In this document: positions 1 through 37,003 of the stretch, one piece after another
How the letters are laid out: every line of letters begins with the position of its first letter
Position numbering within the stretch: position 1 is the stretch's first letter
Assembly (NCBI GenBank): GCA_003141715.1
Contig: PLNF01000094.1
Coordinates: 1-37,003 of the forward strand
Length of the DNA: 37,003 nt
Source of the DNA: Bacteroidales bacterium
GTDB taxonomy: Bacteria; Bacteroidota; Bacteroidia; Bacteroidales; VadinHA17
Direction of reading: 5' to 3'
Made by a program: the position numbers and the translations under genes
The notes under the pieces: model-generated
What the model saw: the letters and a program-made list of their open reading frames with translations, nothing else
What the model was told of the DNA's origin: nothing
Database searches by the model: none

Positions 1-1
1 T

Positions 2-1789
2 TTAAGGATTAAGTTGATAGGAAGGACAGGCAATACAATGGCTATTGGTGCAAAGCTTGAATTGTGGGACAAGGGAAAATACCAGTTTACTGAGAACTTT
101 CTGACAAGAGGATATGCCTCTTCCGTTGATCCGATCGTTCACTTTGGCCTTGGGAATGATATTTCCATTGATTCAATAAAAGTTACCTGGCCGGCAACTC
201 GCTATACTTCAATTCTGAAAAATATTGCTGCCGATCAGACTCTTGAAATAAATGAAATGAATTCCATTCCTTCAAAGGCTGTGGTCAAAGTTTTGAAGAA
301 AAATGACCTGATGTTTAATAAGCGCGAAAATGTTATAAATTATGTACACGAACAAACAGATTTTGTCGATTTCGGACTCCCACAGAAAATAATACCGCAT
401 AAATTTTCACAGATTGGACCACGCATGGCAAAAGGAGATATTGATGGTGATGGCCGTGAAGATCTCATCATTGGTTCTACAAATAAGTTACCAACAACGG
501 TATTTCTAAGGAAGGGGAATGGATTTGAAGAAACTAAATTTGAAGGATTGACAACGCAAAAAGATTTTTCCGAATCAGATCTTGCGATTGTGGATATTGA
601 TAATGATGGCTATAATGATGTAGTTGCCGTCGCAGGCGGATATGAAAACAAAGATGAAAGCGAATACAAACATTATCTTTACGAAAATCACAATGGTACT
701 TTCACAAGAACCGACCTTCCTATTCCACCATTTCCTGCTTCAGTTGTGCGGGCATGCGACTTTAATCATGATGGTTATGTGGATTTGTTTGTTGGTTCAC
801 GGGTAAAAAAAGGAATGTTCCCATATGCTAACCATTCCTGGCTTATTATCAATGATAAAGGCAAACTGACCGTTAATGCTGCTTCACGTTTAGACCTTGG
901 AATGGTTACCGATGCAATCTGGACTGATTATGATAAAGATGGTTGGGAAGATTTACTTGTTGCAAGAGAATATAATTCTCTGGTGCTTCTTAAGAATATG
1001 AATGGGAAAGAACTTGTTCCTCAGAACATACCTGAACTGGAAACTCATCAAGGGATCTGGTCCTCTCTCGCTGTGGGGGATTTTAATAAAGATGGTTACG
1101 ATGACTATATCGCAGGTAATCTGGGTGATAATAACAGGTTTGACATAAGCGATATGTATCCCCTTCAAATTTATGCAGTTGATCTGGACAGGGACGGCAT
1201 CATAGATCCGCTGATGACTGCTTATTGGCCCGACAGATACGGCAAAATGACTGAGTACCCGGTCAATTATCTGGATGAACTCCAGGGCCAGTCAAATTTT
1301 TTTAAAATTAAGTTTAAGGATTATGTCACTTTTAGCTATGCCAGCATCGGAGATATGTTAGACGAAAATATATTGAAAAGAGTGGAGTTTAAACTTTTAG
1401 TAAATACTACTTCAAGTTACATCTTATGGAATGATAAAGGTAAATTCAGATGGGAGAAGCTGCCAAAAGCATTGCAGGTTTCACCGATCAAGAAGATGAT
1501 TGTTCAGGATTTTAATGGTGACGGTTATCCTGATGTTCTGGTTGGAGGCAATGATTATACTTATGATGTGGCTACCGGATACTATGACGCAAACAAGGGG
1601 ATAGTTTTATTGAATAAGGGTGAGAAGCAGGAAAAGGGAAAGCCGTCTTTTGATGTATTAAGCCCGTCTCAAAGTGGAATCTTGCTGCAGGGTATGGTAG
1701 AGTCATTACTCTATTTTAAAGGAGATACCTCTCTGGTTGTTGCTGGTTTCAACAGAGAGAAGGTTTCCGTGTTTGAACATGTCAAATAA
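2..1789 (+). CDS. UnbV/ASPIC and VCBS-repeat surface protein, 5' end outside window
   Basis: The frame is open from the window edge, so only the 3' part of the gene is present; the in-frame TTG at 14 and ATG at 38 are internal. The first ~80 residues look like a UnbV_ASPIC domain (GNTMAIGAKLELW, then FGLGND and TWPA). Seven calcium-loop type FG-GAP/VCBS repeats follow, with cores such as DIDGDGREDL, DIDNDGYND, DFNHDGYVDL, DYDKDGWEDL, DFNKDGYDDY, DLDRDGIID and DFNGDGYPDV. This order matches the large CRTAC1-like proteins of Bacteroidota, which usually carry further VCBS repeats before the ASPIC domain and a signal peptide or lipobox at the missing N-terminus. It probably sits at the cell surface and forms a beta-propeller; the ligand is unknown. 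Its stop lies one base from the 3' end of the convergent gene at 1791. Confidence 0.88.
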   Translation, partial: LRIKLIGRTGNTMAIGAKLELWDKGKYQFTENFLTRGYASSVDPIVHFGLGNDISIDSIKVTWPATRYTSILKNIAADQTLEINEMNSIPSKAVVKVLKKNDLMFNKRENVINYVHEQTDFVDFGLPQKIIPHKFSQIGPRMAKGDIDGDGREDLIIGSTNKLPTTVFLRKGNGFEETKFEGLTTQKDFSESDLAIVDIDNDGYNDVVAVAGGYENKDESEYKHYLYENHNGTFTRTDLPIPPFPASVVRACDFNHDGYVDLFVGSRVKKGMFPYANHSWLIINDKGKLTVNAASRLDLGMVTDAIWTDYDKDGWEDLLVAREYNSLVLLKNMNGKELVPQNIPELETHQGIWSSLAVGDFNKDGYDDYIAGNLGDNNRFDISDMYPLQIYAVDLDRDGIIDPLMTAYWPDRYGKMTEYPVNYLDELQGQSNFFKIKFKDYVTFSYASIGDMLDENILKRVEFKLLVNTTSSYILWNDKGKFRWEKLPKALQVSPIKKMIVQDFNGDGYPDVLVGGNDYTYDVATGYYDANKGIVLLNKGEKQEKGKPSFDVLSPSQSGILLQGMVESLLYFKGDTSLVVAGFNREKVSVFEHVK

Positions 1790-1790
1790 G

Positions 1791-2333
1791 CTATTCAATT
1801 CTTACCAGATCACCCATCCTGTATTTATATTTTACCACCTCTTTACAAACTGAACAATTGCGTAAAGGCGAATTACGTGAGTGCGTAAAAATTTCAGCCG
1901 TTATTACTCTGTCTTTAATTCCCAGAATCTTCATATCAGCTTCAATTGACCTGTTCAGCACCAGTTTTCCATCTGTATTAATAAGTATCAGAGATTCAGG
2001 CATTTCTATATATCCGTTAAATAAAGAGATAGTAATTATTGCATCTTCATTTGCATCATCATCAATTAGTCCGATTACAATTTTTGAAGGGTCTATGACG
2101 TATCTTATCTGATAAGCATTTGGTGCGACATAATTAACCTGCTTGTCGACAACAGTAACAATACCATCCTGTGCAACTGTTTCTTTTGGTTCATTAAATT
2201 TATCCATTGCATATTTGATTGCAACATCCAATACTTCTTTCTTAATTAAGTTTTCGGATCTGGTTTTATTATCATTATGTGCACATGATAATAGCCAGGG
2301 GATAAGAAATACCATAAAAAAGCTCTTTTTCAT
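1791..2333 (-). CDS. Small lipoprotein, function unknown
   Basis: The protein is about 180 residues and begins with a lipoprotein signal (MKKSFFMVFLIPWLLSC), placing the acylated Cys near residue 17. The ATG at 2333 is preferred over an upstream in-frame TTG at 2342 because it gives a standard signal peptide. The mature part is mixed alpha/beta with many Ile and Asp residues. Its middle (QIRYVIDPSKIVIGLIDDD) and its C-terminal CSVC pair give no family I recognise. It is the last gene of a three-gene minus-strand operon, 10 bases after the preceding lipoprotein gene and downstream of the ankyrin/barrel protein, so a shared envelope role is likely but not shown. Confidence 0.75.
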   Translation of the reverse strand: MKKSFFMVFLIPWLLSCAHNDNKTRSENLIKKEVLDVAIKYAMDKFNEPKETVAQDGIVTVVDKQVNYVAPNAYQIRYVIDPSKIVIGLIDDDANEDAIITISLFNGYIEMPESLILINTDGKLVLNRSIEADMKILGIKDRVITAEIFTHSRNSPLRNCSVCKEVVKYKYRMGDLVRIE

Positions 2334-2343
2334 AACTTTCAAA

Positions 2344-2763
2344 TTACTTAGTATATTTCAGCCTGAGATCTATACTCTTGTCATAAACAAAATAACAAGG
2401 ATCGTCACACTGTGTTTTATCATATCTGACTCTTGGAGTAGCTGAATCAATCACGATGTAATAATTATCATGTATATAATAAGTAGCTGTAACAGTATAT
2501 TTTTTATTCAGCGTTACCGGAATTGTAGTCTGTGTCCCTGAAGTTTTGAATGAGCTATATAACACACTGTCTTCGATATTGCCTTCATAAACATTAATTT
2601 GTGTTTCAAGGCCAAAATTTGCTAAATCCATCTTCACTTCAAGATCGGTTTTTATCGGTTCATCAGCTGTGCAATCGGGGCATTTGACAATAAGACCCTG
2701 ATCTTCACATGAAAAGCATAAAATAAATGCAAATACCAGGAATATTTTGGTTGTAATTTTCAT
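2344..2763 (-). CDS. Small lipoprotein, function unknown
   Basis: This is a 139-residue lipoprotein whose signal (MKITTKIFLVFAFILCFSC) places the acylated Cys near residue 19. I chose the ATG at 2763, which lies 8 bases after the preceding stop, instead of an in-frame GTG at 2781 that would overlap that gene. The mature chain starts with a CPDC pair. It continues as a beta-rich stretch (VKMDLANFGLETQINVYEG, then TTIPVTLNKKYTVTATYY) resembling a small immunoglobulin-like or transthyretin-like fold, and ends with a second Cys pair (CDDPC). It is the middle gene of the operon with the ankyrin/barrel protein. No function can be named. Confidence 0.75.
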   Translation of the reverse strand: MKITTKIFLVFAFILCFSCEDQGLIVKCPDCTADEPIKTDLEVKMDLANFGLETQINVYEGNIEDSVLYSSFKTSGTQTTIPVTLNKKYTVTATYYIHDNYYIVIDSATPRVRYDKTQCDDPCYFVYDKSIDLRLKYTK

Positions 2764-2771
2764 AACATTAA

Positions 2772-4223
2772 TTAGTACCACTTTAGTGTTTTCCCCTTTG
2801 TTCTTGCATTATCGAAATAAAGATTGTATGAAGCTCCAAATCTTAACCATACAGGACCGATATGATAAAAATCAGAATTCATGTAATCGGCACCGAGCGA
2901 AAATGAAAGATCCTTCTTTGTCCATTTAAATGAGAAAGCCGGAATAACCATGAATTTATTTGGAGGTACAATTAAGGTCCCTTTAAGCTCATTTCCAAAA
3001 GCATAACCTGCTGACAGTGATGTTGAAAATTCAAAATTGCCTCGGAAAGGATAATCGGTAAGGGAAAAATCTTTAAACAATCCTGCATAAACAACCGAGC
3101 CTTTATTCATGTACTGATAGAACATATGTTCAGATTGTTTAAGCAAAACCCTTGTATACCATAATTTAATATCACACCCCAAAATAATTCCTCCGTTCAG
3201 ATATGGTTCCTTGAATGAAAGACTTGCTCCGGTATAAATATCATGTAGAAAAAACCTGGAGGAGGCCATCATATCTACCTGGTCAATTTCATACTTAATC
3301 TTCCCGGGAATCTTATTGTCTTCAAGGATCTTGAGGATATCTTTTCTACGGTATTTTGATGCTACACTATAAGGATTTATAGCATTACTTCCCTGGCTAG
3401 CCCATTTGTTGCCGATTTTAAGCAGATATTCTGTTGCATCTCTTTGATCAGCAATTATAGTAAGCGCCAGGGCATTGTGATTCGAAGTATTAGTTGCATA
3501 AATATCTACGCCTTTACTAAAGAGAAGCCGCATTATCAAAGTATCACCATTCATGGCAGCCATCAGAAAAGGCGTATAACCTTCATTATCTCTTGCCTCC
3601 AGATTGGCACCTTTCTGAATCAGAAGATCCGCAATATCAGCATAACCCGCCCATATTGATGCCAGTAGAGGTGTAGATCCTTCAATTGTCTTTTTATCTA
3701 TCGAAGCTTCATAATAAAGGAGCATGTCGACAGTCTGAAAGTATCCGTATACTGATGCATAATGAAGAGACGTAGCACCATATTTGTCAGTAGCATCAAT
3801 ATCAGCTCCGGCTCTTATCAGGGCTTCGGCAATTTCTGCATTCTGATTTTTTACAGCCATAAGAAGCGGAGTTACCTGCTGTGTCGTCACCTTATTTACA
3901 TCTGAACCGTAATCAATGAGTATCTTAGCAACATCAGTCTGGTTGTTGGAAACCGCAAAAACGAGAGGTGTGGCGCCTTGATCAGTTTCTGCAAATACAT
4001 CGGCTCCATTCTGGATAAGACGGTTTATTTCCAGGGTGTATCCTTTAGAAGCAGCAATCATCAGGTTGTAGTCGATTGCACCCTTATAAAATTCTGGAAT
4101 ATAATCAGTTGTATCATATGATGCTGTATCAGGTTTTGTAACTTGTGAATGCACACCTCCTGATATGAATAGTAGTGTCAGTGCAAAAAGAATCCGTATA
4201 TTTTGTAGCCTAATTGACAGCAT
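2772..4223 (-). CDS. Secreted ankyrin-repeat protein with C-terminal beta-barrel-like domain
   Basis: The 483-residue protein has an N-terminal signal peptide (hydrophobic ILFALTLLFISGG, cut near HSQ). Residues about 50-300 hold seven or so ankyrin repeats, recognisable by GATPLVFAV, VTPLLMAV, GATSLHYAS, GSTPLLASI and GYTPFLMAA, each with the usual ILIDYGSDV-type second helix. From about residue 315 the sequence changes to alternating aromatic and polar strands typical of an outer-membrane barrel (GASLSFKEPYLNGGIILG, FEFSTSLSAGYAFG, WLRFGASYNLYF), ending KWY. An export signal, ankyrin repeats and a barrel in one chain is uncommon; the repeats would face the periplasm or the surface. It leads an operon with two lipoproteins. 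A CAAAGTTA box (TAACTTTG on the coding strand) lies at 4230-4237, leaving a very short leader. Confidence 0.82.
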   Translation of the reverse strand: MLSIRLQNIRILFALTLLFISGGVHSQVTKPDTASYDTTDYIPEFYKGAIDYNLMIAASKGYTLEINRLIQNGADVFAETDQGATPLVFAVSNNQTDVAKILIDYGSDVNKVTTQQVTPLLMAVKNQNAEIAEALIRAGADIDATDKYGATSLHYASVYGYFQTVDMLLYYEASIDKKTIEGSTPLLASIWAGYADIADLLIQKGANLEARDNEGYTPFLMAAMNGDTLIMRLLFSKGVDIYATNTSNHNALALTIIADQRDATEYLLKIGNKWASQGSNAINPYSVASKYRRKDILKILEDNKIPGKIKYEIDQVDMMASSRFFLHDIYTGASLSFKEPYLNGGIILGCDIKLWYTRVLLKQSEHMFYQYMNKGSVVYAGLFKDFSLTDYPFRGNFEFSTSLSAGYAFGNELKGTLIVPPNKFMVIPAFSFKWTKKDLSFSLGADYMNSDFYHIGPVWLRFGASYNLYFDNARTKGKTLKWY

Positions 4224-4406
4224 AGATTACAAAGTTAATTTTTTGATTCTTTTTTTAAAATAAACCTTTACAGATTATTAATAATTTCACAGGGGGTAAT
4301 GTCTGTACATCAACACAAATCGTGTGCCAGAGAGGCTAAAAACCTGATTTATTAACCAAAATTGGAATTTTTATAGTAATCTTGACGGGGGAATAGGAAT
4401 ACTTTT

Positions 4407-4414
4407 TATTTTTG
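4407..4414 (+). promoter_or_regulatory. Putative -7 box (TATTTTTG) for the serine hydrolase gene
   Basis: The box is a perfect match to the Bacteroidota -7 consensus TAnnTTTG. It ends only four bases before the GTG at 4419 and 16 bases before an in-frame TTG at 4431. If the box is used, transcription would begin near 4420, which favours the TTG or a leaderless GTG start. No good TTTG -33 element is seen at the usual distance, so this remains tentative. Confidence 0.38.
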
Positions 4415-4418
4415 TCTG

Positions 4419-5750
4419 GTGAAAAATGAATTGGAGTTGATAAGAAAAAGTAAAATATTGCTGGTTACACTCTTGTTATTATTTGTGAGTTCTAATCCCG
4501 GGGCAAAAGAAAACAGTTTTGTCCTTATTGATAAGCTTGTACCAAATAATGTCCGACTGACGAATAGTATCTCATCAGGGAATGAGTTCGCCGGTGTTGA
4601 AAAAACTGTTAATGCCTTTTTAAGAAAGTGGTCAATAGCAGGTGCTTCAATAGCTATCGCCAAAGATGGGAAACTGATTTTTGCCCGGGGATTTGGATAT
4701 GCCGATACTGCATCAAAGACTGAAACTCAACCATATAGCCAATTCAGAATTGCAAGTATTTCAAAACTGGTTACAGCTGTTGGCATTATGAAGCTTCAGG
4801 AAGAGAGAAAGCTGGCTCTGACCGATAGTGTTTTTGGTTCCAGAGGAATTCTGAATGATCCATACTACGGGGAACCTAAAGACAAGAGAGTCTACAGAAT
4901 AAACGTTGCCGAACTCCTTAGCCATGAAGCCGGATGGACGCAGCGTTATGGAGATCAGATGTTTATGCCTTTGGTGGTAGCGGAAAAGATGGGAGTAAAA
5001 CCCCCTGTTGACACAAAAGCTATTGTGAAATTTGCCCTTGAGAAAAGACTCCATTATACACCCGGAACAGGAAAGGCATATTCAAATCTTGGCTACAGTA
5101 TACTAGGTCTGGTGATAGAAAAAGTATCAGGCATGTCATATGAAGATTTTTGCCGGAAGACAATTCTTGAACCTCTCGGCATTTATGACATGAAAATTGC
5201 CGGGAATCTTCCTTCAGAGAAAGCTCCTTTCGAAGTTACTTACTACGAACCTGCCGATGTTTTACTGAAACCATCAATATATGGGACAGGCGAGATGGTG
5301 ACCCCCAGTTATGGAGGGAATGATATAAAAGCTCTTGGAGGAGCTGGAGCATGGGTTGCAACCGCTCCGGATCTTATGCGATTATTACTGGCTATTGATG
5401 GTTTTAAAACTCCTCCGGATATTCTTACCGATCAAAGTATCAGATTTATGACAGATATTGATAATGGGTTTGCACCGGTAGGATGGAAGGGGACAGTTTT
5501 AGACGGTACGTGGTGGCGAACCGGTTCCTTTCCTGGCAGCGCCGGTATGATGAAACGACAATCTGATGGAATATCCTGGGTTGTTCTCTTCAATTCAAGC
5601 GCCTGGAATGGTCCTGAAATATACTCCTATATCAGTAACATGATGTACCGTGTAATATCAAAAATAGACCCATGGCCTGAATATGACCTTTTCAGCTATT
5701 CCCTGCCAATACCTCTGAAGACAACTTTAACTGAATATTTGAGCAGGTAG
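4419..5750 (+). CDS. Serine hydrolase, beta-lactamase family (PF00144 / S12)
   Basis: This exported serine hydrolase of 443 residues belongs to the class C beta-lactamase/penicillin-binding-like family. After a hydrophobic signal (KILLVTLLLLFVSS), the catalytic SxxK motif is SISK (Ser113/Lys116), the second motif is YSN (Tyr221-Asn223), and the third is RTG (367-369), where KTG or HTG is common. The family includes D-aminopeptidases, esterases and carboxypeptidases as well as beta-lactamases, so the substrate cannot be assigned and resistance should not be assumed. The start is uncertain: GTG 4419 gives an MKN-type N-terminus, but a -7 box at 4407 would suit TTG 4431 better; the ATG at 4426 is out of frame. 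The truncated SRAP gene follows after two bases. Confidence 0.85.
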   Translation: MKNELELIRKSKILLVTLLLLFVSSNPGAKENSFVLIDKLVPNNVRLTNSISSGNEFAGVEKTVNAFLRKWSIAGASIAIAKDGKLIFARGFGYADTASKTETQPYSQFRIASISKLVTAVGIMKLQEERKLALTDSVFGSRGILNDPYYGEPKDKRVYRINVAELLSHEAGWTQRYGDQMFMPLVVAEKMGVKPPVDTKAIVKFALEKRLHYTPGTGKAYSNLGYSILGLVIEKVSGMSYEDFCRKTILEPLGIYDMKIAGNLPSEKAPFEVTYYEPADVLLKPSIYGTGEMVTPSYGGNDIKALGGAGAWVATAPDLMRLLLAIDGFKTPPDILTDQSIRFMTDIDNGFAPVGWKGTVLDGTWWRTGSFPGSAGMMKRQSDGISWVVLFNSSAWNGPEIYSYISNMMYRVISKIDPWPEYDLFSYSLPIPLKTTLTEYLSR

Positions 5751-5752
5751 TC

Positions 5753-5974
5753 ATGTGTTTTGCCGTATATGTTAACCTTATAAGGGAGGAATTTGAAAAC
5801 CGATACGGTGCCACCTTAATCGATCCTGACAAATACAAGCCAGGTTATTATTATCATGCTTTCAGTCTCCCGGAGATACCAGCCATCTGTTCGGGAAATC
5901 CTTCAGGAATTCAACTCTTAAAGTGGGGATTGATACCGGCATGGACTAAAAGTATTGACGATGCGAAACCATAA
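5753..5974 (+). pseudogene. Truncated SRAP (YedK/HMCES-type) gene, N-terminal third only
   Basis: The 73 codons encode the start of a SOS-response-associated peptidase, the family that shields abasic sites by a covalent bond through Cys2. The protein begins MCFAVYVN, so the catalytic Cys2 is present, and it reaches the conserved LKWGLIPAWTK segment. A stop then ends it, where the family normally continues with the NARSET motif and about 150 more residues. No NARSET-like sequence appears in any frame between the stop and the convergent tonB-like gene, whose 3' end is at 6000. The catalytic Asn, Glu and His are therefore missing and the product should be inactive. The gene lies two bases after the serine hydrolase stop and is probably co-transcribed. 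Confidence 0.8.
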
Positions 5975-5999
5975 GCCCCTGATTAATGACCGTCTACCT

Positions 6000-6752
6000 T
6001 TATTGCGCCACAAACTGATAGGTCAGCATACCAAGCTGAATCCTGGGTGAATTGACATCAGGATTAAATCTGGATAGCAGGGCTGTATTTACTGCTGTTT
6101 CAATAAGACATGGATCTGAAGCAGTACTTTCTCTATCAACGACTTGTGCCTTCTGGACAATTCCATTCTGGTCGACTTCAATTGACAGAACAACTGTGCC
6201 TGATCCCTCACATTTATAGATCGGGATTGGCAGATAGAGGTGATTACGGCCAATCAGGTCATAATATATTCTTGTCGGACCTTTGTAATTTGCAGCCATT
6301 TCCTGTGACGGACTGGGCTTAACTTTCTCTTTCTCTCTAATTGTATCTTTTTCAAGTGTAAGGTTTTCATCTCCCTTGGATTCATTCAGTTTTTTTTGTT
6401 CATCAATATAATTATCAACTCCCAGTTTGCCGCTTTTTATAAGCTCCTCCTTGACCTTGTCTATATAATCGGAAGGATTTATCTTTTCAGTAGATTTGCT
6501 GGAAAGATTTCTGGCGATATTGAGCATCTCCTCATCCCCTTTGAGGACTTTTTCAACAGATGTTGCAGGTACCTCAATAATCTTTTCCTTTTTTGTCACA
6601 GGCATTGCTTCAGGTGCAAGCTCTACTTGATATTCTGCTGCTAGAACTTTCTGTAATGACCTAAGCTGTAATGACATGAATATTATTCCGGCTATCAGAT
6701 GAATAATTAGTGTACCCAGAATACCAGCCTGTTTCCCTTTATTTTTTCTCAT
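6000..6752 (-). CDS. TonB-like energy transducer
   Basis: The 250-residue protein has one N-terminal membrane anchor (about residues 9-29, AGILGTLIIHLIAGIIFMSL) after a short basic stretch. A charged Lys/Glu-rich periplasmic linker follows, roughly residues 45-160. The C-terminal domain of about 90 residues is TonB-like (GSGTVVLSIEVDQNGIVQKA, then ALLSRFNPD). TonB proteins pass ion-gradient energy from ExbB/ExbD to outer-membrane receptors. No exbB, exbD or TonB-dependent receptor is nearby, so the partner is unknown. The linker is Glu/Lys-rich, not Pro-rich, and the His within the anchor (LIIHLIAG) fits TonB-type anchors. It converges on the SRAP remnant, with 25 bases between stops. Confidence 0.78.
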   Translation of the reverse strand: MRKNKGKQAGILGTLIIHLIAGIIFMSLQLRSLQKVLAAEYQVELAPEAMPVTKKEKIIEVPATSVEKVLKGDEEMLNIARNLSSKSTEKINPSDYIDKVKEELIKSGKLGVDNYIDEQKKLNESKGDENLTLEKDTIREKEKVKPSPSQEMAANYKGPTRIYYDLIGRNHLYLPIPIYKCEGSGTVVLSIEVDQNGIVQKAQVVDRESTASDPCLIETAVNTALLSRFNPDVNSPRIQLGMLTYQFVAQ

Positions 6753-6843
6753 ACACTGCGAAATTATAAATTATTACTTTTGTATCTCTATAAGTACCAT
6801 TTAATAATTTATGAGTATCGGCTATTTATAATAATATAACAAA

Positions 6844-6876
6844 AGATTCCTCGATTGCGCTCGGAATGAGGAATCT
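6844..6876. repeat. Palindromic dispersed-repeat-like unit, copy 1
   Basis: Nine-base arms AGATTCCTC (6844-6852) and GAGGAATCT (6868-6876) flank a 15-base GC-richer centre. The unit resembles the inverse of the sequence at 20688-20723, sharing GATTCCTC and CGGAATGA. It lies in the 234-base gap between the divergent tonB-like and nitroreductase genes; nothing else recognisable is in that gap. Confidence 0.6.
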
Positions 6877-6986
6877 CAACTCGAATTGCAAAATGCAAGA
6901 AATGAGAGAGAGTTTATCACGAAGTAACACTAAGGGAAAGACCTATTAAAATAAAATTGAAAATAAATCAAGATAAATGATATATT

Positions 6987-7565
6987 ATGAAAAAAGAATT
7001 AATCCTTGAGATCATCCAGGAAAGGTGGAGCCCTTACTCATTTTCTTCAATACCTGTTGAAGGATTTAAATTGAAAGCAATGTTCGAAGCTGCAGCCTAT
7101 GCTCCTTCATGCAATAATGAACAACCGTGGGTATTCGTTTTCTCAACTCAGGAGGAAAAAAAGGTTTTCAATGATTATATAGGATTCCTTGCAGATGGAA
7201 ATAAAGTGTGGGCCAGGCATGCTTATGCACTCGTAATAAGTATGACACGAACTAAATTCTCATATAATGGCAAACCAAACCGATATGCTTTTCACGATAC
7301 CGGCATGGCTGTAAACAACCTTCTGTTGCAGGCTCTTGCTTTGGATATTTATGTTCACCAGATGGGAGGCTATTCAATAGAAAAGGTTAAGGAATACTTC
7401 AAATTAGGAGATGATATTGAGCCTGTGGCAATGATGGCAGTGGGATATCTTGGTGATGGATCTTTGCTTACTCCTGAACTGTTAAAGAGGGATGAGATGC
7501 GAAGACCGAGGAAATCAGTTAATGAATTTGTATATAAAAACTACCTCTCTCATCTCGCTTTCTAG
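6987..7565 (+). CDS. Nitroreductase-family FMN protein
   Basis: A 192-residue cytoplasmic member of the nitroreductase-like FMN-dependent family. The phosphate-binding N-terminal motif is RWSPYSF (residues 13-19). It is followed by AAAYAPSCNNEQPWVFV (about 36-51), the segment that lies over the flavin. HDTGMAVNNLLLQA (near 110) matches the conserved helix, and the C-terminal AVGYLGDG is also typical. Members reduce nitroaromatics, quinones or enals with NAD(P)H, and the natural substrate cannot be read from sequence. It is a single gene with an AT-rich leader and no obvious promoter box. The next gene, at 7579, converges on it. Confidence 0.88.
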   Translation: MKKELILEIIQERWSPYSFSSIPVEGFKLKAMFEAAAYAPSCNNEQPWVFVFSTQEEKKVFNDYIGFLADGNKVWARHAYALVISMTRTKFSYNGKPNRYAFHDTGMAVNNLLLQALALDIYVHQMGGYSIEKVKEYFKLGDDIEPVAMMAVGYLGDGSLLTPELLKRDEMRRPRKSVNEFVYKNYLSHLAF

Positions 7566-7578
7566 TTAAAGGAGAAGA

Positions 7579-8277
7579 TTATTTACTATCGCTGTCAGAC
7601 TTTTTAATCTTTTTTCTGACCTTGGGTTTGACAGGTTTATTGAACTTTTGATTTTTAAATAGTCCGTTTTTTATCCCATTAATGAATTTCGCCCAGGCAA
7701 ATGGATTAAGAAGGTTGTTGATCGGGTATTGTCCCCTCGTGGACATAGCACTGAAATTCTGTTCCATAGCATATCTGTAACCAGCTTCAGGAGAGACTTT
7801 GTAATTCCCCTGATTCGCTATTGCCACATAAATTGAGGCGATATTATCATTCATGTTTTCAACAATCGGATCAACAGGTCGTGCCTTGGTTATATCTTTA
7901 ATAAAATCACTGTAATTTTTCCATGGCATGATGTTCACTTCTTTAATTTGAATAGTATCTATGTCCAAAGCTATATCAACTTCACAATGCCTTTCTTCGA
8001 ATGTTCCAGGAATTATTGTATGATATCTTTTAAATCCTAAAGCTCTGAAGAAAATAGTATCCCCCGGGGTACTGGTAATAGAATAGATTCCGGTTCTTTC
8101 ACTAAGTGTCCCCTTTTTAAACTTTTTAGAGACAACAGCAACACCAAATACAGGCTTATACGACTTATCTGTAATTATTCCGCTAACCTGAACGTATTTC
8201 ACATTTTCAATTGTCTGGCCATAATTGGCAGAAACAGCAAGGATGAAAAGTATGATTGTACAAAAAAGTTTATTCAA
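7579..8277 (-). CDS. Secreted CarboxypepD_reg-like protein
   Basis: The protein has 232 residues with a signal peptide (MNKLFCTIILFILAVSANYGQ). Residues about 30-110 form a CarboxypepD_reg-like (PF13715-type) beta-sandwich, recognised by VSGIITDKSYKPVFGVAVVS, then SERTGIYSI and FFRALGFKRY. In Bacteroidota this domain often precedes TonB-dependent receptors, but here it is followed only by a predicted helical region (KNYSDFIKDITKARP). A strongly basic tail ends the chain (KPVKPKVRKKIKK, then SDSDSK). The product is probably periplasmic or outer-membrane associated with unknown function. It is divergent from iorA across a 157-base gap. Confidence 0.75.
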   Translation of the reverse strand: MNKLFCTIILFILAVSANYGQTIENVKYVQVSGIITDKSYKPVFGVAVVSKKFKKGTLSERTGIYSITSTPGDTIFFRALGFKRYHTIIPGTFEERHCEVDIALDIDTIQIKEVNIMPWKNYSDFIKDITKARPVDPIVENMNDNIASIYVAIANQGNYKVSPEAGYRYAMEQNFSAMSTRGQYPINNLLNPFAWAKFINGIKNGLFKNQKFNKPVKPKVRKKIKKSDSDSK

Positions 8278-8389
8278 TTTTATAAGTTGTATTAAAATTA
8301 AATCAAATAGCGATGCAAAATAAACATTATTGAGTGTAACGATGAAATATTTAACTATATTTTAACGTGGTGTGTCAGAAGATTGGTTA

Positions 8390-8401
8390 TTATTCGAATA
8401 A
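8390..8401. promoter_or_regulatory. 12-bp perfect palindrome upstream of iorA
   Basis: TTATTCGAATAA is a perfect palindrome ending 33 bases before the iorA start, in the divergent 8278-8434 gap. Its position suits an operator acting near the iorAB transcription start. A chance AT-rich palindrome cannot be excluded. Confidence 0.3.
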
Positions 8402-8434
8402 CTCGATAACTTTAACTTTATTATAAAAGCATAT

Positions 8435-10039
8435 ATGAAAAGAGTTTTATTACTGGGTGATGAAGCGATAGCACAGGCAGCATTAGATGCAGGATTAAGC
8501 GGGATGTATGCATATCCGGGAACTCCTTCAACCGAGATCATGGAGTTTATACAATCATCCAAAGTTGGTTCTGACCGTAACGTTCACAGGGAGTGGTCCT
8601 CGAATGAAAAAACTGCCATGGAGGCTGCACTCGGAATGTCTTATGCCGGTAAAAGGGCAATGGTTGCAATGAAACATGTTGGTCTGAATGTTGCTGCCGA
8701 TGGATTTATTAATTCAGCCATTACCGGAGTAAATGGTGGTTTGATTATAGTATCGGCAGATGACCCATCCATGCATTCTTCCCAGAATGAGCAGGATTCG
8801 AGATTTTATGGTAAGTTCGCTTTCGTACCCTGCTTTGAGCCTTCAAACCAGCAGGAAGCCTATGACATGGTTTTTGACGCTTTTGAAGTCTCGGAAAAAT
8901 ATATGATGCCGGTTCTTGTCAGAATAACCACTCGACTGGCTCACTCAAGAGCCAGTATTAATTTAAGGGCAACCCTTCCTCAGAAAAAGCTTTCCCTTCC
9001 TGTTGACCCACTGCAATTCGTTCTGCTTCCTGCTATTGCAAGAAAAAAGTACAAATCACTGCTGTCAGCATATGAATCATTAAGGTACGAAAGCCTGATT
9101 ACAAAATATAACAATTTTAAAGACGGGAGTAAACGAGACCTGGGAATAATAACATGTGGAATTGCATATAACTACTTTTTAGAAAACGTTGGAGAATCTA
9201 TCAGTGATTTTCCGGTACTTAAAATTTCGGCATACCCTTTTCCAAAGGAGCTGATTAAGGATATAACCGGAAGATGCAAAGAGATTCTTATTCTTGAGGA
9301 AGGAGCCCCTGTTATTGAAGAGGCCATAAGAGGAATCCTGGACGATGGGATAAAAATCCGTGGAAGACTTGATGGAACTGTTCCTCGTGATGGAGAATTA
9401 AACCCAGCAATTGTAGCAAAAGCCATTGGATTACCAGTAAGTTACGGAAAAGCCGTACCGTCGCTGGTTAAGATGAGACCGCCTTCCTTTTGTATTGGAT
9501 GCGGACATGCTGATATGTTCAATTCTTTAACCGAAGCTATTAAACCCTACGGTTCCGGGCATGTTTTTTCCGATATAGGTTGTTACACACTTGCAGCTCT
9601 CCCTCCATTTAATGCAATTAATTCCTGTGTCGATATGGGTGCTTCAGTTACGATGGCCATCGGAGCTTCCGATGCCGGATTATTTCCATCAATTGCCGTT
9701 ATCGGTGATTCAACTTTCACGCACTCGGGTATGACTGGTTTACTTGATGCTGTTGTTAAAAATTCGCCGGTAACAATCATTATATCCGATAATTCTACTA
9801 CAGGGATGACCGGTGGTCAGAAATCACAGGCCACAGGAAGGATAGAACAGATTTGTGAAGGGATCGGAGTTAAACGAGAGCACTTGAGAGTCATAGTTCC
9901 TTTACGTAAGAATCATGCAGAAAATGTATGTATCCTGAAAGAAGAGTTTGAATATAGAGGAGTCTCGGTTGTTATTGCATCAAGGGAATGTATTCAGACT
10001 GCTACTAAAAGAAAGAGATCAGAAAATTCAAATGAATAA
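8435..10039 (+). CDS. iorA: Indolepyruvate:ferredoxin oxidoreductase, alpha subunit (lacks the ferredoxin domain)
   Basis: IorA carries the thiamine diphosphate site of the enzyme that oxidatively decarboxylates aryl pyruvates (from Trp, Phe, Tyr) to aryl-acetyl-CoA with reduction of ferredoxin. The 534-residue chain starts GDEAIAQAALDAGLSGMYAYPGTPSTE, split here as GDEAIAQAALDAG and YPGTPSTE, the pyrimidine-binding part. It later shows PPSFCIGCGHADMF (near 350), then GDSTFTHSGMTGLLDAV and DNSTTGMTGG, the TPP and magnesium site. Many IorA proteins have about 600 residues and end in two ferredoxin-type 4Fe-4S motifs. This one stops after ASRECIQTATKRKRS and has no CxxCxxC motif, so an outside ferredoxin or another subunit must take the electrons. 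iorB follows after 13 bases. Confidence 0.92.
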   Translation: MKRVLLLGDEAIAQAALDAGLSGMYAYPGTPSTEIMEFIQSSKVGSDRNVHREWSSNEKTAMEAALGMSYAGKRAMVAMKHVGLNVAADGFINSAITGVNGGLIIVSADDPSMHSSQNEQDSRFYGKFAFVPCFEPSNQQEAYDMVFDAFEVSEKYMMPVLVRITTRLAHSRASINLRATLPQKKLSLPVDPLQFVLLPAIARKKYKSLLSAYESLRYESLITKYNNFKDGSKRDLGIITCGIAYNYFLENVGESISDFPVLKISAYPFPKELIKDITGRCKEILILEEGAPVIEEAIRGILDDGIKIRGRLDGTVPRDGELNPAIVAKAIGLPVSYGKAVPSLVKMRPPSFCIGCGHADMFNSLTEAIKPYGSGHVFSDIGCYTLAALPPFNAINSCVDMGASVTMAIGASDAGLFPSIAVIGDSTFTHSGMTGLLDAVVKNSPVTIIISDNSTTGMTGGQKSQATGRIEQICEGIGVKREHLRVIVPLRKNHAENVCILKEEFEYRGVSVVIASRECIQTATKRKRSENSNE

Positions 10040-10052
10040 CGCTATAATCTAA

Positions 10053-10631
10053 ATGATGAAAAACGACATTATATTAGCCGGAGTAGGAGGACAGGGAATA
10101 TTGTCTATTGCAGCAGCGATAGGACTGGCTGCAGTTGCTAATGATCTTTTTCTTAAACAATCGGAAGTTCATGGTATGAGCCAGCGCGGTGGTGATGTTC
10201 AGTCGCATCTCAGGCTTTCTGATAAACCGGTCTCGTCCGATCTGATTCCTTATGGAAAAGCAGACCTTATAATATCTGTTGAACCAATGGAATCACTCAG
10301 GTACCTTCCTTGGCTATCTGACAAAGGATGGCTGGTAACCAATTCGAATCCATTTATTAATATTCCTGACTATCCCTCATTAGATGAGATTCTGAAAGAA
10401 ATTAAAAAAATAAAAAATCATATTATTATTGATGCAGATGGAATTGCTAAAGAAGCAGGATCGGCCCGATCAGGAAATATGGTAATCCTTGGAACTGCCT
10501 CACCATATATAGATATGTCTTTTGAGAGTCTGGAAAATGCGATAAGAAAACTGTTCGGCAGGAAGGGTAATCAGATGGTTGAAACAAATCTAAAAGCCCT
10601 TAGAGCCGGGAGGGAATGTTCAGTTAAATAA
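10053..10631 (+). CDS. iorB: Indolepyruvate:ferredoxin oxidoreductase, beta subunit
   Basis: This 192-residue subunit supplies the gamma-type domain of the 2-oxoacid:ferredoxin oxidoreductase fold. It opens with the conserved IILAGVGGQGIL (residues 6-17), followed by SEVHGMSQRGGDVQSHLR (about 43-60), which shapes the CoA-proximal part of the site. The length is normal for IorB. Two consecutive ATG codons (10053 and 10056) make the exact start uncertain by one residue. It forms a two-gene operon with iorA; the next gene, at 10702, is probably separate, with a T-rich spacer between. Confidence 0.92.
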   Translation: MMKNDIILAGVGGQGILSIAAAIGLAAVANDLFLKQSEVHGMSQRGGDVQSHLRLSDKPVSSDLIPYGKADLIISVEPMESLRYLPWLSDKGWLVTNSNPFINIPDYPSLDEILKEIKKIKNHIIIDADGIAKEAGSARSGNMVILGTASPYIDMSFESLENAIRKLFGRKGNQMVETNLKALRAGRECSVK

Positions 10632-10701
10632 TCATTTTTTTCTTTTAGAAATTAATTCACAATATTACACCTCTGAAATTCTTAACCCAAATTATTATCT
10701 T

Positions 10702-13023
10702 ATGAAACGTCAATTGATTTTACTTATCCTGTTAATATCTTCTCTTTTGTCAGAAGCGCAAAAAGCTGATTTTAAGGCGGCTGAAAAATTCAGAGCTGAT
10801 AATCTCATCCCAAAATATGGCGATCTGGCCGTGAATGCCAACTGGATTGAAGAATCGGATATTTTCTGGTATTCATTTAAAACATCTGCCGGCAAAAATT
10901 TCTATTATGTTAATGCTTCAACAAAGTCGAAGCAACCAATGTTTGAGAGCAAGTATATGGCTGCAGAATTACGCAAGCTGACTCATCATCCTTATAATGA
11001 TCTGGACCTTCCCCTTAAGGATATTAAATTTGAAAAAAAGAGTACATCAAAATTCACATTCGTGGTGGATTCCATGAAGTTCAATTTTGATATAACAACC
11101 CAGAAACTGACTATAAAGGATACCCTCTGGAAGGAAAAAAAGAAACCCTTGTGGCCAACATATTCATCTGACAGTATTTGGATAGCGTATGCTAAAAACC
11201 ATAACCTGTACCTGATGAAAGCAAAAGACAAAGATAGTATTGAAATACAGCTTACTACAGATGGGGAACGATACTATAGTTACGCAGCAAATTCAGAAGA
11301 TACAACCAAAAATAAAAAAGTAAAAGCTAATGCAGATTGGTTCAAGAATTCTAAAAAACTCTACATTGAAAGACAGGATGAGAGGAAAGTAAAAGATCTG
11401 TTTGTTGTTGATGTGCTTGCGCAGCCCCGTCCTAAACTTCAAACTTACAGGTATTCAATGCCCGGAGAACAATTTGTACCACAATCGGAGTTAGCAATTT
11501 TTGATGTTGCCACTAAAAAACGTGTTGATGTCGATCTTAAGAAGTGGAAAGACCAGACAATCAACGTTGAATGGACGTCCCAAAAAGCAGCTGACAAATT
11601 AATCCTTATACGTAAAGACAGACCGCTTAAACACCTTGATATATGTCTTGTAAATGCTGAAACAGGAGTTCTCTCAGTTCTCTTTAGCGAGGAGACCTGG
11701 CCATACTTCAATGATGAATATTCCAGGTTATCAGTAATTAACGAAGGCAATGATATTATTTGGTGGTCAGAAAGAACAGGCTGGGGTCAGCTCTATCTTT
11801 ATGACGGTAAAGGGAATCTTAAAAACCAGATCACTAACGGCTATTTTGTTACCGGACGGGTTGAACGGATCGATACTCTTGGAAGAATGTTATATTTTGA
11901 GGCTTTCGGCAGGGAAGAAGGAGTGCACCCATATTACAGCATGAAGTATAAAACCTCTATTGATAAAGGCGGTATGGCCCTCATTACAAAAGAAGGGGCC
12001 AACCATTCTTTCAGTATGTCAAAATCAAACAAGTATTTTGTAGATACTTACTCAACTGTTGATAAAATTCCTGAAGCCGTTCTTCGGGATAATAACGGAA
12101 ACATAATCCTGAAACTTGAAAAGGCCGATCTTTCACAGCTCTTCAAAACAGGATGGAAGATGCCGGAAACTATTATTGTGAAAGCAAAAGATGGTGTCAC
12201 CGACCTGTATGGTGTTATGTATAAGCCATTTAATTTTGATTCCACCAGGAAATATCCTGTAATCTCCTTTGTTTACCCTGGTCCTCAGACAGAATCAGTC
12301 CAATACTCATTTACGGTTACCGGAGGTAAAAATGTAGCTCTGGCACAGCTTGGTTTTATAGTCGTAAACTTTGGCCACCGGGGAGGAAGCCCTATGAGAA
12401 ATAATTACTACCATACATTTGGATACAATGATCTCAGAGATTATCCTCTTGCCGATGACAAATATGGTATTGAGCAACTTGCAGATAAGTATAAATTTAT
12501 TGATATCAACAGGGTTGGAATATATGGTCATTCCGGTGGAGGATTTATGTCAACTGCTGCAATCCTGTCATATCCGGATTTTTACAAAGTTGCTGTTTCA
12601 TCTTCAGGAAACCACGATAATAATATATACAACCAGTGGTGGGGTGAAACTTATAATGGAGTGATTGATGTTGAAAAAACGATAACCAAAAAGGGTGAAG
12701 TGAAAGACAGCCTGAACAAAAAGAAAGAGGTTGAAATTTCTTTTAAAGGGGTAGTTGAGAAGAATCAGGATATAGCTAAAAACCTTAAAGGTTATTTATT
12801 GCTTGTAACCGGAGATATAGATAATAATGTTCATCCGGGGAACACACTCAGAGTAGTTGATGCACTTATTAAGGCAAATAAGCGATTTGATTTCATGATG
12901 TTGCCGGGTCAGAGACATGCTTATGGGAATGATATTCCTTATTTCGACAGGCTTATGTGGTATTATTTTGCTGAACATCTGCTCGGAGATTACAGGACAA
13001 ATGTTGACTTGCTCGACTTTTAA
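10702..13023 (+). CDS. Dipeptidyl peptidase IV-like S9 family peptidase
   Basis: A 773-residue exported serine peptidase with a signal peptide (MKRQLILLILLISSLLSEAQ). An N-terminal DPPIV_N beta-propeller covers about residues 60-480, and an alpha/beta-hydrolase peptidase_S9 domain follows. The catalytic triad can be placed at Ser611 (GIYGHSGGGF), Asp707 (GDIDNNVHPG) and His739 (GQRHAYG), all in the expected order. The nucleophile motif is GHSGG; GWSYGG is common in true DPP4. Such enzymes cut X-Pro or similar dipeptides from peptide N-termini in the periplasm, but specificity is not proven here. A Lys-rich insertion near residues 655-690 lies between Ser and Asp. Together with DPP III and Ggt it indicates peptide use. 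Confidence 0.9.
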   Translation: MKRQLILLILLISSLLSEAQKADFKAAEKFRADNLIPKYGDLAVNANWIEESDIFWYSFKTSAGKNFYYVNASTKSKQPMFESKYMAAELRKLTHHPYNDLDLPLKDIKFEKKSTSKFTFVVDSMKFNFDITTQKLTIKDTLWKEKKKPLWPTYSSDSIWIAYAKNHNLYLMKAKDKDSIEIQLTTDGERYYSYAANSEDTTKNKKVKANADWFKNSKKLYIERQDERKVKDLFVVDVLAQPRPKLQTYRYSMPGEQFVPQSELAIFDVATKKRVDVDLKKWKDQTINVEWTSQKAADKLILIRKDRPLKHLDICLVNAETGVLSVLFSEETWPYFNDEYSRLSVINEGNDIIWWSERTGWGQLYLYDGKGNLKNQITNGYFVTGRVERIDTLGRMLYFEAFGREEGVHPYYSMKYKTSIDKGGMALITKEGANHSFSMSKSNKYFVDTYSTVDKIPEAVLRDNNGNIILKLEKADLSQLFKTGWKMPETIIVKAKDGVTDLYGVMYKPFNFDSTRKYPVISFVYPGPQTESVQYSFTVTGGKNVALAQLGFIVVNFGHRGGSPMRNNYYHTFGYNDLRDYPLADDKYGIEQLADKYKFIDINRVGIYGHSGGGFMSTAAILSYPDFYKVAVSSSGNHDNNIYNQWWGETYNGVIDVEKTITKKGEVKDSLNKKKEVEISFKGVVEKNQDIAKNLKGYLLLVTGDIDNNVHPGNTLRVVDALIKANKRFDFMMLPGQRHAYGNDIPYFDRLMWYYFAEHLLGDYRTNVDLLDF

Positions 13024-13057
13024 GAACGGCACAACGGTATAACACCATAACACCACA

Positions 13058-14614
13058 ATGAAGAATGATTCAGATATAAAAGCAGAGAAATTTCTTTCAG
13101 TCGCATCTCAGTATAAGCTTGGAAAACTTATTACAGAATCTTCCCATCAGTATACAAGAGATCTGTCATCTCTCGCTTTAAATAATCTGCCCAAAGCTGT
13201 TGCAAAGCTGAAAGAACTCGACAATTCGACGATAAAAGTCTTATCAGAAAAGTTAACACAGATTTACTATCTGAAGGATATTATCCAGGATACATTAAAC
13301 TCAGGAAATAACGTCTATTTCTGTGGGTGCGGAGCTACCGGAAGATTATCTCTTACCATTGAAACACTTTGGCGCCAGTTACATCAGGGCGAAGCTGTTG
13401 AAAACAGGATATTCAGTTTTATGGCCGGAGGAGATGTTGCCCTAATCCGCTCAATCGAAAACTTCGAAGATTTTCCCCAATATGGGGCCAGACAATTGCT
13501 GGAAGCCGGATTTAAATATGATGATCTTTTAATTGGAACTACTGAAGGCGGAGAAACCCCCTTTGTTATTGGTGCTGTTGAACAGGCCGCTCAAATTTCA
13601 AAAAGGAAGCCTTTTTTTCTTTACTGCAACCCCGATGATCTGTTATGCGAGGTAGCTGAAAGATCAAAAAGGGTCATTGAGAATACAGATATTGAAAAGA
13701 TTAATCTCACAGTCGGACCAATGGCAATTACAGGAAGCACAAGGATGCAGTCTTCAACAATTCTGCTCGCTGTGGCCGGGATTGCGCTCTTTTATTATAA
13801 TTCAGGCAATGAAGCCATTGAAAATGAAATTAATGCCTTTATTAAATTTTGGGATTCTGCAGATATAAACTTTATCGGTAAATTTATCGTCAGGGAAACA
13901 GAATGTTATGAGAAAGGCGACTTTTTACTATATGAAACAGATAATGAGCTAGGTATAACTGTAATAACTGATACTACCGAAAGGTCGCCCACCTTTAGCT
14001 TATACCCGTTTGAGAATGTCCATGAAAAAGAAATGAATCTTTCACTCTGTTATCTTTTTATGCCTGACAGCAATTCGAGTGAAGAGGCCTGGGAAAAATT
14101 ATTATGGCGAACACCGAGGACCCTTGAATGGCCTGAAATTCAAGGTATCGCATCAAGAGATCGTTTGCTGGGTTTTGATTTCAGCAGTAAAGTTCTGTCA
14201 AGGAGAGCACATCAGCTAAATTCAATAATTCAGCACAGGTTTAAAATTCTGGAAAATCAAAGCGGCATTAATTTTGTTCTGGACGATGAAAGTCAGCTTT
14301 TTGTCACCCCTTTCTCGACACCATTGTTTAAACATCTGGTTCTAAAAATGATACTGAACACTCATTCAACACTTATAATGGGAAGATTGGGAAGATATGA
14401 GGGTAACGTAATGACGTATTTAAGAGCCAGTAATAATAAATTGATAGACAGGGCTATAAGATACATTGATATGCTTCTGAAAAGCAAAAACATTATTCTT
14501 TCTTACAACGAGATTTGCCATATCCTTTTCGAGATGCTTGAAAAAACGCCGTCTAACCAGTCAATTGTTATGGCTACAGTCGCTGAAATAGAGAAAAGAA
14601 AAATAATACTATAA
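13058..14614 (+). CDS. SIS-domain protein related to MurQ / glucokinase regulatory protein
   Basis: The 518-residue protein has two SIS-type halves. The first matches the MurQ/GCKR branch: YFCGCGATGRLSL (about 87-99) is the sugar-phosphate loop, FMAGGD (121-126) is GCKR-like, GTTEGGETPFVIGA (160-173) parallels the ISxGxTPYV region, and GPMAITGSTRMQSST (220-234) parallels GPE-VTGSTRM. The chain is much longer than MurQ (about 300 residues) and closer in size to GCKR. After TGRL I do not find a Glu at the spacing of the first MurQ catalytic Glu, so etherase activity is doubtful. It may bind or isomerise an amino-sugar phosphate or regulate a sugar kinase. It starts 34 bases after the S9 peptidase and could be co-transcribed. 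Confidence 0.72.
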   Translation: MKNDSDIKAEKFLSVASQYKLGKLITESSHQYTRDLSSLALNNLPKAVAKLKELDNSTIKVLSEKLTQIYYLKDIIQDTLNSGNNVYFCGCGATGRLSLTIETLWRQLHQGEAVENRIFSFMAGGDVALIRSIENFEDFPQYGARQLLEAGFKYDDLLIGTTEGGETPFVIGAVEQAAQISKRKPFFLYCNPDDLLCEVAERSKRVIENTDIEKINLTVGPMAITGSTRMQSSTILLAVAGIALFYYNSGNEAIENEINAFIKFWDSADINFIGKFIVRETECYEKGDFLLYETDNELGITVITDTTERSPTFSLYPFENVHEKEMNLSLCYLFMPDSNSSEEAWEKLLWRTPRTLEWPEIQGIASRDRLLGFDFSSKVLSRRAHQLNSIIQHRFKILENQSGINFVLDDESQLFVTPFSTPLFKHLVLKMILNTHSTLIMGRLGRYEGNVMTYLRASNNKLIDRAIRYIDMLLKSKNIILSYNEICHILFEMLEKTPSNQSIVMATVAEIEKRKIIL

Positions 14615-14622
14615 AATGGTAA

Positions 14623-14642
14623 GGACATGCCATAGCATGTCC
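14623..14642. repeat. Inverted repeat downstream of the SIS gene (possible terminator or dispersed repeat)
   Basis: Arms GGACATGC and GCATGTCC are perfect, with a four-base loop, eight bases after the SIS-protein stop and between convergent genes. No T-run follows, so it is more likely a dispersed palindromic unit or an RNA 3' end structure than a classical intrinsic terminator. Confidence 0.5.
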
Positions 14643-14684
14643 CTACAAGAAATGCAGCGATCATTTTCTCTCACAACGGTACAA

Positions 14685-15053
14685 TCAACCTAGTCCTTCT
14701 TCATCTTTATCCTGTTCTTTTCCTGATCTGAGCAGTAAAAGATCATTAAGCACAATCTCGGTGATGTTTTTTGTTGCACCTTTTTTGTCTTCATAACTCC
14801 GGTAGACAATTCGTCCCTCAACCGCTACTTCTTTGCCTTTCTTCAGATATTTCCCGGCAATATCAGCAAGCCCGTTCCAGGCTACGATATTGTGCCATGT
14901 TGTTTCGCTTACCTTCTGACCATCAGCATTTTTGTAACCATCATTAGTGGCAAGTGTAAAGTGGGTCACTTTTTTCCCGGTTTCAGTGGTTTTTGTTTCA
15001 GGATCCTGACCAAGATTTCCGATCAGTGTTACTCTGTTTTTTAATGAATTCAT
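14685..15053 (-). CDS. ssb: Single-stranded DNA-binding protein without the acidic C-terminal tip
   Basis: This 122-residue SSB consists of essentially one OB fold. NRVTLIGNLGQDPE (6-19) is the diagnostic start, followed by FTLATNDGYKN, TTWHNIVAWNGLADIAGKYL and KGKEVAVEGRIVYRSYED. After the fold only a short charged tail remains (GKEQDKDEEGLG). The usual disordered linker and the DDxPF-type tip that recruits repair and replication partners are absent. It may therefore be a secondary SSB, with a full-length SSB elsewhere in the genome. A CAAACTTA box (TAAGTTTG on the coding strand) at 15094-15101 fits a promoter about 40 bases upstream. Confidence 0.9.
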   Translation of the reverse strand: MNSLKNRVTLIGNLGQDPETKTTETGKKVTHFTLATNDGYKNADGQKVSETTWHNIVAWNGLADIAGKYLKKGKEVAVEGRIVYRSYEDKKGATKNITEIVLNDLLLLRSGKEQDKDEEGLG

Positions 15054-15093
15054 GACTTTAAGTTTTAATTGTTAATAATGTGTGATTTCTTAG

Positions 15094-15101
15094 CAAACTT
15101 A
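15094..15101 (-). promoter_or_regulatory. Putative -7 box (TAAGTTTG) for ssb
   Basis: A perfect TAnnTTTG match on the minus strand, 40 bases upstream of the ssb ATG. No TTTG -33 element is visible at the expected distance. Confidence 0.42.
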
Positions 15102-15197
15102 AGTCATCCCCTGATACTGATTCGGTTTGTAATCATTTATAGTCGTTTGTATCCGTTTGAAAACGTTTTTTTATATCTTTATCAAAACATTAGTGCT

Positions 15198-15563
15198 GTG
15201 GAAAAGAAATGTCTCGATTGCGGCGACACCTTAAGAGGCCGCACCGATAAAAAATTCTGTTCTGATCAGTGCCGTAATAACTATAATAACAGGCTGAACC
15301 GTGACTCGAACAATTTTGTCAGAAACGTACATGGTTTGTTGAGAAAGAACAGAAGAATTCTGTCAGACCTTTATTCCGAGGGTAAAGTGAAAGTTCATAA
15401 GGATGCTCTTTTTGCCCTTGGGTATAACTTCAGTTTCTTTACCCATATTATTGAAACATCACAGGGGTGTAAGTTTCATTACTGTTTTGAATATGGATAT
15501 CGTGAAACCGGAAATGATTTTCTGGAATTACGACAAAATAGTCAATATATTGAATATCAATAA
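15198..15563 (+). CDS. Small zinc-ribbon protein, function unknown
   Basis: From the GTG at 15198 the protein has 121 residues and starts MEKKCLDCGDTLRGRTDKK, followed by FCSDQCRNNYNNR. The CxxC and CxxxC pairs form a treble-clef or zinc-ribbon knuckle like those in small Bacteroidota DNA-binding or DUF2116-like proteins. The rest is basic then mixed (VRNVHGLLRKNRRILSDL, then ALFALGYNFSFFTH). The frame is open further upstream to a TTG at 15069, but those 43 codons are hydrophobic, lie over the ssb promoter region and do not extend the domain, so I prefer GTG 15198. It is divergent from ssb and converges on the DUF4251 gene with six bases between. A nucleic-acid role is inferred from the zinc motif only. 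Confidence 0.68.
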   Translation: MEKKCLDCGDTLRGRTDKKFCSDQCRNNYNNRLNRDSNNFVRNVHGLLRKNRRILSDLYSEGKVKVHKDALFALGYNFSFFTHIIETSQGCKFHYCFEYGYRETGNDFLELRQNSQYIEYQ

Positions 15564-15569
15564 AAATTT

Positions 15570-16118
15570 TCAGATACTGTTGCCTACCTGTGGAACTGTA
15601 TTTGGTTTATCCGTTATCGGTACCAGATTACCGGCGTAGCTAACATTATCAATTTTGAGACTTGAGACCGAGATACTGCAATAACCATTTTTACTGATCC
15701 TGATAAAAACATCAAATGTGTTTGATCCGCCATTGTTCACCTTCATCTTTATTTCATAGGAGCCTTTTGATAAATTATCAGTTACTGCATAATCTAAAGC
15801 TCTGCCGCGAATATTTATTGCAGATATAGGTTTTATATCAAATTGCCTGCCCATATAAGCAGTGTTTAGAATGGCTTTTTCTTTGTCAATAATCAGAAAA
15901 TTAGCTCTGGGTAAAAGTTCAATTATCCCTCCATAGGTAAAATATATCCGGTCAAATTTAATTATGTACCTTTTTGATTCAACAGCATTCTTAACCAGCA
16001 TCTGGTCTATAAGCTTTTTCTCCTTCCGAAGTTCAGCCCTGGAAGAATTTGCCTCTTTGGTAGTCGTACAAGATGACATTACCACCAGAGAAATAATTAT
16101 TGCGAATAGCTTTTTCAT
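15570..16118 (-). CDS. DUF4251 family lipoprotein
   Basis: A 182-residue lipoprotein with signal MKKLFAIIISLVVMSSC and the acylated Cys at 17. After a Lys/Glu-rich helix, the body matches DUF4251 (PF14059) as found throughout Bacteroidota: ESKRYIIKFDRIYFTYGG, NFLIIDKEKAILNTAYMG, then DYAVTDNLSKGSYEIKMKV and DVFIRISKNGYCSISVSS. The family is predicted to be all-beta and periplasmic, with no known function. It is a single gene, 61 bases downstream of the PIG-L stop and perhaps separately transcribed. Its 3' end is six bases from the convergent zinc-ribbon gene. Confidence 0.82.
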   Translation of the reverse strand: MKKLFAIIISLVVMSSCTTTKEANSSRAELRKEKKLIDQMLVKNAVESKRYIIKFDRIYFTYGGIIELLPRANFLIIDKEKAILNTAYMGRQFDIKPISAINIRGRALDYAVTDNLSKGSYEIKMKVNNGGSNTFDVFIRISKNGYCSISVSSLKIDNVSYAGNLVPITDKPNTVPQVGNSI

Positions 16119-16179
16119 GGCATATATTTTACTGAATATAATTCAAATATCATGCCATACCGTAAACTCAATCGATTTA

Positions 16180-17067
16180 TTACTTTTTTAGGAAAGGAAA
16201 GTAGTATGTCATGTTTTCTTTGGTAAGCTTTGCTCCGTAACCTGAATCCTCAAAAGCTTCGCAGTATTTTATTTTTGCTCCTCTTTCCGGGCCATAAATT
16301 TCAATCAGTTTGGCGCGGTATGGAGTTGCATCGAACTCGTTTTTTCTTGTTTTTCCAAGCCATTGCCTGCGATCTGCATCAGAGGCAGGAACCTGATCGA
16401 GGATACCCTGATTGAAAGGCAACCACTCATACATCTGTGAAGTATGCTGATGATACATATCCATTTTCTTTTCAATTACATCATCAATATCTATTGCTAC
16501 ATCAGCTTTAAAAGCTTCTGGATGTATAAATCCATCACTCATGAACAGGAACATGGGATTTCTTTTAAGAAAAGGAACCTCTGGTAAAATAGTGGGAACA
16601 GTAACCATATATGCTGCATCGAGGACCAGTACACCGGTATACCTGTGATCGGGATGATAATCATATGGTCTCGGAAAGATAACAATATCAGCCTTTTGCT
16701 CCCTGATAAGTTTAATAACCTGTAACCTGTTTTCATACGTTGGCATTAACTGCCCGTCATGATTATCGAGTGTTATATACCTCACACCAATAACTTCACC
16801 AGCCTTCCTTGCTTCTTCGCGCCGGATTTTTGCAAGTTTTTCAGCAGGAATTGACTGATGTCCGGCATCACCATTTGTAAGCGAAACCATCAACACATCA
16901 TAACCAAGCTGAGCCCATTTATATGCCACTCCTCCTGCGCCATCAGGATCATCCGGATGAGCGCCGATAATAATAACATGCAATTTATGATCCTGCTTTT
17001 CCTGAGCCTGAATTTTTGTCGCCAATGCCATAAGCAAAGCAATCTGAATTATAACAATTGATTTCAT
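16180..17067 (-). CDS. PIG-L (LmbE-like) family deacetylase, exported
   Basis: The 295-residue protein carries an N-terminal signal (MKSIVIIQIALLMALATKIQAQ) and a PIG-L fold. The zinc-binding AHPDD motif is at residues 36-40, followed by PDGAGG. The distal zinc ligand is in HPDH (138-141, in PYDYHPDHRYTG), and NHDGQL (102-107) is also characteristic. PIG-L enzymes remove N-acetyl groups from GlcNAc conjugates such as GlcNAc-PI and bacillithiol or mycothiol precursors. The exported form here more likely acts on an envelope or imported glycan. No bacillithiol or GPI-type genes are close. The ATG lies one base after the end of a small GC-rich open frame at 17069-17212. Confidence 0.88.
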   Translation of the reverse strand: MKSIVIIQIALLMALATKIQAQEKQDHKLHVIIIGAHPDDPDGAGGVAYKWAQLGYDVLMVSLTNGDAGHQSIPAEKLAKIRREEARKAGEVIGVRYITLDNHDGQLMPTYENRLQVIKLIREQKADIVIFPRPYDYHPDHRYTGVLVLDAAYMVTVPTILPEVPFLKRNPMFLFMSDGFIHPEAFKADVAIDIDDVIEKKMDMYHQHTSQMYEWLPFNQGILDQVPASDADRRQWLGKTRKNEFDATPYRAKLIEIYGPERGAKIKYCEAFEDSGYGAKLTKENMTYYFPFLKK

Positions 17068-17068
17068 A

Positions 17069-17212
17069 TTAAAGTATTTTTAAGCTTTTTAAGCGGTTAA
17101 TGTATTTTTGTTTATCTGACCTAAAGTTGAATCCCCGCGAGCGCATTGGCTTCGCCGAGCTCTCCCGCTTAGGCGGGATCGGTTCTCCGTTGCTTACTTC
17201 GAAGATCTTCAA
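17069..17212 (-). other. GC-rich repeat-like island with a small open frame (17068-17399 otherwise lacks a gene)
   Basis: The 332-base gap before the PorT-like gene holds an unusually GC-rich stretch at about 17134-17205 in an AT-rich setting. It contains the stem TCCCGC/GCGGGA (17163-17178) and the perfect palindrome GAAGATCTTC (17201-17210). On the minus strand a TTG-started frame of 47 codons runs through it, reading EPIPPKRESSAKPMRSRG in the middle, and stops one base before the PIG-L ATG. Expression as a peptide is unproven. A dispersed repeat that happens to be open, or a leader peptide, are both possible. Confidence 0.4.
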
Positions 17213-17235
17213 TTTACTAAGGTAAGTATTTATTA

Positions 17236-17243
17236 TAATTTTG
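17236..17243 (+). promoter_or_regulatory. Putative -7 box (TAATTTTG) for the PorT-like gene
   Basis: A perfect TAnnTTTG match with TTTA (17213-17216) 19 bases upstream as a weak -33 element. It would give an AT-rich leader of about 150 bases to the ATG at 17400. Confidence 0.33.
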
Positions 17244-17399
17244 ATTTATAATTCTGTCTTTGAAAAAAGTAAAATTATTATTTTTCAACAAAAAGAAATG
17301 ACCGATCGAAACTTTTTTACGCAGAAATCCGTTATAATATATTCTTTATTATTATGATAATTGCTAACTTGTTGATTAAATTAACTTAAAGCTAAAACT

Positions 17400-18047
17400 A
17401 TGAAAAAATTATTTGTTATAGTATTTGTATTTCTTCTTTCGATCCCTGCTTTCTCCCAGATCAAATGGGGCCTGACCGCCGGTGTAAGTACAAATTCTTT
17501 GTCTATGCCTTCAATTAAAACAATAACTTCACCAGCAAGTTCGGGGCCAAATACCTTCACTGTTGATGCTTTAACGTCAGCTAAATACGGTTTCCAGGGA
17601 GGAGTATTTGTCAGGGTAACGCTTTTTGGCTTTTATATTCAGCCGGAACTTTTATTCTCAACACGAACCAATGAATATACGGTTACAGATGTTCGGACAA
17701 CAGTGGCAACTGTTGCGAAACAGAACTTTAATAAGCTGGATATTCCTGTTATGCTGGGATTTAAACTTGGTCCGCTTCGTCTTAATGCAGGTCCTACGGG
17801 TTCACTTCTGATTAATTCACCTAAAGATCTGATAAGTGATCCGGATTTTAAAAATAATTACAGCAGAATGACGATCGGCTACCAGGCAGGTTTGGGCTTT
17901 GATCTGTTAAATTTTCTAACTTTTGACATAAAATATGAAGGCAGTCTTAAAAAATATCAGAATCAGATTCAGAACCTGACAGGAACCAAATTTAATCTTG
18001 ATGACAGACCTAACGCATTAATATTTAGTGTAGGGATTATGTTCTGA
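17400..18047 (+). CDS. PorT-type outer-membrane beta-barrel protein
   Basis: The 215-residue protein has a signal peptide (MKKLFVIVFVFLLSIPAFSQ) followed directly by IKWGLTAGVSTNSL, the typical start of outer-membrane beta-barrel domain PF13568 (PorT-like). Alternating strands follow (YGFQGGVFVRVTLFGFYIQPELLF, quoted in part as FGFYIQPELLFSTRTNEY; KLDIPVMLGFKLGPLRLNAG; TIGYQAGLGFDLLNFLTFDI). The C-terminus FSVGIMF ends in an aromatic residue, as expected for BAM-dependent insertion. The cargo or function is unknown; such proteins are numerous in Bacteroidota. It is a single gene whose 3' end is seven bases from the convergent TSUP gene. Confidence 0.85.
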   Translation: MKKLFVIVFVFLLSIPAFSQIKWGLTAGVSTNSLSMPSIKTITSPASSGPNTFTVDALTSAKYGFQGGVFVRVTLFGFYIQPELLFSTRTNEYTVTDVRTTVATVAKQNFNKLDIPVMLGFKLGPLRLNAGPTGSLLINSPKDLISDPDFKNNYSRMTIGYQAGLGFDLLNFLTFDIKYEGSLKKYQNQIQNLTGTKFNLDDRPNALIFSVGIMF

Positions 18048-18053
18048 AAAGAA

Positions 18054-18428
18054 TTATTTTGATAAAAGCATTTTTGCTGCAACAAGAAGCAGAAGAATCC
18101 CGAATATTTTTTTAAGCAGCGCCTGGGGCAGATTCAATGCCAGCTTCGATCCGAAATAAGATCCAACCAGGAAAAACAGGGCAAGGACAATTGCAAATTT
18201 TATATTTACCTGACCTGCTTTATAATAATTGTATGCAGCAATTATTCCGATAGGTGGTAACATTACTGCAAGACTGGTTCCTTGAGCAGCCTGCTGGCTT
18301 ATTCCCAATAGAAAAACAAGCGCAGGAATCATTATTATTGCACCGCCTATTCCAAGCATTCCTGCCATTATCCCGGTTATGATTCCGATTATAATAAGAA
18401 TCAGTAGCATTGATGTTGACATTTTCAT
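18054..18428 (-). CDS. Half-size TSUP (TauE/SafE-like) membrane permease
   Basis: At 124 residues this is about half the usual TSUP length (near 250) and represents a single repeat of four predicted membrane helices. The signature GIMAGMLGIGGAIIMIPAL (about residues 20-38) is the conserved half-helix loop. LAVMLPPIGIIAAYNYYKAG is the second conserved region. The sequence ends cleanly with AKMLLSK and shows no sign of a broken second half on either side, so it is probably a natural half-size form that would dimerise. TSUP proteins move sulfite, sulfoacetate, thiosulfate and related anions; the substrate here is unknown. A second in-frame ATG at 18422 is an alternative start. Confidence 0.8.
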   Translation of the reverse strand: MKMSTSMLLILIIIGIITGIMAGMLGIGGAIIMIPALVFLLGISQQAAQGTSLAVMLPPIGIIAAYNYYKAGQVNIKFAIVLALFFLVGSYFGSKLALNLPQALLKKIFGILLLLVAAKMLLSK

Positions 18429-18480
18429 CGATTATTAATTTATTAATCCTAATTGCAAAATTATTAATATTATCTTAAGT

Positions 18481-18520
18481 ATGGAATGATGGAAAAATGG
18501 AAGAATGGAATTTTGGAAGA
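18481..18520. repeat. ATGGAA-type low-complexity repeat
   Basis: Irregular tandem ATGGAA/ATGGAAAA units run from 18481 to about 18520, just upstream of the mltG promoter. This looks like a simple-sequence tract with no evident regulatory motif. Confidence 0.45.
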
Positions 18521-18532
18521 GAGGTAATCATT

Positions 18533-18563
18533 TTTGTACTTGTAAACAATATCCCTAAATTTG
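18533..18563 (+). promoter_or_regulatory. Bacteroidota-type promoter of mltG
   Basis: TTTG at 18533-18536 and TAAATTTG at 18556-18563 are separated by 19 bases, matching the -33 TTTG and -7 TAnnTTTG consensus. Transcription would start near 18568, giving a leader of roughly 12 bases before the ATG at 18581. Confidence 0.6.
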
Positions 18564-18580
18564 TGACCAGGTGAAATACT

Positions 18581-19612
18581 ATGAAGAATAAGAAAATAAT
18601 ATACTTTTTAACAGGAGCAGGAATTCTGATACTTGTCATTGTAATCATGATCTGCAGGAACCTGTTCGGTATAAATATTATAGCAGATAAAAATAATCAC
18701 GTAATCTACATTCCGACTGGTTCCTCTTATGAACAGGTAATGGATACTCTTGAATCAAAACTTATAATAAAAAACAGAGATATTTTTGGCTGGCTTGCTA
18801 AAAAGAAACATTATCCGGCATTGATAAAACCAGGTCGATATGTCATCGACAAAGACCTGAGTTACAATAATTTAATTAATTTATTAAGGTCAGGAAGGCA
18901 GTCACCTGTTAACATAACCTTCAGTAATCTCCATACCTTGAACCAGATTGCAGGTAAGATAGGTAAGCAGATAGAAGCTGATTCGTTGCAGATAGTTGGC
19001 TTTCTTTCCTCTGATTCAAATTATATTAGAGATGAATTCAAAAAGGAAGATATTATCTCACTTTTCATTCCGAATACTTATGAATTTTACTGGAATACTG
19101 ATGCCAAAGGACTTTATACGAGAATGCTGAGGGAGTACAGATTATTCTGGAATGATAACCGACTGTCAAAGGCAAAAGAAAAAGGACTGGATCCGAAAGA
19201 TGTTTCAATCCTTGCTTCAATTATTGATGATGAAGTGGCTAAACCTGAAGAGAAACCAAGGATAGCCGGCGTCTATCTTAACAGGTTAAAGAGGGGCATC
19301 CCGTTGCAGGCAGATCCCACGATAATATTTGCTCTGAATGACATTTCGGTTACAAGGGTATTAAAAAAGTACTTGACGGTTGATTCTCCTTACAATACTT
19401 ATAAGCATTCCGGCTTACCTCCCGGTCCGGTAGGATGTGCCACCATAGAGGGTATCGATGCAGTTCTGAATGCTGAGAGACACGATTATTTATATTTTGC
19501 TGCAAGGGCTGATTTTTCAGGATACCATAATTTTTCCAGAACTCTTTCAGAGCATAACAGGTATGCTTTGTTATATCAGAAAGAACTTGATAAAAGAAAG
19601 ATTTTTAAATGA
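18581..19612 (+). CDS. mltG: Endolytic transglycosylase MltG
   Basis: MltG (YceG-like) cleaves nascent glycan strands at the inner membrane and sets their length. The 343-residue protein has one N-terminal membrane anchor (about 7-29), a LysM-like subdomain (IYIPTGSSYEQVMDTLES) and the catalytic domain. The active-site Glu is Glu218 in LASIIDDEVAKPEEKPRIAG. The usual first Glu of the E-x-E motif is Asp here, while the second, catalytic one is kept. VYLNRLKRGIPLQADPT, SPYNTYKHSGLPPGPV and YLYFAARADFSGYHNFS are further family blocks. Its stop overlaps the convergent murB 3' end by eight bases. Confidence 0.95.
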   Translation: MKNKKIIYFLTGAGILILVIVIMICRNLFGINIIADKNNHVIYIPTGSSYEQVMDTLESKLIIKNRDIFGWLAKKKHYPALIKPGRYVIDKDLSYNNLINLLRSGRQSPVNITFSNLHTLNQIAGKIGKQIEADSLQIVGFLSSDSNYIRDEFKKEDIISLFIPNTYEFYWNTDAKGLYTRMLREYRLFWNDNRLSKAKEKGLDPKDVSILASIIDDEVAKPEEKPRIAGVYLNRLKRGIPLQADPTIIFALNDISVTRVLKKYLTVDSPYNTYKHSGLPPGPVGCATIEGIDAVLNAERHDYLYFAARADFSGYHNFSRTLSEHNRYALLYQKELDKRKIFK

Positions 19613-20630
19613 CTCCGACTACCTCAACTTCCCTTTCCAAATCAACTCCAAATTTTTCATGGACGGATTTTTTAATTTCCTCTGAAAGGTTATATATTTC
19701 CTTTCCTGTAGCTTTTCCATAATTTACCAGTACTAATGCCTGCTTCTCGTGAATACCGGCATCTCCTCTTCTTTTTCCCTTCCACCCGCACTGGTCTATA
19801 AGCCATCCTGATGCAAGTTTCATATACCCTTCCTGATCTTTATATACCGGCATATCAGGATATCCACCTTTAAGATTGACAGCAACAGAACTTGTTACAA
19901 CAGGATTCTTGAAAAAGCTTCCTGCGTTGCCAGTTATTTCAGGATCAGGCAATTTACTCCGCCTGATATTTATTACTCCCTGTCTTACATTTTTCAGAGT
20001 CTCTTTTCCAATCTTACTTACCTCTTCTTTCAGAGACTCATAACCAAGATTTAGCGATGGTTTAACCGTCAATCTGTAATATACCCTGGTAACCAGATAC
20101 TTATCTTTTTCACGTTTTTTAAATATACTATTCCTGTACCCGAATTCACATTCGCTATTATTGAAAATCCGTATTGAGCCGTCGTTTGCACTGATGGTTT
20201 TGACTTTTACTATCTGATCCTTAACCTCCACACCATATGCACCAATGTTTTGTACCGGTGTTGCACCAACCTTACCGGGGATCAGAGATAGATTCTCAAG
20301 CCCTCCAAACCCTTTATTTACTGACCATGCAACAAAATCATCCCAATTGACCCCCGCTCCGGCAGAGACGATTACATTTCCTTTATCGGGTTCCTGCTCC
20401 TCTATTTTTATTCCTTTCAGTTCCGGATACAAAATTGTTCCTTGAAAATCACTCGTAAAGAGAATGTTGCTTCCGCATCCCAAAATCAGAAGCGGTTTCT
20501 TCCAGGCAACAGTTCCATTGAAAAGTGCAGTTGCTTCCTTTTCAGTCTTTATCTTAATCATGCATTCAGCCGTATATTCAAGACCGAAGGTATTATACTT
20601 CTTCAACTGGATATTTTTATAAATCATCAT
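19605..20630 (-). CDS. murB: UDP-N-acetylenolpyruvoylglucosamine reductase MurB (type I)
   Basis: MurB reduces UDP-GlcNAc-enolpyruvate to UDP-MurNAc with NADPH and FAD in the cytoplasm. The 341 residues include the FAD-binding segment LLILGCGSNILF (47-58), GLENLSLIPGKVGATPVQNIGAYG (shown in part as LSLIPGKVGATPVQ), CEFGYRNSIFK, and the catalytic Ser238 in GNAGSFFKNP. The second catalytic Glu is probably Glu334 (LEREVEVVG) at the C-terminus. The length and the YRNS loop fit the E. coli-like type I enzyme. Two adjacent ATG codons leave the start uncertain by one residue. It is convergent with mltG, so two peptidoglycan genes face each other without sharing a promoter. Confidence 0.95.
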   Translation of the reverse strand: MMIYKNIQLKKYNTFGLEYTAECMIKIKTEKEATALFNGTVAWKKPLLILGCGSNILFTSDFQGTILYPELKGIKIEEQEPDKGNVIVSAGAGVNWDDFVAWSVNKGFGGLENLSLIPGKVGATPVQNIGAYGVEVKDQIVKVKTISANDGSIRIFNNSECEFGYRNSIFKKREKDKYLVTRVYYRLTVKPSLNLGYESLKEEVSKIGKETLKNVRQGVINIRRSKLPDPEITGNAGSFFKNPVVTSSVAVNLKGGYPDMPVYKDQEGYMKLASGWLIDQCGWKGKRRGDAGIHEKQALVLVNYGKATGKEIYNLSEEIKKSVHEKFGVDLEREVEVVGVI

Positions 20631-20687
20631 CCGGATATTTTATGTAAAAATAATTTATTTTACCTCTCCTTGACCATAAATAATTTG

Positions 20688-20723
20688 TCATTCCGAATGT
20701 AGCGTAGCGTAATGAGGAATCTC
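20688..20723. repeat. Palindromic dispersed-repeat-like unit, copy 2
   Basis: The segment begins TCATTCCGAATG (itself nearly palindromic), continues through two GTAGC/GTAGCG units and ends AATGAGGAATCTC. It matches the unit at 6844-6876 in inverse orientation over its ends. It lies in the 202-base divergent gap between murB and the GH109-like gene, which otherwise holds AT-rich sequence and a near-consensus TTAATTTG box about 60 bases before 20833. Confidence 0.55.
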
Positions 20724-20832
20724 CTGCACACTCTTTTTAATTCTTAATATTAATGAATGTATTTCTTACTGAATAAAATATTAATTTGCGGATAATAAAA
20801 TTCTATTAATCTAACCCGGAAATAAATTTATC

Positions 20833-22299
20833 ATGACAACCAATCGTCGAAATTTCCTTAAAACTGCAACATTTGCAGGTGCAGGTGCAATGGCTGGTGG
20901 TTTAATATCCGGTTGTTCTCCGAAACAAACTGAATCACAGCTGGCTGCGATAATGGAATCTGTCAAAAAAACACATGCTCAAAAGTTTAACATGTCGGGA
21001 TATGCGGCTCCGGCAATTCCTGTTATACGGGTTGGAATTATCGGACTTGGAGACAGGGGGAGCGATGCAGTTGATCGGTTGTCATATATTGACGGAGTTG
21101 AAATAAAAGCATTGGGTGATAAAAGAGAGGTTTGTGTAAAAGAATCACAGAAATATCTTGCCATGATTGGGAGACCTGCTGCTCAGGAATTTTTTGGTGA
21201 TGAGAATATATGGAAAAAACTTGTTGAACTTCCTGACCTTGATCTTATCTATACCTGCACACCATGGATTCTTCATACTCCGATTTCGGTTTATTCTATG
21301 GAGCATGGGAAACATGTAGCGTGTGAGGTTCCGATAGCACGTACCATTGATGAAGCATGGCAGCTTGTTGAAACTTCGGAAAAAACCAAAAAGCATTGCA
21401 TGATGCTCGAAAACTGCTGTTATGATTTCTTCGAATTACTGACTCTCAATATGGCCCGGCAGGGAATGTTTGGTGATATCATTCATGGTGAAGGTGCTTA
21501 TATCCACAATCTTATGGGGATGAACTTCAAGAAACCACTGGATGACAAGCAGACGGACGAAGCTTATACTGATATGTGGCGCCTGAAAGAAAATGCTACA
21601 AGAAACGGTAACCTTTATCCCACTCATGGGTTAGGGCCAGTATGTCAGGCAATGAATATCAACCGCGGCGATAAAATGGAGTATCTGTCATCCATGTCCA
21701 CTTTAGATTTTACTATGGAACCTAAAGAGAAGGAACTTGTTTCTCAGGATCCCTTCTTTGCTCCATGGAAGGATGCAAAGTTCAGAGGCAATATGAATAC
21801 CGCAATCGTAAAGACTGCACTTGGAAAGACAATTATGATACAGCACGATGTATCATCTATTCATCCATATTCAAGAATACATCTTCTTCAGGGTACCAAT
21901 GGAAAGGTAGTCAAATATCCCAAAGAATTAATCGCTCTTGGTGAAGAGTGGGCTGATGATGCTAAAATGAAAGAACTGTATGACAAGTACTCTCCTGAAA
22001 TTGTTAAAAGAGTTGGAGAGACTGCCAAAAAGGTTGGTGGACATGGTGGAATGGACTTTATAATGGACTGGCGTTTAATGGATTGTTTAAGAAACGGCCT
22101 TCCTCTCGATCAGAATGTATATGACGGCGCCCTGTGGAGTTCCATTGCCCCGCTGAGTGAATGGTCGGTCGCGAACAGGTCTCAGTCAATAGATGTTCCT
22201 GATTTCACGGGAGGGTCCTGGAAAACCAACAAACCTCACGGGATAAATCTTGAAACCGGTGGTACAACGAAAGTACTTGATTTATCTGAGACAAAGTAA
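20833..22299 (+). CDS. Tat-exported Gfo/Idh/MocA protein, GH109-like
   Basis: The 488-residue protein starts with a twin-arginine signal (TTNRRNFLKTA), followed by a lipobox (GGLISGC), so it is probably a Tat-exported lipoprotein. The N-terminal Rossmann fold shows VGIIGLGDRGSDAV (about 67-80) for NAD binding, and TCTPWILHTPISV and EVPIARTIDEAW follow. The C-terminal half closely follows the GH109 pattern: LYPTHGLGPVCQAMNINRG, then GHGGMDFIMDWRLMDC, NVYDGALWSSIAPLSEWS and DVPDFTGGSWK. GH109 enzymes hydrolyse alpha-GalNAc by an NAD-dependent redox mechanism. GalNAc specificity is inferred from family resemblance only; a related sugar dehydrogenase is possible. Confidence 0.85.
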   Translation: MTTNRRNFLKTATFAGAGAMAGGLISGCSPKQTESQLAAIMESVKKTHAQKFNMSGYAAPAIPVIRVGIIGLGDRGSDAVDRLSYIDGVEIKALGDKREVCVKESQKYLAMIGRPAAQEFFGDENIWKKLVELPDLDLIYTCTPWILHTPISVYSMEHGKHVACEVPIARTIDEAWQLVETSEKTKKHCMMLENCCYDFFELLTLNMARQGMFGDIIHGEGAYIHNLMGMNFKKPLDDKQTDEAYTDMWRLKENATRNGNLYPTHGLGPVCQAMNINRGDKMEYLSSMSTLDFTMEPKEKELVSQDPFFAPWKDAKFRGNMNTAIVKTALGKTIMIQHDVSSIHPYSRIHLLQGTNGKVVKYPKELIALGEEWADDAKMKELYDKYSPEIVKRVGETAKKVGGHGGMDFIMDWRLMDCLRNGLPLDQNVYDGALWSSIAPLSEWSVANRSQSIDVPDFTGGSWKTNKPHGINLETGGTTKVLDLSETK

Positions 22300-22350
22300 C
22301 CGCTAATGGCACACAGGGAATGGGGCTCAGAGTTCAGAGCACAGGAATAC

Positions 22351-22365
22351 TTTGCGATCTTTGCG
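22351..22365. repeat. TTTGCGATCTTTGCG element
   Basis: This 15-base element resembles the paired TTTGTGAYCTTTGCA repeats at 26231-26266. It lies in the gap between the GH109-like and AlbA_2 genes and may be part of the same dispersed intergenic repeat. Confidence 0.35.
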
Positions 22366-22411
22366 GTAAATGGTTTTATAACATCTATATCTAACGCTAA
22401 ACGCTGTGCAG

Positions 22412-23092
22412 ATGGTCTCGTATATTAAAAGTTTAATACTCTCGGGAGAACATCAGCAATTGGATTTTAAATTTGAAATTTCCGATTCCAGAAAAATTGC
22501 TAAAACTCTCGTTGCTTTTTCCAATACCGATGGAGGTACTTTGCTTATTGGAGTAAAAGATAATGGGAATGTAGCCGGGGTGCACTCTGATGAAGAATTT
22601 TATATGGTTCAGGCAGCTGCAGGTATGTACTGTAAACCTGAAATTATATTCGAATCAAAACGATGGATAGTCGACGGTAAAACTGTGCTTGAAATTATAA
22701 TTCCTAAAGGTACAAACTATCCTTATTTTGCCCAGACAGAGCCGAATAAATGGTTAGCATATATCCGGGTGAAGGATGAAAATATTCAGGCTACAGCAGT
22801 TCATCTGAAGGTTTGGAAGAACAAGACTCATGACAACGGTATATTGATGGAATACAGTGAGAAAGTTAAGAAACTGTTGGAATATCTTGAATTAAATCGG
22901 ACAATTTCAATCTCCAAGTTCTGCAGAACGGCATTTCTGCCAAAAAGCGCTGCTGAGAATATTATGGCAGATTTAATATATTTTGGATTAATAGAATCGG
23001 TTTATCAGGACAAACATTTTATATTCAGATTAAAAAATAAGAAATCCCTGGAACCTATTCTTCTTTCCGGGACTATTCCTGCAAAAGGATAG
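22412..23092 (+). CDS. AlbA_2 (Schlafen-like) domain protein with a C-terminal winged-helix-like region
   Basis: From ATG 22412 the protein has 226 residues. The N-terminal half is an AlbA_2 domain (PF04326-type): SGEHQQLDFKFEISDSRKIAK, split as GEHQQLDFKFEI and RKIAKTLVAFSNTDGG, then TLLIGVKDNGNVAGV. FSNTDGGTLLIGV is the recognisable core, and YIRVKDENIQA closes the domain. The C-terminal part (about 150-215) resembles a winged helix (LLEYLELNRTISISKFCR, then AAENIMADLIYFGLIES). Such proteins occur as putative transcription regulators or nucleic-acid binding proteins; some relatives are nucleases. A GTG two codons upstream is an alternative start. It starts 112 bases after the GH109-like gene and may be independent. 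Confidence 0.78.
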   Translation: MVSYIKSLILSGEHQQLDFKFEISDSRKIAKTLVAFSNTDGGTLLIGVKDNGNVAGVHSDEEFYMVQAAAGMYCKPEIIFESKRWIVDGKTVLEIIIPKGTNYPYFAQTEPNKWLAYIRVKDENIQATAVHLKVWKNKTHDNGILMEYSEKVKKLLEYLELNRTISISKFCRTAFLPKSAAENIMADLIYFGLIESVYQDKHFIFRLKNKKSLEPILLSGTIPAKG

Positions 23093-23129
23093 GCATCTTC
23101 TTTTCCGGGTGTTATCGTGAGCTGGTTAA

Positions 23130-23711
23130 CACTGTTTACTCATCTACTTACACCGAATTTGCTGCAAAAAATGTTACTTTAAGTTCCCTCAAAGGATAGT
23201 ATTTACAAATGACTACCGTATTGCAGTAAACAATCGTGAAGAACTAATTATTAACCCTGGAGTTGAAAATCCCGTCAGGCTTGCCGAGGCACAAGTAAGA
23301 AGTGGGATAAGGAAACTTTTTAAAGGCGCATTAAAGCTTCGTGAAGTATCCGCAGGAGGAGATAATTCCTGTGAGATGGAACTTGCCGCTACCGGGAATG
23401 TAAATTTTGATATGGGCCGGTATGGTATTGAATTTGTCGCATCACCCCGTCATGCAGATGGAATTGTGATAACAGGTCCCATTTCTGAAAATATGGCTGA
23501 AGCGCTGGAGATTACTTATAAAGCAATTCCTTCACCTAAAATCATTATTCTGGCAGGTACTGATGCTATAAGCGGAGGTGTTTTTGAAGGAAGCCCTGCT
23601 CTTGACAGAAAGTTTATTGAACAAAATCATATTGATCTTTATGTACCAGGAAACCCTGTTCATCCTTTGACATTTATTAATGGAGTGTTAGATCTGTTGG
23701 GGATAAAGTAG
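23130..23711 (+). pseudogene. Remnant of a fused ferredoxin / NuoB-like (group 4 hydrogenase small-subunit type) protein
   Basis: The frame is open from the stop at 23127-23129 to 23711, but contains no ATG, GTG or TTG before the internal ATG at 23376, although homology clearly begins earlier. The first part reads FTNDYRIAVNNREELIIN, like the end of a HyfH/EchF-type ferredoxin subunit, after a decayed Cys-rich CCKKC stretch. The rest follows the NuoB/HycG small-subunit fold: GRYGIEFVASPRHADG, IVITGPISENMAEAL and ISGGVFEG. The cluster-binding sites are altered: GGDNSCE where GCNGCE is usual, GTDAISGG where GDCA-xxGG is usual, and PGNPVHP where PGCPPRP is usual. Only one of four Cys remains. 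No other complex I or hydrogenase gene is nearby, so this is an isolated relic. Confidence 0.68.
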
Positions 23712-23734
23712 TATTTAATTTATGCCCTGCGCCA

Positions 23735-25423
23735 TTAATACCCTGCCGCCTGTCCGTCTTTTCGTGATTCAGAGGCCCCGAACCATACTTTGTTCTTATC
23801 ATCCCACATGATAGCCTGATAACCACCATAGCCGCCCAGGTCCCATTGTATTGTATGACCCATGGACATCAGTTTTTGAATGACTTCTGTACGAAAACCG
23901 CTTTCAAGAAGTAAAATACCACCATTTGTCATTTGCTGGCCGGTTGGTTCTGATGATCCTATATGATGCATCCTGGGAGCATCCCCGGCCTCCTGCAGAT
24001 TCATTTTGAAATCAATGAGATTAACGACAATCTGGACATGTCCCTGAGGTTGCATATCACCCCCCATCACCCCGAAGCTGATCCAGGGCTTTTTGTTTTT
24101 GGTGATAAATGCGGGTATTATTGTATGAAATGGCCTTTTACCAGGTGCATATACATTGTTATGACCCTCTTCCAGGCTGAACATTTCACCCCTGTCCTGC
24201 AGAACAAAACCGAGTCCGGTTGGACACATCCCTGAACCCATTCCGCGGTAATTGCTCTGGATGAGTGAGACCATATTGCCATATCTATCAGCAACTGTAA
24301 GATATATAGTATTCCCGCCTTCAATTTTACCGGGATCATAAATTTTTGCTGCTTTCTCCCTATCAATAAGTTTACGTCTTTCAGCAGCGTATTTCTTTGA
24401 GAGAAGTTGAGTTATCGGTGTTTTACTGAAAAACGGATCGGCATAATATTTAGCGCGATCCTCGAAAGCAAGTTTTTTAGCCTCAGTGAAAACATGAATA
24501 TAATCAGCTGAGCCAAAGCCCATTGCAGTAATATCAAATCCTTCGAGTATATTCAGCATCTGGAGGGCTGCTATTCCCTGCCCGTTTGGAGGGAGTTCCC
24601 AAACCTCATAACCACGGTAAGTTGTACTGATTGGCTCTACCCATTCAGAATGATGACGGTACATATCATCATATGTGAGGAACCCTCCCTGTTTTTTCAT
24701 AAATGATGCTATGTCTTTGGCTATAGACCCCTTGTAAAATTCATATCTTCCCCCTTTTACAATTTTCTCAAGGGTGTTTGCTAACAGAGGGTTTTTGAAG
24801 ATTTCACCTTTTGTCGGAGTCTTGCCATGAGGCATATAAACCTCTTTTATGTTCGGATATTCTTTTAAGATACCAGTCCCTTGTTTGAGGGCAAAGGCAA
24901 TCACCTCTGTAACGGGGAATCCCTCTCTTGCATATGCAATTGCCGGTTGAAGGATATCCTTCATAGGAAGGCGACCAAACATGTCATGCATTTCAAACCA
25001 TCCGTCTACACAGCCGGGAACTGAAACAGGCAGAGGGCCATACGATGGAATAAACTCATATCCGTTTTCCTTAAAATATGCAAGTTTAAGAGAACGGGGA
25101 GATCTTCCGCTTCCGTTCAATCCATATAATTTCCCTTTATCAGCACTCCATATTATTGCAAAGAGATCTCCTCCAACACCTGCTCCGGTAGGTTCAACAA
25201 CTCCCAGAACTGCATCAGCGGCTATAGCAGCATCAATAGCAGTACCTCCTTTTTTTAGAATATCCAGAGCAACCTGAGTTGCCAGCGGCTGACTGGTTGC
25301 AGCCATACCATTTCGTGCTATAACCTCTGACCTTGTGGCAAAATCGTGCCCGGTTATCCTATCCTGCGAAAATGCAGCAGTCGTTATCAGAATGGAAAAA
25401 ATAATAGAAGTAATTCTTCTCAT
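23735..25423 (-). CDS. ggt: Gamma-glutamyltransferase, exported
   Basis: Ggt transfers or hydrolyses the gamma-glutamyl group of glutathione and similar peptides in the periplasm, after autocleavage into two subunits. From ATG 25423 it has 562 residues with a signal peptide (RRITSIIFSILITTAAFSQ). The large-subunit part carries ATSQPLATQVALDILKKGG, then DAAIAADAVLGVVEPTGAG and PPNGQGIAALQML. The predicted processing Thr, about Thr372, lies in GGNTIYLTVADRYGNMVS, followed by YRGMGSGMCPTGLGF and FGVMGGDMQPQGHVQ. The lid loop before the Thr looks short. The TTG at 25441 would precede the probable transcription start (CAAAGGTA box at 25444), so I chose the ATG. The 3' end converges on the NuoB-like relic. 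Confidence 0.92.
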   Translation of the reverse strand: MRRITSIIFSILITTAAFSQDRITGHDFATRSEVIARNGMAATSQPLATQVALDILKKGGTAIDAAIAADAVLGVVEPTGAGVGGDLFAIIWSADKGKLYGLNGSGRSPRSLKLAYFKENGYEFIPSYGPLPVSVPGCVDGWFEMHDMFGRLPMKDILQPAIAYAREGFPVTEVIAFALKQGTGILKEYPNIKEVYMPHGKTPTKGEIFKNPLLANTLEKIVKGGRYEFYKGSIAKDIASFMKKQGGFLTYDDMYRHHSEWVEPISTTYRGYEVWELPPNGQGIAALQMLNILEGFDITAMGFGSADYIHVFTEAKKLAFEDRAKYYADPFFSKTPITQLLSKKYAAERRKLIDREKAAKIYDPGKIEGGNTIYLTVADRYGNMVSLIQSNYRGMGSGMCPTGLGFVLQDRGEMFSLEEGHNNVYAPGKRPFHTIIPAFITKNKKPWISFGVMGGDMQPQGHVQIVVNLIDFKMNLQEAGDAPRMHHIGSSEPTGQQMTNGGILLLESGFRTEVIQKLMSMGHTIQWDLGGYGGYQAIMWDDKNKVWFGASESRKDGQAAGY

Positions 25424-25443
25424 TACAAAATCATTTAACAATA

Positions 25444-25451
25444 CAAAGGTA
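25444..25451 (-). promoter_or_regulatory. Putative -7 box (TACCTTTG) for ggt
   Basis: A perfect TAnnTTTG match on the minus strand, 20 bases upstream of ATG 25423. It lies just inside the 3' flank of the AlkD-like gene, whose stop is at 25466. Its position supports the ATG over the in-frame TTG at 25441. Confidence 0.42.
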
Positions 25452-25465
25452 AAAAACCGTACGTA

Positions 25466-26173
25466 CTATTTTGCCATTGCAAGGGCTTTTAATTCGGCTG
25501 GCATTTTCTCTATTGCATATCTAAGTGAAGTTCTGGGCATTGTAGTTTTTTTACTCATAACATAATTGAATACCTCTTTTTGGTGAGCTTCACTTGCTGC
25601 TTTGAGCATCCATCCATACCCTTTTTGCACAATATCGTCTCTATCAGAAAGCAGGATATCAGCTATTTCGAAAATGTCGTTCAGGAACTTTCCTTTCCTG
25701 GCTTGTATAATCAGGGATACAGCCGAAGCGCGCTTTACCCAGCGGTTTTGCGATTGAGCCCATTTTTTTAAACGCGATATATACTCGGGGTACATTTCTA
25801 CAAAAGTCCCCAAAGTATGATTACTTAGAGTATCGCAAGATGCCCAGTTTCCAATATAAGTGTTCACCCATTTTTCAAATACATTAAAATCATCTGGCTC
25901 ATATTGTTTGCGCACATTATATGCCCAATTGCAGGCCACAAATGATTCTTCCATGAAGCCTGACTTCCATAACTCATCACATAAAACGAAAATATGTAAT
26001 TTGCTTTTATCCTCGACAGCGTTGTAATGTTCTTTGCTGATCCGGCTTATATCTGCTGATTTTAGACCATATAATTTAACATCTTCCTTAAAGTATCGTT
26101 CAGCAGATGACTTAGTTTTTTCATCAGCATTTTGAATCAATTCCAGCCTTATGTTATCAATAATTTTATTCAT
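25466..26173 (-). CDS. AlkD-like DNA alkylation repair protein
   Basis: The 235-residue cytoplasmic protein matches the DNA alkylation repair (PF08713) HEAT-like repeat family, whose best known member AlkD excises bulky or positively charged alkylpurines without base flipping. Family features are YFKEDVKLYGLKSADISRIS near residue 27 (seen as KLYGLKSADI), ACNWAYNVRK, NWASCDTLSNHTLGTFV, the basic WVKRASAVSLI segment, and DIVQKGYGWMLKAASEAH. The Trp and Asp positions of NWASCD fit the AlkD catalytic cleft. The final KKTTMPRTSLRYAIEKMP is also conserved in the family. It is a single gene with its own -7 box at 26204-26211. Confidence 0.86.
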   Translation of the reverse strand: MNKIIDNIRLELIQNADEKTKSSAERYFKEDVKLYGLKSADISRISKEHYNAVEDKSKLHIFVLCDELWKSGFMEESFVACNWAYNVRKQYEPDDFNVFEKWVNTYIGNWASCDTLSNHTLGTFVEMYPEYISRLKKWAQSQNRWVKRASAVSLIIQARKGKFLNDIFEIADILLSDRDDIVQKGYGWMLKAASEAHQKEVFNYVMSKKTTMPRTSLRYAIEKMPAELKALAMAK

Positions 26174-26187
26174 GGTAGTGTTCTTTT

Positions 26188-26211
26188 CTTAAGCTTAAGT
26201 ACACAAAGCTA
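26188..26211 (-). promoter_or_regulatory. Promoter region of the AlkD-like gene with a 12-bp palindrome
   Basis: On the minus strand TAGCTTTG (26204-26211) is a perfect TAnnTTTG box 30 bases before the ATG. The perfect palindrome CTTAAGCTTAAG (26188-26199) lies over the expected transcription start, a position that suits a repressor site. Confidence 0.42.
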
Positions 26212-26230
26212 ATACCATATTTTTTAATAT

Positions 26231-26266
26231 TTTGTGACCTTTGCAAAAATCTTTGTGATCTTTGCA
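26231..26266. repeat. Two TTTGTGAYCTTTGCA direct repeats with 21-bp period
   Basis: TTTGTGACCTTTGCA (26231-26245) and TTTGTGATCTTTGCA (26252-26266) differ at one base and start exactly 21 bases apart. They lie directly before the DPP III ATG at 26288. They may be a dispersed repeat (compare 22351-22365) or a two-site operator. Confidence 0.45.
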
Positions 26267-26287
26267 CCTACATTCATATAGACACTC

Positions 26288-28246
26288 ATGGCTAAGGAGG
26301 ATTTTAAATATTTTGTAGAACAGTTTGAGGATATTAGGGTATTGAAGTATAAACTTCCCGGGTTCGAATCGCTCACCCTTCAGCAAAAAACATTCATATA
26401 TTATCTTAGCCAGGCAGCTCTTTCAGGAAGGGATATTCTATGGGATCAGAATTTCAGGTTTAATTTACAGATCAGGAAAACCCTTGAAGCCATTTTGGAA
26501 TCCTATATCGGAGATAAAACTTCCGATGAATACAGATCTTTTCTGGTTTATGCAAAGAGGGTGTTTTTTGCAAATGGAATTCATCATCATTATTCGAATG
26601 ACAAATTAAGACCGGGTTTTACAGAAAGTTATTTTGCGAAACTTATAAAGAAAATTGACAAACATAGACTTCCTCTTAAAAATGGGCAAACTAAGGATGA
26701 GCTAATTTCACAACTTTCGCCGATTATTTTTGATGAGGAGCTTTTTGGACGAAAAGTTGAACAGAGAGAAGGTGCTGATATGATTGCAGAATCAGCGATA
26801 AACCTGTACGAAGATGTGAATCAGAAAGAAGCTGAAGCTTTCTATTCAGGTAAAATTGATCCAAAAGACCCTTGCCCGGTTTCATTAGGACTTAATTCCA
26901 AAGTTGCAAAGAAAGATGGTGAAATTGTTGAAGAAGTTTATAGATCAGGAGGTCTCTATAGCACTGCAATTGATCAGATAATAATGTGGCTTGAAAAATC
27001 AATAAATTTTGCAGAATCTGAACTGCAGATGAAAGAGTTAAAGCTTCTCATTGACTTCTACAGGTCAGGTGATCTTAAAAAATGGGATGACTTTAATGTG
27101 CTTTGGGCACAGGACAGTGAAGCTGAGGTGGATTATAATAATGGTTTTATAGAAACATACTCTGACCCATTGGGAAGGAAGGCAACTTGGGAAGCAATTG
27201 TGAATTATAAAGATATTGAAGCTACTCAGCGAACGAAGATAATTACGGCCAATGCACAGTGGTTTGAGGACAATTCTCCAATTCAACCTCAATACAGGAA
27301 AGAAAAAGTTAAAGGGGTAGCCGCAAAGGTTATTAACATTGCAATGCTGGGAGGCGATTGTTATCCTGTTTCACCTCTTGGAATTAATCTTCCCAATGCT
27401 AATTGGATCAGGAAAGGGGTTGGATCAAAATCAGTTACACTGGCAAATATCACCGATGCATATGATATCACTTCACAGGGAGATGGTTTCCTTGAAGAAT
27501 TTGCTGCAGATCAGTCTGAAGTTGACCGGATAAAAAAATACGGATCATTAACTGACTCTTTACACACCGGCCTTCACGAGTGTGTGGGTCATGCAAGCGG
27601 AAAGCTGGCAGAAGGCACTGATCCCAACGCCCTTAAGAACTATGCTTCTCCTCTTGAAGAGGCCCGGGCAGATCTTTTTGCTCTGTATTATATGACAGAT
27701 AAAAAAATAATAGAACTTGGTCTGCTTCCTGAAGAAGATGCTGCTAAAGCTTCATACGATGCTTATCTAAGAAACGGTTTGCTGACGCAGATTGTAAAGA
27801 TAAAACCCGGAAAACATATTGAAGAGGCACATATGCGAAACAGATCAGCCATATCTCATTGGGTCTTTGAGAAAGGCAGGCAGGGGAATATTGTCGAATT
27901 ATTCAAACAAGGTGGGAAAAGCTATGTCAGAATCAACGATTATTACGGACTCAGACAGTTGTTTGGGGAGTTACTTAAAGAGATTCAACGAGTTAAGTCT
28001 GAGGGTGATTATGAAGCAGGGAAGAGGATAATCGAAAAATTCGGAGTAAAAGTTGATCCGCATCTTCATACTGAGATTCTGGAACGTTATGAAAAGCTTA
28101 ACCTGGCACCATACACAGGTTTTGTAAACCCTAATCTGTTGCCTGTTTATAATACAAAAGGTGAAATAACAGATGTAAAAGTCGAATATGTAAATGATTT
28201 CCTGGGTCAGATGTTGTATTATGGGAGGAATTATTCGTTTCTGTGA
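26288..28246 (+). CDS. Dipeptidyl peptidase III (M49 metallopeptidase)
   Basis: DPP III removes dipeptides from the N-termini of short peptides using zinc. The 652-residue protein carries the M49 zinc motif HECVGH (His430, Glu431, His435; followed by ASGKL) and the second motif LEEARADL, giving Glu458 as the third zinc ligand. The length is close to other bacterial DPP III. The N-terminus MAKEDFKYFVEQFED has no signal peptide, so a cytoplasmic location is likely. The first motif has Val and Ala where HECLGHGSG is frequent, a mild change. It stands alone, preceded by the 21-bp period repeats, and its function fits the peptide-use theme of the window. The stop is followed by a strong GC stem at 28281. 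Confidence 0.94.
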   Translation: MAKEDFKYFVEQFEDIRVLKYKLPGFESLTLQQKTFIYYLSQAALSGRDILWDQNFRFNLQIRKTLEAILESYIGDKTSDEYRSFLVYAKRVFFANGIHHHYSNDKLRPGFTESYFAKLIKKIDKHRLPLKNGQTKDELISQLSPIIFDEELFGRKVEQREGADMIAESAINLYEDVNQKEAEAFYSGKIDPKDPCPVSLGLNSKVAKKDGEIVEEVYRSGGLYSTAIDQIIMWLEKSINFAESELQMKELKLLIDFYRSGDLKKWDDFNVLWAQDSEAEVDYNNGFIETYSDPLGRKATWEAIVNYKDIEATQRTKIITANAQWFEDNSPIQPQYRKEKVKGVAAKVINIAMLGGDCYPVSPLGINLPNANWIRKGVGSKSVTLANITDAYDITSQGDGFLEEFAADQSEVDRIKKYGSLTDSLHTGLHECVGHASGKLAEGTDPNALKNYASPLEEARADLFALYYMTDKKIIELGLLPEEDAAKASYDAYLRNGLLTQIVKIKPGKHIEEAHMRNRSAISHWVFEKGRQGNIVELFKQGGKSYVRINDYYGLRQLFGELLKEIQRVKSEGDYEAGKRIIEKFGVKVDPHLHTEILERYEKLNLAPYTGFVNPNLLPVYNTKGEITDVKVEYVNDFLGQMLYYGRNYSFL

Positions 28247-28280
28247 TTTTTATGTAATTAAACTAAGATAGGAGGATTTT

Positions 28281-28299
28281 TTCCCCCTCGCAGGGGGAA
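28281..28299. terminator. Stem-loop between convergent DPP III and pit genes
   Basis: Arms TTCCCCCT and AGGGGGAA are perfect with a three-base loop (CGC), 34 bases after the DPP III stop and 33 bases before the pit stop. A T-run precedes it on the plus strand, which reads as an A-run after the stem for the minus-strand gene, so a canonical U-tract is lacking. It may be a shared terminator or a repeat unit. Confidence 0.5.
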
Positions 28300-28332
28300 T
28301 ACAAAGGGGTTAATATCTCCTTCAGAGTAATC

Positions 28333-29574
28333 CTATTTCATATTCTTCCAGAACTTCTCTTCTGATCTTTGCATCTCCCTTCTTTTTTTATTCTCAAGAA
28401 GGACGTAAAAAACCATCCCGATAGTTCCAAAGATTAAAAGACCCAGAAGAAAGTATTTTATGATGCCTGATACATCATTCTGACCATACATCGACAGATT
28501 GTTTGTTTGCTCTGAATTACTGATTGATTCAACTTTTGATCCGACATTTATCCCGAAAATATTCTTCATAAAGAAGAGTAAGAAGAATGTCAATAAACCT
28601 GATGCAACAGGAGAAATAATCCAACCGAGACCAATTTCCCCCAGTATCTTAAAATTGATATTTCGAGCACCCTTATATAAACCGATTCCGAGAATACATC
28701 CGACAATGACCTGTGAACTTGAAACAGGAACCATTGGAATAGGCGGGAGACCTGTTTTTACAATCAAATTGGAAAGACCTGTTGATGAAAAGATAAACAG
28801 TACAAGCGATTGAGCCAGTACAACTACCAATGCAGCTTCCGAAGAGAGTTCCAGAATGTTACTTCCTATAGTTTCCATTACTTTCCAGGAATATGTAATA
28901 ATTCCTGAGGCGACAGCAAGGCCACCAATGAGTAACAACTGCTGACTTGAGTTAAGCGTAAAAATCCAAAGATCCAGATCTTTAAGGTGGAAGGCCGGTA
29001 CAAAAACACCCATAACATTGGCAATGTTGTTGGCACCAAGGCTATAGGCTCCGAATGCCCCGACCACAATGAGCCCGGTTTTTATATAAGATTCAAACCT
29101 TATTAGATGAATTCTTGCTGAATTCTTAAATTTCTTAACTACAATATATAAAAGAACAGCGAAGACTGCTCCGATGATAGGACCTGCAATCCATGAAATT
29201 ACTATCTTTTCTAAAGTTGTACTGTCTGTATGGTTTCCTGTAAAAAAATTCCATCCTATTATTGCACCGACAATTGCCTGGGTCGTAGAAATTGGAAGTG
29301 CAAACTTCGTCATCATATAAATTGTAATTGCCGCAGCAAGTGCAAGCGTGAATGAACCTCCGATTGCATTAATAGCTCCCAGTTTACCAAGTGTATGCGA
29401 TGTCCCTGAACCCTGAATAACTGCACCAAGAATAAAAAAGACAGACGCAATAATAGCAGCTTTCCTGAATGTCACCATTTTTGAACCTACGGCAGAACCA
29501 AAAATATGCGAGGCATCATTTGCCCCGAGGGACCATCCCAGGAAGAGACCGCTTGTAAGGAAAAATAAAATCAT
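28333..29574 (-). CDS. pit: PiT-family inorganic phosphate transporter
   Basis: PiT permeases bring in phosphate with protons or sodium across the inner membrane. The 413-residue protein has about ten predicted helices and the two inverted PiT signatures: SLGANDASHIFGSAVG (about 15-30) and SLGANNIANVMGVF (about 178-191). GLPPIPMVPVSSSQVIVG and GWIISPVASGLLTF are further conserved segments. A C-terminal cytoplasmic extension (about 340-413) contains a Ser/Asn-rich loop, one extra helix (IKYFLLGLLIFGTIGMVFYVL) quoted in part as LLIFGTIGMVFYVL, and a basic tail. The DUF47 gene lies 108 bases upstream in the same direction, the usual pairing of PiT with its PhoU-like partner. Confidence 0.92.
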   Translation of the reverse strand: MILFFLTSGLFLGWSLGANDASHIFGSAVGSKMVTFRKAAIIASVFFILGAVIQGSGTSHTLGKLGAINAIGGSFTLALAAAITIYMMTKFALPISTTQAIVGAIIGWNFFTGNHTDSTTLEKIVISWIAGPIIGAVFAVLLYIVVKKFKNSARIHLIRFESYIKTGLIVVGAFGAYSLGANNIANVMGVFVPAFHLKDLDLWIFTLNSSQQLLLIGGLAVASGIITYSWKVMETIGSNILELSSEAALVVVLAQSLVLFIFSSTGLSNLIVKTGLPPIPMVPVSSSQVIVGCILGIGLYKGARNINFKILGEIGLGWIISPVASGLLTFFLLFFMKNIFGINVGSKVESISNSEQTNNLSMYGQNDVSGIIKYFLLGLLIFGTIGMVFYVLLENKKRREMQRSEEKFWKNMK

Positions 29575-29632
29575 ACTCGTTCAGATAGTCAGTGTTTGGT
29601 TGAAATTTACTAACATTTATAAATCGGTGCTA

Positions 29633-29682
29633 GGTTCTGGGTGCTGGGTCAGATTTCCCAGAACCAAGGACCCAGTACCCAG
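29633..29682. repeat. Nested inverted repeat between the DUF47 and pit genes
   Basis: CTGGGTGCTGGGTC (29637-29650) pairs with GACCCAGTACCCAG (29669-29682) with one mismatch. Separately GGTTCTGGG (29633-29641) pairs with CCCAGAACC (29657-29665), so two alternative hairpins can form. It fills most of the 108-base gap inside the likely DUF47-pit transcript and may reduce or process downstream message. It also resembles dispersed CTGGGT repeats. Confidence 0.6.
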
Positions 29683-30333
29683 TTACATCACAATTTTTAT
29701 CGCCATTCCTGAGAGCAGATCTGCTGCTTTCTGTGCCAGATCGGAAATGTTTTCAATATGGTGGATTATATACCTTAAATGTGCTTTATGTGCCAGATCC
29801 AGCTCGTTCATTTCCTGAAAAATAATCTTCTTCGTGCTAAATGAAAGTTTATCGGTCTCACTTTCAAAATAATAGACCTTCAGCAACTTTTCCCTTACCG
29901 TATATGGTGCTTTAAAATATGCTCTTGCTGCAGGTATAAGTTCTTCAGCAGCATTTATAGAAGTTTCTGTAAGACTGATAAGGTTTTTATTAAGTGAAGA
30001 AGGAATATCAGGCATTTCAATGTTAATTTCATTCAATGAGCTCTTAAGAGCATCTATAATCTCGTCGAGTTCATCGATAAGTGTACTGACTTCGGATCTG
30101 TGCTGCGGCAAAATTGAATGAGTAATCATCTCATTTTCAATTTCCCGCTGAAGCCTGTCAGCATTGCTTTCAAGATTATCAACTTTCTGAAGATGTCTAT
30201 GGAAAGCATCTATATCTTTATCCAGGTACGCTTTTATACCTTCTCTGAAAACCAGAAGCCCGAGATCTATATCATCAAAAAATTCATCGATCTTGATTAT
30301 CAGGTTCTTAGTCGTTCTTGTAAAAACTGGCAT
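29683..30333 (-). CDS. DUF47 (PhoU-like) partner of the phosphate transporter
   Basis: The 216-residue all-alpha protein matches DUF47 (PF01865), the PhoU-like family commonly encoded next to PiT. Typical are FFDDIDLGLLVFREGIKAYL near residue 18 (seen as EFFDDIDLGLLVF), the coiled stretch VDNLESNADRLQREIENEM with the ESNADRL metal-binding-like motif, and a second half with YYFESETDKLSFSTKKIIF. HLRYIIHHIENISDLAQKAADLL near the end (seen in part as IIHHIENISDLAQKA) repeats the first motif, giving the tandem three-helix layout. It is thought to control PiT activity or phosphate storage, by analogy with PhoU. It is transcribed divergently from the KimA-like gene, with its own -7 box at 30360. Confidence 0.9.
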   Translation of the reverse strand: MPVFTRTTKNLIIKIDEFFDDIDLGLLVFREGIKAYLDKDIDAFHRHLQKVDNLESNADRLQREIENEMITHSILPQHRSEVSTLIDELDEIIDALKSSLNEINIEMPDIPSSLNKNLISLTETSINAAEELIPAARAYFKAPYTVREKLLKVYYFESETDKLSFSTKKIIFQEMNELDLAHKAHLRYIIHHIENISDLAQKAADLLSGMAIKIVM

Positions 30334-30359
30334 TTGGAATGATTATTAGATTATTAAAA

Positions 30360-30367
30360 CAAATATA
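30360..30367 (-). promoter_or_regulatory. Putative -7 box (TATATTTG) for the DUF47-pit operon
   Basis: A perfect TAnnTTTG match on the minus strand, 26 bases upstream of the DUF47 ATG. A CAAA at 30390-30393 (TTTG on the coding strand) lies 22 bases further upstream as a possible -33 element. The promoter sits beside, but does not overlap, the TTTATA operator that starts at 30413. Confidence 0.5.
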
Positions 30368-30412
30368 AAAAAAAAGTCTTTAACCATAACAAATCTTAAA
30401 GTATGAAGCATC

Positions 30413-30461
30413 TTTATAAAATCTTTATATGTTCTTAAGTAATCTTTATACATTATTTATG
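30413..30461 (+). promoter_or_regulatory. Four-half-site TTTATR operator upstream of the KimA-like gene
   Basis: Half-sites are TTTATA at 30413, TTTATA at 30424, TTTATA at 30445 and TTTATG at 30456. Start-to-start spacings are 11, 21 and 11 bases, so all face nearly the same side of the helix. The last site ends 10 bases before the -7 box. The same layout occurs at 32747-32795. Direct repeats of 11 bases are typical of OmpR/PhoB-class regulators, and the E. coli KdpE site, as I recall it, is TTTATA-N5-TTTACA. Confidence 0.68.
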
Positions 30462-30471
30462 GACATTAGAT

Positions 30472-30479
30472 TAATTTTG
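30472..30479 (+). promoter_or_regulatory. -7 box (TAATTTTG) of the KimA-like gene
   Basis: A perfect TAnnTTTG match. The place of the -33 element is taken by TTTATR half-sites, as expected for an activator-dependent promoter. The leader to ATG 30561 is about 75 bases. Confidence 0.62.
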
Positions 30480-30560
30480 CGCGATTTATTTGCTGTGAGG
30501 TTTGATTTGTGAAACCCTTTAGTTGAGGAAAATGTTAAGGTGATTATAGACAGGAAGCAT

Positions 30561-32567
30561 ATGGAGAATTCAACTGGAGGATTTACATTTTATGAAAAAC
30601 TCAAAAATACTTTTATTGGTAAGGCCAAACTCATTCAGGACAAAGGGTTATTTCATAAATTAACATTAGTAGCATTTTTTGCCTGGATCGGGCTGGGTGC
30701 TGACGGCATATCATCATCATGTTATGGGCCGGAAGAGGCATACCGGAATTTACTGGGGCATCCTAGTTTAGCCATATTTGTTGCACTTGGTACCGTATTT
30801 ACTATTATAATAATTAGTTCCAGTTACAACCAGATAGTCCGTCTTTTTCCACATGGCGGCGGGGGATATCTGGTTGGAAGTAAACTGTTATCGCCGACAA
30901 CCGGAATGATTTCCGGTTCTGCCCTTATAATCGACTATGTTCTTACAATTACACTATCCGTATCCAGCGGTGCTGATGCTCTTTTTAGTTTTTTTCCGGT
31001 TGAATTGCAACCTTTTAAACTCCCTTTTGCCCTTGCCGGAGTTTGTTTTCTTATTTTGTTAAACTTAAGAGGTGTTAAGGAGTCGGTACTCTCTCTTACT
31101 CCAATATTTATAGTCTTCATCACTACTCACGTCATTGCCATTTTATATGGTATTTTTATTCACTCCTCTCATTTTGCTGCAGTTGCCAGTCAGACTACAC
31201 ATGAAATTCATTCAACTGTCAATCAATTTGGCTTTTTTGCTACATTCTTTATAATTCTTCGGGCATACAGCATGGGAGCTGGAACCTACACCGGAATTGA
31301 AGCTGTAAGTAATGGTATGCCCATTCTTCGTGAGCCTAAAGTTGCGACAGCCCGGAAAACCATGTTTTTAATGGTGATCTCACTTTCGTTTATGGTGTTA
31401 GGCCTGATGATTTGTTATATGCTTTTTAATGTACAGCTCGATACTCACAAAACCTTAAATGCTGTATTACTGGATAATCTGACAGCAGGTTGGGGTTATT
31501 TCTGGTCGAGAAGTTTTGTCCTTATTACACTTATTTCGGAAGCTGCATTGTTATTTGTTGCCGCTCAGACAGGATTTATCGATGGACCAAGAATTATGGC
31601 AAATATGGCAATAGATCATTGGTTTCCAAAAAGATTTGCTTCCCTCAGCGATCGCCTGGTAACAATGAACGGAGTTTTATTAATGGGTACCGGATCTCTT
31701 ATTATAATGGTTTTATCTAAAGGGTCAGTTGCATTCCTGGTTGTTCTATATAGTATTAATGTGTTCATTACGTTTACCATTTCCCAGGTAGGAATGGTAA
31801 AACATTGGTGGCAGATGCGAGGGAAGCCATTACCATGGAAACGTAAATTAGCTATAAACGGAATAGGCCTGATACTTACATCCTTTATACTGACCTCCGT
31901 AATCATTATTAAATTTGGACAAGGTGGTTGGGTCACCTTACTTATTACTGGTTTACTGATCTTATTAGCTGTAAATATTAAGCGCCATTATTTTAAAACT
32001 GCATTAAAACTTCAGAAGCTTAGATTAAGCGCTTTCAAGGAAATTGAAAAGTTGATCGGGCAGCGTCCGTGCGAAGACAGGAGTCTGAAAAGGGTTAGTT
32101 TTAACAAACAGGGCAGAACTGCAATTATATTAGTCAGTGGTTTTGGTGGAACCGGATTATATACATTTTTACGAATTCTCGAAAACTTTAAAGGTGTATA
32201 TAATAATATAGTTTTTGTAAGGATTGGCATTATTAATTCTAAAATTTACAGAGGCACCGTGGAACTGGAACATTTTAAGCAGCAGGTAAAAGAGGACGGC
32301 GAAAAGTATGTTAATGTTGCCAATCAATTCGGTTTGTATGGGAAAAGTCTATGGACAATTGGAACAGACCCCGTAAACGAAATCTACCGGATTGTGAAAA
32401 GAATAAGGCCAAGATTGTCAGGTGCGGCTTTTTTCGGTGGTCAATTGGTTTTCTCGAAAACATTTTATCTTTCTAAATTATTACATAACCACACCATTTT
32501 TTCCATTCAAAAGAGGTTTTTTAAATTTGGTATCCCAATAGTTATATTCCCTATTAAAATTGAATAA
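30561..32567 (+). CDS. KimA-like (APC/KUP-type) potassium transporter
   Basis: From ATG 30561 the protein has 668 residues: twelve or so predicted membrane helices, then a cytoplasmic C-terminal domain of about 160 residues. It follows Bacillus subtilis KimA: GLGADGISSSCYGPEEA (KimA has SSDALSSVAYGTEQ, with the Asp kept as Asp48), YNQIVRLFPHGGGGYLVGS, LIIDYVLTITLSVSSGADAL, and GTYTGIEAVSNGMP. KimA is a high-affinity proton-coupled potassium importer. The C-terminal part (GRTAIILVSGFGGTGLYTFL onward) is USP-like and diverges from KimA. I preferred this ATG, with AGGA at 30552-30555 upstream, to the GTG at 30540. Amino-acid transport is the alternative in this superfamily, but the operator shared with kdp supports potassium. 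Confidence 0.8.
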   Translation: MENSTGGFTFYEKLKNTFIGKAKLIQDKGLFHKLTLVAFFAWIGLGADGISSSCYGPEEAYRNLLGHPSLAIFVALGTVFTIIIISSSYNQIVRLFPHGGGGYLVGSKLLSPTTGMISGSALIIDYVLTITLSVSSGADALFSFFPVELQPFKLPFALAGVCFLILLNLRGVKESVLSLTPIFIVFITTHVIAILYGIFIHSSHFAAVASQTTHEIHSTVNQFGFFATFFIILRAYSMGAGTYTGIEAVSNGMPILREPKVATARKTMFLMVISLSFMVLGLMICYMLFNVQLDTHKTLNAVLLDNLTAGWGYFWSRSFVLITLISEAALLFVAAQTGFIDGPRIMANMAIDHWFPKRFASLSDRLVTMNGVLLMGTGSLIIMVLSKGSVAFLVVLYSINVFITFTISQVGMVKHWWQMRGKPLPWKRKLAINGIGLILTSFILTSVIIIKFGQGGWVTLLITGLLILLAVNIKRHYFKTALKLQKLRLSAFKEIEKLIGQRPCEDRSLKRVSFNKQGRTAIILVSGFGGTGLYTFLRILENFKGVYNNIVFVRIGIINSKIYRGTVELEHFKQQVKEDGEKYVNVANQFGLYGKSLWTIGTDPVNEIYRIVKRIRPRLSGAAFFGGQLVFSKTFYLSKLLHNHTIFSIQKRFFKFGIPIVIFPIKIE

Positions 32568-32579
32568 ACTACCCCTTAA

Positions 32580-32630
32580 TCCCCCAAGGGGGACTTCTAA
32601 GACGTTTATTGATAGTAGCTTCACTACTAT
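32580..32630. repeat. Inverted repeats after the KimA-like gene
   Basis: TCCCCC-AA-GGGGGA (32580-32593) and ATAGTAG-CTTCA-CTACTAT (32612-32630) lie within 65 bases of the stop. Neither is followed by a T-run. They may end the transcript or be repeat units; C-rich and G-rich tracts recur at 32676-32701. The rest of the 292-base gap to 32860 is AT-rich and carries the kdp operator and promoter. Confidence 0.45.
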
Positions 32631-32746
32631 ATAATTACTGAAAGAAAAAATAAATTTAAGTGTAAGTAAAATCATTAAACCCCCTTGGATGATTTTGGGG
32701 TATCCCATTGTGTTTTGGCGTCAATTTCTTACAAATCCCATGGGTA

Positions 32747-32795
32747 TTTATGAAATCTTTATGGTTAAGTTCTTCATTTTTATAAAACCCTTATA
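32747..32795 (+). promoter_or_regulatory. Four-half-site TTTATR operator upstream of the barrel-kdp operon
   Basis: Half-sites are TTTATG at 32747, TTTATG at 32758, TTTATA at 32779 and CTTATA at 32790, with spacings of 11, 21 and 11 bases. The five bases between the first two sites (AAATC) are identical to those at the KimA-like operator. Every element is displaced by exactly 2334 bases from its counterpart upstream of the KimA-like gene. Confidence 0.68.
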
Positions 32796-32805
32796 AATTC
32801 GGTCG

Positions 32806-32813
32806 CAACTTTG
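32806..32813 (+). promoter_or_regulatory. -7 box (CAACTTTG) of the barrel-kdp operon
   Basis: Seven of eight positions match TAnnTTTG. Its distance from the last half-site (10 bases) equals that at the KimA-like promoter, which supports the call despite the mismatch. The leader to ATG 32860 is about 40 bases. Confidence 0.58.
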
Positions 32814-32859
32814 TATCAATATAAAATCAGAAGTTAAGATTGCATGAAGAATATTAAGT

Positions 32860-33630
32860 ATGAAAAGGGAAATTAAACAAATCATTCTATCTATCTCATT
32901 TTTATTGGTATGTATGAATACTATTGTTACAGGTACGCCTTCGACACAAATTTGGATTATCTCCACCGACCTTCAGAAATTTAAAACTTTGCATCTGGGT
33001 ATTGACAACTATTTCAGATTAGAGAATCAGGCTTATCATAGCCGCGGTGCTGGCATATTCGATTGTGGACTTACAGCAGGTGTTCTCCCTTTTAAGAAAC
33101 TGCAGGCTGAAGTTGGTATTGATTATCTTAATATGGGCGATGGTATTTACGATACTAATCCGATTTATTTCAATGCTAAAATAGGTACTCCGGAAGGCGC
33201 TCTATTTAAGGGTTCACCGGCTATTGCCTTTGGCGGTTATAATTTTGGCACGAAAACCAACCTTACCAGTTACAATGTGGCCTACGCTTTGATTGCCAAA
33301 ACAATACCAATCATCGGTAGAGTTTCAGCAGGTTATTATTATGGGAATGATAAACTGCTTGTTGATGAGAATAATAAGAAATCAAACAACGGAATTTTGC
33401 TGTCTTTAGATCGTCAATTGACAGAAATATCAGACAAACTCTGGATGGCAATTGATTACCAGGGTGGTAAGAGTTATCTGGGAGCTTTAAATGTTGGCTT
33501 TTCATGGTCGTTCTCGTCAAACGTTTCTGTTATTTTTGCTTATGATGTTTATAATAACAACAAAGCTTATTATAATAGCAAGGATGTCAATGTTAATTCT
33601 ATAACAATGCAACTTGATATCAATTTTTAA
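32860..33630 (+). CDS. Outer-membrane beta-barrel protein heading the kdp operon
   Basis: The 256-residue protein has a signal peptide (IKQIILSISFLLVCMNTIVTG). Amphipathic beta strands with aromatic girdles follow: FKTLHLGIDNYFRLEN, IFDCGLTAGVLP, LQAEVGIDYLNMG, IYFNAKIGTPEG, NVAYALIAKTIPIIGRVSAGY, quoted in part as IIGRVSAGYYYGNDKL, LGALNVGFSWSFSSNVSVIF and the C-terminal SITMQLDINF ending in Phe. The strand number suggests 10-12 strands. It is the first gene after the kdp-type operator and lies 100 bases upstream of kdpF on the same strand. An outer-membrane channel for potassium entry is a reasonable inference, but I know of no proven function for this protein type. Confidence 0.78.
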   Translation: MKREIKQIILSISFLLVCMNTIVTGTPSTQIWIISTDLQKFKTLHLGIDNYFRLENQAYHSRGAGIFDCGLTAGVLPFKKLQAEVGIDYLNMGDGIYDTNPIYFNAKIGTPEGALFKGSPAIAFGGYNFGTKTNLTSYNVAYALIAKTIPIIGRVSAGYYYGNDKLLVDENNKKSNNGILLSLDRQLTEISDKLWMAIDYQGGKSYLGALNVGFSWSFSSNVSVIFAYDVYNNNKAYYNSKDVNVNSITMQLDINF

Positions 33631-33730
33631 TCTTAAACAAAAACCCGGACCACAGAAAATTCACAATCATCAGAATGCCAATATTAGTTTTTTTTTATAT
33701 GCTTCCACTTATTTTTGTATCTCGTTTAAT

Positions 33731-33904
33731 ATGAAAATTATGAAAACAAAATTTACAACATCGTTTATGTCTCTTGTAGTTGTACCTGTCCACTCAGATA
33801 CGGCTGTCTCAAACGGTCCGATAAGTTATATTATCGGAGGAATTATAGCCCTGTTGATCATGGGATATTTGATATACACTTTATTACGACCCGATAAATT
33901 TTAA
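33731..33904 (+). CDS. kdpF: Potassium-transporting ATPase subunit KdpF, N-terminally extended
   Basis: KdpF is a one-helix peptide that stabilises the KdpFABC complex; it is usually about 29 residues. The C-terminal 27 residues here (YIIGGIIALLIMGYLIYTLL ending RPDKF) match it well, including the LLRPDKF end. From ATG 33731 the product has 57 residues, and the extra N-terminal part (MKTKFTTSFMSLVVVPVHSD) could be an additional hydrophobic segment or signal. ATG 33740 is an alternative start; no ATG lies directly before the core. The frame is open further upstream to 33614 but that region overlaps the barrel gene's 3' end. kdpA starts 10 bases later. Confidence 0.8.
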   Translation: MKIMKTKFTTSFMSLVVVPVHSDTAVSNGPISYIIGGIIALLIMGYLIYTLLRPDKF

Positions 33905-33914
33905 TGCGAAAAAT

Positions 33915-35600
33915 ATGAATGAAGCTATTCAATTGATCCTTTTCCTGGTTTTGCTGGCTGTCCTGTCACCTTTATTAGGCAAGTATATGGCAAAGGTTTT
34001 TATGGGTGAAAAACATATTATGATTCCGGTTTTTGGATGGCTGGAAAAACTGGTTTACAGGATATCAGGTGTTAAAAGTGAGGAGGAGATGAACTGGAAG
34101 ATCTATATGTATGGTGTTCTCCTTTTCAACCTGTTTGGATTTGTATTTTTGTATCTTTTGCAGATATTCCAGGCTTATTTGCCGCTGAACACTGAGAAAT
34201 TGCCTAATGTTTCCTGGCATCTTGCATTTAATACTGCTATGAGTTTTACTACCAACACCAACTGGCAATCGTACAGCGGTGAAAATACCCTGAGTTACCT
34301 GGTACAGATGCTGGGGCTGACTGTCCAGAATTTTGTCAGCGCGGCAACCGGAATAGCAGTTGTACTGGCATTAATGCGAGGCCTGACCAGAAAAACTACT
34401 GATGCTCTGGGTAATTTTTGGGCTGATATGACCCGGAGTGTCCTTTATGTGTTATTGCCACTCGCTATTATTCTCACATTAGCTTTGGTAGGACAGGGTG
34501 CCGTGCAGACATTTTCGCATTATGTCAAAGCGACCACTTTACAGGGAACTGAGCAGGTTATTCCGTTAGGTCCGGCAGCATCGCAGATTGCAATTAAACA
34601 ACTGGGGACAAACGGTGGGGGCTTCTTTGGAGCGAACAGTGCACATCCCTTTGAAAATCCAACACCTTTTTCCAACTTTTTAGAATTGTTTGCCATAATC
34701 ATTATCTCAGCTGGTTTAGTATTTACGTTCGGTCATTATATGAAATCCAAACGCCAGGCGAGGGCGATATTTATTACAATGTTTATCCTCTTTGCTTTGG
34801 GTCTTGCAATATCACTCTGGGCCGAGTACGGTCATAACAATGTATTAAATGTTTCAGGTTCAATGGAAGGAAAAGAGACCCGATTTGGCGTTATGAACAG
34901 TGTCCTGTGGTCTGTTACTACCACTGTTACATCGAATGGTTCCGTGAATGCAATGCATGACAGTTTATCTCCATTATCAGGTTTGGTAGCCATGTTCAAC
35001 CTGATGCTTGGTGAAATCATTTTTGGAGGGGTAGGATCGGGTTTATATGGGATAATCATCTTTATTTTACTTACAGTTTTTATTGCAGGGTTAATGGTTG
35101 GACGAACACCTGAGTATCTTGGGAAAAAAGTGGAAGCTTACGAGATGAAGATGACCATTCTTGCAATTTTAGCTCCAGCTATCGTGATCAAATTATTTTC
35201 GGCGATTGCCTGCTCAATCCCTGCAGGAATATCAGGTCTCAATAATGCAGGACCTCATGGCCTCTCAGAAATATTATACGCATTCAGTTCGGCTGCCGGA
35301 AATAATGGGAGTGCATTTGGAGGGCTCAATACGAACACAGTTTTTTATAACCTGATGTTAGGTTTTGGTATGCTTATAGGTCGTTTTGGGATTATTATAC
35401 CGGTAATGGCTATTGCGGGCAGCATGGCTAAGAAAAAAGTCACCCCGGTTTCATCAGGTACTTTCAGGACTGACAACTGGTTGTTTGTGATGTTGCTGAT
35501 AAGTGTTATTCTTATTGTCGGAGGGTTGACCTTTTTTCCTCCTCTGGCACTTGGACCGATAGTTGAACATTTCTTAATGAATTTGGGTGTTACTTTTTAG
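33915..35600 (+). CDS. kdpA: Potassium-transporting ATPase subunit KdpA
   Basis: KdpA is the channel-like subunit of the high-affinity KdpFABC pump and forms the selectivity filter. The 561-residue length equals that of known KdpA proteins. Filter and conserved regions are visible: TNTNWQSYSGENTLSYLVQM (about 115-134), GTNGGGFFGANSAHPFENP (near 235), VTSNGSVNAMHDSLSPLSG (near 340) and AGNNGSAFGGLNTNTVFYN (near 465). The N-terminus (AIQLILFLVLLAVLSPLLGKY) is the first membrane helix, quoted in part as LILFLVLLAVLSPLLGKY. It sits between kdpF (10 bases) and kdpB (18 bases) in the usual order. Confidence 0.97.
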   Translation: MNEAIQLILFLVLLAVLSPLLGKYMAKVFMGEKHIMIPVFGWLEKLVYRISGVKSEEEMNWKIYMYGVLLFNLFGFVFLYLLQIFQAYLPLNTEKLPNVSWHLAFNTAMSFTTNTNWQSYSGENTLSYLVQMLGLTVQNFVSAATGIAVVLALMRGLTRKTTDALGNFWADMTRSVLYVLLPLAIILTLALVGQGAVQTFSHYVKATTLQGTEQVIPLGPAASQIAIKQLGTNGGGFFGANSAHPFENPTPFSNFLELFAIIIISAGLVFTFGHYMKSKRQARAIFITMFILFALGLAISLWAEYGHNNVLNVSGSMEGKETRFGVMNSVLWSVTTTVTSNGSVNAMHDSLSPLSGLVAMFNLMLGEIIFGGVGSGLYGIIIFILLTVFIAGLMVGRTPEYLGKKVEAYEMKMTILAILAPAIVIKLFSAIACSIPAGISGLNNAGPHGLSEILYAFSSAAGNNGSAFGGLNTNTVFYNLMLGFGMLIGRFGIIIPVMAIAGSMAKKKVTPVSSGTFRTDNWLFVMLLISVILIVGGLTFFPPLALGPIVEHFLMNLGVTF

Positions 35601-35618
35601 TTTTTTAAGATAAATAGT

Positions 35619-37003
35619 ATGGAAAAGCGAAATATGAGTCATCTGTTTACCAGGGAAATAGCTGTACAGGCATTAAAAGATTCTTTTATCAAGCTGAATC
35701 CTGGCGTTCTGGTGAAAAACCCGGTTATTTTTATTGTAGGCATTGGAGCACTTATGACAACAGTGGTTGTATTTACTGATGTTTTAAGTAGTCATTTTTC
35801 TAACTTTAACTTTCAGATCACACTCTGGCTATGGTTTACGGTCTTGTTTGCCAATTTTGCCGAAGCAGTTGCTGAAGGTCGCGGTAAGGCGCAGGCAGAT
35901 AGTTTACGTAAAAGCCGTACCCAGACAAAAGCCCGAAAGCTGGTTCATAATAAAGAAGAAATTGTTCTGGCAAATGATTTAAAAAAGGGAGATGTTGTGA
36001 TCTGTGATGCGGGCGATATTATCCCTGCAGATGGAGATGTAATAGATGGAATTGCCAGTGTTGATGAATCAGCAATAACAGGGGAATCAGCGCCTGTAAT
36101 CCGTGAAAGTGGAGGTGACCGCTGTGCTGTTACAGGAGGAACAAAAGTAATCAGTGACAGGATTACTATTAAAGTAACCTCTGAACCTGGCTTTACATTT
36201 CTGGACCGCATAATTGCTTTAGTAGAAGGCGCAAAACGGCAAAAAACACCGAACGAAATTGCATTGATCATCCTCTTGTCAGGTCTTACTATTATATTCC
36301 TGTTAGTAGTTGTTGCTTTGCCGGCATATTTTGGTTATAGTCTGAAAGCTTCAGGTGTATCCGCAAATTACAATCTGACCTTACCAGTTCTGATTTCACT
36401 TCTTGTCTGTCTTATCCCGACGACGATTGGTGGTTTGCTGAGCGCCATAGGAATAAGCGGAATGGACAGACTTTTGCGAAAGAATGTTATTGCAACCAGC
36501 GGTAAGGCCATAGAAGCTGCCGGAGATACTGACGTTTTGCTGCTCGATAAAACAGGAACAATTACCTTAGGGAACCGCATGGCTACGGAGTTTATTCCGG
36601 CAGAAGGATTTACCAAAGAGCAACTGGCTGATGCAGCACAATTAGCATCTCTTGCTGATGAGACGCCGGAAGGTCGGTCGATTGTTGTATTGGCAAAAGA
36701 ACAATTTAATATCAGAGCAAGGGAAATGCAGGCTTTGGATACTGTGTTTGTCCCATTCACTGCCCAAACCAGCATGAGTGGTCTCGACTTAAAGAACCCT
36801 GATGGTCAGTTGCGAAGTATCCGGAAAGGCTCTTCCAGCGCAATAAGAAAATTCATTGAAAACAATAATGGATTTTTCCCAAAAAATGTAGAAGAGATTG
36901 TATCTGAACTTTCACGTCAGGGAGCCACTCCGTTAGTTGTTGCAGAAAATAACCAGGTACTGGGTGTCATACACCTGAAAGATATAGTGAAGGGTGGTAT
37001 TAA
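35619..37003 (+). CDS. kdpB: Potassium-transporting ATPase subunit KdpB, 3' end outside window
   Basis: KdpB is the P-type ATPase subunit that hydrolyses ATP to drive potassium import through KdpA. The frame starts at ATG 35619 ([20 protein letters not shown]), 18 bases after kdpA, and runs off the window after 461 codons of an expected 680 or so. Visible motifs are the actuator loop [12 protein letters not shown], the segment [18 protein letters not shown], the ion-path [20 protein letters not shown], and the phosphorylation motif [13 protein letters not shown] with Asp310. The nucleotide domain follows ([13 protein letters not shown], then [14 protein letters not shown] and IRKGSSSAI). The rest of kdpB, and normally kdpC and a kdpDE-type sensor system, should lie beyond 37003. 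Confidence 0.96.

Follow-up and report, generated by a model that had tools for sequence, protein, structure and literature searches.

In Escherichia coli, the regulator KdpE recognizes the site TTTATA-N5-TTTACA, and its DNA-binding domain binds the half-sites independently and about equally (PMC3264566). Residues R193, R200 and T215 of this protein are reported to be important for DNA binding (PMC3264566). The consensus for Bacteroides sigma-ABfr promoters is composed of a -33 element, TTTG, and a -7 element, TAnnTTTG (PMC7366714). For kdp genes that have no known full-length KdpD, riboswitch or separate kinase, constitutive expression or an unknown mechanism has been considered possible (PMC11018627, 2024).

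The DNA considered here is a stretch of 37,003 nucleotides that we call the window (bases 1-37003 of contig C141, which has 39,733 bases). It carries two operators, each composed of two half-site pairs and followed by a -7 promoter box, and these lie ahead of genes for two K+ uptake systems (Table 1). We consider it very probable that the operators belong to a KdpE-controlled K+ regulon whose sites are doubled and promoter-proximal, a picture in which KdpE binding, activation and the low-K+ signal are inferred.

Two doubled operators in one window

Re-reading the sequence confirmed to the base the half-site and -7 box positions that a first-pass annotation had given at both loci. All five elements are offset by 2334 between the loci, as had been claimed, and the intervening sequence differs. 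In operator 1 the two pairs are separated by 15 nt, and the dinucleotide TC directly precedes the distal pair, as it does in most of the named sites described below. The -7 box of operator 1 is an exact match to the sigma-ABfr element TAnnTTTG, and that of operator 2 begins with CA rather than TA. Neither window promoter has a TTTG 15-24 bases upstream of its -7 box, and thus the -33 TTTG of sigma-ABfr promoters is missing from both; this agrees with the earlier proposal that the bound activator replaces the -33 contact.

Table 1. Operators, promoter boxes and genes in the window
Feature	Position	Strand	Details
Operator 1, distal pair TTTATA-N5-TTTATA	30413..30429	+	half-sites start at 30413 and 30424
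Operator 1, proximal pair TTTATA-N5-TTTATG	30445..30461	+	half-sites start at 30445 and 30456
-7 promoter box TAATTTTG	30472..30479	+	10 nt after operator 1
KimA-like K+ importer gene (predicted)	30540..32567	+	GTG start as listed; alternative ATG at 30562 possible
Operator 2, distal pair TTTATG-N5-TTTATG	32747..32763	+	half-sites start at 32747 and 32758
Operator 2, proximal pair TTTATA-N5-CTTATA	32779..32795	+	half-sites start at 32779 and 32790
-7 promoter box CAACTTTG	32806..32813	+	10 nt after operator 2
Gene for 256-aa protein	32860..33630	+	first gene of presumed kdp operon; the 'barrel' of the first-pass annotation
Frame with kdpF at its 3' end	33614..33904	+	Pfam Potass_KdpF, E=4.7e-08
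kdpA	33915..35600	+	Pfam KdpA, E=4.9e-242
kdpB, first part	35619..37001	+	rest beyond the window

Both window sites have direct repeats with an 11-bp period that resemble TTTATA-N5-TTTACA, and operator 2 is located upstream of kdpFABC. Because each site has two half-site pairs and not the single pair of E. coli, we call them a variant KdpE operator.

The product of the gene behind operator 1 matches the KimA structure 6s3k (E=4.7e-62, residues 18-491), which is its sole PDB match at E<=0.001, and it also matches the Pfam family AA_permease_2; by homology to KimA it is a predicted K+ transporter. Operator 2 precedes a run consisting of the gene for the 256-aa protein followed by kdpF, kdpA, kdpB and kdpC, which is presumed to be the kdp operon. 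Beyond the window edge lie kdpC, a gene for a HAMP/4HB protein and the start of kdpD, and then the contig ends. The 256-aa protein has no Pfam match, and its single-sequence structure model (pLDDT 33) is not usable. Among the loci compared, it has one homologue with 90% identity (L040); in L042 and L109 the position ahead of kdpA is taken by proteins that share only 20-21% identity with it. In this genome the operator is carried by the kimA-like gene and kdp only: in the stretches fetched around the two trkH genes and the one kup gene there is no site with fewer than six mismatches.

The sites are rare in their own genome

At up to 3 mismatches the window contains just these two sites, compared with a mean of 0.00 in 100 dinucleotide shuffles, and the exact pattern has no match on either strand of 55.5 Mb of Markov-shuffled window sequence. 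The whole-genome scan that the first-pass annotation had proposed (3.70 Mb in 148 contigs, 94% complete) returned two exact matches, both in the window. When up to 3 mismatches are allowed genome-wide, one further place appears (C2, 3 mismatches), and the reversed control pattern finds 2 places.

A sequence-only model built from operator sites of other genomes, with the window sites excluded, ranks both window sites at the top of their own genome (E = 7.4e-11 and 3.3e-10). Its alignment consists of 45 of 86 listed sites, every one with a -7 box. A third model match (G000:C88, E=0.004) lies antisense within an open frame, and the identical stretch is present in G083; we set it aside.

Recurrence in named genomes

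A scan of named genomes with a consensus (TTTATRAAATCTTTATR followed, at unchanged spacing, by a less strict second pair) found at least 117 stretches, a sample that may be biased. The matches listed come from Bacteroidales, Flavobacterium, Chitinophagaceae, Cytophagales and Ignavibacteriales, together with a few from outside Bacteroidota (Rheinheimera, two Nitrospirae, Nitriliruptoria and Methylovulum). Flavobacterium pectinovorum (L154) and F. aquaticum (L128) are among the species that carry the site. Among these listed matches are 118 sites, of which 103 have a gene for a K+ importer or a KdpD-type kinase downstream, 7 are too close to an edge and 8 are of other kinds.

In both tallies we scored a site as associated when such a gene is found no more than 700 bp downstream. 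By this rule, and with an edge rule slightly different from that of the 118-site tally, 103 of the 112 assessable sites among the matches listed are associated (50 with an importer gene itself), versus 35 of 396 control positions taken from the same loci at distances above 2.5 kb. The control rate is if anything too high, because these loci are K+ neighbourhoods; the kinase matches may take in other kinases, and 2 of the 103 assignments have less than 30% identity. Rather than being scattered over many unrelated promoters, the operator is concentrated at K+ and kinase genes among the matches listed.

The 8 other sites among the matches listed are themselves varied. Three of them (L109, L135 and L160) precede operons in which kdp or kinase/KdpE genes follow a porin or other gene, and two (L099 from Coprobacter secundus, and L169) have ECF sigma genes downstream. 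L134 has a KdpE-like regulator gene upstream and a weak IS110-like frame downstream, L094 has a 191-aa frame with just weak, sub-cutoff matches, and L161 has a 239-aa frame with no match; we assigned none of these three to a gene class.

The anatomy of the site is also conserved. Across 73 distinct named sites among the matches listed, a T (71/73) and a C (66/73) directly precede the operator, and a TAnnTTTG box occupies positions +59 to +66 (T 54, A 64, T 68, T 72, T 64 and G 63 of the same 73). The string.A..TTTG starts exactly 10 nt after the operator (+59) in 95 of 117 sites among the matches listed. Neither the TC nor the -7 box is part of the search pattern. A TTTG 18-22 bases upstream of the -7 box is found in 0 of the 59 named sites listed that have the -7 TTTG, although a fixed A in the pattern bars part of this range. 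Over 38 sites, the proximal pair accounts for 33 of 44 mismatches, 25 of which affect the third half-site alone (p=0.0013). Because they concentrate there, the pattern suggests that the distal pair serves as a strong anchor and the proximal pair as a weaker, promoter-touching element.

Recurrence in the family and the order

The operator recurs at K+ genes of relatives, where the first-pass annotation had expected conservation. Allowing up to 2 mismatches, the pattern matches in 25 of 98 genomes of the family (40 matches versus 16 for the reversed control). At many annotated family loci the site lies before genes for kdpA, a kimA-like importer, TrkH, Kup or a DUF4118 histidine kinase, and the DUF4118 kinase genes are followed by OmpR-type regulator genes where the fetched stretch reaches that far. 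Three genomes (G083, G075 and G059) have site pairs about 2.2 kb apart, repeating the arrangement of the window. Of 96 family genomes searched with the model, 39 have a match at E<=0.01, and in the 30 best-per-genome loci that we annotated, the next gene downstream is mostly kdpA, kimA-like, TrkH, Kup or a kinase gene. Behind the best family match (G018, E=1.2e-13) there is a frame for a kdpF-like peptide (L037:3453-3608), recognized by eye from the ending of the window's KdpF and not by a model.

The order scan, which tolerated no more than 1 mismatch, finds the pattern in 22 of 295 genomes (26 matches versus 17 for the reversed control, 9 of those in one genome). Most of the 23 annotated order loci have the site before K+ or kinase/KdpE genes, and the sites at L056 and L057 precede ECF sigma genes. 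The matches at L053, L063 and L072 are not before K+ or kinase/KdpE genes and look like chance or low-complexity hits. As the reversed-control counts make clear, AT-rich genomes yield a background of hits to the loose pattern, and our case rests on gene identity together with the -7 box, not on pattern counts by themselves.

We also started from the genes instead of the sites. In the order, 21 kdpA genes could be assessed; 12 of them have an operator (11 with 15 bases between the pairs and 1 with 14) and 9 do not, a count that omits L235 (155 bp upstream), L239 (63 bp), L255-L257 (fragments or not kdpA) and the window's own L205. The order has 6 assessable kimA-like genes: 3 have an operator, 2 lack one and 1 (L260) lies behind an operator-bearing kinase/KdpE operon (L320); L261 (129 bp) and L264 (63 bp) were omitted since their upstream sequence is too short. 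In a draw from the phylum of 29 other kdpA loci (the best-scoring 30 matches minus L205), 4 clear sites and 1 partial site were found, using a 900-bp view that misses the window's own site, which sits before an upstream gene. Three further loci (L207, L208 and L229) score just above shuffles but low in absolute terms, and these were left uncounted. At nine of the negative phylum loci KdpA is 42-44% identical to that of the window, but there are also negatives in which it is 51-54% identical.

We scored 23 further KdpE loci of the order against a threshold that nothing in 4.38 Mb of shuffled sequence reached (0 hits, one strand); 12 of these loci have a site that exceeds it, with 14 or 15 bases between the pairs. 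The targets include kup, trkH, a kimA-like gene, one kinase gene and trkA (L304:1905-3275); the site at L315 points away from the nearest K+ gene. Among the 11 loci with no match, 5 end at contig ends (L299, L300, L302, L305 and L308), 4 have a kdpA upstream region outside the fetched stretch (L310, L311, L316 and L317), and L306 and L318 are plain negatives with no site above threshold. Judged from these gene and site distributions, the regulon looks real and its membership lineage-specific.

The proposed regulator

In the genome that contains the window, KdpE is represented by a C-terminal fragment of 127 aa, encoded at the end of a contig (C134:1-381) other than the one with the kdpD start. 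This fragment is 91% identical to the KdpE of the relative L036, and a PDB comparison of the L036 protein puts E. coli KdpE first (E=7.5e-66). The second match is an entry labelled only 'DNA-binding response regulator' (8.9e-66), whereas the best entry labelled as another regulator is MtrA (9.9e-45). The DNA-contact residues R193, R200 and T215 (in our numbering, which has a two-residue chain offset) are conserved in the L036 alignment and present in the fragment, and thus the genome encodes a KdpE with these residues, its own copy being a fragment.

With a threshold of E<=1e-55, KdpE is found in 48 of the 295 genomes of the order. It is present in 19 of the 22 operator genomes versus 29 of the 273 others (Fisher p = 3.4e-14, only a guide as the kinship of the genomes is uncorrected). 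The three operator genomes in which no KdpE was found are G267, G338 and G375. G291 is counted among the 19, its sole order-scan match being the chance-like L072; that genome has a weaker site before kdpA (L238).

Interpretation and alternatives

The best-supported reading is that of the first-pass annotation, in which a KdpE-like activator would bind as two tandem dimers at both promoters; the half-sites and the 11-bp repeat equal those of the E. coli KdpE site. Joint control of K+ importers is likewise supported, given that the operator recurs before importers and KdpD-type kinase/KdpE operons and that the genome encodes KdpE.

Other explanations can be weighed against the same data. It is distinctly unlikely that the operator belongs to another OmpR/PhoB-family regulator, such as a phosphate regulator, even though other family members likewise use direct repeats of about 11 bp, and PHO4 (Pit-like) and PhoU_div genes adjoin operator 1, diverging from the kimA-like gene in an arrangement kept in the relatives L034-L036. 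The sites point to the K+ gene, however, and they recur at K+ genes that have no phosphate neighbours; they are also found ahead of operons for a KdpD-type kinase and KdpE, and their half-sites agree with that of E. coli KdpE. The Pho box of PhoB is made of CTGTCAT-type repeats, and the half-sites here are TTTATR. We also think it unlikely that the KdpE-like regulator represses, or does both depending on its phosphorylation state. A repressor could presumably also act from the proximal pair, which overlaps the -33 region, but a TTTG at the -33 spacing is lacking in the window promoters and in the 59 named sites listed (within the spacings that the fixed A of the pattern permits), which suggests a promoter needing help, and KdpE is an activator of kdpFABC in E. 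coli (PMC11018627).

Their identical element spacing at a distance of 2334 bp might suggest that one promoter was recently duplicated locally, with no shared regulation of the two copies. We regard this as highly improbable, since the sequence between the elements differs, the pairs about 2.2 kb apart recur in G083, G075 and G059, and the same anatomy is found at different genes in other lineages. Chance similarity of AT-rich sequence has next to no probability: background matches of the loose pattern do occur, as the reversed controls show, but the shuffled sequence gave no exact match and the gene association among the matches listed far exceeds that of the control positions.

For the preferred reading, control by KdpE, we propose the following mechanism. 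When K+ is scarce, KdpD would phosphorylate KdpE, and KdpE would bind as two dimers to the two pairs of 11-bp direct repeats. The starts of these pairs are separated by 32 bp, or about three turns, which places both on the same DNA face. The better conserved distal pair would anchor binding, and the degenerate proximal pair would occupy the -33 place beside the -7 box. At this location, direct recruitment of RNA polymerase by KdpE, as in class II activation, is probable. A single signal would thus switch on the kimA-like gene and kdp together here, and in relatives the same signal would reach trkH, trkA, kup, some porin genes and the KdpD-type kinase/KdpE genes. It is speculative to suppose that doubling the site makes the response sharper or higher.

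Similar switches before different importers, and before the regulator's own genes, in many relatives suggest that one sensor system serves K+ uptake in much of the group. A bolder version, on which we are evenly divided, holds that one KdpE-type system is the master switch for K+ uptake in much of Bacteroidota. A four-half-site cassette, rigidly coupled to the -7 box and replacing the -33 element, would have been attached lineage by lineage to Kdp, KimA, Trk, Kup, stand-alone kdpF, porins and sensor genes; some Bacteroidales would have it at an ECF sigma factor, which would relay the K+ signal further. As a signature that can be searched for and tested, the operator marks a K+ regulon and predicts the importer that a given species turns on when K+ runs short. 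It also provides a clear model of activation by an OmpR/PhoB-family regulator where a promoter has no -33 element.

Comparison with known systems

The half-site, the regulator and kdp as a target are already known. A search of open-licence papers, covering titles and the starts of abstracts and thus weak evidence of absence, found nothing on KdpE control of kimA, kup or trk, or of K+-uptake transcription in general, in Bacteroidota. The literature so found did not show a doubled operator locked to the Bacteroidota promoter, or an extension of KdpE control to KimA, Trk, Kup, porins and ECF sigma genes.

For part of Bacteroidota, the operator offers an answer on the control of kdp, which PMC11018627 leaves open for cases with no known separate kinase. 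The genus of the window is not the short-KdpD case of that paper, because the relative L036 encodes a KdpD of 897 aa. Several relatives do resemble its separate-kinase arrangement, with a DUF4118 kinase and KdpE located apart from kdp. The system described in PMC6488665 likewise places several K+ importers, including KimA, under one signal, as proposed here; in our case the element would be a DNA operator of a two-component regulator. With sigma-ABfr promoters (PMC7366714) the sites share the -7 box, whereas the -33 position is held by the proximal half-site pair, without TTTG. Another close counterpart is the KdpE site at kdpFABC of E. coli (PMC3264566), which likewise has 6-bp direct-repeat half-sites (TTTATA/TTTACA) with a 5-bp spacer, a KdpE and a K+ pump operon as its target. 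E. coli has one such pair, whereas the operators described here have two pairs starting 32 bp apart, a fixed distance to a Bacteroidota -7 box, and targets that extend beyond kdp.

Genes behind the operator and within kdp clusters

Several further genes that lie behind the four-half-site operator, the putative KdpE site, or within a kdp cluster were located in the source genome and its relatives.

Features located in the fetched loci (L) and the source genome (G000)
Feature	Coordinates	Strand	Context
kdpF-like peptide gene, stand-alone	L037:3453-3608	+	behind the family's best-scoring operator
HAMP protein, 298 aa	G000:C141:38262-39158 (L033)		just beyond the window; between kdpC and kdpD
BBP2-type porin gene	L135:1260-2663	+	behind operator; adjoins kinase/KdpE genes
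BBP2-type porin gene	L160:803-2284	-	behind operator; adjoins kdpA
trkA gene	L304:1905-3275	+	own operator
ECF sigma factor gene	L099:221-736	-	directly behind operator; Coprobacter secundus
ECF sigma factor gene	L057:913-1464	-	directly behind operator; genome of same order
ECF sigma factor gene	L169:2729-3262	-	directly behind operator; uncultured Bacteroidales

The kdpF-like gene of L037 lies with its operator at the distal end of the kdp cluster, and is itself followed by a 36-aa hydrophobic frame. The second operator of this locus stands only 38 bp from the kdpA frame, too close for kdpF to fit in between.

The HAMP protein of the source genome also has a 4HB_MCP domain match below cut-off and carries no kinase domain. 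Homologues (54-80% identity) occupy the equivalent position in L041, L042, L044, L050 and L052, and the protein is possibly an extra sensor input to KdpD. Just past the window end, kdpB of the same contig is broken by two N bases (about 37005-37006).

The four-half-site arrangement also occurs outside Bacteroidota (L092, L125, L149 and L175), before trkH in Rheinheimera and Nitriliruptoria and before kdpA in two Nitrospirae; the TTTG box at +63 from the operator start is absent from all four of these loci.

The trkA gene adjoins a TrkH-TrkH-kinase-KdpE cluster that carries a separate operator. A KdpE gene resides near the ECF sigma gene in L057 and in L056, which shares a contig with L099. The operator-linked ECF sigma genes hint at a K+-controlled sigma cascade.
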